NCBI GenBank assembly: GCA_022784645.1
Contig: JALFZG010000062.1
Coordinates: 1-64,000 of the forward strand
DNA length: 64,000 nucleotides
Source of the DNA: Bacteroidales bacterium
Lineage (GTDB): Bacteria > Bacteroidota > Bacteroidia > Bacteroidales > Paludibacteraceae
Direction: 5' to 3'
Shown here: positions 1 through 64,000 of the stretch, piece by piece
Position numbering within the stretch: the stretch's first letter is position 1
How the letters are laid out: each line of letters begins with the position of its first letter
The notes under the pieces: model-generated
The model's database searches: none
What the model was told of the DNA's origin: nothing
Seen by the model: only the letters and a program-made list of their open reading frames with translations
Position numbers and translations under genes: made by a program

Positions 1-320
1 TATAAATATATATATAAAGGAGAGAATCTAATGAGGGTGGTACCCTTAATTTTTTTAACTGTAATACTGTAATCTGTAATATTTTGCTATTTATACCAAT
101 CCTAAATCGGCTTTAGCATTGGCCAGTTCGGTGAAGATCTCGTTGGCGAATGCGTGCGGATTGAAGTAGCGCGTGAGCTCTACCTTACGCATATACACCA
201 TCAGACGACCATCCGGCGTGAGGTTGATGTTCAGCCGTTTTTCCCACGCCGTTTCACAAGTCAGGGGACAACTGCCCCACAAGTCAGGGGACAACCCATT
301 GCCATGTGCGATTTTTGTAG

Positions 321-328
321 TACCTTTG
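321..328 (+). promoter_or_regulatory. Bacteroidetes -7 element TACCTTTG with weak -33 ATTG (298-301), N19 spacing
   Basis: Matches TAnnTTTG consensus; precedes the iterons and ORF 541-1092. Confidence 0.5.
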
Positions 329-344
329 CACCGCAATTCAAAAT

Positions 345-441
345 CATCGCACGTTCATCGCACTCTCATCGCGTTACCATCGCACACACGGGCAGGTGTA
401 AACAACAAGCGAACATGGTGTTTCCTGAAGATGCAAGTCGA
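345..441 (+). repeat. Dispersed repeat copy A: 11-bp phased CATCGCAC iterons followed by CAACAAGCGAACATGGTGTTTCCTGAAGATGCAAGTCGA
   Basis: Near-identical to the reverse complement of 39791-39887; read directly in the sequence. Confidence 0.85.
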
Positions 442-540
442 TAAGGAATTGTCATTCTTTTTATTCACCCCTGCGAGGTTTATTCCTAACCCTCTCGTCC
501 CCGCGCCTCGCAGTTATCTATCAGGCGGACATGGAGGGAA

Positions 541-1092
541 TTGATTATGGGTATTGTTCATGGTAATTGGCTCACCGGCACGCACAGTGGCCGCGCCTGC
601 AGGCACGAGAATGTGTACACTCGCGTCAACAAAAAGACCGGGCAGTGCTACTCGGCTCAACTCTGTAACCCCAACCCCTATCGCAACGAGAAGCAGAAGA
701 AGGTCACCACCGCTTTCGCGGTTATCTCCGCAGCTATCTCTGCTTGGATCGCTACCGAGAAGGCGAAGTCCGCTCCGAGCGATGACTTCAAGAAGGTGAA
801 GCTCGCCTTCGACCGCCAGACTCGTTACTCCTCTCTCCGTGGTATGATGATGGCGAAGGGTATGTACAAGGTGGTTGATGGTGCGGTAGTGGTTGACCCC
901 AACGCCAACACCTCTTTCGCCACTGTCTCGGCATCCGTAAAGCTCCCTGATGACTCTGCTAACAGCGACAGCGCACCGGCAGCAGGTGGCAGCGGCAGCG
1001 ACAGCAGCGATAGCGCAACTTCGGGCTCGCAGACTGGCGGCTCTGACAGCGGCAGCGGCGGTAGCTCTGATGGCGACGGCGGATTCGAGTAA
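541..1092 (+). CDS. Hypothetical protein with Ser/Gly/Asp-rich C-terminal tail (likely ATG start at 547)
   Basis: 183-aa ORF, upstream purine-rich GGAGGG, Cys/Arg-rich N-term and low-complexity tail; family not recognised. Confidence 0.55.
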   Translation: MIMGIVHGNWLTGTHSGRACRHENVYTRVNKKTGQCYSAQLCNPNPYRNEKQKKVTTAFAVISAAISAWIATEKAKSAPSDDFKKVKLAFDRQTRYSSLRGMMMAKGMYKVVDGAVVVDPNANTSFATVSASVKLPDDSANSDSAPAAGGSGSDSSDSATSGSQTGGSDSGSGGSSDGDGGFE

Positions 1093-1288
1093 TCCGTATG
1101 CGCCAAGGCGCTTAAGCGCTAAAGAGCGGGCCAGAAGTCTGCGGTGTTCCAGGGGGAGCGGAGCGGCGGATGGAGGACGGAGATAATATCTCCTGCCAAC
1201 AAACAATACGAGAATCGCAGCAAGCTGCTGCGATATCACTACAAGCGCGCAGCGAAGCGAACGTTACAAACAGTGCAGTAACGTTTGC

Positions 1289-1335
1289 AAAACGTTACAA
1301 ACGTTACAAACGTTACACATTTTAGAGTAAGGATA
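1289..1335 (+). repeat. GTTACAAAC (9-bp) repeat block, 47-bp copy ending ACATTTTAGAGTAAGGATA
   Basis: Identical to part of the right arm of the locus at 40495-40555. Confidence 0.85.
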
Positions 1336-1431
1336 TGGCGCTGCGCGCAGTTCCATTTGCGCTTTGCGCGTTCCAGACGCCTGCGGCTGTTCCAGATGAA
1401 AAATCTTCTTTCTTATTACCGCTAAACGATG

Positions 1432-1468
1432 ACAAAAAAGCGCTCCTTGTCATCACGACAGGGAGCGC
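1432..1468 (-). terminator. Intrinsic terminator downstream of the sus operon
   Basis: Hairpin GAGCGCTCC..GGAGCGC followed by T6 on minus strand. Confidence 0.7.
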
Positions 1469-1588
1469 TCATTGCCTTTCGGCTTATTTACTTTATTATT
1501 CCAAGAAACAGCTTTACAATGCAAAATCAAACTTCATCTACATTGTAAGCAAATTAGATGAATAACCAAAATCTATGTTAGTTATTTA

Positions 1589-3766
1589 CTACATTCGTTG
1601 CCCAAGAGCATTATAAAAACAACCGTTTTTCTCAATAATCAGCATTCCATTCTTCATTCGTTTTTGGGTAGAAACAGAATGGGTATTGCTAATGGATGTT
1701 TCGGCTGGACGGGTAATAATCTTCATGTTTACATTATCTATACCGAAAGATGGTGCTGAGGCGCAGTTGTCGCCAGATGAAACAGAGATCATCCAGCAAA
1801 GAAACAAATCCTTTCCAGCAGCCAAATTGCACGGCATACTACCACTAATAGTGGTCGTTTGAGCCGGAACAACGGCATAACCGGCCGTTGCAGATTCGGC
1901 CGCGTATAGCATCTTGAAATCATCACCTGCGCTGTTCCACACATAACCATTATTACTCCAATAGAGTTGGATAGTAAACCCCGCAGCATTGCTGCCTGAA
2001 CGGTATTTCTCGATATCGTACATCAGCTCAATGCCTACTATATCTTGAGCTGATTTGTTTTCTATATGTGCCATGAGATTGATGGTTCTCGTACCATTTG
2101 CAACGCCGGTAGTCATACCACCGATGGCTCGATCGGTAGAACCCGTAGCCCCAAGATTCCAAATACCATTGTAAGCATTGGAAGCCAAACTCTGACCACC
2201 GATATAGGTAGCAGTATCTACAGCCGCAGCATAACTACCAATCGTTCGTGGACCGGTTGTGTTGCGCTCTATTCGCCATCCTTCCGGAAGGATAGACCCT
2301 CTCTTTATACCCGTCTTGGCATCCTGAGAGGGGTCAACATCATCCCCTCCGAGGCTATCAAAATCCTGAAAATAAGTAGTGTCGGTTTCAGTGAAGACAA
2401 TAGCCGGAAAATCAACAGTCTGCGTAATGGCTTCTCCAGCATTTACAAGTGACTTATACACCACTCCATCATACATTGCTTCTACTTGATACGTTCCTGC
2501 GTTGAGAGCAGTGAGAATGCTATCGGTCATGGAGCCATTATCAGCAGAATAAGAGGCAGCCGTAAGCACTCCGGCGCTCATCCCATTCGTATCCAGTTGA
2601 TGAAGCGAAAAACGAATGGTATGTGCATGATTATCCACTACCTGCTCAAAATGCTGCCACGCATACGAAGCATACCCACGTATGACAGCGGCATCGGCAG
2701 CCGGCAAAGTACTTGGAGCCCAAGTGATGGTGATGGGATCAACGCCAAAAATCGTAGCATATTCCAAGCAGCAAGCGGCATACGTAGCTTTAGTGGTAGG
2801 ATGACGATCGTCTTTATACCATGTAGAGAGAATAGTAGCATCTTGCTCTGAGGCGTATTGATAACATGGCCCTACGGGACATAGCACCACGCCCAACTCT
2901 TGCGCCACTTGAAGATAATTCTGCAAGAAGATTTGGTTAAATTCAGCAAACGGATCGGTGTTATACGCCCAATTGATAGGAAGAATAATCACTACATTCG
3001 GATTGGGGCAATTTTCTCTGATATATTTCACCCAATCACAAACAGACTGACGAAAACCAGCGAAGTTCGTACGCGGTTTAGCAGTCTGCTCTTGGAGAAT
3101 GATATGCGTCCATGCTTCCGTTCGTACCAACATTCGCGCAGAAGGGGTGCCGGCATCGGTGAGTCCTTCGCCCTCATCATAGTGATATTGGAGCGATTTG
3201 CCCAAATTGGTATGGGCAGTCCATTGTGCCGTTTTGCCCATGGCCAGCGCCATCTGATTGAAGATATCATCTTGCCATTCTTGCTCATAATGAATCAGCG
3301 AGTTGTTCATAGAGAGCACTTTTATTTCCTCCGGTTGGCTAGTGAGCAACGTGGCACTTTGCGGCCAAAGGGCAATGCCGGCCAACTCAATAGGTGCATC
3401 TGGCGCTTTCTCGATTAGCACCGAGGGAATAGCAGGATTAAACGTTATCTTTTTACAGATTGTTGTTTCAGCCACAGTCAGATTGCTATTCGAACCCGAT
3501 ACGAGGGTGTAAGCCACTCCAGGGGTAACGAGCCCGCCATCGGCCGCCGCGCCGTAATTGCAAGCCGCTGACCAATTAGCATCGGCAATCTTAAATTGCC
3601 CCGTAAGGGTATAATTCTCTATGGTGTAAGTACCATCAGATTGTAGGGTCATTTCGTCAGCGGGAGCCGCCCCCCAACTGTTGTGTGCACCGCGTACAAA
3701 CACGCCTTGAGCCACTGCACCCAATGCAGACAGCAACCATGCACAAATAAATAATAGTTTCTTCAT
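1589..3766 (-). CDS. Secreted multidomain protein: N-terminal SusE/F-like starch-binding-type module, SGNH/DUF4886-like hydrolase, C-terminal sorting-like tail
   Basis: Signal peptide; VFVRGAHNSWG.. module; VLSMNNSL and DDRHPT SGNH-like motifs; C-term MLIIEKNGCFYNALGQRM. Confidence 0.65.
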   Translation of the reverse strand: MKKLLFICAWLLSALGAVAQGVFVRGAHNSWGAAPADEMTLQSDGTYTIENYTLTGQFKIADANWSAACNYGAAADGGLVTPGVAYTLVSGSNSNLTVAETTICKKITFNPAIPSVLIEKAPDAPIELAGIALWPQSATLLTSQPEEIKVLSMNNSLIHYEQEWQDDIFNQMALAMGKTAQWTAHTNLGKSLQYHYDEGEGLTDAGTPSARMLVRTEAWTHIILQEQTAKPRTNFAGFRQSVCDWVKYIRENCPNPNVVIILPINWAYNTDPFAEFNQIFLQNYLQVAQELGVVLCPVGPCYQYASEQDATILSTWYKDDRHPTTKATYAACCLEYATIFGVDPITITWAPSTLPAADAAVIRGYASYAWQHFEQVVDNHAHTIRFSLHQLDTNGMSAGVLTAASYSADNGSMTDSILTALNAGTYQVEAMYDGVVYKSLVNAGEAITQTVDFPAIVFTETDTTYFQDFDSLGGDDVDPSQDAKTGIKRGSILPEGWRIERNTTGPRTIGSYAAAVDTATYIGGQSLASNAYNGIWNLGATGSTDRAIGGMTTGVANGTRTINLMAHIENKSAQDIVGIELMYDIEKYRSGSNAAGFTIQLYWSNNGYVWNSAGDDFKMLYAAESATAGYAVVPAQTTTISGSMPCNLAAGKDLFLCWMISVSSGDNCASAPSFGIDNVNMKIITRPAETSISNTHSVSTQKRMKNGMLIIEKNGCFYNALGQRM

Positions 3767-3795
3767 ATTGGTATATTTTCTATTTATGGGAGAAG

Positions 3796-5130
3796 TTAGA
3801 GAGTCATATATACTTTATACTCATACGGCTGGAGGGGAAGCACTTTGGGCGTAAGGACGGAATCACCCGTGAGCGCATCGATGCAGTTATAACGTTGCCA
3901 AAGCATCGGGAGAGTTACTTCCTGATTCACACCTGATACATTTACCACCACCAGCGCTTTCTTTTCGCCTTGCGAAAACGTGAACATACCTACTCGTTCG
4001 GTGCTGAAATCCGTACGCGTTCCATAGCGCGCTTCGGCCGTGAGCTGGTAGGCTCGCATCAAACTACAATATGCTTCAAAAACGGCATTATCGCTCGCTG
4101 AAGCACTATCTTTGATAGACGGGAAAGAAAGCAGATGATGGTTGAAGAAATTGATTTGCCCCATCTCGCCTATCTCCTGTGAAGAATAAATCATCGGAAC
4201 GCCCTCGAGGAAAAACGTCAGACAGCTGGCAGCCAGTTCACCCTGCGCGGACACAAACCACCGCGAGGGCGCATTCTCACTGGCAGCATCATGACTGGTC
4301 ACGTTGCGCAAACGCTGCTTCCCTTCGGGGGTAGCGCTCATCTCGCGTTCGCTGGTCGCATAAAGCGCTTGTAAACTCTGCGAGTAGATTTTCTGTACAG
4401 CACCTAAGTAATCCCAACTGTAGAGCCAGTCGAAACCGCTACCATAGTAATCCACCTTACTCGTTTCTGCCAGCATCACCGCATTGGGTTTGACCGAACG
4501 GATAGCGCGGATAGCCTCTGCCCAATAATCAGCAGGAACACCATGCGCATAATCACAGCGAAAACCATCGATATCGGCTTCGCGCATCCAATAGAGGAGC
4601 GCCTCTGTCATGGCATCACGCACAGCCGGTTGCTCATAGTTGAGCGGCACCACATCTTTCCAGTTCACTTCATCGGCCACGGGCGAGGTGTACCATTCGG
4701 GGTGCTGCTCATACCAGGCGTTATCCCAAGCCGTATGGTTTGCAACCCAATCGAGAATAACGAGCATGCCATTCTCATGGCAGGTTTTAACGAGCGAACG
4801 CAAATCATCAATAGTGCCGAACGCAGGGTCAACTACGAAGTAATCTTTTACGCAGTAAGGCGAATTGACGGTCTTGACTGTTCCTCTCGGGTGAATAGGC
4901 ATCAACCATAGCACATTTACTTGCATGCGCCGAAGTGCGGGTACATAGTTTTCTATTGCCTGAAAAGCGTTGGTTTGCGCAAACAGTCGCTCGTTGCATT
5001 CATATACCACATAGGTATTGGCTTTATTGTAAAGGGTAGGCTCATCGCCTTCGATGGGTTTATCTTTCGGCTCGCAGGCAGAAAGCATACCCGATAAGCA
5101 ACAGGCGATCAGCAGAAACAGTTTTTTCAT
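3796..5130 (-). CDS. Alpha-amylase family (GH13) lipoprotein
   Basis: Lipobox LSAC; VNVLWLMPIHP, DWVANHTA, GFRCDYA, LAETS, SHD GH13 motifs. Confidence 0.9.
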   Translation of the reverse strand: MKKLFLLIACCLSGMLSACEPKDKPIEGDEPTLYNKANTYVVYECNERLFAQTNAFQAIENYVPALRRMQVNVLWLMPIHPRGTVKTVNSPYCVKDYFVVDPAFGTIDDLRSLVKTCHENGMLVILDWVANHTAWDNAWYEQHPEWYTSPVADEVNWKDVVPLNYEQPAVRDAMTEALLYWMREADIDGFRCDYAHGVPADYWAEAIRAIRSVKPNAVMLAETSKVDYYGSGFDWLYSWDYLGAVQKIYSQSLQALYATSEREMSATPEGKQRLRNVTSHDAASENAPSRWFVSAQGELAASCLTFFLEGVPMIYSSQEIGEMGQINFFNHHLLSFPSIKDSASASDNAVFEAYCSLMRAYQLTAEARYGTRTDFSTERVGMFTFSQGEKKALVVVNVSGVNQEVTLPMLWQRYNCIDALTGDSVLTPKVLPLQPYEYKVYMTL

Positions 5131-5206
5131 GATGAATAGTTTTGCCCCCTCTCGGAAAAGAGAGGGAGCTATTAATTATGGGGGGAGTTAGTAATAATCA
5201 GCAGAA

Positions 5207-6814
5207 TTATTTTTTACGAAGTCCCATCGGGGTAGGAACGAGTTCGGAAGTAGCCGTATCGGTAACGCTAAGATAATAGATGGTTTGCTGCGAAGTAGCC
5301 GTTAGGGCGATAGCATCGTATTGCTCTGTACCGAGATCACCGGCTTTGTTATTGATAATGAGGTTGAAATTATCACCTACTAAGCAGGGGATGGTATATG
5401 CATACATCTGTTGGCCAAAGAACATCACCTTCTGCCACTCACGGATATTGCTTCCAGGCCACCCGCCGAAGCACTCAAATGCGCCCCAAGCATATACTGA
5501 AAGAATCTGCTCGCCGGTAGCCAACGTCTCAGTAGCATCAATTATATAAAGCGTCAACATCGCAGAATCAGGCACCACCGGTTCAGGGTCTTCCGTATCA
5601 GAACCGCCTTCATTGCCGCCAGATGAACTACCGCCACCAAAATCATATGTATTGGGGTCGTCAATCTTAATGGCATCTTCTTTATTGCCCGTAGCGATAT
5701 AATAATGCTCAATACCATCAGCAAAAGTCACATTGGCATCGTTGGCTTGATTGCCTGCACCATTATCATTGAAAATCATGTTCTCATTTTTGCCATTATT
5801 GGCAGCACCCATGAGGAAATAATACCAATGCAAACCGGCAAAATCAAACTCGCCATCGGCAACCAGTCCGGGCCATCCAGCCGTCTCACCACCATCGCGA
5901 TCGAGGTTATTGACATCGCCCCACATGTAGAGTGTCATAGCGCCCCAACCGGCTTTGTCAGCTACGAACACGATATCCTGTCCGTCGTGGGCAATCGTTG
6001 GGAACTTCTCCACAGTAGGCCCGCTCCAATCGCCTTCACCAATTGCCACTTCTTTCAGTGCCATATTCACGGTGATGACATACGTGCCTTTGGCGATGGT
6101 TACACAGGGCTCGCCTTCGTTTACGAGCGTCACTACGCTGCCTTCTACGAGCAGATCGTTAGCAGCACCACCCCAGCGGTTAGCGTTGAAATCCGCCCAT
6201 TCACCTTTAGCGGTAGAGAATGCAAAATAGGAGGTCTCTTCCGTAAAAGTCAATTCAGCGCGGAAGATATCCGTACCCACCATCTCCAACTCTATCGGTG
6301 CAGCAGGATCCCAACTGCTACCCTCAATATTGCCGGTGACGTAGAGGTGTTCGTATTCGCCCGGGACGATGGGCTCATCTTCACCCTCCAAACCGGCCCA
6401 GCGGCTCAACGTAAGGATGTAGCGTTCACCCACTTTCGCATCCAGCGTACGCAAGTCGCTGCCGCGAAGCACTTCATAGCCCTGCTTCATGTTGAAGAAA
6501 CGGAATCCGTCAGCAAGCGTCTTGCCCCCTACGAAATCTTCGGGGAAGAGGTAAATACCGAATTTAATATTCGTTTCCTCATGCTTGACAAGCATGTTGT
6601 TTGCGCTGATTTTGTTATCGCAGAAATCGCCTACTACATATATCTCGTCCGTAGGTGAGGTGCTCGATGGTACGACTACCTCAAGGAGGATGGCATTCGC
6701 CCTTGTTTCAAAGTGAATGTTCTCATATTCAAACACCAACTCTTCCTGTTTGCATCCCATGAAGAACACCGGGAGCATCATCAATATGCTAAATAATATC
6801 TTTTTCATAATCAA
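5207..6814 (-). CDS. SusE/SusF-like outer-membrane starch-binding lipoprotein
   Basis: Lipoprotein signal; repeated CBM-like modules (LYMWGD..GWPG, YAWGAFECFGGWPG); position after susD. Confidence 0.8.
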   Translation of the reverse strand: MIMKKILFSILMMLPVFFMGCKQEELVFEYENIHFETRANAILLEVVVPSSTSPTDEIYVVGDFCDNKISANNMLVKHEETNIKFGIYLFPEDFVGGKTLADGFRFFNMKQGYEVLRGSDLRTLDAKVGERYILTLSRWAGLEGEDEPIVPGEYEHLYVTGNIEGSSWDPAAPIELEMVGTDIFRAELTFTEETSYFAFSTAKGEWADFNANRWGGAANDLLVEGSVVTLVNEGEPCVTIAKGTYVITVNMALKEVAIGEGDWSGPTVEKFPTIAHDGQDIVFVADKAGWGAMTLYMWGDVNNLDRDGGETAGWPGLVADGEFDFAGLHWYYFLMGAANNGKNENMIFNDNGAGNQANDANVTFADGIEHYYIATGNKEDAIKIDDPNTYDFGGGSSSGGNEGGSDTEDPEPVVPDSAMLTLYIIDATETLATGEQILSVYAWGAFECFGGWPGSNIREWQKVMFFGQQMYAYTIPCLVGDNFNLIINNKAGDLGTEQYDAIALTATSQQTIYYLSVTDTATSELVPTPMGLRKK

Positions 6815-6820
6815 CAGGAT

Positions 6821-8680
6821 TTAATAATTAGGATTTTGTACAAGTCCGGGGTTAACACCCAAAGCCGACTGCGGAAGCGGATACCATTCGTATTTGCGCG
6901 AACGCGCAGCGGGGAATGTCTCGCCCGAATCGTCTTTGGCGCGGCCGAAGAACCACCATTGTCCTTGTGTAAACTTATCGAAGCGACGGAGGTCCGTCCT
7001 GCGTCGGCGACCTTCGCTCAAGAACTCCAATCCCCACTGATGAAGCATCCATTCTTCATCGGTCCAACTTGCACCCACTTCATCCGTAGCCGCTCCAGAG
7101 AAATAGCGATTGCGAACTTCGTTGACAGCCGCACGAGGGCTCGTACCATCTATACGCATCTTGCATTCTGCCAACGTATAAACGACCTCAGCCCAACGGA
7201 ATTCAACCTCCGAAATAGACTGATAATCAATGCCCGTTTCCACCGGATACATGGGGTACTTCATTAAGCGGTAACCAGAGTTGGTTTGACCCCAACGCGG
7301 ACCTTCTACCACTTCTACCGGATGGGCTACATCGCTGCTGGTGCCACCAAACTGCCCCACCTGATCCACATATACCAGCGGTTGACCATCGCGGTCAGCA
7401 TCAGCAGGCACCGATTCGCCAGCTCGGTGATCCTTACCATCGGCCGCATCAGCAGCTGCCACGTCCGTGCGATACGTCATCGCACCTTTTAGGAAGATAC
7501 CACCATTCCATACGCCTCCCTCTGGGAATGCATAACTCTGCTTACGCATATCGCCATCTTCAAAACGAGCATATACCGCACCGAGTTTATCGCCATAGGG
7601 GGCACTCAAGAAGCAGCGTGGATCATCGGAATTATACGCCGTGCCGTCAGCATTCACCTGCGGCGAACCAGCCAAGTCCTTACCATTGTTATCATACGAA
7701 GGCGCCAAGCACACGCAATTCCAACCCGACTGATTGGTGGCATATACGTTGGTGATGTCCTTATAGGTATAAGGCAGACCGGGGCAGTTACGCATCCAGC
7801 CAGTATTGAGTTGACCATTGGCTTCTGCAAACGCAAACACTACCTCTGGGCAGTTTTCGTTACCTATTTGGAAAATCTCGCGGTAATCACTTACGATGCT
7901 ATATGTGCCATACGTGCCGTTGAGCAGTTCCTGGGCAAGTGCAGCGCACTCCTCATAGTGTTTTTCGCCAATGAACACCTCTGCATTGAGGAGCATGCGC
8001 ATTTTCAGCATACGGTTCATTGCAGGGTTCACGCGGTTAGCACCATTATTCTCAAGATTCGGAAGAGCAGCATCCAACTCGCTGCAGATGAAGTCATACA
8101 TGATCTTGCAACCCTCGTTAAAATCTTCAGAAACGGAGCCCGGCACATCGGTCGTAACCTCAATGTTCAGCGGCAAAGCACCGCCCCAGAGTTCATAATT
8201 ATTATAGTAAGCCCAAGCGCGAAGCGTTTGCACTTCGGCAATATAGGATTGTATTTTTTCTTGGGAAATGCCAATCTTCTCTGGATCAAGTTGCTCCAAG
8301 TCGTAAATGAGCTGATTGCAATACGCGATTGTCTCCCAAGCTACGCCCCATGCTTGATCCACAATCTTAGCTTCGGAAGTCCAGGTGTGAGAAGAAAGAA
8401 CGAATTTCAAACCTTCATCCCAACCCCATAATCCTGCGTTCCATGTGCGCCATGCTATTTGGTCAGCAGAGAACTCCTGCAAATAATAAAAGTATTCGCA
8501 GAAACCATACGCAGCACGACTGTAAATAGCCGCTACAGCACCACGTATGCTCGTTTCGTTTTGATAATAGACCGACGCATCGATGTTGGAGTAGTTTTTC
8601 TCCGTCAAGTCGCAGCCGGACATGGTCAGCAGCCCGAAGGCCATTGCCAATATATAAATAGTCTTTTTCATTGTTGTCAA
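6821..8680 (-). CDS. RagB/SusD family nutrient-binding outer-membrane lipoprotein
   Basis: Lipobox SGCD; SusD motifs (AWAYYNNYELWGGALPL, EFRWAEVVYTLAECKMR); adjacent to SusC. Confidence 0.92.
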   Translation of the reverse strand: MTTMKKTIYILAMAFGLLTMSGCDLTEKNYSNIDASVYYQNETSIRGAVAAIYSRAAYGFCEYFYYLQEFSADQIAWRTWNAGLWGWDEGLKFVLSSHTWTSEAKIVDQAWGVAWETIAYCNQLIYDLEQLDPEKIGISQEKIQSYIAEVQTLRAWAYYNNYELWGGALPLNIEVTTDVPGSVSEDFNEGCKIMYDFICSELDAALPNLENNGANRVNPAMNRMLKMRMLLNAEVFIGEKHYEECAALAQELLNGTYGTYSIVSDYREIFQIGNENCPEVVFAFAEANGQLNTGWMRNCPGLPYTYKDITNVYATNQSGWNCVCLAPSYDNNGKDLAGSPQVNADGTAYNSDDPRCFLSAPYGDKLGAVYARFEDGDMRKQSYAFPEGGVWNGGIFLKGAMTYRTDVAAADAADGKDHRAGESVPADADRDGQPLVYVDQVGQFGGTSSDVAHPVEVVEGPRWGQTNSGYRLMKYPMYPVETGIDYQSISEVEFRWAEVVYTLAECKMRIDGTSPRAAVNEVRNRYFSGAATDEVGASWTDEEWMLHQWGLEFLSEGRRRRTDLRRFDKFTQGQWWFFGRAKDDSGETFPAARSRKYEWYPLPQSALGVNPGLVQNPNY

Positions 8681-8690
8681 ACGTTATGGT

Positions 8691-11687
8691 TTACTTTAGA
8701 TTAAGGGTAATACCAAGTGAGAGTTGCGTAGCAGTAGGATACGCACTTCCGCTATCTACGCCCGGAGTGATGCCGGTAGATGGAACGATAGATGGATCAT
8801 TTCCGCTATAGCCCGTGAGCGTACAGATATTCTTAGCCGTCAGGTACAGACGAAGATTCTGAAAATACTTTGCCTGCTTAGCAGTAAAGTTGTATCCAAT
8901 GGTGATATTATCAAGTTTGAAATAATCACCGCGCTCAAGGAAATAATCGCTGAAAACGCCACCGGATGCGCCCGTCACTTCTTCTTTGGTGTAAGCTGTG
9001 CGCAATACGTTGTCCGTACCGCAGCTAATCAAGCCCATACCATAGCGGCGCTGGTTGTAGATAACGTAATCAAACGCGCCACGCCACATCATAGAGAAGT
9101 CCCAACCTTTGTAGCGCCAACTATTGTTCCAACTGAGGAAATGTTGCGGAGCACCATTGCCGATATACTGCTTCCAATTCAAGTCAGCTTTTGACGCAAC
9201 CACCGGCTCGCCCGGGATGGTGTAATTGCCATCAGCATCTTGGGTGTAACTGCGCACCATCAAGTCGCCTTTCTCGTTTACGCCAGCATACTCATATCCG
9301 TAAAATTGGCCTACATAACCGCCTTCTACCACGCGGAAGAGATACTCATTGGAGCCCACACCACCTTTGTTGTAGAGCTCAAGATAGTCGGCTTTATAGA
9401 GGTCGTTTGACAATTTGGTTAGCTTGGTGCGGCCATACGAATAGTTGATGCCCATGTTCCATGTGAAATCCTTCGTTTTGAAGATATCGCCATTGATTAC
9501 AACCTCCACGCCCTGGTTGGAAGTAGAACCTACGTTTACGAGAATCTTATCCTTGGCAAATGGTGGCTTCGGGGCCGTATAATTATACAAAAGGTCTTTT
9601 GATTGGCGGTTGTAATACTCTACACTACCACGCAGGCGACCCCAAAAAGAGAAGTCAATTCCTACGTTGAAAACGATGTTTTTCTCCCATTTCAAGTCGG
9701 GGTTAACGTTGTCAGTAGGTGCATAACCTATTATCCATTCACCATCCATCCAATACGACCCATTCGTGCCGTAAAGCGCCATAGCTTTGTAAGAATCAAA
9801 ATCTGCGCGACCGGTTACACCATACGAGATACGCGGTTTCAATTCGTCCACAGCCGACTTGGCGGACTTCATAAAATCGCAACCCATCAAGTCCCATGCG
9901 ATAGATCCTGAACCGAAATTACCCCATTTGTTGTTAACACCGAATTTCGTGCTACCCTCTCTTCTGTAGCTGGCTGAGAGGAAGAGCATGTCGCGCCAGC
10001 TATAGTTCACGCGGCCGAACATACCAATCAGCGTGCTCTCGCTGCGGCTGCTGCCCATCGAGGCGTGCTTGTCGGCTGACGTGAGATACGACCCCGAACC
10101 GATATTATACCACAACGTCTCGTCATACGCAAAATCGTTGTTGCTCATATTGGTGTGGTCATTGATATTGCGCTCCCAACTGTAACCCACAACCAGTTTC
10201 AAGGCATGGTCAGAAAGTGTGAAATTATAGTTGGCCAACCATTCTACGCGATGCGTCTGATAGCGGTCGTAATTAATGCTTGCGCGTCCCTTATAGCTAC
10301 CCCAATAACTCTCGTTGGACTTGCTCGAAGCATAAGTAGTAGAGCTCAAATCGTTATATTGGAGAGCATAGTTGATGTTCGTAGAAACATTATGATGCTC
10401 ATTGTGCCATATATTATACTTAAGGTCAGCATTTCCGAGCAGGTACATACGCTTACCCTCGCTCTTGACCTCCTTGAGCACAGTGATGGGGTTAGTAGCG
10501 CCCGTCACGTTGGTTGGCTGATAATACGAGCCGTCTTCGTTTTTCACCGGCATGGTGGGGTTGATGTTCAGCGCATTATCAATCTGTCCATCGTTGCCCC
10601 AAGTCTCGTTGACTCTACGGCCGCTCAGACTACCGGAGAGAATGAGGTGGTCACCCACAAATTTCTGCTCTGCAGCAAAACGCGCACCATATTCTCGTCG
10701 AGCACTGATGATATCAAGACCCTTGGCATCTTTGTAGTTAAACGAAGCCGAATAGTAGCCAGATTTTGTCGATCCATTGATGGCTACGTATTGGTTAACG
10801 TCATAAGTAGCGGGCTTAACCATTAGGCTGTACCAATCCGTTTCGTAACCATAATCGATACCTCTGCGGCTGCGGCGGAACTCATCAGCAGTGAGCGTCT
10901 GCGGACGCGCATTGGCAACGTTGGCTGCTACGTAAGAATCGTAGGTCACAGTGAAATGGCTGTCGCCTGCTTTTCCTTTCTTAGTGGTAACGAGAATAAC
11001 ACCATTCGCACCACGCGTACCATAGATAGCTGCGGAACCAGCATCTTTCAATACGGTAATCGACTCGATATCCTGAGCCGCAATATTACGGATATCGCCA
11101 CCTGCAATACCATCAATTACAATCAGTGGGGTGTTGCTGGCGGTAAGTGAACCGGCACCGCGAATCTGCAAATCGGAACTGCTGTTCGGATTAGCTGCAG
11201 CTGTGGTAGCCACATTTAAACCGGCTACTTTGCCGTTGAGCATCTCCATGGCGTTATTCATCGCACCCATGTTGAAGTCTTCAGCATTCACTTGTACGAT
11301 GGAGGAAGACACCTCTTTCTTGGAGAGACTGCCATAACCTACCACCACCATTTCTTGCAACTGGATGCCTGCATCGCTCATCACGACATTAATGACCGAC
11401 TTGCCGCTTACAGCAATCGTCTGCGTCTCATAGCCTACATAGCTGAATTCAAGTTGCGCATCAGACTGAACGTTCTGAAGCATGTACTGTCCATCGTAGT
11501 CTGTGACGGTTCCGGATGTACTGCCCACTACTCGTACAGCGGCACCGATAAGCGGCTCGCCCTGTGGATCAGTCACATTACCGCTTACGGTCAGGTTCTG
11601 AGCCCAACCGGCTTCTGCAGTGAAGGTCATCAGGAGCGTAATAAGACTCGAGATGAGCCACTGAGAAAAAGATTTGAACTGTTTCAT
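8691..11687 (-). CDS. SusC/RagA family TonB-linked outer-membrane protein
   Basis: Carboxypeptidase-like domain, VVVGYGSLSKKEVSSS plug, GSAAIYGTRGANGVILVTTKKG motif. Confidence 0.95.
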   Translation of the reverse strand: MKQFKSFSQWLISSLITLLMTFTAEAGWAQNLTVSGNVTDPQGEPLIGAAVRVVGSTSGTVTDYDGQYMLQNVQSDAQLEFSYVGYETQTIAVSGKSVINVVMSDAGIQLQEMVVVGYGSLSKKEVSSSIVQVNAEDFNMGAMNNAMEMLNGKVAGLNVATTAAANPNSSSDLQIRGAGSLTASNTPLIVIDGIAGGDIRNIAAQDIESITVLKDAGSAAIYGTRGANGVILVTTKKGKAGDSHFTVTYDSYVAANVANARPQTLTADEFRRSRRGIDYGYETDWYSLMVKPATYDVNQYVAINGSTKSGYYSASFNYKDAKGLDIISARREYGARFAAEQKFVGDHLILSGSLSGRRVNETWGNDGQIDNALNINPTMPVKNEDGSYYQPTNVTGATNPITVLKEVKSEGKRMYLLGNADLKYNIWHNEHHNVSTNINYALQYNDLSSTTYASSKSNESYWGSYKGRASINYDRYQTHRVEWLANYNFTLSDHALKLVVGYSWERNINDHTNMSNNDFAYDETLWYNIGSGSYLTSADKHASMGSSRSESTLIGMFGRVNYSWRDMLFLSASYRREGSTKFGVNNKWGNFGSGSIAWDLMGCDFMKSAKSAVDELKPRISYGVTGRADFDSYKAMALYGTNGSYWMDGEWIIGYAPTDNVNPDLKWEKNIVFNVGIDFSFWGRLRGSVEYYNRQSKDLLYNYTAPKPPFAKDKILVNVGSTSNQGVEVVINGDIFKTKDFTWNMGINYSYGRTKLTKLSNDLYKADYLELYNKGGVGSNEYLFRVVEGGYVGQFYGYEYAGVNEKGDLMVRSYTQDADGNYTIPGEPVVASKADLNWKQYIGNGAPQHFLSWNNSWRYKGWDFSMMWRGAFDYVIYNQRRYGMGLISCGTDNVLRTAYTKEEVTGASGGVFSDYFLERGDYFKLDNITIGYNFTAKQAKYFQNLRLYLTAKNICTLTGYSGNDPSIVPSTGITPGVDSGSAYPTATQLSLGITLNLK

Positions 11688-11762
11688 GTGAAGTGTTTTT
11701 TTGGTAAATTACTATTTGGGATTATGTTTGATTTTCATGGGAAATGGAAATCCGATTCGCTG

Positions 11763-11770
11763 CAAAATTA
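11763..11770 (-). promoter_or_regulatory. -7 element TAATTTTG upstream of susC operon
   Basis: CAAAATTA on plus strand = TAATTTTG on minus. Confidence 0.55.
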
Positions 11771-11995
11771 CTCACAATTTCGCATATACGCAAATAATCA
11801 CGAGCGCAATATAGAAAATATTTATGCGCAAAAAATAGTTTATTACTGAAAATCAACGATTTATACCAATCAAATGAATAAAAAAATATAGAAAATTTTC
11901 AGTAGAGTATAAATTTAAGTATGTCTATATTATATCAGTAAATGATATGAAAGTATAATAATGATGAGGTTATTCTGTAGGATAACTAAGACATG

Positions 11996-13630
11996 CTAAT
12001 CCTTATAGCTGGATATCTGCATGACTGCTTCCATGAAGCAATCGTTGCTTAAATCCGAGCGGTTTTTGATTTTCGTCTTATAGGTGTAGATGGTATTTAC
12101 GCTATAATCCAAAATCTGCGCAATCACCTCGTTGTGGGTGATGCCCAAGCGCATGAGGGCGAAGATGCGCAAGTCCGTATTCAGCAGCTCCCCCTCTTTG
12201 AGCACAATCTGCTCGTTTTCGCGTAGGAGCTGATTAAACTGGCTGACGAAGTTCGGGAAAATCTTCAGAAACATCTCATCAAAGCGCTTATCGAACTCCT
12301 CGCGCTTGCGGTGCACATCCATACTCTTGGGGATGTTCAACCAGTCCTCGCTCTTATGCTGCGCTGCTTGCTTACGTACAAACTGCTGAAGGCGGTCCAT
12401 ATCGTTGATATAATCCGACTGCCAACTAAGCAGATTGCCCAGATACTCTTCTTTGATGCGATTGGCTTCCTTCAGGTTTTGGTTGGTTTGACTGATGATC
12501 TCTCGCGCTTGCTGAAGCTTATGATTGCGCTGACGCAGCAGTCGCAAGATGCATAAGCATATTACCAAAAGCACTACAATCACCACCGCTAATGCAATGA
12601 TCTTCTTATGTTGCGTCTCCAGCTGATGCGCATTCTCCTGCTCGATGATGGGCAGAATCTGCGAGATCTCCACCTGCCGGTGGCGCGCATTATAGAAGAT
12701 AGCATCGTCTTGCGCAGCTCTAATACACAGTGCCGCATCGCGCAGGTTGCCGTTATGATGTAGGATCTCGGCCACATTGCGCATGGCAATGGCTTCTTTT
12801 GTGCTGCTCTCGATATCCTTAATGGCCGCCATGATATTATAGCGTAGCTGCTCATCTAGACGACCTAACTGAAGTTGGAGAAAAGCGATAGTAGAATATA
12901 CGACAGCCAAATCATGATTAGTAATACGACTGTCTTCTATAGCAATCTGAAACCGCTTGATGGCGCGGTCATAGGCGCTCTCATGCAAATCCAACAATGC
13001 CAACGCATTCCAATAATAGAGTGTATCTTCTTGAGTATAATAAGTCAGAGCTTCGCGCATCAAGTCATTGCCGCGTTCGTTATAATGATGAGTTAAGCCT
13101 ATCTGGTCGTATGATGCCAAATCATACATCAGTCGGGCAAACGTGATGCAATAATCGGCTTTCACCCGCACCGACACCCCAGTCGTATCCATGTCTTCAA
13201 ACAAGTCCACGCCTTCTGTGAAAAGACCGGCACTCAGATAGCAGAACCCCTGCTGCACCTGCGCATCTACAATCTTATCCTTATCGCCCAAACGGACTGC
13301 CTCCGCTTGCAGTTGCTCTACGCACGCGTATGCGCGGTCAAAATTATATGACTTGTATTCATCAAAAAGATCACGCAACACGCCATAGCGGTCATAGCTT
13401 GTGAGGAGTTCCGATTCAAGTATAGCAATGCGATGCTCTTTTTCTTGGTCAAATTGGGATTTGCGCTCGATATAAGTTTTCAGCAATGCAACCTCATCCT
13501 CTTCATCATACAGCGCTCTGCGCTTGCAACCAGCAAACATGCTGCTCACAATGCACAGACAAACAAGCAGCCTTATCGGCAGCAATATGTGCTTCATTGC
13601 CCCCATTCGACGGAGTATATTATTGTCCAT
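11996..13630 (-). CDS. DUF6377-like membrane-anchored TPR/coiled-coil regulator with C-terminal LuxR-type HTH
   Basis: Signal/lipobox, TPR-like region, TM helix, C-term DLRIFALMRLGITHNEVIAQILDYSVNTIYTYKTKIKNRS. Confidence 0.75.
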   Translation of the reverse strand: MDNNILRRMGAMKHILLPIRLLVCLCIVSSMFAGCKRRALYDEEDEVALLKTYIERKSQFDQEKEHRIAILESELLTSYDRYGVLRDLFDEYKSYNFDRAYACVEQLQAEAVRLGDKDKIVDAQVQQGFCYLSAGLFTEGVDLFEDMDTTGVSVRVKADYCITFARLMYDLASYDQIGLTHHYNERGNDLMREALTYYTQEDTLYYWNALALLDLHESAYDRAIKRFQIAIEDSRITNHDLAVVYSTIAFLQLQLGRLDEQLRYNIMAAIKDIESSTKEAIAMRNVAEILHHNGNLRDAALCIRAAQDDAIFYNARHRQVEISQILPIIEQENAHQLETQHKKIIALAVVIVVLLVICLCILRLLRQRNHKLQQAREIISQTNQNLKEANRIKEEYLGNLLSWQSDYINDMDRLQQFVRKQAAQHKSEDWLNIPKSMDVHRKREEFDKRFDEMFLKIFPNFVSQFNQLLRENEQIVLKEGELLNTDLRIFALMRLGITHNEVIAQILDYSVNTIYTYKTKIKNRSDLSNDCFMEAVMQISSYKD

Positions 13631-13731
13631 ATTTGCATGACTTATTCTTAGCGCTGTCTTTTCGCCCTGTCAAAGATACGAAGATTTTTTTGGATATTTG
13701 TCTCAAAAGTGGCGTAATTATTTCAGCTACT

Positions 13732-14487
13732 TCAATACAAATCAGAGAGTTTCAAATTCTCGCGGAGATTATGCGAGTATGTAACGCGATAATAGGTGTT
13801 TTTTCCTGATACGTGTTCTGCCATCGTACACGAAACCGATTCTACCTCCTTACCACTCAGCAATCCGGAAATCTCTGTAAGAGAAATATCTGCTTTATAA
13901 GCCATTTCACTGATGGACGATATCGACTCGGGATCTAATTCATAAAGCGCCAACTGAAACGATTTATTATCGTTTTCCATTGCCGCATACACTTGGTCTT
14001 TAATCGACTCCGGGATATAGTCGCCAAACATTTCAAACATCGAGCGGATAGTCTCCATCATCGAACCCATCATATAATAAGTAGTGTCAGCACCCCGTGC
14101 TATCGATCCTGCCCAAAGCGAGTAATCAGTAAGTGCATCGTTTTCAACGTACTTACTCCATACGCGCTCGGTAACTATAGCATCCGTTCGCGTCTTATGA
14201 TCCTTGCCCAACTCTACTGCCGTAACTTCACCTTCCGTAAGGGTTAAAGTAATGAACGCCGTAAGACGAGAATCTTTTACGTACATATTCTTTTCGGTAT
14301 CGTCAGCTTTTAAATCTGCAGCTTTCAGCACATTAACGGCAGCAGCTTCTTTCATTCCAAGCACACTCTCTGCCAATGCTAACATATCCGAACTATCGGC
14401 TTCAATCTTCTCCGGATCATCCGGTTGGCAGCTGCAGAGCATCACCATCGGCAGCAAAGCTGCCATCAACAAATAACGTAGTTTCAT
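13732..14487 (-). CDS. Hypothetical lipoprotein
   Basis: Lipobox LCSC; no recognised family. Confidence 0.65.
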   Translation of the reverse strand: MKLRYLLMAALLPMVMLCSCQPDDPEKIEADSSDMLALAESVLGMKEAAAVNVLKAADLKADDTEKNMYVKDSRLTAFITLTLTEGEVTAVELGKDHKTRTDAIVTERVWSKYVENDALTDYSLWAGSIARGADTTYYMMGSMMETIRSMFEMFGDYIPESIKDQVYAAMENDNKSFQLALYELDPESISSISEMAYKADISLTEISGLLSGKEVESVSCTMAEHVSGKNTYYRVTYSHNLRENLKLSDLY

Positions 14488-14520
14488 ATTGTCCTATTTT
14501 TAGGTTGATGTATTGATTAA

Positions 14521-17292
14521 TTAAAAGAGCGACATCTGACCATCCGGCTCCGACGCCAGCGGTTTACTGTCATCCGGCATGGTAGCTTCTATTGTAAATG
14601 CTACACCATCGTCAATCGTCTCAGCAGTAGCGGCAGCTGCAGCTTCCGGAGTATCAGCGGGCGCCTCTGAAGGAATGGCGTTTTCGGGGGTAGATTCAGC
14701 CGATTCAAGAGGCTCTGCTGACGGATTTTCATCAATAGGTTCCTCTTCTGGCACCTCCGGTTCGGGAGTGATGTCCTCTAATTGCTTCACGTCAAAAGTA
14801 GTGACACGTTTACCACGAGCCGTAACGCCCTTTACTGCAATAAACTCCTCCATCAAGAGCGTAAGCGGTTCGCGTGCTTCATCCGTGAAGACGACTCTGA
14901 AACAAGCCTCGCTTCTGTCAGACAGCAGCTCAATGCGCGAATTGGGGTTATCGCCCAACATATTCTGCACCTTAATGAAAGCATTCATCTGGAATCGCTT
15001 TCCATAGAAATACTTCTGATCGGCATCCCAGAGCAGAAGCGACCACACCTTCTCAGGGTCATACTTCTCAATGATGCGGATATTATCTTCAAAGTGAGCC
15101 GTAAGATCAAACGAAGTAAGGAAGAAATCGCCGTTCTTCATCACTACGAGCACCTGATCCTCGCTCTGGAACTCACCTAAATATTTTCCTTGGCCATCGT
15201 AGTTGATGCGCAAGATATCAGGGTCGAACCAAACCTGCCTGCCGCCTAACGTACTGACACCTTTAGAGCGGAGCGTCACGCTCTTGATATCATATTTTGA
15301 GAATACATTGCCTCTTGCACTGCGGCTCTTGATAGCCAATTCAGAGAAGTCCATCGTAAAATCTGGCTTCTTCACATGCGGAGCCGGCTTCAGTAATACG
15401 CGCACTTTCTCCGCCTCACCATTTTTATTGGCGCTGAAATATACCACTCTGCTGCCTGCTTTACCTGCCGTAAGATCGTATTCTTTATCGCGGGAAATAC
15501 CCGTTACGAAAAAACGTTTCCAATAGTAAATTCCACCCTTTCCATCGCGATAAACAACGTTGTAAATCGTGCGCTCATCGGCCTTCTTAAAGATGTCGAT
15601 ATGCAAAATATTAGAACCTACAAACAATTTATCGGCTACTTTTACAATCTTATATTTACCATCTTTATAGAATATTATAATATCATCGATATCCGAGCAG
15701 TCGAAAAGATATTCGTCTTTCTTAAGACCCGTACCAATAAAACCATCTGCACGGTTGATATAGAGTTTCTCGTTGGCTTCTACTACCGTTTTTACGTTGA
15801 TGGCTGCAAAATTACGCACCTCCGTGCGGCGGGGGTATTTATCGCCATACTTCTCTTTCAGATGTTCAAACCATTTGATGGTATAGTCAGTCAGATGCGC
15901 AAGATCGTATTTCGTTTGCTCAATTTTCTTCTTGAGGTCACGCATCAGCTCGTCGGCTTTCTTGGAATCGAACTTCGTAATGCGAATCATGCGAATCTCA
16001 AAGAGTTTTTCGATATCCTCTTTGCGCACTTCTCTTACGAGTTTAGCTTTATAGGGCTCCAGCGCATTATCCACAAACGCAATCAGTTTCTCCTTGTTGG
16101 GGGCCTGCTCATACCCTTCTTCCTTATAAATGCGTTTCTCAATAAAGATACGCTCTAGCGAGGTGAAGAAATACTGCTCTTCTAGTTCGGCTTTCTGAAT
16201 CTCTAGTTCCCATTTCAGGAGTTCGCGCGTGTGGTCAGTAGATAGGCGAAGGAGATTGCTGACCGAGGTGAAGATCGGCGTTTTATCTTGGATAACGCAG
16301 CAGTTGGGTGAAATGGAGAGCTCGCAATCCGTAAAGGCATAGAGGGCATCAATCGTCTTATCCGAACTGGCGCCAGGCTGAAGGGTGATTACGATATCCG
16401 CATTAGCGGCAGTAAGGTCCTCTACTTTCTTTACCTTGATCTTTCCCTTTTGATTGGCTTTCAAGATGGAGTCAATCAGTTTGGGCACTGTAGTGCCATA
16501 AGGAATCTCAGTAATCTCGAGTGTACGTTGATCTATTTTGGATATTTTTGCACGTATCTTCACCATGCCCCCTCGTTCGCCATCGTTGTATTTGGATACG
16601 TCAATCGATCCACCTGTTACGAAATCTGGGAAGAGTTGAAATGGCTCGCCTTTAAGATAAGCCAGTGAGGCGTCACATAGTTCGCAAAAATTATGAGGGA
16701 GCACCTTGGAATTTAAGCCTACGGCGATACCCTCAACCCCTTGTGCGAGTAAAAGCGGGAACTTCACGGGTAGGTTAACCGGCTCGTTTTTGCGGCCATC
16801 ATAGGATTTCATCCAATGGGTAGTCTTCGAGTTGAAGACCGTTTCGAGGGCAAATTTTGATAATCTAGCCTCGATATAACGGGGAGCTGCCGCACCATCA
16901 CCTGTAAGAATATTGCCCCAGTTACCTTGCGTATCAATGAGGAGGTCTTTCTGCCCAAGCTGCACAAGTGCATCGCCTATACTGGCATCACCATGCGGGT
17001 GATACTGCATCGTCTGTCCTACTAAGTTAGCAACCTTATTAAGCTTACCATCGTCAACGCACTTCATCGCATGCAGAATGCGTCGTTGTACCGGCTTCAA
17101 TCCATCGTAGATAGAAGGCACAGCACGCTCAAGGATTACGTATGACGCGTAATCCAAAAACCAATCTTGATACATACCCGTAAGGTGGATACGCATCGAA
17201 TCGTTTTGCGAATTGCTTGTTGGCTTATAGTTACTATGAGCAACCTCAGAAGAAAGCTCCTCTTCCGGGGTCAACTCGTCAGGTTCGTGCAT
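14521..17292 (-). CDS. parC: DNA topoisomerase IV / gyrase subunit A-like protein
   Basis: YASYVILERAVPSIYDGLKPVQRRILHAM, PHGDASIGDALVQLGQ motifs; long acidic C-terminal tail. Confidence 0.9.
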   Translation of the reverse strand: MHEPDELTPEEELSSEVAHSNYKPTSNSQNDSMRIHLTGMYQDWFLDYASYVILERAVPSIYDGLKPVQRRILHAMKCVDDGKLNKVANLVGQTMQYHPHGDASIGDALVQLGQKDLLIDTQGNWGNILTGDGAAAPRYIEARLSKFALETVFNSKTTHWMKSYDGRKNEPVNLPVKFPLLLAQGVEGIAVGLNSKVLPHNFCELCDASLAYLKGEPFQLFPDFVTGGSIDVSKYNDGERGGMVKIRAKISKIDQRTLEITEIPYGTTVPKLIDSILKANQKGKIKVKKVEDLTAANADIVITLQPGASSDKTIDALYAFTDCELSISPNCCVIQDKTPIFTSVSNLLRLSTDHTRELLKWELEIQKAELEEQYFFTSLERIFIEKRIYKEEGYEQAPNKEKLIAFVDNALEPYKAKLVREVRKEDIEKLFEIRMIRITKFDSKKADELMRDLKKKIEQTKYDLAHLTDYTIKWFEHLKEKYGDKYPRRTEVRNFAAINVKTVVEANEKLYINRADGFIGTGLKKDEYLFDCSDIDDIIIFYKDGKYKIVKVADKLFVGSNILHIDIFKKADERTIYNVVYRDGKGGIYYWKRFFVTGISRDKEYDLTAGKAGSRVVYFSANKNGEAEKVRVLLKPAPHVKKPDFTMDFSELAIKSRSARGNVFSKYDIKSVTLRSKGVSTLGGRQVWFDPDILRINYDGQGKYLGEFQSEDQVLVVMKNGDFFLTSFDLTAHFEDNIRIIEKYDPEKVWSLLLWDADQKYFYGKRFQMNAFIKVQNMLGDNPNSRIELLSDRSEACFRVVFTDEAREPLTLLMEEFIAVKGVTARGKRVTTFDVKQLEDITPEPEVPEEEPIDENPSAEPLESAESTPENAIPSEAPADTPEAAAAATAETIDDGVAFTIEATMPDDSKPLASEPDGQMSLF

Positions 17293-17312
17293 GAAAGGCC
17301 TCCGCTACTGAA

Positions 17313-17480
17313 TTATTGAATAAACTTATTGATTACGATATAACCGAGCAAACCTACGAGCTCAAGCGCCACAGCAGCTACGAGCAAAGCGTTGGTAGGA
17401 TTAGCAAAGAAATAAACAGCAAGGCAGATTACGCCTGCAAGCACAAACATTGCGCCAAGGTATTGAAGAAAAGTTTTCAT
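17313..17480 (-). CDS. Small membrane protein (start taken at internal Met MKTFLQYLG)
   Basis: Two hydrophobic helices; promoter-like CAAAGTTA at 17525-17532. Confidence 0.55.
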   Translation of the reverse strand: MKTFLQYLGAMFVLAGVICLAVYFFANPTNALLVAAVALELVGLLGYIVINKFIQ

Positions 17481-17641
17481 TATAATGAATAATTTAATGG
17501 TATGCGACTTAATGAAATCGGCTGCAAAGTTAGCACTTTTTTTTGATATTTGCAAGAAAAAACGCACACTACCCCGATTTTTTGGTTTCTAAACGCCCCT
17601 TTGAGGGCAAAAAAACGGCAAAAAGCGGATTCTCGCATGGC

Positions 17642-18625
17642 TTATATGCAGTTCGTACACATGCTGATGGAAGCGCGATGGCGGATAAGACGCTGGCGAA
17701 ACCGCTGAGCAGCACCTCCGTGCATAATATCTTCGAGCGAGCTGCTTGCGAGGCTGCCAAGAGGGAAGCGGTGGTCTTTATCAAAGCAGCAGGGGAGAAC
17801 AGTGCCATCGGTGGTTATCACGCATCCGCTCCAAAGGCGGTAGCAGCGGTTATGAAGCTTCTTCTTTAAGCGGAAAGAGCCATCGGTATTGCGCTTGTAT
17901 CGCGAGTAGCGACCGTCGTCTGGCATATCTGGGTTTCCTTGCTTAAAATCGTAGAATTGCGCCGTTTTCATCGATATTTTGTCAGCTCCTAACTGGCGGT
18001 ATTTCTCCCTAAAAAGCGGCCATTCATGCTGGTTGGATTTCAAGTACAGACACTGCATTTCGATCTCCGGTCCATACCCTTTCTGCTGCTTGCAATCAGC
18101 AAGTGCACGCATACCGGCAAGAGCGTGAGCTAAGCTACCTCCTACTCGGTAATGCGAGTAGGTAGGCTCGGTCAGTCCGTCAATCGATACGATGATGCGG
18201 TCGAGCCCCGAATCAACCAATGCTTCCGCAACGGCCGGCGTAAGCAGCTGGGCATTAGTAGAAAGCATCGTAAAGAACTTGAGTTGATGCGCATAGCGGA
18301 TCATCTTTGGTAGGTCAGGATGTAGCAGCGGCTCGCCTTGAAAATGAAAAATTACGGTATGTGCAAAAGGGGCGGCTTCGTTGAGCGCCCGCATCCATAT
18401 CGCTTCGGGGATGAGCGCATGCTCCTCTGGTTGAGTGGCGCGCATTCCTACCGGGCAGTGCGGACAATGGAGCATGCAGTAGTTGGCCGGTTCGATGGCG
18501 ATAAACGTAGGCATGTGCGTATAACGAACCCAACCAAAGTAGCTCAGCAAATAATTCAGGCGACTGCACAGTTCATTGGTCAGCCGCCTGAAAGTGATAT
18601 ATTTAATGAATGCGAGCGCGCGCAT
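17642..18625 (-). CDS. Radical SAM protein with SPASM-type C-terminus
   Basis: CMLHCPHCPVG radical SAM motif; C-terminal CVITTDGTVLPCCFD and CTNC. Confidence 0.88.
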   Translation of the reverse strand: MRALAFIKYITFRRLTNELCSRLNYLLSYFGWVRYTHMPTFIAIEPANYCMLHCPHCPVGMRATQPEEHALIPEAIWMRALNEAAPFAHTVIFHFQGEPLLHPDLPKMIRYAHQLKFFTMLSTNAQLLTPAVAEALVDSGLDRIIVSIDGLTEPTYSHYRVGGSLAHALAGMRALADCKQQKGYGPEIEMQCLYLKSNQHEWPLFREKYRQLGADKISMKTAQFYDFKQGNPDMPDDGRYSRYKRNTDGSFRLKKKLHNRCYRLWSGCVITTDGTVLPCCFDKDHRFPLGSLASSSLEDIMHGGAAQRFRQRLIRHRASISMCTNCI

Positions 18626-18641
18626 GAGTGCAGCAATACGC

Positions 18642-19073
18642 TTAATGGAGCGCTATTTTCTGAACACGACGTTCGTGTCTGCCGCCCTCGAAATCTGTGC
18701 GGAAGAAAGCCTCCGTAATCTTGAGCGCCAGCTCCTCAGAGATAAACCGTGCAGGAAGCGCAAGGATATTGGCATTGTTGTGCTGACGAGCCAGCTCAGC
18801 GAGGGGCACATCCCAGCAGAGGGCTGCTCTTACGCCTTGATGTTTATTGGCGGTCATGCTGATACCATTGCCCGTGCCGCAAAGGATAACGCCGAAGTCG
18901 GCTTCCGCATTCTCCACTGCGTTTGCACACGGATGTGCAAAATCCGGATAATCGCAGCTCTCTGAAGAGTAGCAACCAAAGTCACGTACGTCTGCTCCCT
19001 GTGCCTCAAGCCATGCTTTCAGCTGGAGTTTGAGCGTATAGCCAGCATGGTCGCTGGCCATAGCTATTTTCAT
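18642..19073 (-). CDS. rpiB: Ribose-5-phosphate isomerase B
   Basis: MKIAMASDHAGYTLK, CGTGNGISMTANKHQGVRAALC. Confidence 0.93.
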   Translation of the reverse strand: MKIAMASDHAGYTLKLQLKAWLEAQGADVRDFGCYSSESCDYPDFAHPCANAVENAEADFGVILCGTGNGISMTANKHQGVRAALCWDVPLAELARQHNNANILALPARFISEELALKITEAFFRTDFEGGRHERRVQKIALH

Positions 19074-19103
19074 TTCAGATAAGGATTTCATGTGTTTATG
19101 GAA

Positions 19104-20159
19104 TTAGAGAATTGATTCAATACCTTCGTTTATTTTACCAAAACCGATATATCTACCTACAACTTCGCCTTGGCGATTGATTAGGAACATAGTCGGAATC
19201 GTCTGAACATTGTAAATGCGATAAACGGGATCGGCAAGGCCGTTTTGCGAACGCACTTTCACCCACGGCAATTCGCGCACTTGATCTTCCCAAATCAAGC
19301 GGTTCTGGTCTGGATACACTTGATAGATTTCAAGCCCCTTAGCATGATAGGTGTTATAGCGGTCACGCAAGGAGAAGATATAGTCGCTGAAATCGTCGAT
19401 GTCAATAGAGCAAAAGTCTAGCAGAATCACCTTCCCTCGGAGAGAAGAAAGTGCGATGGAATCAGCGTTTTCGTTAGGTAACTTGATGTCAAGAAACGCA
19501 TTTTCGTTAGCCTCAATAAAAGCGGCAACCGCCTCATTGTTGGCTCTCACTCGGTCGTCCGTAAGTTGGTTTACCACCTGACGGCAAAGCACTTTCGTGC
19601 GCTCGCAATCTGGACGCCATACCTGCCAGCTGGTAGCTACTGCTCGATAATATTTGAGATCCTCTTTGTTGGTAAGGGAGAATACCGGTTGACCATTCTT
19701 ATACTGCATCACAGCATAATAGGCTACGATAGAGAGCGGGTCAGCAAGAATCACGTCAGTAGCAAGTGCTTTATGCTCCTCCAGCGAATGGTCACGCAGC
19801 GAACGACGCAAATTCAAGATGGCTTCAGACTTGGGCGAGTCGGTGAACTCAGCATCAAGCACATTCTTCAAATCAGCCTTTACGCCAATCGTTTCTACGG
19901 AATCAACTGCCAGCAAGATGGTGCTCGCGCCAGAGCGCAAACGATACAAGTCTGGGTACTCCGGACGCTCTGCCTTAAAGCAGAACGAGCCACCTTTAGA
20001 GAGACTTGCAGAATCCAATAACTCTACATTCGTAACACCTACATGCTCCAAATACACCATCGCCTCCGGATTCCCCGTAAGCGTGCCTTCTACTTGGAAT
20101 TTCTTACTACATGCTGACAGCAGCACTGCGCTTATCAGCAGCAAATACAACTTTTTCAT
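19104..20159 (-). CDS. TlpA/DUF4369-like thioredoxin-fold lipoprotein lacking the CxxC motif
   Basis: Lipobox LSAC; GTLTGNPEAMVYLEHV; thioredoxin fold with TIPTMFLINRQGEVVGRYIG but DFCSIDIDDF at the active site. Confidence 0.8.
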   Translation of the reverse strand: MKKLYLLLISAVLLSACSKKFQVEGTLTGNPEAMVYLEHVGVTNVELLDSASLSKGGSFCFKAERPEYPDLYRLRSGASTILLAVDSVETIGVKADLKNVLDAEFTDSPKSEAILNLRRSLRDHSLEEHKALATDVILADPLSIVAYYAVMQYKNGQPVFSLTNKEDLKYYRAVATSWQVWRPDCERTKVLCRQVVNQLTDDRVRANNEAVAAFIEANENAFLDIKLPNENADSIALSSLRGKVILLDFCSIDIDDFSDYIFSLRDRYNTYHAKGLEIYQVYPDQNRLIWEDQVRELPWVKVRSQNGLADPVYRIYNVQTIPTMFLINRQGEVVGRYIGFGKINEGIESIL

Positions 20160-20228
20160 ACTTTCAATGATGAGCACACGCGGCACTCCATTTTTATTTT
20201 TATTAATGTTTCTTCGATTGTTAGAGTA

Positions 20229-20837
20229 TTATTGCGTAATAGAGAAGAGCTGCACCATCGTTTGCAGATTCTCTACAAAAATCTTTATGGATATAGCCAG
20301 CAGGATGAGTCCGAAGAACTTTCGGAGCAGGTAGATTCCAGCCTCACCGAGTACTTTCCGAATACCATTGGTAGCATAGAGCACCAAGAATACGCAAAGA
20401 ATATTCAGCGTAAGCGCAGTGAGCAGATTCACTGTAGCATACTCCGAGCGGATGGTCAGCAATGCGGTAAACACACCCGGACCTGCATACAGCGGAAAGG
20501 CAAGCGGCACGATGGAAGACATCCCTTTCGGGCCGTTGTTCTTAAAAATCTCAATATCGAGCAGCATCTCCAGCGCCATAAAAAACAGCAGAATTGAACC
20601 CGCCACAGCAAATGAAGAGATATCTACTCCAAAGAAATTCAATATAAAATCACCTGCAAAAAAGAATGCTAACATAAGCGCATACGAAATCAGCGTGATT
20701 TTCCAAGCGCTGATTTTTACCCCTTTAGCAGCGATCGTTTGCACAATGGGCACACTTCCGAGCGGGTCAATAATTGCAAAAAGCACCATAAAGGCACTAC
20801 CTATCTGAACCAAATCAAAAGACATCATTTCAATCAT
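20229..20837 (-). CDS. MarC family membrane protein
   Basis: FAIIDPLGSVPIVQTI, PLAFPLYAGPGVFTALLTI. Confidence 0.9.
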   Translation of the reverse strand: MIEMMSFDLVQIGSAFMVLFAIIDPLGSVPIVQTIAAKGVKISAWKITLISYALMLAFFFAGDFILNFFGVDISSFAVAGSILLFFMALEMLLDIEIFKNNGPKGMSSIVPLAFPLYAGPGVFTALLTIRSEYATVNLLTALTLNILCVFLVLYATNGIRKVLGEAGIYLLRKFFGLILLAISIKIFVENLQTMVQLFSITQ

Positions 20838-20917
20838 AATATGAGTTTTGAGGTGCGCTATCGTCCATAAAATGCATTAAAATAGCGCATAAACTTGCAT
20901 AATTCAAAAAAAAGCAG

Positions 20918-20925
20918 TAATTTTG
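20918..20925 (+). promoter_or_regulatory. -7 element TAATTTTG for efp
   Basis: CTTG-N20-TAATTTTG. Confidence 0.6.
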
Positions 20926-20976
20926 CGGCCGATTTGCAAATCACATCACAACAATTATTTAAAGTATACTTTATTT

Positions 20977-21540
20977 ATGATCAACGCACAAGACGTTAAA
21001 AACGGAACCTGTTTTCGCGAAAACGGCCGTTTGTATTTTGTAATTGAGTTTCTTCACGTAAAGCCGGGAAAGGGCAACACCTTTATGCGCGTTAAGTACA
21101 AAGATGTAGTTGATGGTCGCGTATTGGAGAAGCGTTTCAACATTGGTGAGAAGCTCGAGGATGTGCGCGTAGAGCGTCGTCCGTTCCAGTACCTCTACCA
21201 GGAGGGTGAAGATTACATCTTCATGAACAACGAGACCTTTGAGCAGATTCCTATTGCTCACGACCTCATTAATGGTGTTGACTTCTTGAAGGAAGGTATG
21301 ACTGTTGACGTAGCAATCGACTCTTCTACCGATACCGTATTGATGGCAGACCTACCTACAAAGGTAGAACTGATGGTTCAGTACACCGAGCCTGGTTTGA
21401 AAGGCGATACCGCTACCAACACCTTAAAGCCTGCAACACTTGAGACCGGTGCTGAGGTGCGAGTTCCGCTCTTCATCAACGAAGGCGAGATCATCCGCAT
21501 CGATACCCGCGACGGCAGTTACTGCGAGCGCGTTAAGTAA
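20977..21540 (+). CDS. efp: Elongation factor P
   Basis: [32 protein letters not shown]; start set at internal Met. Confidence 0.95.
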
Positions 21541-21562
21541 TAATCCGGCAACTTTACTTTAT

Positions 21563-21592
21563 AATCCCCTCTCCACGGAGAGGGGATTTTTG
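21563..21592 (+). terminator. Intrinsic terminator of efp
   Basis: AATCCCCTCTCC/GGAGAGGGGATT + T-run. Confidence 0.85.
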
Positions 21593-21593
21593 T

Positions 21594-22472
21594 TTATTGC
21601 ACTTGATATCTGCGTACGGAATGAAGTTGATGCGTAATATCGCCCACCTTATATAGAGCGTTGTTTTCGCTAGAGAGGATGCCCTCTGCTGTAATCTTCT
21701 CCACTTTTACTCTACCCGAGCAGTGAATAATGGTGCCGTTTCCGATAAGAATACCAACATGGGTAATCTTGCCATCACCGTGATCGAAGAAAGCCAAATC
21801 ACATCCACGCGTAAGCTTCATATCTTCGGAGGTAAGCCCTACGTTGATTTCTCCTTTCTGCGCACCGATAATAAGTTCGCCTTGCGCAGCTTGCTCTGAA
21901 GCGTTGCGCGGAAGCGGCTTGCCCATCATAGAGAAAATGAGTTGTGAGAAGCCCGAGCAGTCCATACCAAGGACCGTTTTTCCGCCCCAAAGATACGGCA
22001 CATTGAGGAAGAAGCGGGAGAGAATCATCATCGAGTCGCGGTTGAGCGCCATCGGCTTGGAAAGCACCATCATCGGATCGATGGTGAACGGAACTCCGAA
22101 CACTTCAAAATGCGCAATATTCTGATTTTGAGAATCTACCTTATAATTACACAGGCGCGTGCCCGCGGTAAGCGGGATGGTCGTTTGATTATTTTGACTC
22201 ACAGCAAAAGCCATCGGCATGCGTACAAAAGCCGTACTCATATCCATCAAACTCTGATACGAGTCGAATTCTGAATCCGTCATGAGCGTAATCATCTTGG
22301 CATCTACATAGCCTGCCTGTCCGTCAAAATCGTTTCTAACAGCAGCCCAACGACCCTCAATTCCGATGATATCGCAAGTCTCACCAAACAATAGTTGAGT
22401 CGTCATCTCTGCCGATTCTGCGGCTTGTGCACGAACTGGCAACACACTATAAAGAACAATTCCTTTTTGCAT
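21594..22472 (-). CDS. NlpC/P60 family C40 peptidase with N-terminal SH3-like domain
   Basis: VPYLWGGKTVLGMDCSGFSQLIF and HVGILIG motifs. Confidence 0.9.
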   Translation of the reverse strand: MQKGIVLYSVLPVRAQAAESAEMTTQLLFGETCDIIGIEGRWAAVRNDFDGQAGYVDAKMITLMTDSEFDSYQSLMDMSTAFVRMPMAFAVSQNNQTTIPLTAGTRLCNYKVDSQNQNIAHFEVFGVPFTIDPMMVLSKPMALNRDSMMILSRFFLNVPYLWGGKTVLGMDCSGFSQLIFSMMGKPLPRNASEQAAQGELIIGAQKGEINVGLTSEDMKLTRGCDLAFFDHGDGKITHVGILIGNGTIIHCSGRVKVEKITAEGILSSENNALYKVGDITHQLHSVRRYQVQ

Positions 22473-22492
22473 AACTGTTAATTATCGTTTTA

Positions 22493-24496
22493 TTACCATA
22501 CTTTTACGCGGTTTTCTGGCGCGAGATACATCTTGTTTTCTGGTGTTACTCCCCAAGCCTCATACCATTCATCGATATGCGGAAGAGCTCCGTTTACTCG
22601 CCATTCACCGAGCGAATGCGGATCGCTCTTCGTCTGCGAACGCATCTGCTCTTCGCGTATGTTTTGTGCCCAAAGGTTAGCATATGCAAGGAAGAAGCGC
22701 TGCTCCGGCGTAAAACCTTCTTCGGTCTCAAGAGGGTGCTCTGCCATCACGTTGCGGAAAGCTTGGTAAGCAATCGTCAAACCACCATGGTCTGCAATAT
22801 TTTCACCAAGAGTGAGACTGCCATTAGCGTGCAAGCCTGGCAATACCTCGATTTGATCGAAGAAATCGGTCATCACTTTGGTGCGAGCATCAAAATTTTG
22901 CTTATCGGCCTCCGTCCACCAGTTGATAAGGTTTCCATCTTTATCAAACTGGCAACCCTGATCATCGAATCCATGGGTCATCTCATGACCAATAACTACG
23001 CCGATAGCGCCATAGTTGAACGCATCATCAGCTTGCATATCGAAGAACGGATATTGGAGAATTCCAGCAGGGAAGCAGATTTCGTTTGACGAAGGATTGT
23101 AATATGCATTCACCGTCTGCGGCGTCATGTACCACTGCGCTTTATCTACGGGCTTATCCAAGAAGCTGAGGCTATAAGCCTGCTCAAACTCAGCTGCGCG
23201 GAGGATATTGGCATAATAGAAATCCTGACCAAGAATATCCAAGGCCGTATAGTCACGCCATTTGTCAGGATAACCAACCTTTACGACAAACGCCTCGAGC
23301 TTCTCGTGAGCCCGCTTCTTCGTTTCTTCGCTCATCCAATCCTGCAAGTCAATGCGTTCGCCTAGGGCTTTCTGCAAATTCGCCACGAGCTGTAGCATAC
23401 GCTGCTTGTTTTCTTCCGGAAAATACTTCTCTACATACATCTGTCCAACAGCCTCTCCAAGGGTAGAATTTACGATACCTACCGCACGTTTCCAAAGCGG
23501 ACTGGGTTCCTCTTTACCAGAGAGTGTTTTGCCATAGAAATCGAAGTTTTCGTTGTATATCTCGGTAGTGAGATAAGAAGCCGAACCATCTATCACCTGC
23601 CATACGAAATATGTGCGGAGATCCTCTATTGGCTCCTCTGCTATCATCTTGGATGCTTCTTGGAGATGGGCAATCTGGCCTACAGAAATACTGTCAGTGG
23701 AGATTTTTAGTCCGGTAAAGAATGCATCCCAATTGACTTCAGGAGTGAGAGCCTTGAGGTCAGCAATCGACATCTTATTATAATTAGCCAATGGGTTACG
23801 AAGCTCCACATTGCTCTTTGCTGCTCCAGCCAAACGCGTCTCCAATCGGAGTACGGTAGCAGCCTTGGCTGATACATCGGTATAGCCGAAGAGCGCAAAC
23901 ATTTTGGCGATATGCTGCTCATACGCATTCCTGATGCGGAGTGTCTCTTCATCCTGATCAAAATAATACTCTTTCTCACCCAAGCCAAAACCACCTTGAT
24001 ACGTCTTAAGAATATTCATTGAGGAGTTCATCTCATCCGCATCAACATACATAGCCCACATGCCGCACTGCATACTGCGACCGAGGAATGCGCTGAGTTC
24101 CTCACGCTCTAAACCTTCGATTTCATCGAGGAAAGCGCGTACGGGTTCAATGCCCTGTTGATCGCGCGTAAGCGTGTCCATTGCTTGATTATAGAGGTCG
24201 GCAATCTTCTGTCTGATAGATCCCTGCTCATGTTTGTTGGCTGCTATACTGCCAATGAGTTCGTTGAGTTGCTTGCGATTTTCTTCAGCTACTACATCAA
24301 AACTACCATAGCGACTGTATTCTGCCGTAAGCGGATTGGCTTTCATCCATCCACCACATGCGTAGTGATAGAAATCATCCTGCGCCACTACGGTTGTGTC
24401 AAGGTTCTGCAGGCTGATTCCAATTGTTTGTTTTTTACTGGTGCATCCCATAATTGATAATGCCATTGATAATAATACAACGTGTTTGGTTTTCAT
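22493..24496 (-). CDS. pepO: M13 family zinc metallopeptidase (PepO/neprilysin-like)
   Basis: NAYYNPSSNEICFPAGILQ, VVIGHEMTHGFDDQG, ENIADHGG. Confidence 0.94.
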   Translation of the reverse strand: MKTKHVVLLSMALSIMGCTSKKQTIGISLQNLDTTVVAQDDFYHYACGGWMKANPLTAEYSRYGSFDVVAEENRKQLNELIGSIAANKHEQGSIRQKIADLYNQAMDTLTRDQQGIEPVRAFLDEIEGLEREELSAFLGRSMQCGMWAMYVDADEMNSSMNILKTYQGGFGLGEKEYYFDQDEETLRIRNAYEQHIAKMFALFGYTDVSAKAATVLRLETRLAGAAKSNVELRNPLANYNKMSIADLKALTPEVNWDAFFTGLKISTDSISVGQIAHLQEASKMIAEEPIEDLRTYFVWQVIDGSASYLTTEIYNENFDFYGKTLSGKEEPSPLWKRAVGIVNSTLGEAVGQMYVEKYFPEENKQRMLQLVANLQKALGERIDLQDWMSEETKKRAHEKLEAFVVKVGYPDKWRDYTALDILGQDFYYANILRAAEFEQAYSLSFLDKPVDKAQWYMTPQTVNAYYNPSSNEICFPAGILQYPFFDMQADDAFNYGAIGVVIGHEMTHGFDDQGCQFDKDGNLINWWTEADKQNFDARTKVMTDFFDQIEVLPGLHANGSLTLGENIADHGGLTIAYQAFRNVMAEHPLETEEGFTPEQRFFLAYANLWAQNIREEQMRSQTKSDPHSLGEWRVNGALPHIDEWYEAWGVTPENKMYLAPENRVKVW

Positions 24497-24521
24497 AATG
24501 AAAATATTAATAGTGCTTTGG

Positions 24522-25367
24522 TTATCTGTTCTCTAGATTATTCTGCTCGCGCATAGCGTCGTTAGCCACCACCTGAACATACCCTATCGAGCGAAAATCC
24601 GTTGCGTATCTTACTCGGATTCGGTAATACGCATCGGAGTCTTTCAATACCGCTTCATCTACCATTCCTACCATCAACCCACCAGGAAAAGCAGGTGTTA
24701 GGCCAGAAGTGATGATGGTATCGCCCACATGTACGTTGGCATGACGAGCAATATTGATGAGTTGCCCATATCGAGGGTCCACCCCATTCCAAACGAGCGG
24801 GCCATACGTTTCGTCGTTTTTAAACCGACAACTGAGTTGCATTTGATCGTTGATAAGCGGCATAACGAGAGAAAACCGCTCGGATACTGCGCAGATTAAC
24901 CCTACTACGCCATGCTGATCCACTACGCCCATATCTTCTTCGATGCCATCCCTGCGGCCTTTATTAAGCGTAAAGCAATTATGCCGTTTGCCCGACTCGA
25001 TATTGATCACCTTAGCTGGAATATAGCGCATTGCCTTATGTGCATATCGATATGGGTTGCAATCAGGATACAGGCGGGAACTGTCGTTTTCTACATAAGG
25101 TTCGAGTTGATTCTCAAGCTCCTGAATACGTGCTAATAATCGCGCATTTTCTTCGATAAGAGCGACATTTTCTGCACCCAGATGCATGTATGATGTTACA
25201 GCATCGGATGCTTTATACAGTTCACCACTTACAAGATTGGCAGAAGAAACATACGCACTGCGTGGATAGCTGCTAAACGTGAACAATAGTACAAGCGCAG
25301 CAATTTCAAGCAGCCCGAAGAGCAGGAAATTGCTGTACTTAATAATGAATTGCAGAAGGTTCCGCAT
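24522..25367 (-). CDS. mreC: Rod shape-determining protein MreC
   Basis: N-terminal TM, coiled coil, VVDQHGVVGLIC, adjacent to mreB. Confidence 0.9.
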   Translation of the reverse strand: MRNLLQFIIKYSNFLLFGLLEIAALVLLFTFSSYPRSAYVSSANLVSGELYKASDAVTSYMHLGAENVALIEENARLLARIQELENQLEPYVENDSSRLYPDCNPYRYAHKAMRYIPAKVINIESGKRHNCFTLNKGRRDGIEEDMGVVDQHGVVGLICAVSERFSLVMPLINDQMQLSCRFKNDETYGPLVWNGVDPRYGQLINIARHANVHVGDTIITSGLTPAFPGGLMVGMVDEAVLKDSDAYYRIRVRYATDFRSIGYVQVVANDAMREQNNLENR

Positions 25368-25384
25368 AGGTTACCAATGCTGCG

Positions 25385-26404
25385 TTATCGGATTAGGAAG
25401 TTGAAGTTATTGACGTTCTTCAGCGCAATGCCCGTGCCGCGCGCAACGCAATGCAATGGATCTTCAGCAACGTGGAACTGAATCTGAATCTTGTCAGTAA
25501 GTCGCTTAGCCAATCCGTGGAGTAACGCACCACCACCCGCAAGGAAGATACCTTTCTTTACGATATCTGCATAGAGCTCCGGTGGCGTCTGCTCAAGTGC
25601 TTGAAGTACAGCATTCTCGATTTTGGCTACCGACTTCTCAAGGCAATGCGCAATTTCTTGATAACTTACGGGCACAGTCATCGGAAGCGCCGTTACCTTA
25701 TTCGGACCTACTACAACGAAATCTTCAGGCGGATTATCAAGTTCCGGAAGTGCTGAACCTACCTGCATCTTGATGCGTTCGGCCGTAGGCTCATCAATAC
25801 GCAGGTTATGCATGCGGCCCATAAATTCAATGATATCTGCGTTGAAATCATCACCTGCAATCTTGATGGACTTATTCGAAACGATACCACCGAGGGAGAT
25901 TACGGCAATCTCCGTAGTACCACCGCCGATATCTACCACCATGCAGCCTTCAGCTGCTTCTACGTCGATTCCCATACCAATAGCAGCAGCCATCGGCTCG
26001 AAAATCATATATACATCCCTACCACCAGCGTGCTCCGACGAGTCACGAACGGCACGAATCTCTACTTCCGTAGAAGATGAAGGAATGCCCACCACCATAC
26101 GGAGCTGAGGGCTGAACAGTTTGCTCTGACGAGGAATAAGCTTAATCATACCGCGAATCATCATCTCGCAGGCATAGAAGTCGGCAATCACACCATCCTT
26201 AAGCGGACGCACTGTGCGAACCATGTTTCCACCACGGCCAATCATCTGCTGTGCCTTTCGGCCTACAGCTACCATCTTGTTGTCAGCCATACTGATGGCT
26301 ACAACCGACGGCTCATCTACCACTATCTTGTCGTTGCACGTAATGATGGTGTTAGCTGTACCGAGGTCAATGGCAATTTCTTGAGTAAAAGAGAATAAAC
26401 CCAT
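25385..26404 (-). CDS. mreB: Rod shape-determining protein MreB
   Basis: IAIDLGTANTIITCNDKIVVDEPSVVA, MVVDIGGGTTEIAVISLGG. Confidence 0.97.
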   Translation of the reverse strand: MGLFSFTQEIAIDLGTANTIITCNDKIVVDEPSVVAISMADNKMVAVGRKAQQMIGRGGNMVRTVRPLKDGVIADFYACEMMIRGMIKLIPRQSKLFSPQLRMVVGIPSSSTEVEIRAVRDSSEHAGGRDVYMIFEPMAAAIGMGIDVEAAEGCMVVDIGGGTTEIAVISLGGIVSNKSIKIAGDDFNADIIEFMGRMHNLRIDEPTAERIKMQVGSALPELDNPPEDFVVVGPNKVTALPMTVPVSYQEIAHCLEKSVAKIENAVLQALEQTPPELYADIVKKGIFLAGGGALLHGLAKRLTDKIQIQFHVAEDPLHCVARGTGIALKNVNNFNFLIR

Positions 26405-26502
26405 GCTACAGTTTAGTTAATTTATATTGTACAATATTAATAGTTGTCTTTCTTAAAAAGGTAAATTGCCTAAGGAAAAATGCAAACTTACCAATTTGGG
26501 TG

Positions 26503-26510
26503 CAAAGGTA
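26503..26510 (-). promoter_or_regulatory. -7 element TACCTTTG upstream of mreBC
   Basis: CAAAGGTA on plus strand. Confidence 0.55.
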
Positions 26511-26870
26511 CGAAAAAAAAATGGATTACGCAAACAGTCAGGATTATTTTTTTCAAAAAATAACTTTTGGTCATTTTCGCAGGCTTGGAAAGACATGCAG
26601 ATAATGTCACACAAATACGGCTACAGAATAGATAAAATCGTCTAAAATCCTCGATTTCATCGGTATCATTAAAGATGCATGATAAGAAATAGCTACGTAA
26701 TAGATATATATGCAGCATCGAATCAGCAAAAAAAGGCGCAAGCAGCAATATGGTATAGCAGAAGAACGGCATTGACGCCTGCTATTTTTGTCAAAACTCA
26801 ATAAAAGTGTACGAATTATTAACTATTATAACAATAAACGTAAAAAAACGCTTTTTTTTTGCACAAATAT

Positions 26871-26901
26871 TTTGGTATATCAAAAAAAAGCAGTACCTTT
26901 G
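26871..26901 (+). promoter_or_regulatory. Canonical promoter TTTG-N19-TACCTTTG
   Basis: Exact match to Bacteroidetes consensus; starts the small RNA candidate at ~26907. Confidence 0.8.
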
Positions 26902-26906
26902 CATCG

Positions 26907-26978
26907 TCCTAATAAAGGACTGAATTAATAGTGTTAGTAGTAAGGAATATCCGTCGAGATGACGGGTATTCTTTTTTT
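26907..26978 (+). ncRNA. Candidate ~72-nt small RNA / leader (GTCCT-AATAA-AGGAC hairpin, linker, strong terminator)
   Basis: Promoter directly upstream, 11-bp terminator stem 26945-26971 with GAGAT loop plus T7; no ORF. Confidence 0.7.
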
Positions 26979-27056
26979 CATTCGATTCAAAATTGAAATA
27001 ACCTCTTTTTTCATGATATATCCCTCATTTTCACTATACAAACAATCAATCATCTT

Positions 27057-27998
27057 ATGAAAATCGGAATCTGCATTGGTTTGCGCCAAGAGCTTCTTCG
27101 CGGTGATATGGATTTAATAATGCAAGCCAAGAAGCAATGCGACTGCTGCATTGTAGCGTCTGAGCAAGAGCAGTTGCATCACCTGAAGAAACTACTCGGA
27201 TATGACCCTATTATACGATTCGTGTCGATAGCAGAGAATGCCAATTCTCTAACGGCTGCTTCCATTGCATTCATTGAGCAGACCGCCAAACAAATTTCAG
27301 AAGAGGCTACTTTAGTGTGGTACATACGGCCAGAATGGGTAAGTCTGCTGGAAGGAAAAACGGTGATTATCGGTGGTGAGGATATGACTCCGTTTAATAG
27401 AGTAGCGGAAAAACGAAGTTGTTGTCACCGCATATTGATTACGGGTTGGGCATCAGAAGGCAAAACAACGCTTGCCCGCGATCTTGCTACCTATTTCCAA
27501 ATTCCATATATTCCAGAAGCCGCACGCGTATATATGGAGGAACATAGGTTGAAAGACGAAGAACTTACCGAAGAAGATTTTTTGGCGTTTATCCGGTTGC
27601 AAAACGAGTTGACCGATGCCACTCACGATAGCGTAATAATATCAGATACCGATAATATCACAACCTTAGCCTATACTATTTCATATGCTAGCGACCCTAG
27701 CGTAAGGGCTATTTCTGCCGATTCAATCGAAAAAATCAAACGAGAAATGCAGATATATGATTGGAAGAAAATCTATGTACTGCCACCCAAGAATACGTAT
27801 GTGAATGATGGCTTGCGGTATATGAAGCAAGCCGATTTGGAGGTGCGTAACAAAAATTTCAACTTGCTGATTCAACTGATAGAGTCGTATGGATTCCGAG
27901 ATAAAATTACCTACCTAAGAGGTGATTTTTGGGAAAACTTCGTAAGTGTAAAGCAGGATATTCTGCAGCATTTGAGCAACAACGAAGCAAACTATTAA
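27057..27998 (+). CDS. NadR-like AAA ATPase / ribosylnicotinamide kinase-type protein with degenerate N-terminal nucleotidyltransferase domain
   Basis: ITGWASEGKTTLARDLATYFQIPYIPEAARVYMEEH P-loop kinase region; N-term MKIGICIGLRQELLRGDMDLIMQAKKQCD. Confidence 0.75.
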   Translation: MKIGICIGLRQELLRGDMDLIMQAKKQCDCCIVASEQEQLHHLKKLLGYDPIIRFVSIAENANSLTAASIAFIEQTAKQISEEATLVWYIRPEWVSLLEGKTVIIGGEDMTPFNRVAEKRSCCHRILITGWASEGKTTLARDLATYFQIPYIPEAARVYMEEHRLKDEELTEEDFLAFIRLQNELTDATHDSVIISDTDNITTLAYTISYASDPSVRAISADSIEKIKREMQIYDWKKIYVLPPKNTYVNDGLRYMKQADLEVRNKNFNLLIQLIESYGFRDKITYLRGDFWENFVSVKQDILQHLSNNEANY

Positions 27999-28024
27999 CT
28001 AATGCGAAATGCATGTTGCTTAGA

Positions 28025-29245
28025 TTATGGATGCAGCAGAAGGGAGGTAATATCGAGATCGCGATGGAATTTATTCATATCCACACGTCCTTTAATTCCG
28101 TTGATTCGTCCATGATCGGAGTATTGCCAAATAGAAGCATGCCCTTTTCCGTCAGTAACAGGAGCACGATCTTCTCGATAAAGTGCTAACATGAGCGTCT
28201 CCTGCCAAAAAGCGGAAGCCAACCACCTATTATAAAAAATCTGATAAGAATACAAAACGGGACGGTATCCGAATTTTGCCTCACAAGCATCCAAAAAAAT
28301 GCTTACTTGCCGCTGCAGTTGCTCTTTGCTCCACCCTGTATTGCGCTCCACATCAAGCATCGGACGCAAGTCCATTTCTTCTTCGCGGTAAAGCTTGCAA
28401 AACCAGCGAAACTGCTCCTCGGCTGAACATTTGGTCGTAAAGAAATGATATACACCCACTCGGATACCTGCTGCACGCGCTTTGCGGATATTCTCGCGAC
28501 ACCGATCATCTGCCAAAGAATTACCCTGGCTGATTTTAATATATGCATAGTGGATGCCGGAATCATATACTTTCTTCCAATCAATTTCGCCTTGCCAATG
28601 TGACACATCTATCATATCCGGCACCGAGTTGCTATCCTCAAAATAGCGGTGACGGGGATAATGCCTGCGAATATCATCCATCGATTTTTCTGCCATTCGG
28701 ATATGTGGGAAGCTGTCTTCTTTGGCCGTACGAACAGTATGGTATCGATTAAACTGCTCCGATAAAGGCTGATCATGAGGCATACATAGGGCTGGCGATT
28801 GCCCGAAGTAAGAGCGGCAACTATCTAGACACCGCTGCAAGCTATCCGTATGATACGATTCTGGGAGAACGAGCAGCGGAATCATATCGGCAGAATCGCT
28901 GATGGCAAACGTGCGCAATTGCTGGTATTGCTCGCTCACTGTCCGGTTGGAATCAAACATTGTCCAAAAACCCACTTTCAATCCACCTTGGCGCGCTTCA
29001 GAGATACACTCGTAATACATAGAATCCAGCACCGAAGAATCCTGCGGGGCCTCATACCAAATAATGTTAACTCCCAAACTGTCAGCCAGCGGTAGCCAAT
29101 CCCTATCATCTAAGGGCGATAAAACGGCATGTACCTCATCTGCTTTTACATTCGGAAAAACGGCCCCAGATAGTAAACATATAGCAAGCAGCAATTGGCG
29201 AATACGGGAGCTAAATTCATTAATTATTCTCGTTTTCATCGGCAA
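28025..29245 (-). CDS. GH25 family lysozyme-like protein with an additional N-terminal GH25-like region
   Basis: DMIDVSHWQGEIDWKKVYDSGIHYAYIKISQG..GVYHFF..DVERN; signal peptide. Confidence 0.85.
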   Translation of the reverse strand: MPMKTRIINEFSSRIRQLLLAICLLSGAVFPNVKADEVHAVLSPLDDRDWLPLADSLGVNIIWYEAPQDSSVLDSMYYECISEARQGGLKVGFWTMFDSNRTVSEQYQQLRTFAISDSADMIPLLVLPESYHTDSLQRCLDSCRSYFGQSPALCMPHDQPLSEQFNRYHTVRTAKEDSFPHIRMAEKSMDDIRRHYPRHRYFEDSNSVPDMIDVSHWQGEIDWKKVYDSGIHYAYIKISQGNSLADDRCRENIRKARAAGIRVGVYHFFTTKCSAEEQFRWFCKLYREEEMDLRPMLDVERNTGWSKEQLQRQVSIFLDACEAKFGYRPVLYSYQIFYNRWLASAFWQETLMLALYREDRAPVTDGKGHASIWQYSDHGRINGIKGRVDMNKFHRDLDITSLLLHP

Positions 29246-30218
29246 ATTTGATTAATAACTCGAGTGATTCGCAGGTAAAACGATGCGGAGCATCCAGCAT
29301 CTTGGTTTGGAGCTTAGCTTGCGGTTGCTTTTTTCGGATTACGGTAATGGCTTCTTCTACCGATGCTAAAGGAAAGAGCGGATCGCTGGCGCCATAAAGC
29401 AGCATAAAAGGACGGTCTGCAGCCCCAGCTGCAATCTCTGGATAATCGAGCGTATCGAGCATAGGCGTGTACATAGAGTAAGCACTGGGATTGGGCAATG
29501 GGCCACCGTGAGCTTCGAGGGTCGTCATCCAATTTGCGGCAAAGCACCAAGCAACAGCTTGCTCATAAGCTGCCAACATCCATGCGCGATAAGCTCCCAT
29601 AGAGAAACCTGCCGCTCCAATCTTATTCGGGTTCACTTCCTCTCTTGATTGCAACCAATGGAAAGCAACTTTATCATCGTGCAGAATCGTGCAGAACCAA
29701 TGCTGCCCTGTGGCATTTAGATGAGTCTGATAGAATGCAGGCTGCATGACTTTGAGCATCTTATTAAGTATTTTGAGCGAATCGAGCCCTACATGCATAT
29801 CGCCAACGGGTGCTCTACGGCTACCCCAATAGAGCGCATCGGGTACGAGCACTGCATAGCCATGCGCAGCAAGCGAATCGGCCACATACGCTCCTGCATA
29901 GCATTTATTCACCCAATAGTCGGCCTGCATCCATACAGACGAGTCAGCATCTTGTAGTGGCTTCACCATTTTCTCTTTGCCTATAGTGAACCACGCCCCA
30001 TGATCGTGCAGCAGAAGTACTGCCGAACAGCCTCCTTCCGGAACGGAGTCGGGCACCAACCAATAAGCGGCCATGCTATCGGTGGCAGATAAAGGAATAT
30101 ACACTTCGCTGACGCGATAACCATCGCGCTGCTCGTAATGCTCGATTTGTACTTGCTGTTGACTGCAAGACACGAGCAAAAATATACAAAAATTTACTAT
30201 AAATGTCTGCTTTTTCAT
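29220..30218 (-). CDS. Alpha/beta hydrolase (dienelactone hydrolase-like) lipoprotein
   Basis: Lipobox LVSC; GAAGFSMGAYRAW nucleophile elbow; start set at MKKQTF. Confidence 0.8.
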   Translation of the reverse strand: MKKQTFIVNFCIFLLVSCSQQQVQIEHYEQRDGYRVSEVYIPLSATDSMAAYWLVPDSVPEGGCSAVLLLHDHGAWFTIGKEKMVKPLQDADSSVWMQADYWVNKCYAGAYVADSLAAHGYAVLVPDALYWGSRRAPVGDMHVGLDSLKILNKMLKVMQPAFYQTHLNATGQHWFCTILHDDKVAFHWLQSREEVNPNKIGAAGFSMGAYRAWMLAAYEQAVAWCFAANWMTTLEAHGGPLPNPSAYSMYTPMLDTLDYPEIAAGAADRPFMLLYGASDPLFPLASVEEAITVIRKKQPQAKLQTKMLDAPHRFTCESLELLIKFADENENN

Positions 30219-30227
30219 TCCGGCTGC

Positions 30228-30258
30228 AAAGGTACAAAAAAAATCCGAAATATGCAAA
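30228..30258 (-). promoter_or_regulatory. Promoter TTTG-N19-TACCTTTG for the hydrolase gene
   Basis: CAAAGGTA 30228-30235 and CAAA 30255-30258 on plus strand; -33 box overlaps the upstream terminator T-run. Confidence 0.75.
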
Positions 30259-30327
30259 AAAAAAGAAAGGATGTCATCTCGACATCCCAATCTTTACTTA
30301 ACCTTAAATCTAATACCATGAAAAACA
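30256..30327 (-). ncRNA. Candidate ~72-nt small RNA, apparent relative of the one at 26907-26978
   Basis: Promoter TTTG-N20-TAATTTTG (30333-30364), CATCGTG start region, terminator GGATGTC-GAGAT-GACATCC + TTTCTTTTTTTTT. Confidence 0.7.
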
Positions 30328-30509
30328 CGATGCAAAATTACTGCTTTTCTGCAATACCACCAAATATTTTTCGGAAAAAAACATCAAAATACACTAATTT
30401 TCATCATTTTGCTATTTATAGATTGCAAAATACACCTGTTTTTACGTTTTTGGGTATAAAAACAAGATGTTTCAATATTGGCTGTAAATCCTCCAAAGGG
30501 CCAAATAAA

Positions 30510-31430
30510 TCACATTTCCAGACGCTGCTTCATCGCATCTGCATTGGCTCGAGAGACGGGGATTCGTTTGTCCGAACCAAATAAATCCAGCTCATACGTG
30601 CCGGCTGAGCGCACAGAAAGACTTCTGACAAAATTCAAATTCACAATAAACGCGCGATGGCATTGTACAAGACACTCCGTCTGCTGCAATTGTTCGCGCA
30701 ATTGCTTGAGCGTGATGCGCAAGGTTGCATGCAGTGTATTACCATCCTCAATATACGCAATATCGGCGTAATTGGACATACTCTCTATATAAATAATATC
30801 GTTAGGAACAACTTCCAGATATGCATTCTGTGAATTGCCTTGAATCGTGATGGGATGTCGTTGTTCTTCGGCTGTCGTTTCAGGAGCGGCATCTGCTATT
30901 TGCTGCTGACGCGCTTCGAGCAAGGCATTGATAGCACGCACATCTACCAATTCCTCCTGCAGACGGCTGGTGCGGAATCGATAGTATTGCCAAATCATGA
31001 TGAATACGCCGATAGTGGAAACCCAAAAGCACATCATAAAGAAGTAATAGAGCGTAAAATGGCCTTGTTCATTGAGCCACGCGTAAGTCAGCGGATAATG
31101 CTGATACCACATATTAAACGTGCAAAGCACAGCTGAAAGAAGTGGCGTAAAAATGGCATAGTGCACTATCATATTGAGGATAAACAACTTTGAGGTTTGG
31201 TTGTTCATCAGTTTGCGCCTAAGCGGGAAGAAGGACTGGATGAAATACACAATGAGTGTGCAGATAAACACACACAAGCCTTCGCCCAAAATAAAGAGCA
31301 TACGCCCCTCCACTTCGTCAATATTAAAGGGCTGAAACAAGGCAAGCACCACCACAGCAGCCACTGCAATATAGAATGAGTCTTTCACATTCGTGCCCCA
31401 ATTTTCTTTTCTCTGATTTATATCTTCCAT
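30510..31430 (-). CDS. Membrane-bound LytTR-family transcriptional regulator
   Basis: Four hydrophobic segments then LytTR domain (YIESMSNYADIAYIEDGNTLHATLRITLKQL..VQCHRAFIVNLNFV). Confidence 0.9.
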   Translation of the reverse strand: MEDINQRKENWGTNVKDSFYIAVAAVVVLALFQPFNIDEVEGRMLFILGEGLCVFICTLIVYFIQSFFPLRRKLMNNQTSKLFILNMIVHYAIFTPLLSAVLCTFNMWYQHYPLTYAWLNEQGHFTLYYFFMMCFWVSTIGVFIMIWQYYRFRTSRLQEELVDVRAINALLEARQQQIADAAPETTAEEQRHPITIQGNSQNAYLEVVPNDIIYIESMSNYADIAYIEDGNTLHATLRITLKQLREQLQQTECLVQCHRAFIVNLNFVRSLSVRSAGTYELDLFGSDKRIPVSRANADAMKQRLEM

Positions 31431-31607
31431 AATTGATAAATTTCAGTTTGCAAAAGTACTGCTTTTTTTTGGAATACGCAAGCAAAACAGCTGAAAATAT
31501 ACGCTTTGGGACGGATGGACAAGAATAGGGATAAACGGCATATTCAACCAACTGTCACTATACCCTACCATGTATCCCCAAGGCTTGCAGGAATAAAATA
31601 AAGGTTA

Positions 31608-31615
31608 TAATTTTG
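31608..31615 (+). promoter_or_regulatory. -7 element TAATTTTG
   Basis: Upstream of 31642 CDS. Confidence 0.5.
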
Positions 31616-31641
31616 CGGCGTCAAACAAAACGCGAAAGAAA

Positions 31642-33873
31642 ATGAAACACCTCAACACAACCGCAAAAATGGGAAACATCTTCTCCATTTTCGCCTCCAA
31701 TGCGCTCCTTGTTATCTTATTCTGTCTAATAAGCTATGGCGCACAAGCGCAAGAAATCGATAGTCTGCTACTCCGGCAGATGGATTCTATCCAACAGCTT
31801 TTTCAAATAGAGGAAATCACGGTAAAAGCGAGCCTTCCGAAAACGCGCATGAAAGGCGATGCTATCTGTACGCGCGTAGCTGGCAGCGTATTGGAGCAGG
31901 CAGGAACGGCAGAAGACGTGCTCTCTAAAGTGCCAGGAATCGTCGTCAAGCAAGGACAGATAGAGGTGCTCGGAAAGGGTACACCTATATATTATATTAA
32001 TGGACGCAAAGTGGAGGATCCGATCGAGTTGGAGCGCTTGCAAAGTACGGAGATCAAAGAAGTGGAAGTAATTCGTACGCCGGGAGCACAATATAATGCC
32101 GACGCAAATGCGATTGTAAAGATTCGTACCGTAAAACGCGAGGGCGAAGGTTGGGGCTTGCTTGCAAGTATCAACGATGCCTATTGTCCGCGCTATTCCA
32201 ACAATCAGTTAGGCGGACAAATCAACATCAATTATCGGTTCAAAAACCTCGATTTCATCGGAGGAATTGCAGCATCAGACCATCGGTTGAACCGCTTCGT
32301 AGCCAAGAACACGCAGGAGATGTATAATCCCGGAAAGGCATTTATTCAATCGGCAGAACAAGTGTATAAGCAGCACTTTACGAGCATGAATTACCATTTG
32401 GGAATCGATTGGCAAATCAGAGAGAACCACTCGGCGGGTGTCCGGATGGAGCGTCAAGACAACCTCATCGGACATTCGGATCTCTATTTGAGCGATACGG
32501 TGATGCTGAATGGACAAGCGAGCGACTTGCTTGAGAGCCGCAGCATCACGACGTCTGATGGCTTGAACAGTTGGCTCGCACAAGCTTACTACTCGGGCAA
32601 GATTCATCAGCTGGAGTTCAACCTCAATCTGGATTATTACCACACGCACCAGCGCGAGCAAGCGGTCACGGACGAGATCTCGACTGCAGACAACCGCAGC
32701 GTAGAGACCAGCAGCCGCGCAGATGGCAATATGTATGCGGGCAAACTCGTAATAGCCTACCCCTCCAAAATCAGCATCTTGCATGCGGGCGCAGAAGTAT
32801 CGCTGCTGATGCGGCATAATCAGTATCGCGCCATCGGCAGCCCCATTCCGGCCGATACCTCGCGCATACGCGATAATATATATGGTGTGTTTGCGGATTA
32901 TGGCTTCAATATTCCCAAAGCGGGTGTGCTGAACGTTGGTATTAGGTATGAATGTACGGATTTTCGTTCGCGCAGCCTGCAAAAGGAGGTAAAACGACTG
33001 ATGCACAACGTGTACCCCTCGGCTTCTTTCTGTACGCGCATCGGACAAGTGGAAAGCTCGCTTTCGTATGCCGTAAAAACGTATCGACCCAACTACAGGG
33101 CTCTGCGCAGCAGCATCGAATACACCAATCGCTATATGCTCACCAGCGGCAATCCAAACCTGAAGAACGAGATTAATCATCAGGCTGCCATCCAAGCCCG
33201 GTGGCGTTTTCTCTCGGGCGTGATGACTTATGAATACAAGAAAAACGGCATCTTCGATTGGGCCTTTTCGTATGATAACAACGACCAGATCATGATGTAT
33301 TGGGTGAATCTTGAGGAGCCCATCCATCGCTTGAGCGCCTTCATCAACGCCAGCCCCACCATCGGTGTATGGCACATGAACTACACCGTAGGCGTACAAA
33401 AGCAATGGCTGAAAATGGAGATGGAGGATTGCCGCGAATCAAATGGTAAACGGATTATTCGCTACAATAAACCGATGTGGATATTCAACGCGAACAACGC
33501 TTTCGTCTTCCCTACGCGCACAAAAAAGCACGGCCCTTGGGTGGTAGAAATCAATAGCGAACTCTTCTCTGCTGCACATTGGGGAAATGCCGAATTGATG
33601 GGGTGTAACTGGAACCTGAGCGTGGTGCTGCAGAAGACATGGTTGAAAAACGATGCCTTATCCGTAAGGCTGAAAGTAAACGATATCTTCCATACCGCCT
33701 ATCAGAAAGTCAAATTGGATATGGGAAATATCATCTTCACGCAAACTCCTATGCACGGCGAGCAGCGCTCGGTGTATGATCCGCAGACCATCAGCGTGAG
33801 CGTGCGCTACCGACTGAATTACATGAAGAAGGAGCATAACGGCGCCGGCAGAGAAACCAGAGGAAGACTGTGA
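31642..33873 (+). CDS. TonB-dependent receptor / outer-membrane beta-barrel protein
   Basis: Plug-like VLSKVPGIVVKQGQIEVLGKGTPIYYINGRKV, beta-barrel C-terminus. Confidence 0.88.
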   Translation: MKHLNTTAKMGNIFSIFASNALLVILFCLISYGAQAQEIDSLLLRQMDSIQQLFQIEEITVKASLPKTRMKGDAICTRVAGSVLEQAGTAEDVLSKVPGIVVKQGQIEVLGKGTPIYYINGRKVEDPIELERLQSTEIKEVEVIRTPGAQYNADANAIVKIRTVKREGEGWGLLASINDAYCPRYSNNQLGGQININYRFKNLDFIGGIAASDHRLNRFVAKNTQEMYNPGKAFIQSAEQVYKQHFTSMNYHLGIDWQIRENHSAGVRMERQDNLIGHSDLYLSDTVMLNGQASDLLESRSITTSDGLNSWLAQAYYSGKIHQLEFNLNLDYYHTHQREQAVTDEISTADNRSVETSSRADGNMYAGKLVIAYPSKISILHAGAEVSLLMRHNQYRAIGSPIPADTSRIRDNIYGVFADYGFNIPKAGVLNVGIRYECTDFRSRSLQKEVKRLMHNVYPSASFCTRIGQVESSLSYAVKTYRPNYRALRSSIEYTNRYMLTSGNPNLKNEINHQAAIQARWRFLSGVMTYEYKKNGIFDWAFSYDNNDQIMMYWVNLEEPIHRLSAFINASPTIGVWHMNYTVGVQKQWLKMEMEDCRESNGKRIIRYNKPMWIFNANNAFVFPTRTKKHGPWVVEINSELFSAAHWGNAELMGCNWNLSVVLQKTWLKNDALSVRLKVNDIFHTAYQKVKLDMGNIIFTQTPMHGEQRSVYDPQTISVSVRYRLNYMKKEHNGAGRETRGRL

Positions 33874-33902
33874 GGTGAAAGATGGAAACGATTACAACCC
33901 AC

Positions 33903-33941
33903 CATATACAACAATCCCGCAGCTTCACAGCTTGCGGGATT
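33903..33941. terminator. Long near-perfect hairpin, possible bidirectional terminator
   Basis: CAACAATCCCGC/GCGGGATTGTTG stem with inner AGCT/AGCT, no strong T-run. Confidence 0.5.
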
Positions 33942-34058
33942 GTTGCATGTACGATATGTACAAGTAGTTAGTAGTAATTTGTAGTAATGTCTTTCGACAA
34001 TTCTAATAGTGTGTAGTAGTAAAGAATCAGTAGTAGTAATATCTTATTTCTAAGACGC

Positions 34059-34067
34059 TGCAAAATT
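34059..34067 (-). promoter_or_regulatory. Orphan -7 element TAATTTTG pointing into the convergent intergenic region
   Basis: CTGCAAAATTACTGC on plus strand; no ORF downstream on minus. Confidence 0.45.
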
Positions 34068-34218
34068 ACTGCTTTTTCGCGAAGTATAAGTCCTATAGAA
34101 ACAATTCTTATTCTTTTTCGCGCAAATGGATGGCAGTTTGTTTTGGAATTTTATTATATTTTTTGCGAAATATAAACAGATTTCTTGTAAAAACGTAAAT
34201 AGATTGTGGAAATATGTT

Positions 34219-34256
34219 AAAAAACCGCCCAATCGGGATGATTCGGCGGTTTTTGA
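34219..34256 (-). terminator. Intrinsic terminator of acetyl-CoA hydrolase/transferase gene
   Basis: AAAACCGCC/GGCGGTTTT stem plus T-run on minus. Confidence 0.8.
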
Positions 34257-34278
34257 TATTTTTTTGTGCAAAAAGAAA

Positions 34279-35784
34279 TCAACGCTTATAATTTTCCCAT
34301 TTGGTGTTGCGCATGTCGCCTGATTTGAGGAATTCCTCGTGCATAGCCAATGCGCAAGAGAGGGTGTGAGGCGTATGAGCGGTCTTACTCATTTCGAGAT
34401 ACTCGCGCAGCATCGGACGATACTCGGGATCTACGCAATTGTCGATAATCTCGTGAGCGCGCTGAATCGGGCTCTTGCCGCGGAGGTCAGCGATACCATG
34501 CTCGGTGATGATCACCTTAACAGAGTGCTCAGAGTGATCCAAGTGAGAAACCATTGGAACGAAAGCGGAGATGGCGCCACCCTTAGCGGTAGAAGGCGTG
34601 GTGTAAATAGAGATATAGGCATTGCGCGTAAAGTCGCCGCTACCACCGATACCATTCATCATCTTCGTGCCGCAAACATGGGTCGAGTTGATGTTGCCGA
34701 AAATATCAGCCTCAAGGGCAGTATTGATGGTGATTAAGCCCATACGACGAGCAAGCTCAGGGTTGTTGGAGATTTCCTGCGGACGAAGCACAATTTTATC
34801 TTTGAAGAAATCCATATGGTCGATGATATCCTGAAGCTTATCCGAACCGATGGTGAGCGAGCAACCGGAAGCAAACTTGATGCGGCCCTCTTTCATCAGT
34901 CCGATAACGGAATCCTGAATCACCTCGGTGTACATCTCAAAAGCAGGGATATGCTTATTCTCGCCGAGTGCACCCAAAACGGCATTGGCTACATTACCCA
35001 CACCAGACTGAATAGGCAGGAAAGAAGCCGGAATACGACCTTCTTTCATCTCGTTCTCTAGGAAAGCAGCTACGTTAGCGCCAATCTTAGCCGTAGTCTC
35101 ATCGAGCGGAGTAAACTTACCAACCTCATTGGGGCGATTCGTGCGCACAACAGCCACCAACTTCTCAGCGGGGATGGTCACACAATCAGAGCCAATGCGG
35201 TCAGAGGGCTTATATACGGGGATCTCGCGACGCTGTGGCGGGTCAGCAGGCTCGTAGATATCGTGCATGCCACGCATCGAAGCGGGCATAGCCTCGTTGA
35301 GCTCTACGATGACCTTATCAGCCAAACGGCAGAACGTAGGTACATTACCTACACCTGCGGTTAATACAATCTCCACTTTGCCGTCTTTCTCTACGAGGTC
35401 GCATGCCTCAACAATAGCAAAATCAGGCTTGGGAAGGAACCCGTAACGCAAGTCTTGCGCCAATTCAGAGAGGTGCATGTCGAAGTAATGTGCGCCTTGG
35501 GCATTGAGCTCCGTACGGAGGTCTTTATTGCCCTGATATGGCGTACGGAATGCGATAGCATGTGCGCGAGCCAATGCACCATCGCACGAGTCACCGGTAG
35601 AAGCGCCAGTGTACACACCAATCTTAAAAGGTTTGCCTTCAGCGTGGAGTGCTTCGGCCTTGTGAGCAATAGCAGTAGGAACATCTTTAGGAGCACCTGC
35701 CGGAGTAAAACCACCCATGCCGCAGATTGCACCGTCGAAAACCAATGCGGCAGCCTCATCGGCTGTCATAAATGGAAATGCCAT
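34279..35784 (-). CDS. Acetyl-CoA hydrolase/transferase family (succinate/acetate CoA-transferase-like)
   Basis: GMGGFTPAGAPKDVPTAIA, IQSGVGNVANAVLGAL, GIGGSGDFTRNAYISIY, ITEHGIADLRGKSP. Confidence 0.92.
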   Translation of the reverse strand: MAFPFMTADEAAALVFDGAICGMGGFTPAGAPKDVPTAIAHKAEALHAEGKPFKIGVYTGASTGDSCDGALARAHAIAFRTPYQGNKDLRTELNAQGAHYFDMHLSELAQDLRYGFLPKPDFAIVEACDLVEKDGKVEIVLTAGVGNVPTFCRLADKVIVELNEAMPASMRGMHDIYEPADPPQRREIPVYKPSDRIGSDCVTIPAEKLVAVVRTNRPNEVGKFTPLDETTAKIGANVAAFLENEMKEGRIPASFLPIQSGVGNVANAVLGALGENKHIPAFEMYTEVIQDSVIGLMKEGRIKFASGCSLTIGSDKLQDIIDHMDFFKDKIVLRPQEISNNPELARRMGLITINTALEADIFGNINSTHVCGTKMMNGIGGSGDFTRNAYISIYTTPSTAKGGAISAFVPMVSHLDHSEHSVKVIITEHGIADLRGKSPIQRAHEIIDNCVDPEYRPMLREYLEMSKTAHTPHTLSCALAMHEEFLKSGDMRNTKWENYKR

Positions 35785-35880
35785 GATACTTAGAAATTAG
35801 GAGAAACGCATGCCAAAAGCATGAGAATCAAAAAATTAGTGAATAATGAGGCGGGTTCGGAAAAGGAACCCATATTGAAA

Positions 35881-35906
35881 ATCCCCACCCCGGTGGGGGC
35901 GGGGAT
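35881..35906 (-). terminator. GC-rich hairpin downstream of fba
   Basis: ATCCCC..GGGGAT with short T-run on minus. Confidence 0.55.
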
Positions 35907-35926
35907 ATGGTTAATAGCAAACGAAC

Positions 35927-36928
35927 TTACTCAGCCTTACCATCAGAACCGAGCACGTTGATAATCTTATGCTTGTAGAGCTCAATCATCATATCGCGAG
36001 CAGGACCGCAGTACTTGCGGGGATCGAACTCACCCGGCTTCTCTGCAAACACCTTGCGCACAGCAGCGGTGAAAGCCAGACGCGAGTCAGAGTCGATATT
36101 AATCTTGCAAACAGCGCTCTTAGCTGCTTTGCGGAGTTGCTCCTCGGGGATACCTACAGCGTCAGGCAACTTGCCACCGTTGGCGTTGATGATATCTACA
36201 TACTCCTGAGGAACGGACGAAGAGCCGTGGAGAACAATGGGGAAACCAGGGAGTTTCTCCATGATAGCATCGAGAACGTCGAATGCCAATGGGGGCGGAA
36301 CGAGGCGGCCAGTCTTGGGGTCAACGGTGCACTGCTCGCGGGTGAACTTATAAGCACCGTGAGAAGTACCGATAGAGATAGCGAGCGAGTCGCAACCGGT
36401 GCGGGTAGCGAAATCAACCACCTCTTCCGGCTTGGTGTAATGGCTCTCTGCTGCACTTACTTCGTCTTCTACACCAGCGAGTACACCGAGCTCTGCCTCT
36501 ACCGTTACGTCGAACTGATGAGCATATTCAACCACTTTCTTAGTGAGGGCGATGTTCTCCTCATAAGGCAGGTGCGAACCATCAATCATTACCGAAGAGA
36601 AGCCGAAATCAACGCAGCTCTTGCAGGTCTCGAAGCTATCACCATGATCCAAGTGAAGCACAATCTGCGGATGCTCCCAACCGAGCTCCTTAGCATACTC
36701 TACTGCACCCTGAGCCATGTAGCGGAGCAGGGTCTGGTTAGCATACTGGCGAGCACCCTTAGATACCTGAAGGATAACAGGGCTCTTGGTAGCAGCAGAA
36801 GCCGTGATGATTGCCTGGAGCTGCTCCATGTTGTTGAAATTGAAGGCCGGAATAGCATAGCCGCCCTTGATTGCCTTTGCAAACATCTCACGAGTGTTTA
36901 CAAGACCGAGTTCTTTAAAACTTACCAT
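35927..36928 (-). CDS. fba: Class II fructose-1,6-bisphosphate aldolase
   Basis: IPAFNFNNMEQLQAI, LHLDHGDSFETCKSCVDFGFSSVMIDGSHLPYEENI. Confidence 0.95.
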   Translation of the reverse strand: MVSFKELGLVNTREMFAKAIKGGYAIPAFNFNNMEQLQAIITASAATKSPVILQVSKGARQYANQTLLRYMAQGAVEYAKELGWEHPQIVLHLDHGDSFETCKSCVDFGFSSVMIDGSHLPYEENIALTKKVVEYAHQFDVTVEAELGVLAGVEDEVSAAESHYTKPEEVVDFATRTGCDSLAISIGTSHGAYKFTREQCTVDPKTGRLVPPPLAFDVLDAIMEKLPGFPIVLHGSSSVPQEYVDIINANGGKLPDAVGIPEEQLRKAAKSAVCKINIDSDSRLAFTAAVRKVFAEKPGEFDPRKYCGPARDMMIELYKHKIINVLGSDGKAE

Positions 36929-37110
36929 TTTTTACCTATTTTTAAAACGATTAATACGTGCGTTTAAAGACTGCGGAGGATATAAATGAGACCGCCCCAC
37001 AGTTTTGCGCTGCAAAATTACACTTTTTTTTTGATATTTCAAAATTTCCAGTGCGGATTTGGGGGTAAAAGTTGAATATGTTACATTCAGTTTACAATTT
37101 TTCGTAAAGA

Positions 37111-37142
37111 TTTGCATATGTCAGAAAAAAACACTAACTTTG
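37111..37142 (+). promoter_or_regulatory. Canonical promoter TTTG-N20-TAACTTTG
   Basis: Upstream of 37196 CDS. Confidence 0.75.
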
Positions 37143-37195
37143 CACGCAAAGTTTTTCGGTTCGCAGAAAAAAGTAAAAAATTAAATTAAAACGAT

Positions 37196-38566
37196 ATGAA
37201 ACGCATTCTTTCATTATTTCTAATTTTCGTGAGCACATTGGCGCTCGCACAACGCACCAACACCCGCGGATACGTTACTATCGAACTCACGCCCGACCAT
37301 GCGGATTGGACGTATAAAACAGGCGAAAACGTGCAGATTCAAGTTACACCCAAGCTGCATTATATGCCTATGTCCAATGCGCAGGTGCATTATACATGGG
37401 GGCCGGAGATTCGTCCGGCAGAGGAGGAGAAAGACCTTTCTGTGGGCAAGAGCGGCAGCATCAGTCTGAAACTGCGCGGTTCGAAAGTGCCGGGATTTAA
37501 GAAACTGACGGTCACAACCGAATACGATGGTACCAAATATACCAACACCATCAATATCGCCTTTTCGCCCGACCGTATTGAGCCCACGGCCGTGATGCCC
37601 AACGATTTCCTTGAGTTTTGGAATAGCGAGATCAAACGGGCTCGCAAAACAGCTCTTGAGCCGCTCTTCACGCTCCATCCCGAGCGTTGCACCGGTACAT
37701 ATGATGTGTATGAAGTGCGTTTTCAGAACACTAAAAAAGGCGAATACCTCTATGGCGCACTCTGTACGCCCAAAGGCGTCAACCCTGCAGATACGGCCGC
37801 TACGCGCAAATACCCCGTGATGATTATCTGGCCGGGAGCCGGAGTGAAGCCGCATCCGGGCTTGCCTGATTATTTCCTCGAAAAGGGCATTATGACCCTC
37901 GAGATGGGTATTCACGGTATCCCCGTAATGGAGCGCCAAGAGTGGTACACAGCCCTCGGGCAGTCTGCATTGGCGGGCTACCCGAATTTCGGCATGGACG
38001 ACCGCAGCACCTATTACTACAAGAAAGTGTTTACCGGCACGGTCCGCACGGTGGATATGCTCTGCGAGATGGCATGCGTAGATACGGCTCGTATCGCGTG
38101 CTTCGGCGGCAGTCAGGGCGGTGCGCTCAGCATCGTGCATGCGGCTCTGGATAAACGAATCCAGTGTACTGCCGTAGCCTATCCTGCCATGTGCGAACTG
38201 GCGGGCGAATATCGCGGAAGAGTGGGAGGATGGCCCCATTTTTGGACTGGCGGAAAACCTGATTATAAGCAACTTATGAAGAAGGATGGCTATCGTAGTG
38301 CCACCGCTTTTGAATCGATTCAGGAGCAACGTGTACAGACGCTCGACTATTACGATGTAGTCAATTTCGCCCGTCTCATCACCTGCCCTGTTTGGTTCCA
38401 GATTGGCTTCAACGACCATGTATGTTGCCCCACCAGCACCTTCTGTGCATACAACGTACTGACAGCCGAGAAGGAGCTTTTTACTCCCCTTGATTGCGGC
38501 CATTGGCAATATCCGGAGCACCGCCAAAAGCGCGCAAATTGGCTCATTGAGCACCTTTTGAAATAA
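37196..38566 (+). CDS. Acetylxylan esterase (AXE1/cephalosporin-C deacetylase family)
   Basis: Signal peptide; IACFGGSQGGALSIVHAALDKRIQC; VWFQIGFNDHVCCPTSTFCAYN; CGHWQYPEHR. Confidence 0.9.
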   Translation: MKRILSLFLIFVSTLALAQRTNTRGYVTIELTPDHADWTYKTGENVQIQVTPKLHYMPMSNAQVHYTWGPEIRPAEEEKDLSVGKSGSISLKLRGSKVPGFKKLTVTTEYDGTKYTNTINIAFSPDRIEPTAVMPNDFLEFWNSEIKRARKTALEPLFTLHPERCTGTYDVYEVRFQNTKKGEYLYGALCTPKGVNPADTAATRKYPVMIIWPGAGVKPHPGLPDYFLEKGIMTLEMGIHGIPVMERQEWYTALGQSALAGYPNFGMDDRSTYYYKKVFTGTVRTVDMLCEMACVDTARIACFGGSQGGALSIVHAALDKRIQCTAVAYPAMCELAGEYRGRVGGWPHFWTGGKPDYKQLMKKDGYRSATAFESIQEQRVQTLDYYDVVNFARLITCPVWFQIGFNDHVCCPTSTFCAYNVLTAEKELFTPLDCGHWQYPEHRQKRANWLIEHLLK

Positions 38567-38596
38567 CGATATTTACCATCAAAAAACACAATAACT

Positions 38597-39406
38597 ATGG
38601 CAGAATTCAATGCAGCGCCGCAAGACCGATTGGCTATCAACGATAGCACGCTGCGGCTTAAAGACCTCGACAATCTCCCGCTCGATGAGTTTTTCACCGC
38701 TTTGGGACCATGTTACGAAGAGGTGGAACGCACCAACGAAGAGGTGCTCGAAGATTATTTTACCCACGTTGAAACCACTCATATCTCCACGCAAGATGTG
38801 GAGCGCGAAGCTGTGGATGGCCAGCGGCCTACGCTCGTGATTATGGCCGGTCCGAACGGAGCGGGAAAGACCACTATCATGACGCGGTTGGCTAAATGCG
38901 GATGGCTCAAAGGGATGGTGTATCAGAATCAGGATTTCATTGCGCAGAATCTCTTTGGCGGTTGGAACAACGATGATGCCATCAAGAAGTCGGAGGTGTA
39001 TTGCTATGACCAACGTGAGTCGTGTCTGCGCGAGAAGAAATCCATCGCGTTTGAAACGGTCAGCGGATTGAGCAAACTCGATTTTATTCGTCGCGCCAAA
39101 GCAGCAGGCTATCACGTGATCTATATCTTCGTATGCACCTATTCGCCTACTGTACACGCTTCGCGTGTAGCTATCCGTGTAATGAAGGGCGGTCACAGCA
39201 TCGCGATACCCACCATCATCAGCCGATATATGGAGTCGTTGCTCAACAGCCGTGCGCTCACCCGCATCGCCGACCACGCGTATATCTTCGACAACTCCGA
39301 GCACAACAAGATGGCCAAACTTATCTTAGAGTTTGAAAACGGCAACCTTACCAAGCAGTATGTTGACCATCTTCCTCGATGGGCAATGACCATCCTCGAA
39401 CAGTAA
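38597..39406 (+). CDS. Zeta toxin-like P-loop kinase
   Basis: LVIMAGPNGAGKTTIMTRLAK; QNQDFIAQNLF; FETVSGLSKLDFIRRAKAAGYHVIYIFV. Confidence 0.85.
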   Translation: MAEFNAAPQDRLAINDSTLRLKDLDNLPLDEFFTALGPCYEEVERTNEEVLEDYFTHVETTHISTQDVEREAVDGQRPTLVIMAGPNGAGKTTIMTRLAKCGWLKGMVYQNQDFIAQNLFGGWNNDDAIKKSEVYCYDQRESCLREKKSIAFETVSGLSKLDFIRRAKAAGYHVIYIFVCTYSPTVHASRVAIRVMKGGHSIAIPTIISRYMESLLNSRALTRIADHAYIFDNSEHNKMAKLILEFENGNLTKQYVDHLPRWAMTILEQ

Positions 39407-39435
39407 GTACATTTCCAAATAACGGAAAAAGGTAG

Positions 39436-39466
39436 AAATCCCATCACGAAAAACGATGGGATTTTT
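39436..39466 (+). terminator. Intrinsic terminator after the zeta-toxin-like gene
   Basis: AAATCCCATC/GATGGGATTT + T-run. Confidence 0.85.
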
Positions 39467-39506
39467 CTATATAAATTTGTTTTTTCCTGAAAAACATAGA
39501 CAACCA

Positions 39507-40548
39507 TACTCTAAAATGTGTAACGTTTGTAACGTTTGTAACGTTTTGACGTGTATGTCAATAAAGAACAAAATAGACAGGTTGTTTTTTTAAGAACAAA
39601 ATTTTACAAAATTTTACAAAATTACTCGTTATATTCAAAAAAAATCTTGTTTAATCTTGAATAATCTTGTTTTTTAAAAGAACAAAATTTCTCAAAATTT
39701 TTCAAAATTATTTCTCGTAACCAAAATTAATCTTGTTTAATAGGGCGTAGCCCGTTGAATAATAGAGCTTGCTCGTTGTTATTTTAAAACTCGACTTGCA
39801 TCTGCAGGAAACACCATGTGCGCTTGTTGACTACTCGTGTACGTGTGTGCGATGGTAACGCGATGAGAGTGCGATGAACGTGCGATGCGTCTCCGTTGGG
39901 GCCCCCAGAGTGCTATGCTCGAATGGGGAGAGGAGGAGATGCGGAGCGCTTAAAGTCTCTGACCCGGGAAGAGACTTTCGTTAGCGAAGCCATCTCCGAC
40001 GATTGCGGTGCAAAATTACTGCTAAAAATTGGATAAAAAAAAGGTAAAATGCACGAAATCCGAAAAAAATGCAATTAACTCTGTAAAAATACAGAGGAGT
40101 TGCATATTTACAAATATTTCGTGTTGTATTTTATGTCAGAACGTATTAGCATATTTGTCAAAACATTACAAACGTTACAAACGTTACACATTTTTGAGTC
40201 TCAGGCACGTGTGCGCATATAGTATAATATAATACTCCCCCCCTAAGAAATAACCCCCCAAATTTATCATTTAAACACATGGGAAAATGGCATATAAAAT
40301 ACCGAAAAGTAGGGAGTAAAGTGGTAAAAAGTAGGGGGTAATGGCTGAAAAAAGCATAGTTGATGATTCCTTACTCTCAAATGTGTAATGTTTGTAACGC
40401 TTGTAACGCTTCGTCAATTTTTTTAGGAAACCGTCTACTTTCTTAGGAAAAATAGTATTAACCTGTCTACTTTTTTTAGGAAAAGACAATGTTTTGACAT
40501 ACACGTCAAAACGTTACAAACGTTACAAACGTTACACATTTTAGAGTA
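39507..40548. mobile_element. Putative MITE-like / transposase-less unit bounded by 54-bp perfect inverted repeats
   Basis: 39507-39560 is the exact reverse complement of 40495-40548; inserted between zeta-toxin-like gene and phoH. Confidence 0.6.
39791..39887 (-). repeat. Dispersed repeat copy B (11-bp phased CATCGCAC iterons plus conserved flank)
   Basis: Near-identical to 345-441 in opposite orientation. Confidence 0.85.
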
Positions 40549-40640
40549 AGGATAACGTTACAAACAGGGAACGGAGTGAGCGTTACACTTTTTAGAGTAA
40601 GGGTACCCTGATTTTTACTCGAGATGCGCGTTGATTCAAC

Positions 40641-40671
40641 AAAAAAGAGCATCCGATGCTGGATGCCCTTT
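40641..40671 (-). terminator. Intrinsic terminator of phoH
   Basis: GGCATCCAGCATCGGATGCTC + T6 on minus. Confidence 0.75.
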
Positions 40672-40692
40672 ATAGAAATAGGATGGTTGCGG

Positions 40693-41628
40693 TTATTCGC
40701 CTTTGCCGTAAGCTTTTACGATGCGCTCTACAAGCGGATGCCTTACGATATCTTTTTCGGAGAAATGAATAAACGAGATGCCCGGGATTTCGCGGAGCAC
40801 GTTGCAGGCATCGATGAGGCCGCTACGCTGCGAATGAGGCAGGTCGATCTGCGTAAGGTCGCCTGTGATGATCATCTTGGAGCCCATGCCCAAGCGGGTG
40901 AGGAACATCTTAATCTGCGGCACAGTGGTGTTTTGCGCCTCATCGAGGATAACAACGGCATCGGAAAGCGTTCGGCCGCGCATGAAAGCCAAGGGCGCAA
41001 TCTGAATAACGCCTTTCTCCATATATTCTTGCAGTTTGGCTTGAGGAATCATATCCTCCAGCGCATCATAAAGCGGCTGCAGATAGGGGTCGATTTTCTC
41101 CTTCATATCCCCGGGCAGAAAGCCTAATTTCTCGCCGGCTTCTACGGCAGGACGCGAGAGGATGATCTTACGTACTTCCTTATTTTTGAGCGCTCTCACG
41201 GCTAAAGCAATAGCTACGTACGTCTTTCCCGAACCGGCCGGACCGATAGCAAAAAGCAGGTCGTTTTTCTCATAATCGCGAAGCAACTTCTGCTGGTTGT
41301 TTGTGCGCGCAAGGATAGACTTGCCGTTCACCCCATGCAGAATCAGGTTATCGTGTTTGAACACCTGCGGCTCGGCTCCCTTAATAAGGTCAAGGATAAT
41401 CTCCTCAGAGAGCATATTGTGCTCTATGCAGAAGCGTTCGGCTTTCCGCATATCGTCTTCAAAACGCTGCATCTCTTCGTCGGATCCGCTCATTTTTACG
41501 GTATAACCACGCGCCACCACACGCACTTGCGGGTGCATGTTCTTCAAGCAGAGGATATTCTGATTATTCACCCCGTAAAAGGTGCGGGTATCAAGATTAT
41601 CGGAGAGTTCGATTATTTTTTCTGACAT
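40693..41628 (-). CDS. phoH: PhoH family protein
   Basis: FAIGPAGSGKTYVAIALAVRAL, AFMRGRTLSDAVVILDEAQNT; start set at MSEKIIEL. Confidence 0.93.
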   Translation of the reverse strand: MSEKIIELSDNLDTRTFYGVNNQNILCLKNMHPQVRVVARGYTVKMSGSDEEMQRFEDDMRKAERFCIEHNMLSEEIILDLIKGAEPQVFKHDNLILHGVNGKSILARTNNQQKLLRDYEKNDLLFAIGPAGSGKTYVAIALAVRALKNKEVRKIILSRPAVEAGEKLGFLPGDMKEKIDPYLQPLYDALEDMIPQAKLQEYMEKGVIQIAPLAFMRGRTLSDAVVILDEAQNTTVPQIKMFLTRLGMGSKMIITGDLTQIDLPHSQRSGLIDACNVLREIPGISFIHFSEKDIVRHPLVERIVKAYGKGE

Positions 41629-42041
41629 AGTTGCTGATAAGTGGGGAGCGCTTCGAGACGTGTGTAGCCCGTTGGGGCAACAAGGCAAGCCGTATGTTCG
41701 CGTCCGTTGCTCAAAATGAAATAGTCCACACAAAGGCGGCGGTTATAGACACTAACCTGGTCAAACACTTTCTGCGTAAGGCTGACGGTAGGGGCTTTAA
41801 ACTCAATGATGCAAACGGGTTGCAGCTGACCATCATATACGATAGCATCGCATCGCTTCTGCAGCTCGGCCACTGCAATGGAAGCCTCTACTGCAATGCG
41901 CTCTTGAGGATACCCTTGCGCCACCAAAGCGTGAAGGAAATTTTGCCGAACCCACTCTTCCGGCGTAAGGCGCACGAATTTGCGGCGCCAAACGCAGAAG
42001 ACGTAGTCTTTGCCATCTATTTGCCTGATATTCAGCATCAA
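41613..42041 (-). CDS. Standalone type I restriction HsdR N-terminal-like (HSDR_N) domain protein
   Basis: CVWRRKFVRLTPEEWVRQNFLHALV, VCIIEFKAPTVSLTQKVFDQVSVYNRRL. Confidence 0.85.
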   Translation of the reverse strand: MMLNIRQIDGKDYVFCVWRRKFVRLTPEEWVRQNFLHALVAQGYPQERIAVEASIAVAELQKRCDAIVYDGQLQPVCIIEFKAPTVSLTQKVFDQVSVYNRRLCVDYFILSNGREHTACLVAPTGYTRLEALPTYQQLCQKK

Positions 42042-42043
42042 GA

Positions 42044-43744
42044 TTATTTCTTTTGCCAGTTGTCTTTGAGCGAAGCTGTGCGGTTAAACACAAGCTTCTC
42101 GGCGGTGGTGTCGGGGTCGGTAACGAAATATCCCTGCTTCAAGAACTGGTAATGATGCTGCTCGGCAATGCCATCGTGGTAAACGGGCTCGTGCATCTCC
42201 TTGCGGAGAGCGCTCTCCACTTTGCAGTTGACAATCTTGAGGCTGTCGGGATTCAGGAGGTCACGGAAATCGCCTTCCTCTGCCGAGGGGTTCTCTACGG
42301 CGAAGAGGCGGTCGTAAAGGCGTGCCTCAGCATCGACAGCCGACTTACATTCTACCCAGTTGATGGTTGCTTTGGTCTTTCTATTACCACCTTCCGTACC
42401 GGACTTAGAGGTGAGATCCACCGTGGCATGCACGGTAGTGATGCGTCCGTCAGCATCCTTTTCACATCCGGTAGCCTGGATGATATAAGCGTTCTTCAAG
42501 CGCACCTCGCGACCCATCGGGCTAAGGCGGAAGAAGTTCTTATCCCCCTCCTCTTGGAAGTCTGCACGTTCGATCCAAAGCTCCTTGGCAAACGGCAACT
42601 CGCGTGTGCCAAGCTCCTCATGGCCATCGATATTCGGAGCGATGATCGTTTCTTCACCCTCATAATTATCCAGCACCAAGCGGATGGGGTCGAAGATGGC
42701 ACATACGCGCGGAGCCTGCTCTTTCTGGTCTTCGCGGATGGCGTTTTCGAGCCAGGTGTAATCAATCATACCCTCTACCTTGGTGTAGCCGATGGTGTCA
42801 ATGAACTTACGGATGGCCGAAGGGGTATAACCGCGACGGCGCAAGCCGCAAACGGTCGGCATACGGGGGTCGTCCCAACCTCTGACGAGGCCTTCCTTCA
42901 CGAGCTGCAGCATCTTGCGCTTGGACATCACGGTGTAGGTAATATTCAGGCGGTTGAACTCATACTGATGCGGACGGCTGTTGGCGGGTGTGCCCCAGTC
43001 TTCGTTGGTGCTCACCTTGAGCATCTCATCGATGAAATAGTCGTAGAGCGGACGATGAACGGTAAACTCCAATGTGCAGATCGAGTGGGTGACTCCCTCA
43101 AAATAATCTGACTGACCATGTGCAAAATCATACATCGGATACACGTTCCATCTGCGGCCAGTGCGGTGGTGCGGATGGGTGGTGATGATGCGGTACATAA
43201 TCGGGTCGCGGAAATGCATATTGGGGTTAGCCATATCAATCTTAGCGCGGAGAATCATCTTACCGTCAGGAATCTCGCCGTTTTGCATCTGCTGAAACAG
43301 GCGGAGGTTTTCCTCAATCGGACGATCGCGATAGGGAGAGTTAACACCCGGTTCGGTAGGCGTTCCTTTCTGTGCAGCAATCTCTTCAGCCGTCTGCTCA
43401 TCAACGTAAGCCTTACCTGCTTTGATCATGCGGATAGCCAGTTCGTAGAGCTGCTCGAAGTAGTCAGAAGCATAGAAAATCTCTCCCCATTTGAAGCCCA
43501 ACCACTTGATATCGTTGGTGATGCTATCTACATACTCGGTATCCTCTTTCACCGGATTGGTATCGTCAAAGCGGAGGTTGCAAACGCCATTGTACTTCTC
43601 AGCGATGCCGAAATCCATACAGATGGCTTTAACGTGACCAATGTGGAGGTAGCCATTCGGTTCGGGCGGAAAACGCGTCTGTATTCTGCCGTCATTTACA
43701 CCTTCCTGCAAGTCTTTTTCTACGATTTCTTCAATGAAATTCAT
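42044..43744 (-). CDS. glnS: Glutaminyl-tRNA synthetase
   Basis: TRFPPEPNGYLHIGHVKAI, VMSKRKMLQLV. Confidence 0.96.
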   Translation of the reverse strand: MNFIEEIVEKDLQEGVNDGRIQTRFPPEPNGYLHIGHVKAICMDFGIAEKYNGVCNLRFDDTNPVKEDTEYVDSITNDIKWLGFKWGEIFYASDYFEQLYELAIRMIKAGKAYVDEQTAEEIAAQKGTPTEPGVNSPYRDRPIEENLRLFQQMQNGEIPDGKMILRAKIDMANPNMHFRDPIMYRIITTHPHHRTGRRWNVYPMYDFAHGQSDYFEGVTHSICTLEFTVHRPLYDYFIDEMLKVSTNEDWGTPANSRPHQYEFNRLNITYTVMSKRKMLQLVKEGLVRGWDDPRMPTVCGLRRRGYTPSAIRKFIDTIGYTKVEGMIDYTWLENAIREDQKEQAPRVCAIFDPIRLVLDNYEGEETIIAPNIDGHEELGTRELPFAKELWIERADFQEEGDKNFFRLSPMGREVRLKNAYIIQATGCEKDADGRITTVHATVDLTSKSGTEGGNRKTKATINWVECKSAVDAEARLYDRLFAVENPSAEEGDFRDLLNPDSLKIVNCKVESALRKEMHEPVYHDGIAEQHHYQFLKQGYFVTDPDTTAEKLVFNRTASLKDNWQKK

Positions 43745-43845
43745 ACGCGTAAATTTTTAATTTATACCAAAAAATAAAACGATTTTTCAATTACAATACC
43801 CCAAAATCTTGTTGCTTAGATTATGGATTTTCTAGCAATAGAGGC

Positions 43846-44622
43846 TTAGAGCGCACCTCTTACGATTCCTCTCGGGCTGTTTTTTACGAAGTTCAGAATC
43901 AAGTCTCGCTCGGGACTTACGGGCAGGTCTTGTTCAATACGCTCCAGTGCTTGCGATACGTTGTAGAGCGGGCTGTAGAGGATGCGATAGGTATCTTGGA
44001 TGGCCCCAATCTGCTCCTTGGTGAACCCGCGTCGGTTGAGCCCCACAGAGTTGATGCCGCAATACTGCATCGGTTCGCGCGCTGCAATGCAGAAGGGCGG
44101 GACGTCTTTCGTTACCTTGGTGCCGCCTTGAAGCATGATATGTGCACCAAGATGAGTGAACTGATGAACGAGACTGCCACCGCCGAGGATGGCATAATCA
44201 TCCACCTCCACTTCGCCAGCCAGCTGAACGGCATTGCTCATGATGATATGGTCGTGGAGAATGCAGTCGTGCGCTACATGGCAATAAGCCATGATCAAGC
44301 AGTCGTTGCCTACCACGGTCTTACCCTTGGAGGCCGTACCGCGGTGTACGGTAGCGCATTCGCGGATGACAGTACGATCACCGATGATGGCCAAGGTCTC
44401 TTCACCCTTGAACTTCAAGTCTTGCGGAATAGCGCCCACCACCGCAGAAGGGAAGACCTTGCAGTCGGCACCAATGCGTGCGCCCCACATTACGGAGGCG
44501 TTGGCCATCACTTCTGTGCGAGGGCCGATTTCTACGTTGTCTTCGATATATGCAAACGGCCCTATCACGGCCGTCTCATGGATTTTCGCGCCCGGATGGA
44601 CGCATGCGAGAGGATGAATCAT
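43846..44622 (-). CDS. lpxA: Acyl-ACP--UDP-N-acetylglucosamine O-acyltransferase
   Basis: Left-handed beta-helix hexapeptides, AYCHVAHDCILHDHIIMSNAVQLAG, GLNRRGF. Confidence 0.95.
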   Translation of the reverse strand: MIHPLACVHPGAKIHETAVIGPFAYIEDNVEIGPRTEVMANASVMWGARIGADCKVFPSAVVGAIPQDLKFKGEETLAIIGDRTVIRECATVHRGTASKGKTVVGNDCLIMAYCHVAHDCILHDHIIMSNAVQLAGEVEVDDYAILGGGSLVHQFTHLGAHIMLQGGTKVTKDVPPFCIAAREPMQYCGINSVGLNRRGFTKEQIGAIQDTYRILYSPLYNVSQALERIEQDLPVSPERDLILNFVKNSPRGIVRGAL

Positions 44623-44662
44623 ATTGTCAGGTTTTATGGGGAGTTAATAATTATGGTTTTTA

Positions 44663-45562
44663 TTAGACCGAATACATTTCGGTAAGTTTCTTTACGCATT
44701 CTGTGTTGCCGCCATGGCCGGGTTTGCAGGCTCGAACCTTACCTCTTATGCGGCATCCGAGCAACGCAAAATCTCCGATCAAATCGAGCAATTTGTGGCG
44801 TGCGGGCTCGTTTTCGAAATGGAGTGGCGAGAGATAACCGAGCTTACTGGCGTTCTGCCTTGGCTGGCCAAGCATATCGGTGAGCAGATTCATCTGATCT
44901 TGCGGAATGGGTTGCTCATAAATCACGAGCGCATTGTCCAAATCGCCACCTTTGATGAGTCCGCGCGAGAGCAAGTAAGTCAGTTCCCTCACAAAGCAAA
45001 ACGTGCGGGCATAACTCACTTCTGCCGCATAATCGCTCAGGTGATTGAGCTCTGCCAACTGGTCGTGGAGCAGCTTGCCGGGGAAGGCAATCTCCACCTC
45101 AAACTGCGGCTCATCGGCCGGCTCAAGGCGGTAGGAGCTTCCGCTTGCCGCCTGATATTCAATGGTGCGGTCAATCACGAGCTCAGGTGCTTCTGCTTCT
45201 TGCTCTTGGATGCCGGCTTGGAGGATGGCATCTACAAACGGCTTGGCACTACCATCCAAAATAGGCATCTCGGGAGCATCCAGCTCGATCTCGCAGTTGG
45301 TGATGCCGAGGGCATACAATGCTGAGAGCGCGTGCTCGATTGTGGATACTTTCCATTCTCCGGCAGAGAGAACAGTGCCACGCTCGGTGGCGCTCACGTA
45401 TTGAGCCAAAGCGCGATAGGCAGGTTGCCCCGGCAGATCCACTCTGCGAATCAGCAGGCCGGTATCTTCGGCTGCGGGCTTGAAGACTGCGCGGATCATC
45501 AGTCCGGTATGCAGCCCTTTGCCGCTCAGTTCAAAAGAGGTTCGTATCGTCTGTTGTTTCAT
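44663..45562 (-). CDS. lpxC: UDP-3-O-acyl-N-acetylglucosamine deacetylase, without fused FabZ domain
   Basis: SGKGLHTG, STIEHALSALYALGITNCEIELD, RHKLLDLIGDFALLG. Confidence 0.94.
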   Translation of the reverse strand: MKQQTIRTSFELSGKGLHTGLMIRAVFKPAAEDTGLLIRRVDLPGQPAYRALAQYVSATERGTVLSAGEWKVSTIEHALSALYALGITNCEIELDAPEMPILDGSAKPFVDAILQAGIQEQEAEAPELVIDRTIEYQAASGSSYRLEPADEPQFEVEIAFPGKLLHDQLAELNHLSDYAAEVSYARTFCFVRELTYLLSRGLIKGGDLDNALVIYEQPIPQDQMNLLTDMLGQPRQNASKLGYLSPLHFENEPARHKLLDLIGDFALLGCRIRGKVRACKPGHGGNTECVKKLTEMYSV

Positions 45563-45620
45563 TTGCTGTTGTTTGAGGAGGGTTATTGTTTGTTTTGGGG
45601 ATATGCTTATTTGTGGAGTG

Positions 45621-45685
45621 TTGTGGACTCATTGAGGAGGCTTTGTGGACTCATTGAGGAGGCATTGTGGACTCATTGAGGAGAG
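45621..45685. repeat. Three tandem copies of 22-bp TTGTGGACTCATTGAGGAGGCN
   Basis: Read directly; lpxD-lpxC intergenic region. Confidence 0.9.
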
Positions 45686-45692
45686 TTTGGGG

Positions 45693-46709
45693 CTATTGCT
45701 TATTGAGTTTATAAACGATGCGTTGCATCTCCGGAAGGTTCTTAAAAACGCTTACCGATCGCCGCCATACGGCTGCATCAATAGCAGGGGTGCCCATATA
45801 GGTGCCGGCCTTACGCACGTTGCCGGCGATACCCGATTGGGCGCCGAAAATGCAGTCGTCTGTTATCTGGATATGTCCGGCTACGCCCACTTGTCCGGCT
45901 AAGATACAGCGGCTGCCGATGGTCGTACTACCGGCCACACCCACTTGTGCGCACATCAATGTTCGCTCGCCCACCTGCACGTTGTGCCCGAGCTGAACGA
46001 GGTTGTCAATCTTCGTGTTGTTGCCCACCGTGGTGCTACCCATCATAGCCCGATCGATGCAACTGTTAGCGCCTATCTCGATGTCATCGCCAATCACTAC
46101 ATTGCCAATCTGCGGCACTTTTTTCAGTTCACCAGTGGCATCGGGTTCAAACCCAAAACCATCGGCACCAATCACGGCTCCGCTATGGATGATACAGCGT
46201 TGGCCGATTACTGTGTTGTAATATATTTTTACACCGGCATATAACGTGGTAAAATCGCCAATTTTCACGTTTTCATCGATAAAAGTCTGCGGATAAATCT
46301 GCGCTCCGCGGCCGATTACCGCACCCTTTCCGATATACGCAAACGCCCCTACATAAGCATCCTCAGGAATCGTTACTCCCTCCGCGATAAAGCACGGTTG
46401 CTCGATGCCTTTTTTCTTGGGTTGCATCATCTGCTGCACCACTTGCAGGAGTTGAGCCATAGCACCTCGGGCGTTGTCCACGAGGATAAGCGTGGCGCGC
46501 GTTTGACCATCAAAGGGGATGCTGCGGCTCATCAATACGATACTCGCTTCCGTTTCGCTCAAGAAGGGCAGGAACTTCTCATCGCCGAGGAAGCAGAGCG
46601 TGCCTGCTTTTCCCGCCTCAATAGGCGATACGTCGCTCACCGCTGCTTCCGGATTGCCAATCACCGTGCCACCGGTTAATGCTGCTATTTGTTGTGCTGA
46701 AAACGTCAT
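45693..46709 (-). CDS. lpxD: UDP-3-O-(3-hydroxyacyl)glucosamine N-acyltransferase
   Basis: Hexapeptide repeats, GADGFGFEPDATGELKKVPQIGNVVIGDDIEIGANSCIDRA. Confidence 0.95.
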   Translation of the reverse strand: MTFSAQQIAALTGGTVIGNPEAAVSDVSPIEAGKAGTLCFLGDEKFLPFLSETEASIVLMSRSIPFDGQTRATLILVDNARGAMAQLLQVVQQMMQPKKKGIEQPCFIAEGVTIPEDAYVGAFAYIGKGAVIGRGAQIYPQTFIDENVKIGDFTTLYAGVKIYYNTVIGQRCIIHSGAVIGADGFGFEPDATGELKKVPQIGNVVIGDDIEIGANSCIDRAMMGSTTVGNNTKIDNLVQLGHNVQVGERTLMCAQVGVAGSTTIGSRCILAGQVGVAGHIQITDDCIFGAQSGIAGNVRKAGTYMGTPAIDAAVWRRSVSVFKNLPEMQRIVYKLNKQ

Positions 46710-46710
46710 A

Positions 46711-47970
46711 TCAAATCTTGTAATAGTATAAATAATCGTGGTGAACTTGCCGAGTGAGTGCCGTCAGATTCCACATATCGGAGGCATCCGCGATATTGCG
46801 AATCGTGCCATCGGCATAGAGCAAATCGATGGCATCATCTTTGTCAGAATAAGCCCTACTGCTGATGGAGTGGCTGCAGAAGAAATAATCCGCATCCTGC
46901 TCGGCAATGCCAAAATGGATAGCATACTCTTTCCGCAAACGCATGCGCTCTTCGTCAGATAGCGGCTGCTGCAATTCGCGACTCTTGAAGAGTTGGCGGT
47001 TGGTATAAGCTCTGCTGAGGGTGGATAGAATCACGTCATCGGATTGCTCCCACACTTTCATCGCGCTGTGAATATCCGTGTCGTCGAGGAGCGCGTATTG
47101 CTTCAGCGCCTCAGAGCCCAACTGAAAATCCTCTCTTTTGACGCGATTATAGAGGAAAAAGCGCAATGCCGGTGTGCCGAAAATATCCTCTCCCTGCATG
47201 GCCAACGTCTTGGCTCTGCGGAGGATGTTGATAAGCACCTGCTCGGCTGCCACCGATGTTTTATGCAGATACACTTGCCAATACATCAACCGCCTTGCAA
47301 CGATAAATTTTTCCACACTGTAGATGCCTTTGGCATCGAGCACAAGACGGTCGGATGCCACGTTGAGCATTTTCAGAATGCGTTGCGAAGGGATGCTGCC
47401 TTCTGTTACCCCGCAAAAAAACGAATCTCGGCAGAGGTAATCCATTCGATCAACATCGAGCTGGCTGGAGATGAGCTGATGGAGGAAATGGCGCGGATAC
47501 TCATCGCAGAAGATGGCAATGGCTTCGTCTAATGGGCGCTCCACCTCACCTTGCAAGGTCATCTGCTTGCTGCCGGTGAGATCATGATTGATCTGCTGCA
47601 TCATCAGGAGCGAGATATCTTCATGAGAAATGCCATTGACGAGGGTATTCTCCAACACATGCGAAAACGGCCCATGCCCTACATCGTGAAGCAGGATAGC
47701 CGCCATCGATGCTATCTCCTCGCTCTCTGACACCGCTATCCCTTTCTCGCGGAGGTTATGGATAGCTTCATGCATTAGATGCATGGCCCCGAGACTATGG
47801 TTGAGCCGCGTATGAACGGCCCCAGGATACACCATATTGCTCACACCAAGCTGCTTGATGCGGCTCAGGCGCTGCATATACGGATGTTGGAGAATATCGT
47901 AGAGCAAATCGCTTTGGATACGGATAAACCCAAACACGGGGTCATTGATTATTTTCTTCTTACTTGGCAT
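46711..47970 (-). CDS. HD-domain phosphohydrolase (dGTPase-like)
   Basis: TRLNHSLGAMHLMHEA, AAILLHDVGHGPFSHVLE. Confidence 0.9.
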   Translation of the reverse strand: MPSKKKIINDPVFGFIRIQSDLLYDILQHPYMQRLSRIKQLGVSNMVYPGAVHTRLNHSLGAMHLMHEAIHNLREKGIAVSESEEIASMAAILLHDVGHGPFSHVLENTLVNGISHEDISLLMMQQINHDLTGSKQMTLQGEVERPLDEAIAIFCDEYPRHFLHQLISSQLDVDRMDYLCRDSFFCGVTEGSIPSQRILKMLNVASDRLVLDAKGIYSVEKFIVARRLMYWQVYLHKTSVAAEQVLINILRRAKTLAMQGEDIFGTPALRFFLYNRVKREDFQLGSEALKQYALLDDTDIHSAMKVWEQSDDVILSTLSRAYTNRQLFKSRELQQPLSDEERMRLRKEYAIHFGIAEQDADYFFCSHSISSRAYSDKDDAIDLLYADGTIRNIADASDMWNLTALTRQVHHDYLYYYKI

Positions 47971-48097
47971 GTATTGCGAGGTTGCTCAGCTTTGCTGAGA
48001 ATAATATTAGGCTGCAAAAGTACTACATTTTCCTGACATTACCAAATTTTTCGGATAAAAACGCTGAAAACCATCAAAAATGGCGCGTATAGGACAT

Positions 48098-48131
48098 AAA
48101 AAAGGACCTCTCCCTATTAGGAAAGGCCCTG
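48098..48131 (-). terminator. Intrinsic terminator downstream of the sigma factor gene
   Basis: GGGCCTTTCC..GGTCC + T6 on minus. Confidence 0.65.
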
Positions 48132-48158
48132 TAAAAAGATAAAGACGTATGTAATAAA

Positions 48159-49019
48159 TCAGCCGAGGTACGTCTTCAGTACCCTGCTTCGGCTGCTGCT
48201 CTTAAGCCTGCGGATGGCCTTCTCCTTAATTTGGCGCACGCGCTCGCGCGTAAGATGAAACTCTTCGCCAATCTCCTCAAGCGTCTTCTCCGGCACACCA
48301 ATACCGAAGAACTTACGGATAATATCCGCTTCTCTTGGGGTAAGGGTAGCGAGTGCACGGTCAATCTCTCTGGAGAGGGACTCATTGATCAGTCCGCGGT
48401 CTGCAATCGGCGAATCGTCGTTGGGCATCACATCGAGCAGGGAGTTATCTTCGCCTTCTACGAATGGTGCATCCACACTTACGTGTCGGCCCGACATCTT
48501 CAGCGTATCGGCTACTTTATCTACGTCCAATCCAAGTTCGTTGGCCAGTTCTTCTGCGGATGGCTTGCGTTCGTGTTCTTGTTCGAAACGAGAGAACGCC
48601 TTGTTAATTTTGTTGAGCGAACCAACTTGGTTGAGCGGCAGACGTACGATACGACTCTGCTCTGCGAGCGCCTGAAGGATACTCTGGCGAATCCACCATA
48701 CGGCATAGGAGATAAACTTAAAACCTCTCGTTTCATCGAATTTCTCAGCGGCTTTAATAAGGCCTAAGTTGCCTTCGTTGATAAGGTCCGGAAGGCTAAG
48801 GCCTTGGTTTTGATACTGTTTTGCCACGGAAACCACGAAACGTAAGTTGGCTCTGGTCAGTTTCTCCAATGCGGCTTTGTCGCCATTTCTGATTCGGCCA
48901 GCCAATTCTACTTCTTCTTCCACCGAGATGAGTTCCTCTCTACCAATCTCCTGAAGGTACTTGTCGAGCGAGGCACTCTCGCGGTTGGTGATAGACTTTG
49001 TAATCTTTAGCTGTCTCAT
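48159..49019 (-). CDS. rpoD: Primary-type sigma-70 family RNA polymerase sigma factor
   Basis: [61 protein letters not shown]. Confidence 0.95.
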
Positions 49020-49083
49020 AGTTTATATAAAAAAATACGTGTTTCAGGTATATGGACACAATACCCGAAACTAAAAATCGCTG

Positions 49084-49091
49084 CAAAATTA
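49084..49091 (-). promoter_or_regulatory. -7 element TAATTTTG for the sigma factor gene
   Basis: CAAAATTA on plus strand. Confidence 0.55.
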
Positions 49092-49131
49092 CTACTTTTT
49101 TTTAAAATCAGCAAATCTTTCGTCAAAAAAA

Positions 49132-49163
49132 TTTGGATAAATAAAAAAAATGTTGTACTTTTG
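49132..49163 (+). promoter_or_regulatory. Canonical promoter TTTG-N20-TACTTTTG upstream of tRNA-Arg
   Basis: ATTTG at 49131-49135, TACTTTTG at 49156-49163. Confidence 0.75.
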
Positions 49164-49339
49164 CACCGGATTATGGCCATTAGTGTAATAAATGTTATAA
49201 AATCTCCTTTCGGAGGGCACATTTTTATTACAAGAATTGTGCCATGTAGCAGCTTGACATACTGCTGTCAGTAATGGCGGTTCAGCACAGCATCAGCGAT
49301 AATGCAATCGTGCGAATGTCATTTGTTATGAAAATCCAT

Positions 49340-49413
49340 GGTCTGGTAGCTCAGCTGGATAGAGCAACAGCCTTCTAAGCTGTGGGTCTCGGGTTCGAAT
49401 CCCGACCGGATCA
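49340..49413 (+). tRNA. tRNA-Arg (TCT)
   Basis: Cloverleaf folds by eye: GGTCTGG/CCGGATC acceptor, CTTCTAA anticodon loop, TTCGAAT T-loop. Confidence 0.95.
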
Positions 49414-49618
49414 CAAGGAAAAGCAACCGGCGCATCGGAAAAATTTATTTTTCCAGTGCAAAGGTTGCTTTTACTTGTTAGACTGCAGCCCGCAGGGCAA
49501 GGGATAATAAAATAATCCCGACCGGATCACAAGGAAAAGCAACCGGCGCATCGGAAAAATTTATTTTTCCAGTGCAAAGGTTGCTTTTACTTGTTAGATA
49601 GCAGCCCGCAGGGCAAGG
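49398..49618 (+). repeat. 105-bp direct repeat pair (49398-49502 and 49514-49618) including tRNA-Arg 3' end and terminator-like hairpin
   Basis: Near-identical, two mismatches noted, 116-bp offset. Confidence 0.9.
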
Positions 49619-49643
49619 ACCTTTTGTGGTGTTACTCAGTATT

Positions 49644-49687
49644 CATCGCACGACCATCGTACAGTCATCGCACGTTCATCGCACACA
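49644..49687 (+). repeat. Four 11-bp iterons CATCGCACGAC/CATCGTACAGT/CATCGCACGTT/CATCGCACACA (locus C)
   Basis: Read directly; same motif as loci A and B. Confidence 0.85.
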
Positions 49688-49758
49688 AAAACACGTACGA
49701 ACTACGTGTTCTGCTTGTGAAAACAACGTGCAAGCACAACAACTACGTGCGAGGAAAA

Positions 49759-49935
49759 ATGAGCGTTCGAAAAACAAGTGAGATTATTATGTTAATACCT
49801 TTATTAGTGGGAGCCACTATAATATATATATATAAGGAGTGTAGTATAAGGTGTGGCATAAAGCAACAAGGTGCGGGTTACCCCACACCTCACAACGTGC
49901 TGCATTGGGATAAAGATACACCTTTGCAGCATTAA
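49759..49935 (+). CDS. Possible 58-aa single-TM peptide MSVRKTSEIIMLIPLLVGATIIYIYKECS...
   Basis: GAGG Shine-Dalgarno-like 4 nt before ATG; hydrophobic helix. Confidence 0.3.
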   Translation: MSVRKTSEIIMLIPLLVGATIIYIYKECSIRCGIKQQGAGYPTPHNVLHWDKDTPLQH

Positions 49936-50187
49936 AATATTGCTGAATTTGGAGATTTTTTGGTTTGCGAAAAGCAAAGGGACAAGCAAAAAGAACTTTC
50001 AGCAAAGAGCAAATGGGATGCCGCGAATCACCTCAAATCGTCGTTTTAACGAAAAAGTCTTTTTTACCGCTGCAAAATTACTGCTTTTTTTTCAATTGAA
50101 CAAAAAAAAAAATATGTTATATAACATGTTTTCGGGAAAAATGCATTTTTTTTGATAAAAATGTATGGTAGTATGGAAAAAAAAGTG

Positions 50188-50195
50188 TAACTTTG
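50188..50195 (+). promoter_or_regulatory. -7 element TAACTTTG for the second susC
   Basis: Consensus match 80 bp before the SusC start. Confidence 0.55.
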
Positions 50196-50276
50196 CACCG
50201 CGAAATACCATGGGGTATCCCGCGAAATACTCATTTATGGTAGGAAACAAATGTTTAACCAATTACATATTCAGGT

Positions 50277-53200
50277 ATGAAAACACGCAAAGCAGTAGAT
50301 TTCCTCAGAGGAACTCTATTCGTGTCAGCTACTTTGGTAGCCTTGACACTGGGCAGCGGCATTGCTATGGCAGCCCCGGCTGACAACACCACCCAGGCCA
50401 CGAATACGGTTAGTGGTGTGGTACGTGACGCAAATGGTGAGGCAATCATCGGTGCGAATGTCATTGAAAAAGGAACAAGCAACGGTACGATTACCGACTT
50501 TGATGGCAAGTTCACCCTCGTCACAGAAAAGAATGCGACCCTCGTAATATCTTACGTAGGCATGAAAGAGAAAGAGGTTCGCGCATCAAAAAACATGATT
50601 ATCAACCTTCAGGAGGATGCTGAGGTCCTCGATGAACTCGTAGTCGTAGGTTACGGCGTTCAGAAGAAGGCAAACCTCACGGGTGCAGTAAGCTCCGTAG
50701 ATGTTTCCAAGACGCTTGAGAGCAAGTCTCAGGCTAACGTAACGAAAGCCCTTCAGGGTGCCGTTCCGGGTTTGACAATTACTCAAACCAATGGTGACAT
50801 CAACGAAGATGCAAAGATTGAGATTCGTGGTATTGGTTCTATCAATGGTAGCTCTCGTCCTCTCTACGTAATCGACGGTGTACCTATGGAGCAAACGGAT
50901 AACTTCAACCCGTTGGCTTCTTTGAATGCCAATGATATCGAGTCAATTTCGGTATTGAAGGATGCATCCTCCACTTCTATTTACGGTACGAAAGCTGCTT
51001 TCGGTGTAGTACTTATTACTACTAAGACGGCTAAGAACCAGGACAAGTGCAAAGTAACCTATTCTGACAACTTCGGTTGGAGTCAGGCTACTGTTCTTCC
51101 TGAGTACCCGAACGTAATGGAACAAATCAAGGGTATGGCAGAAGCAAACAACCGCGTTGGTGATGCTAATGAGCTCTTCGGTATGTATTTTGACTCGCCT
51201 GAGTTTATCGGCATGGTACAAAAATGGCAGGATAAGTATGGTGAGAATTATAAGAAAGGTTATGAGCCCATGATTTGGGGTGTGGACTACGACGAACTTG
51301 GCTACTATGCTAACTACGATGTAGCAGGTATCATGTTCAACAAGGCAGCTCCATCTCAGCAGCACAATCTCTCCGTACAGGGCAACGCTGGTAAGACGCA
51401 GTACTACATGGCTCTCGGGTACGACCAGGAGCAGGGCTTGATTAACTTCAATCCTGACAAACTGAAACGCTATAATGCTACTGTTAACCTGAGCACTCAG
51501 GCAAACGAATGGCTTGAGGTTGGTGCTCGCTTCAACTACAGCGACAAGCAGTACAAGTCTGTTTATATGCGCTCGGGTACGTATCAGTATCTCTGGCGTT
51601 GGGGTTCGTTCTTCGGTCCTTACGGATATTTCGAGGGTGAAGACGGCAAGACCTACGATGGCCGTAATATGATTGGCTATCGTAATCAAGGTGGTGATCT
51701 TACTCGCCGCACTATGAACATGCGTGCTGGTGGTTTCTTCAAGATCGACTTCCTACCGTCTTCTATCAAGAACCACAAGTTCACCTTCAATGGTGACTAC
51801 ACCTTCATTAAGAGCGACACCCGCTATAAAGGCGTAGGTCTTCCTGCTACGATTTACAACACTTGGTCTGTAAATCCGTCACTTGCAACCCTTTCTACCA
51901 CTACCTTCGTAGAAACGGATAATTCTCAGAGTTATTCGCATATTGCCAATGCTTATTTCAATTACAACGGCAACTTTGCCAAGAACCACAATTTGAACGT
52001 AATGGTGGGTGGTAATATGGATAAGTATAATTATGAATATCTCTACTACGAGCGCCACGCTATCATGGATAACAATCTTCCTGAGTTGTCTCTCTGCGAC
52101 GAGGATTATGACTACACCCATTTGAAGGTTCATTCCGGTTCACTCGGTTTCTTCGCTCGTGTAAACTACGACTATAAGGGTATCTACCTGCTCGAGTTGA
52201 ATGGCCGTTGGGATGCTTCTTCTAAGTTCCCCGCAGCTGATCAGTGGGGCTTCTTCCCATCGTTCTCTGTAGGTTATCGTCTGTCTGAAGAGGCTTACTT
52301 CGAGAAAGCTCGCGAGTATGTAAGCAACTTGAAGATTCGTGCATCATATGGTACGATTGGTAACCAGGATATCGGTACGAACATGTTTATCGCTACTATG
52401 ACGAAGCAGGGCACTTCAGTAAATTGGCTTGGTACCGGTTCTTCTAAGTACGATACGTTCTCTGATCCGAAACTCGTTTCCAGCTCACTCACTTGGGAGA
52501 CCATCGCAACTACGAACGTAGGTCTCGACCTCGGCTTCCTCCAGAACACGCTCAACGTAAGCTTCGACTGGTTCCAGCGCGAGAACAAGAATATGATTGC
52601 CCCGGGCAAGGCTCTTCCTTCCGTTATTGGTGCAACCTCGGCTTACGAGAATGCCGGCTCAATGCGCACTCGCGGTTGGGAACTTACCATCGATTGGCGT
52701 GACACCTTCGGAGATTGGACTGTATATGCTACCGCTAACCTCGCTGACTACAAGACCATTATTACTCAATGGGATAGCCAGAATCTTCTCAACCAAAACT
52801 ACACTGGTAAGGAATATGGTGAAATCTGGGGCTTTGAGACCGATCGTTATTTCACCAAAGAAGACTTCGTATATGACGACCAAGGCGTTGTGACTGGTTA
52901 TGCAAATGGTATCGCCAGCCAAAAGAGCCTTGAGAGTGGTAAGTTCGTTTATGGCGTAGGTGACGTCAAGTTTGTTGATCAGAATGGTGATGGTGTTATT
53001 GACGCTGGTGATGGTACTCCCGAAAATCATGGCGACCTTATCAAGATTGGTAATACCACTCCGCGCTTCAACTATTCTCTCCGTGCCGGCTTTGATTACA
53101 ACATCAATAAGGGTAAGGGCGGTAACCTCGACTTCGACCTCTACTTCCAGGGTGTAGGTAAGCGTGATATGTGGACTCAGTCTGCATTCGTAATGCCGTT

Positions 53201-53648
53201 CATGCGTGGCGTTGATGCTCTCTATGCTAATCAGCTCTCGTATGTAACGAGTGAGCAAATCGCAAACAACACCGTTGATCAAAACGCTAAGTACCCTGCT
53301 ATGATGGGTGGCGGTGCTGGTCAAGGTACCATCTCTTCTTCGGTTCTCGGTCTTGGCCGCTATAACTTCTATCCTCAGACCAAGTATCTCGTTAATATGG
53401 CTTACCTTCGTCTGAAGAACATCACTCTCGGTTATACCCTCCCGCGCGAGGCTACTCGTAAGGCAACTATCGAGAAGATTCGTGTTTATGCATCTATTAA
53501 CAATGTATTCGATCTCGTAAATCACACCCGTCAGTTTGGGCTTGATCCGGAAATCAACACCGGTGTTGGTTCGTATGCTAATGGCGTATTCGGTCGTACC
53601 GAACCTATTACCCGTACCTATTCTTTCGGTATCCAGGTTGAGTTCTAA
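50277..53648 (+). CDS. SusC/RagA family TonB-linked outer-membrane protein
   Basis: VSGVVRDANGEAIIGANVIEKGT, DELVVVGYGVQKKANLTGAVS, SSTSIYGTKAAFGVVLITTK. Confidence 0.95.
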   Translation: MKTRKAVDFLRGTLFVSATLVALTLGSGIAMAAPADNTTQATNTVSGVVRDANGEAIIGANVIEKGTSNGTITDFDGKFTLVTEKNATLVISYVGMKEKEVRASKNMIINLQEDAEVLDELVVVGYGVQKKANLTGAVSSVDVSKTLESKSQANVTKALQGAVPGLTITQTNGDINEDAKIEIRGIGSINGSSRPLYVIDGVPMEQTDNFNPLASLNANDIESISVLKDASSTSIYGTKAAFGVVLITTKTAKNQDKCKVTYSDNFGWSQATVLPEYPNVMEQIKGMAEANNRVGDANELFGMYFDSPEFIGMVQKWQDKYGENYKKGYEPMIWGVDYDELGYYANYDVAGIMFNKAAPSQQHNLSVQGNAGKTQYYMALGYDQEQGLINFNPDKLKRYNATVNLSTQANEWLEVGARFNYSDKQYKSVYMRSGTYQYLWRWGSFFGPYGYFEGEDGKTYDGRNMIGYRNQGGDLTRRTMNMRAGGFFKIDFLPSSIKNHKFTFNGDYTFIKSDTRYKGVGLPATIYNTWSVNPSLATLSTTTFVETDNSQSYSHIANAYFNYNGNFAKNHNLNVMVGGNMDKYNYEYLYYERHAIMDNNLPELSLCDEDYDYTHLKVHSGSLGFFARVNYDYKGIYLLELNGRWDASSKFPAADQWGFFPSFSVGYRLSEEAYFEKAREYVSNLKIRASYGTIGNQDIGTNMFIATMTKQGTSVNWLGTGSSKYDTFSDPKLVSSSLTWETIATTNVGLDLGFLQNTLNVSFDWFQRENKNMIAPGKALPSVIGATSAYENAGSMRTRGWELTIDWRDTFGDWTVYATANLADYKTIITQWDSQNLLNQNYTGKEYGEIWGFETDRYFTKEDFVYDDQGVVTGYANGIASQKSLESGKFVYGVGDVKFVDQNGDGVIDAGDGTPENHGDLIKIGNTTPRFNYSLRAGFDYNINKGKGGNLDFDLYFQGVGKRDMWTQSAFVMPFMRGVDALYANQLSYVTSEQIANNTVDQNAKYPAMMGGGAGQGTISSSVLGLGRYNFYPQTKYLVNMAYLRLKNITLGYTLPREATRKATIEKIRVYASINNVFDLVNHTRQFGLDPEINTGVGSYANGVFGRTEPITRTYSFGIQVEF

Positions 53649-53686
53649 TTCCTGAAAGGATGATATCAAATGCATTAATTTTTTAA

Positions 53687-55378
53687 ATGAAGACAATTAT
53701 GAAAAAGATAGCATTATTTTCGGCAGTAGCTACTCTTGCTTTGGCAAGCTGCTCTGTACTGGATAATAAGCCTGAGACTGAGTTCTCCAAAGACAACTAC
53801 TTCACCAGTGAGAAGAACGTAGAGCTTTATGCACAGAAGTTCTACGATGAGTTCTCGGGCTACGGAAATGGCGGCACCTATGGTAACTTCTATTTCAACT
53901 CGCTCAACGACGACCAAGCTCAGCGTGGTACGACTATTTGGACCTTTACGAGTGTTACCGCAACCAATAGTGTTTGGAACAACTGTTATTCGAGTATTCG
54001 CCAAGCAAATATTCTTATCGATAAAATTCCAACTATTGACGCTATGGACAATGCTTCCAAAGCGCATTGGATGGGTGTCGCTCGTTTGTATCGCGGTTAT
54101 CAGCACTATAAACTCGTTCGTGCATTCGGCGATTGCTATTGGGTTAATCGCGAGATTGATGAGAACGATGCAGACATCGTATATGGCAAGCGTACGGATC
54201 GCGATCTCGTGATGGATAGCGTACTTGCAGATATGCAATTTGCTGTAGAAAATATCAAAGAGTCTGCTGAGCGCACCGAGTTTAACAAAGCTGTTGCTCA
54301 GGCTATGCTTTCAGAGGTAGCTCTTTACGAAGGTACGTTCTGCAAATATCGTTCGGCTCAAGATGGTCAGAAACCGGCAGATGAAGCTCGTGCAAAGAAG
54401 TATCTTGAGGTTTGCGCAAAGGTGAGCAAGGATATTATGGATAATGCCAACTACGAGCTTAATACCGACTTCCGCGCTAACTTCAACTCTCTTGACTTGG
54501 CTGGCAATAAAGAGATGATTCTTTATAAGCATTATGTTTATGGCGTACTTGCACATGGTACCATCGACTATACCTGTGGTTCTACTCCGGTTATGGGTAT
54601 GACCAAAGACGCGTTCAATTCGTATCTTGGAATCGACGGAAAGCCTTGTGCTCCTGGTACGGATAAGGGTACCGCAATCACCATTTTAGCTGCTGATGGC
54701 AAGTGCGATGTAGATCATCAAGTAGTTGATATTTCTGCTGTTCTTGCAGCTCGCGACCCGCGTCTGTCGGCTCAGGTGGATCCTATCGTACACTTTGTTA
54801 ACCATGGTTACGCTCGTTATGGTGGTGCTGAATCTACTTCTACTACCGGCTATGGCGTATTGTTGTTTGATAACGATGCTATTCCTACTGTTGACCGTCA
54901 GTCTATTGGTACGAACGCCACCGATGCTCCGATCTACTGGCTCTCTTATATTATGCTGAACTATGCAGAGGCACAAGCTGAACTTGGCAATAATTCTGAG
55001 GCTAAGGATGCTATTGATGCCATCCGCACACAGCATGCAGGTATGCCGAGCGTAGATGTTACCATAGCTGCAGCCGGTACGACTCTTCTCCAAGAGGTTC
55101 GCCGTGAGCGCCGTGTAGAAATGATGTATTGCCAGAACGATCGCTATTGGTCGCTCATCCGTTGGCATCAGCTCGATAAGCTCGATACCAGAAATAACCC
55201 CGATATCTATTTGGGTGCTTATGCAGCTGGCTTAGACGGCGTTGAGGTAAATGCTGAAGGCTATATTGATACTCGCAATGGCATCGATCGTGTTTACGAT
55301 AAGAAGTATTATCTTTTCCCGATTCCTACCAACGAGATTGCCCTCAATCCTGAGATTGGTCAGAACCATGGTTGGTAA
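53687..55378 (+). CDS. RagB/SusD family nutrient-binding outer-membrane lipoprotein (probable start 53699)
   Basis: Lipobox LASC, RQANILIDKIP, YRGYQHYKLVRAFGDCYWV. Confidence 0.93.
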   Translation: MKTIMKKIALFSAVATLALASCSVLDNKPETEFSKDNYFTSEKNVELYAQKFYDEFSGYGNGGTYGNFYFNSLNDDQAQRGTTIWTFTSVTATNSVWNNCYSSIRQANILIDKIPTIDAMDNASKAHWMGVARLYRGYQHYKLVRAFGDCYWVNREIDENDADIVYGKRTDRDLVMDSVLADMQFAVENIKESAERTEFNKAVAQAMLSEVALYEGTFCKYRSAQDGQKPADEARAKKYLEVCAKVSKDIMDNANYELNTDFRANFNSLDLAGNKEMILYKHYVYGVLAHGTIDYTCGSTPVMGMTKDAFNSYLGIDGKPCAPGTDKGTAITILAADGKCDVDHQVVDISAVLAARDPRLSAQVDPIVHFVNHGYARYGGAESTSTTGYGVLLFDNDAIPTVDRQSIGTNATDAPIYWLSYIMLNYAEAQAELGNNSEAKDAIDAIRTQHAGMPSVDVTIAAAGTTLLQEVRRERRVEMMYCQNDRYWSLIRWHQLDKLDTRNNPDIYLGAYAAGLDGVEVNAEGYIDTRNGIDRVYDKKYYLFPIPTNEIALNPEIGQNHGW

Positions 55379-55421
55379 TCCACAAAATGCTTAATCCACA
55401 AAATGCTTAATTGCATATCCA

Positions 55422-55452
55422 AAGAGCATCCCGTGAGGGGTGCTCTTTTTTC
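55422..55452 (+). terminator. Intrinsic terminator of susCD
   Basis: AGAGCATCCC-GTGA-GGGGTGCTCT + T6. Confidence 0.85.
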
Positions 55453-55744
55453 ATCTATACGCCAGAAAAGTAATTTAGTAGGTGTTGTTTTTGATAGTAC
55501 GGTTGCAGAACGGTTGCAGAACCGACTTCACCCGAATAAACCAACATGCCAAAATCAGTTATCGCTATTGTTGTGATTTTTTGGAATTTTAGCATACGTA
55601 ATAACGAACATTCTGAAAGCAAAGCGCAACAGTTTTGCGTTGAAACAAATAGCGAAGCGAGCGCATTTTTGAGTAAGCAGATGTGTGGGGGAGAGGGTGA
55701 TAGAGCACAAAAAAAGCTTCGAGCCGAAGCACGAAGCTGTAATT

Positions 55745-55819
<75 letters not shown>

Positions 55820-56107
55820 ATATAATCTTTCTGACTGACGAGCTCATGCAAAGCACGATAGGCGGCTAATCACGAAAGCGATTGCAAAGGTACTGCTTTT
55901 TTTTGAATGTACCAAATTTTTTAGGCAAAAAAGCCGATTTTTACGTGGAAAATCCAAAATCTGCCATTCATAGATAGCAAAATAGGCGTTATTTGTTGCT
56001 TGATTTTACAGAGAAGAGTTGTCCTTTCCTAAAGTTCAGGCTGGACAAATTATATGCTTCCGTCAGGATTTTTGGGATTGACGATTGTGGATGTTGACCC
56101 TTAACGC

Positions 56108-57538
56108 CTATCCGACAGAGCCTTCCAAGCTAACTTGCAGTAATTTCTGTGCCTCTACAGCAAACTCCATCGGCAGCTTATTGAGCACCTCTTTGGCATA
56201 GCCGTTTACAATCAATCCAACAGCATCTTCCATCCCGATACCGCGTTGCTGACAGTAGAAAAGCTGATCCTCTGATATCTTCGAGGTTGTAGCTTCGTGC
56301 TCTACCGTAGCCGTAGGGTTACTGATCTGCATATCTGGGAAAGTGTGCGCTCCACACGTGCTGCCCAGCAGCAGCGAGTCACATTGCGAATAGTTGCGAG
56401 CATTCTCCGCATTCGGTAGCACCTTCACCAATCCGCGGTAGGAGTTCTCGCTCTTGCCTGCAGAGATACCTTTACTGATTATGCGCGAACGCGTGTTCCT
56501 GCCCATGTGAATCATCTTGGTGCCCGTATCAGCTTGCTGATAGTTGTTGGTTACCGCTACTGAATAAAACTCCGCACTCGAGTTATCGCCCTTCAGAATG
56601 CAAGATGGGTACTTCCATGTGATGGCCGAACCCGTCTCAACTTGCGTCCAAGACAGACGTGCATTTTCGTGGCAGAGACCGCGTTTAGTAACGAAATTAT
56701 AAATACCACCCTTGCCCTCTTTATCGCCCGGATACCAGTTTTGTACAGTAGAGTACTTAACTTCCGCATCCTTCATCACTACGATCTCTACGATAGCGGC
56801 ATGCAGCTGATTCTCATCACGCATCGGTGCTGTACAGCCCTCCAAATAGGAGAGATAGCCACCCTCATCGCATACCAGCAACGTGCGTTCAAACTGACCC
56901 GTATTCGATGCGTTGATACGGAAATAAGTGGATAGCTCCATCGGGCAACGAACGCCCTTAGGGATATAAACAAACGAGCCATCGGAGAACACAGCCGAAT
57001 TCAAGGCTGCATAGAAATTATCAGCGGGCGGCACCACCGATCCCAAATACAGTTTTACCAAATCCGGATGCTCTTTTACTGCTTCTGAAATGGAGCAGAA
57101 AATGATGCCCTTCTCTCGGAGTGTCTCGCGGAAAGTGGTTTTTACTGAAACGGAATCTATCACGGCATCAACCGCCATTCCGGCCAAAGCTGCTCGTTCC
57201 TCAAGCGGGATACCAAGTTTATCGAAGGTCTTCATCAGTTCCGGATCAATCTCTTTTTTCTCCTCATCGGTATGCGTCTTAGGAGCTGCATAATAAGATA
57301 TCGCTTGAAAATCAATCTCGGGAATACGCAAATGTGCCCACGTAGGCAACTTCATTTGCGTCCATCTTCGATATGCTTTTAGGCGAAACTCAAGCAGCCA
57401 ATCGGGCTCACCTTTTTTCTTAGAAATCAGGCGCACCACATCTTCATTCAGCCCGCGCGGAATGATGTCCGTATCGATATCGGTAGTAAAACCGTATTCG
57501 TATTCTTTAGAAGTAATATCGTTTATCAGATTATCCAT
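56108..57538 (-). CDS. sufB: Fe-S cluster assembly protein SufB
   Basis: [36 protein letters not shown]-type region [23 protein letters not shown]. Confidence 0.96.
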
Positions 57539-57548
57539 AGGGGTATCA

Positions 57549-57571
57549 AAAAAGCCGCCATTAGGCGGCTC
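57549..57571 (-). terminator. Intrinsic terminator of tRNA-Cys
   Basis: AGCCGCC-TAAT-GGCGGCT + T6 on minus. Confidence 0.8.
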
Positions 57572-57576
57572 ACATG

Positions 57577-57648
57577 AGGTACCTTGCGGAGTCGAACCGC
57601 ACTGACCGGTTTTGCAGACCGGGGACTAAACCGCTCATCCAAGGTACC
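57577..57648 (-). tRNA. tRNA-Cys (GCA)
   Basis: GGTACCT/AGGTACC acceptor, CTGCAAA anticodon loop, discriminator T. Confidence 0.93.
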
Positions 57649-57792
57649 ATTGGCTCGGATATCAGTCCGTAAAGCGGGTGCAAAGGTAATGCTTTTTTTT
57701 GGATTGACCAAATTTTTAGAAGAAAAAACGCATTTTTTATGCAAATAGTGCCTTTTTATATGCTTTTCTTTCTTATTCGATACTCCATTTCG

Positions 57793-59013
57793 CTATTCCA
57801 CCCACAGAACAAGCCCCTTCAGATACTCCCCTTCCGGGTGGTATATATTCACCGGATGATCCTGCGGTTGGGTTAGCTGATGGAGGATGCGCACCTTCCT
57901 CCCCGACATAGCCGCTGCGGAGAACACGGCCAAGCGAAACATCTCCTTGTCGATAGCCTGCGAGCAGGAGAAGGTAAAGAGGATGCCTCCTTTACGAATC
58001 TGCTGAAAGGCTTTGGCGTTGAGTCGCTTATAGCCTTGGAGCGCGTTCTTGATGGCACCACGATGCTTGGCAAAAGCCGGTGGGTCAAGGATAATGAGGT
58101 CGTATTGATTTTTATTGTTTTCCAAGAAATGAAATGCATCGTCCACTATGGCCGTATGATTGGTGCAGTCAGGAAAATTGCGGGCCACGTTTTGCCTTAC
58201 CAACTCGATGGCTTTCTCGGAGCAATCTACCGAATCGACTTTGTGTGCTCCTCCGCGGAGGGCATACACCGAAAATCCACCCGTGTAGCAAAACATATTC
58301 AGCACATCCTTACCGGCAGCATAACGCTCTAGCAGGGCGCGGTTCTCGCGTTGGTCCACAAAGAACCCCGTTTTCTGCCCCCTTAGCCAATCTATGCCAA
58401 ATAGCAAACCGTTTTCCGTACCAATACACGAGGTGGGGCCGCCAAAGAGATATTTGTCGCGTTTCTCCTCCTCGGGGATGGGAGCTTTAAAGGGCAAGGT
58501 ACCTTCGGATTTATAATACACGTTCTTCACCTGCTCCACAACTTGCATCACGGCTTCAGCCACCTGCATGCGGCTCTTATGCATACCTACCGAATGGGCT
58601 TGAATAACAGCCGTATCATCGTAAATATCCACTATTAGTCCTGGAAGAAAATCACCCTCGCCATGGATGAGACGGTAGGTGTTGTTTTGCAAAGAATCAT
58701 TACTGCTAAGGCGCACCAAATTCAGTTTATTCCGCACCTCGTAAGCGGCACGAATGCGTTGCTCCCAAAAGTCTTCCGGCAAACAATCCGAATTAAATTC
58801 TAGGATTCTTACAGCGATGCTGCCTATTTGCCAATGACCAACGCCGAGCACCGCATCATCAGCACTTTTCACCACTACCAGTTCGCCCTCCTCAATCGTA
58901 TCGTAGGGGTAATCTTTTTCGAGTACGATCTTACGGATTGCACCGGAGAACACCCACGGATGAAACCGCAGGAGCGACTCTTCTTTATGTTTATGAAGGA
59001 TAATTTCGTTCAT
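57793..59013 (-). CDS. rlmI: Class I SAM-dependent rRNA methyltransferase (RlmI-like)
   Basis: LNMFCYTGGFSVYALRGGAHKVDSVDCSEKA, LIILDPPAFAK. Confidence 0.9.
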   Translation of the reverse strand: MNEIILHKHKEESLLRFHPWVFSGAIRKIVLEKDYPYDTIEEGELVVVKSADDAVLGVGHWQIGSIAVRILEFNSDCLPEDFWEQRIRAAYEVRNKLNLVRLSSNDSLQNNTYRLIHGEGDFLPGLIVDIYDDTAVIQAHSVGMHKSRMQVAEAVMQVVEQVKNVYYKSEGTLPFKAPIPEEEKRDKYLFGGPTSCIGTENGLLFGIDWLRGQKTGFFVDQRENRALLERYAAGKDVLNMFCYTGGFSVYALRGGAHKVDSVDCSEKAIELVRQNVARNFPDCTNHTAIVDDAFHFLENNKNQYDLIILDPPAFAKHRGAIKNALQGYKRLNAKAFQQIRKGGILFTFSCSQAIDKEMFRLAVFSAAAMSGRKVRILHQLTQPQDHPVNIYHPEGEYLKGLVLWVE

Positions 59014-59056
59014 TTTTTTGCCCTTTTTCGAGCCAATTAGATTTCGGCTTCACTCA

Positions 59057-59767
59057 CTATTTCTGGTCTTCTTTAGCAGCCTCAGCCGCCGCCTGACGAG
59101 CAGCCAAAACGGCCATCTGGTGCTCGTGCTGCTTCTTCAGGTCATCGATCCGGAGTTGCTCTGCCTCGGCCTTGGGCAACTTCTTCGTCTGTATCAATTC
59201 GTTGTAAATTAGTAAGGTAGCCCACGCATCCGTAGATGCATAGCGCGCCTGTTCAGGAGTCAGCACCATGTTTTCCCAATTCGTAAGTTGCTGACTCTTA
59301 GATATTTTTTTACCAAAAATTATGGCGAAAATCTTCTGTAATCCGAGGTCGAGAATACCATATTCGCCTACCAACTTCTGCACATCGATGCAGTTTCCGG
59401 GCGTAAACGGACGTCGATGCTGCAATCCAGCAAGGTCATCCTTAAAAGCCAAACCGATTTTCTTAATGTTCTTATTAGCAAAGAAATCCGCAAGTTCCTG
59501 CGGCAAACCAATTTGATTGAGCTGAAAGAGGTAACAACGCTCCTCGGTAGCAATCTGCACAAGCGCCACAGGGTAGTGCTGCCCACGACGAAACGACGGA
59601 CGCGTCTCCGTATCTACTCCTACAATGGTCTGCTGATTGAGCCAACCCACAGCTTCCGGCACTTGCTCTATAGTGTTGATTACATACGTCTCGCCCTCGA
59701 AAGCCACGAGCGGCATCCAATGCACCAAATCCTTGGAAATACGATGGGGAAAATGGTTTTCTTTCAT
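59057..59767 (-). CDS. 3'-5' exonuclease domain protein
   Basis: IVGVDTETRPSFRRG, GLAFKDDLAGL, QARYASTDAWATLLIYNEL. Confidence 0.9.
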   Translation of the reverse strand: MKENHFPHRISKDLVHWMPLVAFEGETYVINTIEQVPEAVGWLNQQTIVGVDTETRPSFRRGQHYPVALVQIATEERCYLFQLNQIGLPQELADFFANKNIKKIGLAFKDDLAGLQHRRPFTPGNCIDVQKLVGEYGILDLGLQKIFAIIFGKKISKSQQLTNWENMVLTPEQARYASTDAWATLLIYNELIQTKKLPKAEAEQLRIDDLKKQHEHQMAVLAARQAAAEAAKEDQK

Positions 59768-59773
59768 ATCAGA

Positions 59774-60313
59774 TTAGTCTTCGCTATTACTAAACTCCGG
59801 ATCATTGCGGAGCACATCCATCGCCCGCAACACACTCAGCAGTTTCTGTCCCCAATGCATCTCAAACGCTTCCAAACAAGCTAAGATGGCATCGTTCATC
59901 ACGGCCGTCTCCTGCGTTCGATAATTGGCGGCAAGGTCAAAGAGCTCCTGATAGATATCGGCCAATTGCTCTGAGATAAAACGCGTCTCGGATACATCGC
60001 CATAACGCCCCTCTTCCACCGGCACTTCAAGATAGGTGTCGTCAGATCCAAGCAACGCGGCAACTGTACCTCTCACCACTTCGTATTGATCCTCCGTGCA
60101 GAAGGTCTCCACATAATCGTCAAGCTCCTGATCGGGCTTGTCCAGCAGACGCGCTTTCAAATACAGCATCGGCAGAAGGCAAGTGAGTTTCTCCACTGCT
60201 TCCACCTTGTCTTCTTCCGCAATTTTTTCGAGAAAACCGCATACTTGCACGCTTACGGTCAGGAAGTCAATGACATCCTGACGATATACGAAATGCTGGG
60301 GTAAACTGTTCAT
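59774..60313 (-). CDS. DUF5063-like protein
   Basis: Acidic helical protein directly upstream of the exonuclease gene; LPMLYLKARLLDKPDQELDDYVETFCTEDQYEVV. Confidence 0.7.
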   Translation of the reverse strand: MNSLPQHFVYRQDVIDFLTVSVQVCGFLEKIAEEDKVEAVEKLTCLLPMLYLKARLLDKPDQELDDYVETFCTEDQYEVVRGTVAALLGSDDTYLEVPVEEGRYGDVSETRFISEQLADIYQELFDLAANYRTQETAVMNDAILACLEAFEMHWGQKLLSVLRAMDVLRNDPEFSNSED

Positions 60314-60403
60314 TTTAAGTGTTTTTTTGTAGAAATCGACTGCAAAGGTACGAAATTTTATCGAAATATCAAAAAAAGTTTTTCAAATTTGGAATAATTT
60401 TTG

Positions 60404-60411
60404 TAACTTTG
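60404..60411 (+). promoter_or_regulatory. -7 element TAACTTTG
   Basis: Upstream of 60451 CDS. Confidence 0.55.
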
Positions 60412-60450
60412 CGGCAAAATTCTTGTTTTTGTTTAAAATCCTATATCACA

Positions 60451-61161
60451 ATGAAAAAATTTTACATGCTCATAGCCTCTTTTCTGATGGCATTTTCAGT
60501 AGCCGCTCAAGAAGCAGGTGAAGGCCTTCAATCGGTCGGCGTAAGCACCACGTATCAATACCTCACGCCACTGGATATAACCATCTGTTCGTTCAATCTC
60601 GAGCAACTTCGCGACTCGTATGAAAAAGACGAAAACTACGCTGCGGTGCTCGCTACTATTCAATCTCGTTTAAAAGAAGAAAAATCAGCCATCATGGCAA
60701 TGCAGAAAACGCTTAAGACCGAGCGATTGCTTTACGATGCCCAGATGGAACTTTACAAAGGGCGCCAAGCCCTTTCTGCCTACCTCGATAAGCAAATGGA
60801 AGCTACTATCAAGAAGATTAACGAGCTTATCCTTCAGATGGATAAGCAGAGCCAAATCTTGAGCACGCTCGATAATTCCGATGAGGCTATTACTACGCAT
60901 CGGGCTTTGTTTGAGCAAACAAGAAAAGAACTTCTCGATGCTATCAAGCAAAGTCAGCAGATTAAGCAGCAAAACGGTACCACTTCATCGGAAACGCTCA
61001 ATCAAGAGTTTAACCGACTCAACAGTTTCCTAATCGAACTCTCCGATAAGGAAACCCGACTCAACAGCCTTTTGAATCAAAACAAGGCTAATATGGAAAT
61101 TATCAATTCTACCCTTAAATCCACAGAAGCGGCTATCAAGGCCGCTGCTAAGGGAAAATAA
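60451..61161 (+). CDS. Secreted coiled-coil protein of unknown function
   Basis: Signal peptide MKKFYMLIASFLMAFSVAAQ; long Gln/Lys-rich helices; start moved from 60319. Confidence 0.7.
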   Translation: MKKFYMLIASFLMAFSVAAQEAGEGLQSVGVSTTYQYLTPLDITICSFNLEQLRDSYEKDENYAAVLATIQSRLKEEKSAIMAMQKTLKTERLLYDAQMELYKGRQALSAYLDKQMEATIKKINELILQMDKQSQILSTLDNSDEAITTHRALFEQTRKELLDAIKQSQQIKQQNGTTSSETLNQEFNRLNSFLIELSDKETRLNSLLNQNKANMEIINSTLKSTEAAIKAAAKGK

Positions 61162-61171
61162 TCATATCCGC

Positions 61172-61828
61172 ATGAAAGTCATCCATTTATCCGAGACCAA
61201 CAATGTCATCAATCAGTTCCTTAAAGAACTCCGCAGCGTAAGTATCCAAGGCGACTCCATGCGTTTCCGCCGGAACATCGAACGTATTGGTGAGATTATG
61301 GCGTATGAGATTAGTAAGGAGCTCGATTATGCTCCTGAAACCATTCAAACTCCCCTGGCTTCCTGTACTCTTCACGTGCCGCAAGATCAGATTGTACTCG
61401 GCACTATCCTGCGTGCTGGCATGCCTCTCCATGATGGACTCTTCCATTATTTTGACAAGGCTGAAAACGCGTTTATCTCTGCCTATCGCCGATACACCAA
61501 CGAGCAGCATACGGACCTTGAGATTGTGGTAGAATACATGGCTTCGCCCGATTTGAACGGCAAAACGCTCATTTTGCCCGACCCCATGCTCGCTACAGGT
61601 GGTTCGATGGAGCTCACCTATCAAGCGCTCCTGAAAAACGGCAAGCCGCGCAAGCTCTTCCTCGCATCGGTGATTGCCAGCCAAGAGGCGGTCGAATACT
61701 TGCAAAAAACCATGCCTGAAGACGCAATCCTTTGGGTGGCAGCCATTGATCCTGTGCTCAACGAACATAAATATATTGTACCGGGATTGGGCGATGCCGG
61801 TGACCTTTGTTTTGGAGAAAAAATGTGA
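61172..61828 (+). CDS. upp: Uracil phosphoribosyltransferase
   Basis: TILRAGMPLHDGLFHYFDKAENAFISAYRRY, LILPDPMLATGGSMEL. Confidence 0.94.
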   Translation: MKVIHLSETNNVINQFLKELRSVSIQGDSMRFRRNIERIGEIMAYEISKELDYAPETIQTPLASCTLHVPQDQIVLGTILRAGMPLHDGLFHYFDKAENAFISAYRRYTNEQHTDLEIVVEYMASPDLNGKTLILPDPMLATGGSMELTYQALLKNGKPRKLFLASVIASQEAVEYLQKTMPEDAILWVAAIDPVLNEHKYIVPGLGDAGDLCFGEKM

Positions 61829-62214
61829 AACGATTTTTTCAAACATATTGGTTGTCACTTCTCGTAGCCGCAGCAATTCTCTACCTCTCGTTGGCTACCG
61901 GCCGAGGGCTTGCCAAGCTCCCGCCTATACCTCTTTTTGAGAATGCCGATAAACTAATGCATTTTATGATGTATATGTGCCTCAGTTGCGTGATTACGTT
62001 CAACCAGCGTATGAGCGGCAAAGCTCTCCTTCTCACGGCCTTCACGGCTATTGCAATATCAGTAGCCTATGGCGGTGTGATTGAACTCGTGCAGCCATTC
62101 TTCCCGCCCCGTACCTGTGACTTGCTCGATTTCATTGCCGATTCAGCAGGTGCCATCGTAGGATTTGTCATTACCGATATCATATGGATACAAGCGCACT
62201 CGCATATCAGATAG
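61825..62214 (+). CDS. VanZ family protein (GTG start overlapping upp stop)
   Basis: LMHFMMYMCLS, GGVIELVQPFFPPRTCDLLDFIADSAGAIVGF. Confidence 0.85.
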   Translation: MKRFFQTYWLSLLVAAAILYLSLATGRGLAKLPPIPLFENADKLMHFMMYMCLSCVITFNQRMSGKALLLTAFTAIAISVAYGGVIELVQPFFPPRTCDLLDFIADSAGAIVGFVITDIIWIQAHSHIR

Positions 62215-63302
62215 CCTTACCCCTGCTTCCCGAAGTGGGACTGCAGCGGACGAAGCAAATCGTACAGCACTTCGGCTCTGCCGAGGCGTTTTTCCGTGCG
62301 GATAGAGCTTATATTCTCTCTCACACGCACCTGAGCGCGAGCGCTGTAGATAGGATTATGTGCGCACGCGAAGAAGCGCTCAATCGAGCCAATGAAGAGA
62401 TTGCGTTTGTGCAGAAACATGCTATCCAAACGTATTGGTTTGAAGACGAGTCATACCCTGAGCTCTTGAGGGAGGTGCCTGATGCCCCCTCTCTCCTCTT
62501 CTGCAAGGGCAATATCCGCTTCACTCGCCACATGCTCTCTATCGTAGGTACCCGCAACCCCACCGACCGAGGCAAGCAACTCTGCGAGCAACTCGTACGC
62601 GATTTGGCGGCTCGAGTACCCGACCTTACTATCGTGAGCGGACTTGCTTTCGGGATAGACGTATGTGCTCACAAAGCGGCTCTTGAAAACGGGCTCCAAA
62701 CCATTGCCGTTCCGGCTCACGGACTCGATCGAATTTACCCTGTTCAGCATCGGAATATAGCTATTCAGATTCTCCAAAACGGTGGTATCCTCACCGAATA
62801 TATGAGTAAGACGGAGCCAGAGAAAGCTCATTTCGTAGCCCGCAATCGCATCGTAGCCGGACTGACGGAAGCCACCGTTGTTATCGAGTCAAAAAGCCGC
62901 GGCGGCAGTTTGATTACCGCCCGCCTTGCCATGGATTACAGTCGTGATGTCTTTGCCTTCCCAGGACGGCCATCAGACGTTTGGTCGGCAGGATGCAATG
63001 ATCTCATCCGAAACAATGCCGCTATGCTCATCAATAATGCTGACGATCTGATTGAGGCGCTCAATTGGGGCAGCAAGCCACAACCCGTTCAGACCTCTCT
63101 CGATGCGGCTCTCTTTGCCGAACTCACCCCCGATGAACAGCTACTGATGGATTGCCTCCGTCAAAACGAAGATGGCATTCACGTGAATACTCTCTGTGAA
63201 AATCTCCAAACACCCTACTCAGAGGTGTCGGCTATGCTCTTCTCGCTCGAGCTGAAAGGGCTCGTTCGTCCCTTACCGGGAGGACGTTATCGAAACGCAT
63301 AA
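62184..63302 (+). CDS. dprA: DNA-processing protein DprA
   Basis: LSIVGTRNPTDRGKQL, VSGLAFGIDVCAHKAAL, NRIVAGLTEATVVIESKSRGGSLITARLA. Confidence 0.95.
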   Translation: MDTSALAYQIALPLLPEVGLQRTKQIVQHFGSAEAFFRADRAYILSHTHLSASAVDRIMCAREEALNRANEEIAFVQKHAIQTYWFEDESYPELLREVPDAPSLLFCKGNIRFTRHMLSIVGTRNPTDRGKQLCEQLVRDLAARVPDLTIVSGLAFGIDVCAHKAALENGLQTIAVPAHGLDRIYPVQHRNIAIQILQNGGILTEYMSKTEPEKAHFVARNRIVAGLTEATVVIESKSRGGSLITARLAMDYSRDVFAFPGRPSDVWSAGCNDLIRNNAAMLINNADDLIEALNWGSKPQPVQTSLDAALFAELTPDEQLLMDCLRQNEDGIHVNTLCENLQTPYSEVSAMLFSLELKGLVRPLPGGRYRNA

Positions 63303-63321
63303 TTATTTAAATACAAACTAT

Positions 63322-64000
63322 ATGAACATTCATTTTATCGCTATCGGCGGCGCAGCCATGCACAATCTGGCTTTGGCCGTTGCCTCAAAAAAAGGCTATC
63401 ACGTAACTGGCTCTGACGACGAGATTTTCGATCCCGCCAAGTCTAATCTGGCAGCAGCCGGTCTTCTTCCAGAGGAAATAGGTTGGCATCCGGAAAAGAT
63501 TACCAAGGACCTCGATGCCGTTATCCTTGGTATGCACGCCCGCAAAGACAACCCCGAGTTGCTTCGCGCCAAAGAGCTTGGCCTCAAGATTTACTCTTTC
63601 CCTGAGTATCTCTATGAGCAAACCAAAGACAAAACGCGTATCGTGATTGGTGGCAGCCATGGCAAGACCACGACAACCTCCATGGTGCTCTTCGTGATGC
63701 ATAAGCTCGGTATCGAAGCCGACTATATGGTAGGTGCGCAGATTGAAGGATTCGAACGGATGGTGCGCCTCTCGGATACTGCTAAGTATGCCGTTTTTGA
63801 GGGCGATGAATACCTTACCTCGGCCCTTGACCCACGTAGTAAATTCCACCTCTACCACCCCAATATCGCTATCCTCACCGGCATAGCCTGGGATCATATC
63901 AACGTGTTCCCCACCTTCGAGCAATATGTAGATACCTTCCGCACTTATGTATCCCTCATTGAGCCCAACGGACATTTTATCTATTATCAGAACGATGAGA
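63322..64000 (+). CDS. mpl: UDP-N-acetylmuramate:L-alanyl-gamma-D-glutamyl-meso-diaminopimelate ligase (Mpl-like Mur ligase), partial at window end
   Basis: MNIHFIAIGGAAMHNLALAVASKKGYHVTGSDDEIFDPAKS, GSHGKTTTTSMVL. Confidence 0.88.
   Translation, partial: MNIHFIAIGGAAMHNLALAVASKKGYHVTGSDDEIFDPAKSNLAAAGLLPEEIGWHPEKITKDLDAVILGMHARKDNPELLRAKELGLKIYSFPEYLYEQTKDKTRIVIGGSHGKTTTTSMVLFVMHKLGIEADYMVGAQIEGFERMVRLSDTAKYAVFEGDEYLTSALDPRSKFHLYHPNIAILTGIAWDHINVFPTFEQYVDTFRTYVSLIEPNGHFIYYQNDE

Follow-up and report, generated by a model that had tools for sequence, protein, structure and literature searches.

What is the mosaic of short repeats around a low-complexity open reading frame (ORF) with which contig C31 begins, and how is it related to two further repeat loci on the same contig? 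The window, i.e. the whole stretch of DNA that was analysed, comprises the first 64 kb of contig C31 (71,458 bp) of assembly G000 (2.29 Mb, 90 contigs, 98.6% complete). Window base 1 is base 1 of the contig, so that no sequence upstream of the first locus (locus A) can be read and its left end lies beyond the contig. An uncultured Bacteroidales MAG (G150, contigs CAMGMU...), which shares many neighbourhoods with G000 at ~83–98% nucleotide identity, was used as sister species. On balance, locus A is probably a reduced member of a replication element that is present in many copies and was once mobile, with control through an RNA stem (P2) and a ligand and with hairpins dispersed by RAYT-like transposases; taken as a whole, this is the best explanation. 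The conserved RNA leader, which was missed by the original prediction, is the part most worth pursuing.

Layout of locus A and its relatives in the window

Locus A and its relatives B and C were mapped as follows (window positions, strand, feature).

91–240, minus: ORFX, truncated 3' end of a 107-aa ORF (tblastn 100%, residues 59–107 at 240–94)
252–297, plus: two direct repeats ACAAGTCAGGGGACAAC, upstream of the promoter
298–335, plus: predicted Bacteroidetes-type promoter, ATTG, 19 nt and TACCTTTG (-7 type box)
345–385, plus: CATCGCAC direct repeats (iterons) in the predicted 5' UTR
462–549, plus: conserved leader RNA (95.9 bits with model R1, whose training set included this sequence)
471–478, plus: pseudoknot stem P1, 5' arm CTGCGAGG
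490–500, plus: pseudoknot stem P2, 5' arm CCCTCTCGTCC, within the P1 loop
506–513, plus: pseudoknot stem P1, 3' arm CCTCGCAG
527–538, plus: pseudoknot stem P2, 3' arm GGACATGGAGGG, 8 nt before the start codon
547–1092, plus: gene for a 181-aa protein, family unassigned (homology-supported start, dN/dS)
1176–1239, plus: hairpin repeat M3, consisting of ACGGAGATAATATCTCCT, conserved linker CCAACAAACAATACG and a second hairpin
1288–1333, plus: end module M4, GTTACAAAC iterons and ACATTTTAGAGTAAGG
1338–1396, plus: M5, tandem hairpins of ~20 nt, variable in their stems and with a GTTCCA linker
39504–40600, minus: locus B, a relative that lacks the ORF; its modules are M4, iterons, two inner M4 spaced ~190 bp apart, and M4
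49644–49685, plus: locus C, which lies behind a tRNA and has CATCGCAC iterons only

Loci A, B and C had been predicted to carry the same modules in different order, and module order does vary among them. The block said to be common to A and B was recovered: 1288–1335 is identical over 48 bases to 40507–40554, and the GTTACAAAC block also matches 39504–39548 in inverted orientation (chance expectation 0.00 for a 41-mer of the block). The promoter/CATCGCAC block likewise recurs at B, where 345–441 aligns with 39791–39887 inverted (97 nt, 92%). The proposed likeness between A and C extends to the shared iterons but not to the rest; the iterons of locus C match locus B over 31 nt at 84%. TATATATATAAAGGAG had been described as similar to a part of locus C, but a second match was absent from the window with ≤2 mismatches allowed. 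The TATATATA module (TATATA type) was rejected as a family member, its similarity being unsupported in the window. GGTACCCTTAATTTT pairs with 40602–40616 as proposed, with one mismatch to the shared pattern (expected 0.01), and this GGTACCC pair is unlikely to be a chance match; neither GGTACCCTTAATTTT nor GGTACCC was found as a consistent module among family members. For the ORF, placed at 541–1092, the open frame stands and the start moves to a homology-supported ATG at 547.

Many members of the repeat family exist beyond these three loci, in both G000 and G150. Block 1–335 recurs at G000:C9 (92%) and at G150:C67 (91%). The whole of locus A gave 97 matches in its own genome, self included, and window 1–4000 gave 81 in G150. 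In 60 other genomes of the genus, only the promoter stretch was found among the matches listed, as is expected for a promoter motif; with the listed matches confined to this stretch, the repeats of the locus A family appear to be recent to the G000/G150 species pair. A lack of co-occurrence of ORF and repeats elsewhere, which would have spoken against the proposed association, was not what was found: the two stand together at many loci of G000 and also at G150 C10 and C13. In Mediterranea, Prevotellaceae and a horse Paludibacteraceae MAG the ORF is present without these repeats, and judged from these genomes it is not bound to them in general.

Element subtypes were compared over the same region. 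In another subtype CACGCAATCCGGACCAAC replaces ACAAGTCAGGGGACAAC with the layout unchanged, and in the 5' UTR of the copy at G000:C11, where ORFX (107 aa) is intact, CATTGAGGA repeats take the place of the CATCGCAC iterons. More generally, the two upstream direct repeats, each ~18 nt long, and the 5'-UTR iterons vary in sequence between subtypes and keep their layout (e.g. L190, G000:C34). Changing repeats in a constant layout would fit subtype-specific regulators, i.e. a separate regulator for each subtype.

Three further features of the window were recorded. A 105-nt tandem duplication (98%) at 49340–49618 begins inside the 3' end of a tRNA gene and lies directly before the locus C iterons; it looks like an attachment-site-like scar. 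Tandem TTGTGGACTCATTGAGGAGG repeats are found at 45621–45692, and FopS small RNA was detected at 30255–30328 on the minus strand (Rfam RF04319, 78.9 bits).

The Ser/Gly-tailed protein and its leader RNA

The 181-aa protein consists of a conserved N-terminal part of ~120 aa and an acidic Ser/Gly tail ending in GGFE. Its gene gave 21 matches in its own genome, corresponding to roughly fourteen copies. Full copies were located on C31, C51, C90, C60 and C76 and a divergent one on C11; 5' and 3' pieces lie at contig ends. Relatives with 41–60% identity were found in Mediterranea, Prevotellaceae UBA1743 and Paludibacteraceae MAGs, and short, more distant ones within the same genus. The dN/dS ratio was 0.13–0.40 in the N-domain (first ~130 codons), and the Ser/Gly tail was looser; judged by these ratios, the N-domain is under purifying selection.

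Searches of the protein against Pfam, NCBIfam and PADLOC gave no match, and PHROGs gave a weak match only, via the low-complexity tail. AlphaFold returned a confident helical core only at approximately residues 51–130, and the predicted fold (pLDDT 64) had no usable match in PDB or BFVD. An HU-like identity (PF18291, HU-HIG, Bacteroides cassettes) was considered and rejected, as the tailed protein lacks a Pfam match and the HU-HIG matches are at other places in the genome. A search for phage, plasmid and viral-contig relatives returned none. In the literature, no description was found of the Ser/Gly-tailed protein, its pseudoknot leader or this element.

Across subtypes, the best conserved part is the ~85 nt 5' of the gene. 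Window 471–538 can form an H-type pseudoknot (P1, 471–478 with 506–513; P2, 490–500 with 527–538), in which P2 spans the bases immediately ahead of the start codon. The P1/P2 layout precedes the gene in G000 types I–III, at C76, at G150 C4, at four Mediterranea loci and in UBA1743. At least two Bacteroidales families have the pseudoknot ahead of this gene, with compensatory changes. The layout is missing at the horse Paludibacteraceae copy and in the short same-genus relatives. For P1, 95.7% of cells were paired and 10 cells carried a double change; 0 of 500 shuffles scored as high, and slid versions were 31–51% paired. P2 was examined by an arm-swapping test without alignment, in which the true arms surpassed all but 66 of 20,000 permutations in stability. 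With both stems in a hand alignment 97.7% of cells were paired, P2 being aligned by hand such that some between-family double changes could be register shift. A leader with stem P1 and a crossing P2 over the pre-start region is supported by covariation.

Nested folding energies were ordinary for the leader itself (z -0.45 for window 466–546, z +0.50 for 332–560), and z-scores of -1.8 to -3.1 were obtained for the leaders of three relatives. The nested minimum-energy fold contains P2 and a small hairpin instead of P1; with P2 formed in it without P1, a switch between two forms is conceivable.

The covariance model gave 17 strong matches among the loci compared, most of them training sequences and all directly before the gene. 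A solo leader was found at C34 before a decayed gene. In a search of 393 genomes of the order the leader was found only in G000; a weak second match in G328 was rejected, as no such gene lies behind it. An Rfam scan of window 300–600 gave no match at E≤10. Separately, a DUF805b RNA (Rfam RF02914) was noted near a G150 element copy (L123 1323–1357).

We infer translational control through P2, which may keep the start region closed. A ligand, for which the encoded basic protein itself is the simplest candidate, would then bind and switch translation, and output from the many copies would be capped. Autoregulation by the encoded protein is our preferred reading, held tentatively and somewhat short of probable. 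The rival reading, that the leader is a metabolite riboswitch or the target of a host protein, is judged rather unlikely. A compact pseudoknot over the start region is a common riboswitch layout, which this leader has; among the loci searched, however, it precedes the element gene only and never a metabolic gene. Extended further, autoregulation leads to a new element-borne family of pseudoknot leaders, in which a small RNA-binding protein would sense and cap the total output of a dozen or more copies kept alike by recombination; this wider proposal is speculative, with doubt outweighing confidence.

Repeats, fuller copies and matched sites

The 32-base core of the M4 GTTACAAAC module was counted 30 times in the G000 genome, 15 on each strand (reversed-pattern control, 0); all other repeat counts are from the loci compared. 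From these loci 107 M4 copies were listed. M4 has two forms, with CGTTACAAA or GTTCACAAA as iterons, which change as a set, and with a constant CACATTTTAGAGTAAGG. M3 is represented by 49 distinct copies with swapped stems, the arms changing in step (GGAGAT..ATCTCC, CTGCAGAT..ATCAGCAG, GCGGAT..ATCCGC) and the linker between them being constant. M5 forms 43 tandem arrays of ~20-nt hairpins with a fixed GTTCCA linker in G000 and G150. RAYT-like HUH genes lie inside two copies, at C84 and G150 C79; the proteins matched NCBIfam NF047646 at 3.5e-6 and 1.5e-3, below the cut-off. A Y1 transposase (Y1_Tnp) over the Pfam cut-off lies at C8, flanked by GGGGACAGTCCCC hairpins. The two divergent RAYT-like HUH proteins inside element copies (L068 902–1891 and L139 914–1948) are ~20–25% identical over matched parts.

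REP-like spread of the hairpins is a fair inference from these repeats, with M3 and M5 dispersed by RAYT-like HUH transposases such as those inside the two copies. It might be taken further, so that the mosaic would be only a REP/BIME-like repeat spread by RAYT, with the ORF and primase genes as bystanders that gather hairpins. Short hairpins with swapped stems and conserved linkers at many intergenic sites without the ORF would agree with this, as would the existence of RAYT-like genes. The fixed order of promoter, leader, gene and M4 at many loci and the position of M4 at the 3' ends of the element's operons, however, argue against it, and we consider the bystander reading rather unlikely.

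The original prediction that locus A may be a fuller member of the family with cargo holds only in part: fuller copies are G150 C53 and C79 and G000 C60, C11 and C41, and A is a reduced copy. At G150 C53 and C79, a 780–816-aa BT4734-like primase/DUF3987 protein, an SSB-like protein and small proteins are encoded on the other side of the promoter/iteron region, in divergent orientation, and this operon ends at an M4 module. BT4734-like_N and DUF3987 were above the Pfam cut-off at G150 C53 and G000 C41, and the SSB-like OB protein matched the DUF3127 / phage SSB family. Behind the gene paralogue at G000:C11 lie genes for a two-TM protein, a DUF5675 protein and a ~40-aa protein, which we take to be 'smalltalk-like' (after a Bacteroides gene), and then the end repeats. 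The gene upstream at C60 is presumably VapE-like. An in-frame insertion of M3 into it was considered and dropped, since with a start codon further along the frame the repeat falls between genes. At locus A a primase fragment was looked for and not found.

The composition of the full element is shown by sequence. Its BT4734-like primase is fused to a DUF3987 helicase and accompanied by an SSB-like OB protein and by small genes. These genes diverge from the promoter, on whose other side short direct repeats in the 5' UTR, the leader RNA and the Ser/Gly-tailed gene follow. Small membrane genes (two-TM, DUF5675, ~40-aa) come after the tailed gene, and iteron-plus-ACATTTTAGAGTAAGG modules stand at the 3' end of both operons. 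The sequences also show that the replication genes are gone from many copies and that copies recombine or replace one another.

Sites matched between the two species bear on the last step. At the nth site the whole operon is present in G150 C53; in G000 C32 only the last ~173 primase codons are left, and a pair of M3 repeats marks the gap. The glycosyltransferase site of G000 carries a primase fragment whose subtype differs from that of its counterpart in G150. The copies at these two sites are 97% alike within G150, and matched sites across species are 91–93% alike. The nadB site holds a type II leader and gene in G000 and a truncated type I in G150. Different subtypes, or intact versus truncated primase, at matched sites indicate that members recombine or replace each other, as had been predicted for one repeat family, and a single recombining family including A, B and C is supported at the level of sequence comparison. 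Recombination or replacement is what the matched sites support; no transposition event was caught, most of the compared element sites are common to both species, and neither a clean empty site nor a target duplication turned up among the compared loci. Separately, ~2.3 kb found in only one of the two species (L079, G000:C88, 2238–4577, versus L129, G150) has M3 at the junction.

Positions are conserved between the two species at the pyrimidine-gene and nadB sites. Together with purifying selection, conserved positions could point to a domesticated cell gene (e.g. nucleoid-like or surface) that is now outside any mobile element. Variable copy number, truncated and decayed copies and co-location with primase/helicase genes speak against domestication, which we regard as improbable. 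An assembly artefact at the contig end is very improbable: at least ten contigs begin or end inside the gene, but internal full copies exist on C90, C60 and C76 and matched-site copies in an independent MAG.

Comparison with known systems

The probable reduced replication element provides a compact, testable candidate regulatory RNA in Bacteroidales, outside Rfam and tied to an uncharacterised protein family. It also provides a paired-species example in which replication-type elements would decay to hairpin-repeat mosaics, with selection maintained on a single gene and its leader.

With start-region pseudoknot leaders (riboswitches and autogenous leaders) it shares an arm by the start codon that pairs with an upstream hairpin loop; here the leader belongs to no Rfam family (E≤10) and was found only before an uncharacterised gene. 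REP/BIME repeats with RAYT are similar in their dispersed short hairpins, intergenic mosaics and RAYT-like HUH genes, and by the Y1_Tnp match on C8 a RAYT-type transposase is present in G000. Several unrelated hairpin modules with swapped stems set the present repeats apart, and the fixed REP tetranucleotide (GTAG type) is absent, M5 units starting with GTAG, ATTG, TTAG, GATG, GAAG and others. The BrickBuilt MITE of Porphyromonas gingivalis (PMC4596501) is likewise a repeat interspersed in a Bacteroidales genome and contains direct repeats. It differs in its IS5-like terminal repeats and in tandem units of 23 nt, whereas here a gene is carried and the ends are formed by GTTACAAAC iterons and ACATTTTAGAGTAAGG; IS5-type terminal inverted repeats are not present, the ends being CCTTACTCTAAAATGTGTAACG and its inverse. 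Mobile elements encode DUF3987 and VirE ATPases that are predicted to be helicases (PMC5862659). Compared with the BT4734-like primase/DUF3987 (VirE-type) modules of Bacteroidetes mobile elements, both domains are absent from locus A, whereas the fuller copies carry the same domains.

Follow-up and report, generated by a model that had tools for sequence, protein, structure and literature searches.

Two short promoter-to-terminator units of about 72-76 nt each lie inverted and convergent at 26.9 and 30.3 kb of the window, by which we mean the whole 64,000-nucleotide stretch of DNA that was analysed (contig C31 of the draft genome G000, 2.29 Mb in 90 contigs). This layout is real, yet the units do not form a single RNA family. 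Unit 2 is one copy of the published family FopS, and the explanation of the locus that we consider probable is that unit 1 is a separate lineage-specific RNA, most likely pairing with the leader RNA of the thioredoxin-rubrerythrin genes. FopS is already known, and the most interesting result is a conserved RNA complementary to it, which was reached by following the terminator core that both units share. The preliminary description of this DNA, in which both units belonged to one multi-copy small RNA family, is partly confirmed: this is true for unit 2, which has 5 copies in the genome, and false for unit 1, which has a different body and no FopS match. True RNA homology is thereby told apart from two look-alikes in the raw sequence, a common promoter and a terminator type of small RNAs.

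Promoters and terminators of the two units

The sequence bears out that two inverted sRNA-like units stand 3.3 kb apart, as had been described; the coordinates then given left both promoters outside. Each unit is composed of a -33 TTTG, a -7 TAnnTTTG, a body of about 45 nt and a terminator with a GAGAT loop. The promoter of unit 1 (26871..26901, plus strand) has its -33 TTTG at 26871-26874 and its -7 element TACCTTTG at 26894-26901, while that of FopS (30333..30364, minus strand) has TTTG at 30364-30361 and TAATTTTG at 30340-30333. The same layout is seen at 23 sites of the window, and the consensus is as described for Bacteroides (PMC7366714). Judging from the sequence, both units would be transcribed.

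The common 5' start claimed for the two units does exist, with GCAGTAnnTTTGCATCGT identical at 26890-26907 (+) and 30344-30327 (-), but it is mostly promoter and not RNA. TAnnTTTGCA has 23 occurrences in the window, where 3.6 would be expected, and several of these sites, the promoters of tRNA genes among them, have the same AAAAAAAAGCAG upstream plus the -33 TTTG; also, a stretch of the 5' block matches many places in every genus genome searched. The shared block is an ordinary Bacteroidota promoter, and RNA homology as its explanation is ruled out. The TCGT right after the block is peculiar to these two units among the 23 window sites.

For the terminators, it was correctly observed that an identical core is enclosed by different outer stems. 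The core GTCGAGATGAC (GTC-GAGAT-GAC) occurs at 26953-26963 (+) and 30273-30283 (-), two occurrences against 0.04 expected; by sequence and folding, it belongs to a 14-bp stem at 26942..26974 in unit 1 and to a hairpin at 30268..30288 on the minus strand in FopS. Followed by T's, it is present in the own genome only in three FopS copies and unit 1. When the pattern GTCGNGA(T)GAC plus a T-run was considered in 0.96 Mb of genus DNA, it was found in 34 FopS-antisense RNAs (and one tandem duplicate of that terminator), in 2 FopS copies, in unit 1 and at one mRNA 3' end; most of this DNA was collected around the FopS-antisense RNA, so that the share of this RNA is inflated and the near-absence elsewhere is what matters. 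The objection that the core might be a generic terminator loop seen after many mRNAs does not agree with this single mRNA end. Across the order, the GTCGNGA(T)GAC core with varying outer stems is present in most FopS copies examined, and the Rfam consensus terminators of BTnc231 and BTnc060 have GUGA loops too. Small RNAs favour terminators of the type GTC-GNGA(T)-GAC, which in the genus is almost confined to them; sharing it is no proof of common descent.

A generic mRNA terminator was mostly rejected as an identity for the core, the one 3'-UTR case being at 1449-1459 of the window. There, a terminator with the core GTCGTGATGAC (1432-1504, minus strand) lies downstream of a DUF4886 gene, and it may mark the end of an ordinary mRNA or belong to a small RNA from the 3' UTR.

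Between promoter and terminator, the likeness claimed for linker and body is not above chance (global p = 0.20 and local p = 0.52 against dinucleotide shuffles), and the alignment score of the whole units is significant only because the terminator is included. The covariance model proposed earlier was built from both units and scanned; it finds the FopS copies and the unit 1 ortholog, and the hits below these are weak and mostly units with the same terminator type.

FopS and an RNA complementary to it

Unit 2 (30255..30328, minus strand) is a full-length match to the FopS model, Rfam RF04319, with 78.9 bits against a cut-off of 56. The unstructured 5' R1/R1' seed GUGUUUUUCAUGGUAUUAGAUUUAAGG is present with the terminator after it, and the sigma-ABfr promoter and the multiple paralogs in the genome also agree with the description of FopS. 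GibS (RF04182) was rejected as an identity for unit 2, which scores 40.0 bits against a cut-off of 115 and lacks the R2 region. Five copies in the own genome are above the FopS cut-off, and three of them, each with other surroundings, encode identical RNA, which points to recent dispersal or gene conversion. Therefore the suggestion of one small RNA per target regulon is unlikely. As a side observation, the proximal promoters of the identical copies (on contigs C31, C27 and C11) are near-identical too. Copies above the cut-off exist in 132 of 151 genus genomes, mostly one to three per genome, and in 56 of 295 genomes of the order.

In B. thetaiotaomicron, the R1' seed of 14 FopS RNAs pairs with the start region of susC-type mRNAs, by which translation is blocked, and the protein RbpB counteracts this block (PMC11697453). 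By homology, susC-type glycan-transporter mRNAs would be bound at their start region by the unstructured 5' seed of unit 2 and kept from being translated; the action of FopS in this organism is inferred from this homology. The published glycan-uptake regulator is extended here to an uncultured rumen and gut family.

The conserved RNA reached through the terminator core has a body that is complementary to FopS over three blocks, which follow each other in order. This body, from CAATCTTTTTTGTACCTT to AACAGACTAATAC, is near-invariant and comes after a promoter of the RNA's own and a variable 5' stretch; the terminator has compensatory changes in its stem. The copy in the own genome lies outside the window (G000:C20:19950-20047, plus strand) and was identified by model search and by homology to the 3' half of BTnc060; further examples are L139:1451-1546, L099-L118 and L279-L297, and the named genomes with the antisense RNA of the genus are mostly gut and rumen Paludibacteraceae MAGs. 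Its segments CAAUCUUU, ACCUUAAA and CUAAUACC pair in order with AAAGAUUG, UUUAAGGU and GGUAUUAG of FopS. The predicted duplex of the trimmed bodies has -26.7 kcal/mol (z -4.6 to -5.0), and with longer ends it reaches -32.5, a value that none of the 15,984 positions of the window away from the FopS locus attains. For the 25 genomes that were examined, the predicted pairing ranges from -23 to -36 kcal/mol.

A model of the antisense RNA (model R1) gave 30 hits at the level of the order, 27 of them with the conserved body. The weak hits in G069, G304 and G451, where this body is absent, were dropped; these are also the three without FopS. The 27 genomes come from 14 families, and FopS is present in 27 of 27 compared with 67 of 295 overall, counts which are not independent as the genomes are related to each other. 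Nine distinct transitions in two pairing blocks all keep the pairing via G.U, and the few transversions break it. The pairing-preserving transitions would lend modest support to the pairing, because transitions alone keep pairing about three times in four.

From these comparisons of sequence, we hypothesize that the BTnc060-type RNA is a candidate FopS sponge across Bacteroidales. The chance that it is instead itself a target under regulation, or an unrelated RNA with a likeness to FopS target sites, is in our judgement not far short of even. The stretch CTTAAA..CTAATACC of the antisense RNA does resemble the start regions bound by FopS, and transition bias alone could account for the pairing-preserving changes. 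Such a reading has to face the separate promoter, the compensatory changes in the terminator stem, the complementary blocks along the whole FopS body, and the fact that every true hit falls in a FopS-bearing genome. In a literature search that covered few subscription papers and no preprints, no paper mentioning BTnc060 or a FopS sponge was found. As a side observation, FopS and the antisense RNA adjoin on opposite strands in two genomes (L141 on G009:C73 and L142 on G110:C13), suggesting that the antisense RNA may have arisen by inverted duplication.

Unit 1, its neighbouring gene and its possible pairing partner

Unit 1 is not a FopS member. The FopS model gives no match to it even at E <= 1 with permissive filters, and the R1/R1' seed is absent; a search with the Rfam models found no known riboswitch or other Rfam RNA that it could be. 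The RNA (approximately 26904..26978, plus strand, about 72-75 nt) consists of a 5' hairpin, a linker and the terminator, with a fold z of -4.57 and a fold that beats 200 of 200 shuffles. Among 178 genus genomes, a relative exists in one other species (G113), where the ortholog occupies the same genomic place with a FopS copy about 3.4 kb off. Over about 106 bases, counted from the -33 box through the last T of the T-run, the two species show 2 changes, and both sit in the loop of the 5' hairpin GTCCT-nnnnn-AGGAC. The flanks have diverged: little of the spacer to the next gene can be aligned, and identity is 72.6% over the region with the neighbouring gene. Because only 2 of about 106 bases have changed while the flanks have diverged, unit 1 is probably functional. 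It is a new RNA, ordinary in kind and narrow in distribution, with the same kind of promoter as FopS and the small-RNA type of terminator.

A 23-nt segment of unit 1 (26931..26953, plus strand) is complementary, with one G.U, to the thioredoxin-rubrerythrin (trx-rubrerythrin) leader RNA, which is read from the minus strand of contig C59 (G000; L087:1786-1898); the BLAST E value is 1.6e-4 for the genome. On C59 the complement has a TAATTTTG promoter on one side and a terminator on the other, and it stands upstream of the thioredoxin and rubrerythrin genes. The same leader arrangement exists in G113, with the 23-nt complement inside the promoter-to-terminator leader. The predicted duplex has -31.2 kcal/mol with z of -4 to -5, and with different choices of its ends the value lies between -31 and -37 kcal/mol; the energy does not decide the matter by itself, as window coding sequence reaches -35.4 kcal/mol with unit 1 compared with -37.4 for the trx leader. 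For comparison, unit 1 has no pairing with FopS or the FopS-antisense RNA (z +0.5 and -0.4). The segment 26931-26953 is identical in both species, and with a single relative there is no covariation with the leader to read. Most likely, unit 1, made from a promoter of the same kind as that of FopS, would pair in trans with the trx-rubrerythrin leader RNA, and any function of this pairing is an inference from sequence. The paired segment overlaps the 5' arm of the unit 1 terminator in 12 of its 14 bases; therefore pairing and termination would compete.

The gene downstream of unit 1 (27057..27998, plus strand) encodes a NadR-like AAA protein, and the stretch from the unit 1 terminator to this gene contains no further TAnnTTTG promoter. 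As a side observation, the N-terminus of the protein resembles a degenerate nucleotidyltransferase. Unit 1 may be a 5' leader or attenuator of this gene, in which transcription starts near 26904, mostly stops at the terminator and continues by controlled readthrough, the short RNA being a by-product. We take this to be quite possible, with the balance somewhat against it. In both species the gene follows 77 nt downstream with no TAnnTTTG promoter between, and gene and RNA have the same narrow distribution in the genomes searched; a search for the protein in 60 other genus genomes gave no match at E <= 1e-20, with G113, which has the locus, outside the 60. The 14-bp stem, however, makes the terminator very strong, no good alternative pairing was seen, the spacer in front of the gene lacks conservation, and no match to a known riboswitch family was obtained; the gene may also have its own non-consensus promoter.

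Two other readings survive less well than the trans-pairing RNA. The relation in the preliminary description, in which unit 1 is a paralog of FopS with a replaced or diverged body, is already largely refuted and thus very unlikely: the identical promoter extension TTTGCATCGT and terminator core in the same genome speak for it, and the TCGT and core in common would allow a chimeric origin from FopS, but unit 1 has neither a model match nor the R1 seed, its body likeness is at chance, and the core is present in an unrelated RNA too. Highly improbable is that the trx-rubrerythrin leader RNA binds the 5' arm of the unit 1 terminator and causes readthrough into the NadR-like gene; the extent of the complement along that arm and the lack of a visible separate promoter for the gene would fit, but leader binding must outcompete terminator folding, covariation is absent, and we know of no natural precedent for transcription-activating pairing of this kind, which counts against it.

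Possible sponging and the known systems

Taking both parts of the work together, we suggest, tentatively and as the rather doubtful end of our proposals, that Bacteroidales keep a dedicated conserved FopS sponge and that unit 1 and the trx-rubrerythrin leader are a second, independently evolved pair of sRNA and anti-RNA. If this is true, RNA-RNA sponging would be a layer in the control that these gut bacteria exert on glycan uptake and stress genes, and an RNA antagonist of FopS would be added beside the protein RbpB. Titration of FopS by BTnc060 is a testable hypothesis in B. thetaiotaomicron.

When compared to the FopS of B. thetaiotaomicron, unit 2 has the same model match, 5' seed, promoter, terminator and several genome copies; the differences are 14 copies there against five here, and a host that is outside Bacteroidaceae. 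GibS has the R1 seed region in common with unit 2, but its model is 142 nt long and the middle of it is absent from unit 2. The consensus terminator of BTnc231 (RF04180), GUC-GUGA-GAC, is of the type of both units, whereas the rest of that RNA is unrelated (21 bits against a cut-off of 80.4). The closest known relative of the antisense RNA is BTnc060 (RF04184), with whose 3' half it aligns (CAAUCUUUU, UACCUUAAA, CUAAUACC and the terminator), in agreement with membership of that family. By score it falls below the family: the antisense RNA of the genus has 33.7 bits against a cut-off of 228.9, and those of other families have 71-192 bits, with E down to 4e-34. On L288 and L328, the long 5' part of the RF04184 model spans the promoter seen in relatives, and this long part may be why the cut-off misses homologs outside Bacteroides. 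Finally, synthetic STAR regulators work on the same principle as the transcription-activating pairing considered above for unit 1.

Follow-up and report, generated by a model that had tools for sequence, protein, structure and literature searches.

In Caulobacter crescentus the sponge CrfA counters the sibling sRNAs SisA-D (PMC12559287); it is encoded separately and matches the conserved core that these sRNAs share, and the unit described here, which we term the ACU RNA, would relate to its partner family in the same way. CrfA, however, pairs by way of a single G/A-rich stem-loop and works with Hfq, whereas the ACU RNAs are a set of several paralogs with unpaired multi-site linkers in Bacteroidales (PMC12559287). 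QrrX of Vibrio cholerae likewise targets the conserved pairing region of its siblings Qrr1-4 under its own transcriptional control, but differs from the ACU RNAs in being a single, Hfq-linked gene without a repeat array (PMC9732341). RosA of Bacillus subtilis, which binds at least two sRNAs (RoxS and FsrA) in a setting that has no known RNA hub protein, would resemble them in this, and differs in its unrelated sequence and in that RoxS and FsrA are separate sRNAs whose sibling status is not established here (PMC8216469). These three were discovered by experiment, two of them in Hfq-dependent Proteobacteria (PMC12559287, PMC9732341, PMC8216469), and in the open-licence literature we found no sponge of such kind in Bacteroides or relatives. 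The Bacteroides sRNA FopS (RF04319, PMC11697453) is similar to the partners of the ACU RNA, here termed AGU sRNAs, in promoter style, short length, single-stranded 5' seed region and terminator; yet it has another seed, neither AGU1 nor the ACU RNA matches RF04319 at E up to 1, and the word 'sponge' is absent from the FopS paper (PMC11697453). On balance we favor the view that this genome, from an uncultured Bacteroidales bacterium, encodes three paralogous sponges of its AGU sRNA family, the ACU RNA among them.

The ACU unit and its paralogs

Within the window, i.e. the whole 64,000-nucleotide stretch that was analyzed, the unit has the following parts:

33904..34056, minus strand: ACU RNA (sponge candidate), ~152 nt; match to covariance model R1 at 33904-34068 with 114.6 bits
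34061..34068, minus strand: -7 box TAATTTTG of the ACU RNA, fitting the TAnnTTTG consensus
34090..34095, minus strand: TAGGAC element of the ACU promoter, 21 nt ahead of the -7 box
34041..34056, minus strand: 5' hairpin GUCUUAGAAAUAAGAU of the ACU RNA, from fold prediction
33967..34040, minus strand: unpaired ACU-repeat linker, holding a two-half site and an 11-nt site
~33906..33946, minus strand: GC-rich terminator-like hairpin of the ACU RNA, without a long U run

The original prediction had placed an orphan promoter in a convergent intergenic region, and the unit does lie, with its -7 box, between the ends of two convergent genes, for an outer-membrane β-barrel (31642-33873, plus strand) and an acetyl-CoA hydrolase/transferase (34279-35784, minus strand). 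The box itself was correctly recognized on the minus strand but sits at 34068-34061, not at 34059-34067, and the long hairpin, also present, spans ~33906-33946 instead of 33903-33941. TAnnTTTG is the sigma-ABfr promoter consensus of Bacteroides (PMC7366714), and the 5' end at 34056 was set by analogy with FopS, from the distance between its -7 box and its model start. Transcription leftward from TAATTTTG would yield a noncoding RNA of ~152 nt ending at the hairpin near 33906. This hairpin, with a predicted energy of -28.6 kcal/mol (z -6.85), could act for either of the two converging transcripts. The linker between the 5' hairpin and the GC hairpin has five ACUACU, together with the two-half site CTACTACACACTATTA (34004-34019, minus strand) and TTACTACTAAC (33967-33977, minus strand). 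A protein-coding reading of the unit was rejected, with none of the three frames open and single-base gaps between species. DonS-type cis-antisense RNAs are divergent to, and overlap, a susC-like gene (PMC7366714), and this reading was set aside too, the ACU unit lying between 33873 and 34279, past the 3' end of the β-barrel gene.

A BLAST comparison of the intergenic region with its own genome (G000) recovered two extra copies, 82-84% identical to it from the promoter through the 5' hairpin into the first repeats, making the unit one of three paralogous intergenic units. Their alignment shows one order of parts shared by the three copies, whose intergenic locations are unrelated: the copy on contig C46 is flanked by an 818-aa open frame with no match in Pfam and by a β-helix gene, and that on C48 lies near a gene for a PIF1-like helicase. 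R1, built from these three copies and run over 178 genomes of the genus, gave clear matches only in G000, its sister species G163 (three) and the more distant species G063 (contig C90). The three G163 copies are orthologs, while G063 has three related ACU RNAs (i, ii, iii), one of which follows an acetyl-CoA hydrolase gene, as in the window. Weak R1 matches in G044, G104, G113 and G121 were discarded, those loci showing the promoter part alone. A longer ACU pattern had no match in the genome-contig or viral-contig collections, and a scan of the viral contigs with a 14-nt core was non-specific and was dropped. Rfam searches at E up to 1 gave no match for the ACU RNA (within 26800-34400), AGU1, the C46 and C48 copies, the second AGU sRNA (AGU2) or the thioredoxin leader considered below; matches within 26800-34400 were a FopS copy at 30255-30328 and otherwise chance matches elsewhere. 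This FopS sRNA (RF04319, 78.9 bits, minus strand) is situated between AGU1 and the ACU RNA, and four more copies occur elsewhere in the genome.

By hand count in the alignment, the window ACU RNA differs from its G163 ortholog by two substitutions and two single-base gaps in ~152 nt, and the surrounding 9 kb is 87.5% identical to G163 (BLAST). Upstream of the promoter, ~110 nt of noncoding sequence (34069-34180) is also nearly identical in the sister species, a stretch longer than one promoter element would require. In two of the G063 copies (L271:2300-2486 and 7050-7281) a 5' element (GUCUUAAG or GUCUUAC) is complementary to a distant one (CUUAAGAC or GUAAGAC), and their pairing would make the ACU array one large loop; the stem letters differ between the two copies with complementarity kept, and the predicted fold has the stem in the first copy alone.

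In each of the six ACU promoters of G000 and G163, TAGGAC precedes the -7 box by exactly 21 nt. Its place is taken by GAGAC in G063 i and ii, while iii has neither, and a second copy lies 22 nt further upstream in three cases (GAGAC in G063 i and ii, TAGGAC at C46). No further instance was found in ~315 kb sampled, nor at the AGU or FopS loci read. This element of fixed spacing suggests a dedicated regulator or sigma factor for the ACU RNAs. Given its presence on ACU promoters and not on the AGU and FopS loci read, the sponge would probably be made under a condition of its own, whereupon AGU-controlled genes would be freed.

The AGU sRNAs and their complementarity to the ACU RNAs

The partner encoded in the window has these features:

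26906..26978, plus strand: AGU1 sRNA (the 'first sRNA'), matched by models R2/R3; 5' hairpin, linker and terminator with U run
26894..26901, plus strand: -7 box TACCTTTG of AGU1, read from the sequence
26929..26940, plus strand: seed TAGTGTTAGTAG of AGU1, invariant across nine copies

AGU1, predicted to fold at -24.5 kcal/mol (z -4.90), belongs to a family of sRNAs of 70-80 nt with a second copy, AGU2, on contig C6 of the same genome. An alignment of nine promoter-bearing copies (AGU1 and AGU2, both G163 orthologs and five, a to e, from G063) shows a 12-nt seed, UAGUGUUAGUAG, identical in all, with variation in the remaining linker sequence, the 5' hairpins and the terminators. Despite these differences most 5' sequences are predicted to form a short hairpin, an exception being that of G063 b; pair counts for the terminator stem are weak, probably since MAFFT leaves the stems unaligned. 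AGU1 differs from its G163 ortholog only in the hairpin loop. Matches to R2 below ~43 bits in other genomes of the genus proved to be FopS sRNAs at 27 of 27 loci read, their promoter and terminator resembling those of AGU and their 5' sequence being different.

Promoter-bearing AGU sRNAs are found, among the 178 genomes, only in G000, G163 and G063, the same three that have ACU RNAs, which represents fewer than three independent events given the close kinship of G000 and its sister species G163; completeness of the genomes is 88-99%, G163 is a MAG and covariance-model E-values are rough. Across 358 genomes from 33 genera of the family the AGU sRNAs were again confined to these three, apart from one copy in a 3'-UTR position in the 76%-complete genome G115. 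In G063 (L275:1489-1577) and G115 (L307:1501-1567) the seed occurs directly ahead of a terminator, apparently within a 3' UTR and with no promoter of its own, and these are possible 3'-UTR-derived siblings.

The link between the two RNAs had been proposed from a plus-strand match, TAATAGTGTGTAGTAGTAAAGAAT, to the AGU1 linker TAATAGTGTTAGTAGTAAGGAAT. The linker lies exactly where indicated (26926-26948), as does the shorter match GTTAGTAGTAA (33967-33977), while the sequence of the longer match holds and its position is 34004-34027 in place of 34003-34026. That such sequence might be common low complexity in this genome was an objection raised at the outset, and the counts speak against it: TTAGTAGTAA has five occurrences genome-wide (2.29 Mb), fewer than the 11 of the reversed control. 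In the window TAGTAGTA is present five times versus 0.86 expected, four of the five lying inside the ACU RNA and AGU1 loci. The pattern CTACTN{0,5}CACTATTA has 12 matches in the three whole genomes, all at AGU-family or ACU loci. The spacer between its halves is exactly AA in promoter-bearing AGU copies and 1, 3 or 4 nt in the ACU RNAs, and AGU-ACU pairing would therefore be broken in the middle. That ACU sites always carry this bulge is only suggestive, since nine independent two-half sites would all avoid the perfect 2-nt spacer about 1/4 of the time by chance if spacers of 0-6 were equiprobable.

At best, an AGU linker aligned to the reverse complement of the window ACU RNA with a score of 39, reached by none of 300 dinucleotide shuffles (maximum 31). 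When the ACU linkers were dinucleotide-shuffled 500 times, no shuffle reached the scores of AGU1, AGU2, G063 a or G063 c, and each of these four had its top score with ACU RNAs of its own genome (G163 counted with G000); G063 a, for instance, aligns with its own ACU iii over 28 columns that contain a single mismatch and a one-base gap. Of the five promoter-bearing sRNAs in G063, the other three (b, d and e) matched ACU RNAs no better than shuffles did; complementarity to the conserved pairing region of the sRNA, as expected of a sponge, is hence seen for AGU1, AGU2 and G063 a and c, and not for b, d and e. Among the ACU RNAs the C48 copy is weak, its score being reached by 11 of 300 shuffles and its duplex energy by 27 of 200. 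Full-length RNAduplex was uninformative for most pairs, dominated by the GC-rich terminators, and linkers alone and cofolding were used instead. Cofolding with the ACU RNAs left the hairpins in place and joined the linkers alone, at a net -17.9 kcal/mol for AGU1 and the window ACU RNA. A putative promoter and a terminator-like hairpin, both conserved in sequence, would make the ACU unit a separate transcript with its own 3' end, as a sponge is expected to be.

A chance promoter-like box beside a functionless repeat is extremely improbable to us: the -7 motif is indeed common in the genome, and most BLAST matches in the genus span that part alone, but the paralogs lie in unlinked intergenic regions, the unit is conserved relative to the sister species, it co-occurs with a partner family and its complementarity withstands the shuffle tests. 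It is very unlikely that the ACU repeats are instead primarily a platform for an RNA-binding protein (for example of the RRM type, like RbpB), acting as a protein sponge with AGU complementarity secondary. Short, repeated, unpaired motifs would suit such a protein, and RbpB of B. thetaiotaomicron binds mainly single-stranded sRNA regions (PMC11697453). Yet the match to the AGU linker runs past the ACU repeat into genome-specific flanks, and the top-enriched sRNA motif of RbpB is the FopS sequence, not the ACU repeat (PMC11697453).

The proposal of a sponge or decoy with several binding sites is thus strengthened by the non-low-complexity of the sites, by conservation, by co-occurrence and by a predicted duplex that spares the hairpins of both RNAs. 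The co-conservation that the original prediction suggested checking holds as well, with both RNAs kept in the sister species and the two families co-occurring. New with respect to that prediction are the three ACU paralogs, a partner family with an invariant seed and a thioredoxin leader as putative further partner.

Leaders with matching sites and the proposed role of the ACU RNAs

On contig C59 a thioredoxin gene has a leader with a 24-nt complement to AGU1 that includes one G-U pair, a pairing that reaches the 5' arm of the AGU1 terminator. Adjoining it is an AGU2 site whose flanks also match and which has a 2-nt bulge, and both sites are kept in G163 with one extra G-U pair at that for AGU2. 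The mRNA could be subject to regulation here, or the leader could itself act as a sponge. A terminator-like hairpin with a U run (L074:2788-2894) follows the sRNA sites and precedes the start codon, so attenuation may control the thioredoxin gene.

The mRNA leader of a small lipoprotein on contig C22 (L076:2420-2620) has four successive hairpins, each with UAGUAA in its loop, and AGTAGTAGTT directly ahead of the ATG. It is a possible further ACU partner, or else a protein-binding array. These exposed loops, and AGTAGTAGTT beside the start codon, would also fit reversed roles, in which ACU RNAs are trans-acting regulators of AGU-bearing leaders and the AGU RNAs are their decoys or the terminated leaders of the genes that follow. 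Downstream of AGU1, and likewise of AGU2, is a gene on the same strand, separated from the sRNA by a terminator, and the promoter and 5' hairpin of the ACU RNA show good conservation, as such a reading would have it. We nevertheless hold it to be unlikely: the invariant 12-nt block belongs to AGU while the ACU sites vary in spacing, a pattern expected if the AGU seed is used on many targets; the AGU layout is compact and FopS-like, as in sRNAs; and one G063 AGU copy is head-on to its adjoining genes.

Under the sponge reading that we favor, the bulged and shorter sites of the ACU linker would base-pair in the cell with the exposed seed UAGUGUUAGUAG of AGU1 and AGU2, and this pairing would withhold the two putative regulators from their targets, one of which is perhaps the thioredoxin gene with long sites in its leader. 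We regard as quite doubtful its elaboration into a three-layer competing-RNA network of sibling sRNAs, bulged multi-site sponges and a leader whose uninterrupted pairing with AGU1 leads to cleavage or attenuation. The sponge sites would there have the central bulge that is likewise seen in plant target mimicry, letting the sponge survive.

The ACU RNAs would act most nearly as CrfA and QrrX do, and would be set apart from these by having several paralogs in each genome, each with several sites, and a Bacteroidales host. If true, this would be a sponge family readable from sequence and matched to an sRNA family, extending competing-RNA control to Bacteroidales as well. With its restriction to a few species of one genus and its best fit to sRNAs of the same genome, it would offer a natural system for studying the coevolution of sponges and sibling sRNAs.

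Follow-up and report, generated by a model that had tools for sequence, protein, structure and literature searches.

The window, the 64,000 nt of a Bacteroidales bacterium (Paludibacteraceae) analyzed here (GCA_022784645.1, contig JALFZG010000062.1, positions 1-64,000), harbors a unit of about 1.04 kb between a zeta-toxin-like gene and phoH. Four arrays of short direct repeats (iterons) lie in this unit in the order - + - +, namely, two perfect outer arms (L and R) and two diverged inner arrays (A and B). The initial annotation described perfect 54-bp inverted arms, diverged inner copies in this order, and an interior with neither a transposase nor any other convincing gene, and each of these points is borne out. 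Positions 39507 to 39560 are the exact reverse complement of 40495 to 40548; this 54-nt core lies within outer arms of 58 nt (39504-39561 and 40494-40551) that are 98% complementary, and a search for genes within 39507-40548 yielded no convincing one. The placement between the zeta-toxin-like gene and phoH holds on the left, where the flank consists of that gene (Pfam Zeta_toxin, E 1e-6) and its terminator, but needs amending on the right, where an extra degenerate end precedes the phoH flank (Table 1).

Every array is built of two GTTACAAAC iterons, then GTTACA(CAT), and lastly a conserved terminus, GAGTAAGG, which varies to GAGTATGG at the left arm and to GAGTCTCAGG in array A; the GTTACAAAC-type iterons of arrays A and B include one-base variants. 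With up to three mismatches allowed, GTTACAAACGTTACA matched the window 12 times against 1.4 expected, a count reached in 0 of 100 shuffles, and so the density of arrays is not due to chance. Relative to A (0), L is located at -687, B at +178, and R at +344. In gene-bearing copies of the same family, p183 lies on the same side of the control region as the CTCGACTTGCATCTGCAGGAAACACC and AATCCGAAAAAAATGCAATTAAC modules, while a promoter and a replication operon come after array B. The window unit lacks this gene body between its last module and R, with a deletion junction at about 40485-40495. At about 345-1332, the window also holds a second, partial member of the family, made up of an E module, the p183 gene, and an L-end array.

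Table 1. Features of the window unit, of the second copy in the window, and of the large protein of a sister copy
Feature	Position	Strand	Remark
p183 gene of second, partial copy	547-1089	+	181 aa by this start
L-end iteron array of second, partial copy	1294-1332	+	
Remnant of repeat TGTCTTTTCCTGAAAAAAGTAGACA	39480-39503	-	Abuts left end; TGTCTTTTCCTGAAAAAAGTAGACA stands at the end of an IS3-like element in a relative
L end iteron array	39507-39560	-	Iterons 39516-39542; conserved terminal CACATTTTAGAGTA points outward
AT-rich spacer	39585-39741	.	Two 71-nt direct repeats (80% identical), recurring in other copies
Conserved modules left of control region	39769-40140	+	CTCGACTTGCATCTGCAGGAAACACC and AATCCGAAAAAAATGCAATTAAC blocks
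Array A, control region	40155-40199	+	
AT-rich center between A and B	40200-40368	.	TATAGTATAATATAATACT; tandem GTAGGGAGTAA; origin-like by layout only
Array B, control region	40369-40417	-	
Two copies of GTCTACTTT..AGGAAAA	40413-40489	+	TAGTATTAACC spacer
R end iteron array	40495-40548	+	Iterons 40513-40539; conserved terminus GAGTAAGG points outward
Second, degenerate end	40552-40602	+	One iteron, GC-rich insert, GTTACACTTTTTAGAGTAAGG; unique phoH-side flank begins here
TGGAACGCGCGAAGCGC-type repeat in linker of 816-aa protein (L133)	residues about 203-275		

A dispersed family with gene-bearing and gene-less copies

The window unit is one member of a dispersed family. In its own genome (2.29 Mb, 90 contigs), 119 pieces match it by BLAST. 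Genome-wide, GTTACAAACGTTACA has 76 matches versus 1 for a reversed-pattern control, and the terminal motif TNACACATTTTWGAGTAAGG occurs 75 times versus 0 for its reversed control. The same motif was found in none of 60 other sampled genomes of the genus, and among 150 genomes of the family Paludibacteraceae, the triple iteron occurs in the own genome alone. The loci fetched list 40 clusters of type-1-like arrays, of which one, on contig C48, is spurious. A scan of species-representative genomes revealed the same element family in a sister MAG, SRR11551368_bin.19 (CAMGMU; G150), whose orthologous blocks are mostly 80 to 96% identical to those of the own genome. Conservation at this site with no copies elsewhere, the outcome that the initial annotation had set against a mobile unit, is thus not what is seen; the sister's zeta-phoH junction, moreover, carries other repeats. 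We do not uphold its reading of arm identity as a sign of recent movement. A sister arm is also 53/54 identical and other arms in the own genome are 51 to 52/54, and the identity is therefore weak evidence.

Gene-bearing copies have a common parent layout: L array, p64, p183, control region (arrays A and B), an operon running to a single-strand-binding (SSB)-like protein and a primase-helicase, and R array. Two sister copies, s79 (L133) and s53, provide the whole right half, with array A, array B, a promoter-like stretch, the operon, a hairpin, and array R. Their operon encodes p137, p156, a DUF3127 protein, p146, and a large protein of 816 aa (780 aa in s53). This large protein matches BT4734-like_N and DUF3987, both over Pfam cutoffs, as well as phage primase families (PHROGs) and, weakly, PrimPol_Db (E 1e-5, under the NCBIfam cutoff); for the DUF3127 protein, PHROGs gave a match to a phage single-strand-binding family (E 7e-8). 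The full-length partner encoding a VirE/DUF3987-type protein that the initial annotation had envisaged thus exists. Left halves contain p183 and the small p64 protein, reading toward the L end, and the gene beside p64 in two copies is presumably DUF5675-like. On contig C4 of the own genome, R, the hairpin, and the 3' part of the primase-helicase gene are joined to B, A, and p183. The own genome as a whole has about 8 pieces of the primase-helicase and 15 matches to p183; relatives have 0 to 2 and 0 to 3 matches, respectively.

Some copies contain other sequences. A GC-rich intergenic repeat of the TGGAACGCGCGAAGCGC type (C78:31017-31259 and C52:22523-22750) also occurs in frame in the primase-helicase linker. 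On C41 (L211), at positions 729-5838, the left arrays of an element with the AATTGCAT word are separated from its primase-helicase by extra genes, possibly cargo; one of these looks by eye like phage Gp37-like DUF5131, and others look like three-Cys-motif partner proteins. A 677-aa gene between arrays in C46 was dropped as cargo, being secreted-protein-like and syntenic in the sister. Among viral contigs and plasmids, no close relative of the primase-helicase was found; three unverified virome contigs (4 to 6 kb) show 24 to 29% identity over part of it.

Gene loss has produced the same form in both species. Sister copy s18 (L -580, B +179, R +350) and the window unit retain all arrays and no replication gene. 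In both, array B is followed by the same repeat, GTCTAC..AGGAAAAGACA, through which the deletions therefore probably ran. As the initial annotation suggested, the window unit is MITE-like: it is short, multicopy, bounded by inverted ends, and free of a transposase gene. Its parent, a protein-coding element with the same ends, encodes a primase-helicase and no transposase.

Iteron words and the C-terminal helix of the primase-helicase

Two iteron words are common in the own genome, GTTACAAAC (word 1) and GTTCACAAA (word 2; 64 matches). Within units, 54 of 57 typed array pairs have one word in common, the exceptions being in s79 and s39. The more divergent primase-helicases of C41 and C42/C90 go with AATTGCAT and CTTTCACA arrays, and GGTTACC arrays occur on C48, on C75, and at the sister's zeta locus. 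No intact word 1 primase-helicase was seen in the own assembly, where C36 runs off its contig and C4 is broken.

The primase-helicase gene is present in 12 of 41 genomes of the genus, the own genome included, with at most about one copy per relative. Most relatives that have it carry an array directly 3' of the stop codon, often with another word. For instance, three-copy arrays with several words shortly follow the stop codon in G173, G159, G182, G179, G157, G152, and G070. In G160, G156 (whose gene contains an internal stop), G166, and G184, no array was detected in the 460 bp that follow the gene, and none was found with the distant homologues G014 and G099; the rule of an array after the gene is therefore valid in one clade at most. 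In Rikenellaceae, Alistipes, Prevotella, and others, GTTACAAAC arrays stand in unrelated contexts, which ruled out a general tie of such arrays to this gene family in distant genomes.

When aligned, the primase-helicase C termini show a winged-helix-like pattern; its third helix, set between an invariant QS and an invariant RW, is hypervariable. The winged helix is predicted from sequence; single-sequence AlphaFold2 modeling of this region gave no usable fold (pLDDT 40), and a profile search of PDB structures for it gave no match. Between s79 (word 1) and s53 (word 2), 8 of the 11 predicted recognition-helix residues differ, compared with 9 of 727 residues outside the helix, the variable linker left out (Fisher P 1.8e-12). 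Word 1 is paired with its helix in C36, C4 (partial helix), s63, s79, and s23 (array split by an insert), and word 2 is paired with its helix in C32, C84, s22, s24, s39, and s53; the pairing held wherever both the helix and the array of a family copy could be read. Across 11 proteins, the AUC for predicting the word was 0.95 from helix identity (permutation P 0.00035) and 0.74 from helicase-core identity. The permutation takes sequences as exchangeable and independent word changes are few; therefore, the s79/s53 contrast weighs most.

Individual pairs of proteins illustrate the relationship. G173 and G182 share 95% of core residues and 27% of helix residues and differ in word, while C41 and G159, with 86% core and 91% helix identity, have the same word. 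Counting against the pairing, C90 and G182 have a common word despite only 36% helix identity. Two relatives examined afterwards are consistent with it: in G070, both the helix and the word (ATTAACA) are new, and G021 combines a G182-like helix with a degenerate TTTCCAC array that loosely matches the TTTCACA of G182. Because the word changes together with one helix of the primase-helicase across relatives, this protein is suggested to read the repeats. The iterons would then probably be binding sites of the element's own primase-helicase, a role that the initial annotation did not foresee.

Might the arrays instead serve regulation, as operators or as 3'-end sites to which p137 or a host factor binds, with no relation to replication? 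Arrays A and B are located at the operon promoter, p137 differs between word types in an HTH-like stretch, and the outer ends lie mostly behind genes, with the next outward gene presenting its 3' end in 31 of 38 cases (P 6e-5). However, the strongest co-variation is that of the primase-helicase, and both ends of the element, which are remote from the promoter, carry arrays as well. We regard a purely regulatory role as improbable.

We consider it likely that the window unit is a gene-less, non-autonomous derivative, acting in cis only, of an iteron replicon that is dispersed in the chromosome and whose initiator recognizes the iterons. Tandem iterons near an initiator gene are present in the family, and gene-bearing copies encode an initiator candidate with primase and helicase domains that the window unit lacks. 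Under this model, full-length relatives would supply the SSB-like protein and a primase-helicase composed of a BT4734-like archaeo-eukaryotic-type primase domain, a DUF3987 P-loop domain, and the predicted C-terminal winged helix. The C-terminal helix would bind an 8- to 9-bp iteron word at the ends (L and R) and around the AT-rich control region (A and B), with the stretch from A to B as the candidate origin. The window copy would have kept its four putative binding arrays while losing the genes, and it could be replicated or amplified only in trans, by a putative primase-helicase of matching word. Such replication in trans may also have driven the amplification of the family.

Sites and candidate routes of spread

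In the sister, the zeta side of the window site bears a GGTAACC-type array, and the phoH side bears a different repeat that ends at the same unique base region, GGTACCC; the junction has therefore turned over since the two species split. Likewise, C90 and s18 occupy one orthologous site with different repeat content in the two species. The own and sister assemblies both break in the repeats, in which many of their contigs end, and they yielded neither a clean empty site nor a target duplication. A repeat block also coincides with a rearrangement breakpoint between the species (sister C13, L141, versus own C2, L061). One insertion with an empty site in the sister, at 4978-5381 of C60 (L088), does not belong to this family and by eye is a truncated IS630-like element.

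No integrase was found in the family copies examined, and the only transposase candidates for the ends are RAYT-like and IS3-like. An IS3-family transposase could have moved a MITE-type unit in trans, with the TGTCTTTTCCTGAAAAAAGTAGACA flanks as recognized ends and the iteron element as cargo. TGTCTTTTCCTGAAAAAAGTAGACA directly abuts many ends, repeats related to it occur genus-wide, and in the relative G179 it stands at the end of an element; the first ORF of that element looks by eye like IS3 orfA. Other ends, however, abut different sequences (TATGGCGCTGCGCG... and ATAACGTTACAAAC...), and no direct target duplication is seen at C80 and C46, where both outer ends are readable. Also, such movement explains neither the co-variation of word and helix nor the arrays beside the primase-helicase genes of relatives, and we find it unlikely as an account of the unit. 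In G179 (L315, G179:C58), IS3-like ORFs at 958-1992 stand beside TGTCTTATCCTGAAAAAAGTAGACA ends, and this end motif is scattered in the own genome and the genus.

It is improbable that the unit is a REP/BIME-like element that owes its spread to a REP-associated tyrosine (HUH) transposase. The C84 copy does contain a RAYT-like gene (NF047646, E 3.5e-6; Y1_Tnp, E 0.016), which replaces most of the operon and has left remnants in the C78 and C80 copies, and RAYT subclass 2.6 of Bacteroidetes offers a precedent for repeated atypical structures on the flanks of such genes (PMC6006769). Nevertheless, these scores are under the curated cutoffs, the gene or its remnants are restricted to C84-type copies, and no RAYT lies between A and R in s79 or s53. 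Moreover, the arrays are direct iterons, and the GTAG- or CGTC-tagged palindromes expected beside a RAYT gene were not found. Two more RAYT-like genes are located on own contig C14 (L215), at 2530-4044 (504 aa) and 12270-13424 (384 aa); one of them contains long internal repeats.

For the replicon-derived unit that we favor, candidate routes of spread thus include IS3-type ends, RAYT, and replication-based reinsertion. A broader proposal, which we put forward tentatively as a long shot, is that each element type has its own replication address, consisting of the hypervariable helix and its word. Types would then resemble incompatibility groups, and gene-less copies would be cis-only parasites of the matching initiator, spreading in the chromosome by a replication-based, transposase-free route.

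Relation to known systems

BT4734-like/DUF3987 proteins recur in this genus and, within the family, in some further genera. A full-text literature search, with most subscription journals outside its scope, returned no paper pairing BT4734 and Bacteroides, and the cis sites and role of these proteins seem undescribed in the literature searched. We see the co-variation as the most valuable part of this work; it makes the function of a poorly characterized protein family directly and cheaply testable, and a candidate helix-to-word code could let the origins of such elements be predicted from protein sequence. The family also offers a case of replicon parasites, putative binding sites without genes, with dozens of copies in one lineage and none in relatives.

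Several known systems share parts of this organization. The alpha protein of satellite phage P4, with ori/crr, combines primase, helicase, and origin-binding domains in one protein that acts on short iterons. The likeness lies in a single protein with primase, helicase, and putative origin-binding parts together with short iterons; P4 differs in its primase and helicase families and in its phage dependence, which is no established feature here.

In a survey of archaeo-eukaryotic primases (AEPs), BT4734-like appears as an AEP family outside all clades, DUF3987 is predicted to act as a helicase, and a C-terminal WH is put forward for origin recognition in sister families; iterons are nowhere mentioned in its text (PMC5862659). 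PrimPol-PV1/BT4734-like replicons resemble the present elements in fusing a primase domain to a DUF3987-type ATPase within integrated mobile elements, whereas here there are an iteron partner with helix-word co-variation, a family at dozens of ends, and gene-less copies (PMC5862659).

In plasmid pRN1, the origin is directly downstream of the gene for the replication protein orf904 (PMC4234260), comparable to the putative origin sites downstream of the primase-helicase gene, although pRN1 is an archaeal, free plasmid with a stem-loop. The PLE satellites of Vibrio cholerae are integrated elements whose initiator acts on their own iterons (PMC7145576). They share integration, their own iterons, and a (here putative) initiator with the present family, but their initiator is of the RepA_N type, without primase or helicase, and they possess a large serine recombinase. 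Finally, the gene-less form has a counterpart in another Bacteroidales species, Porphyromonas gingivalis, whose BrickBuilt MITEs are intergenic, multicopy units with tandem repeats within inverted ends (PMC4596501); in contrast to the iterons, their repeat is a 23-nt minisatellite, and the abstract of that report mentions no linked primase-helicase parent like that of the present family.
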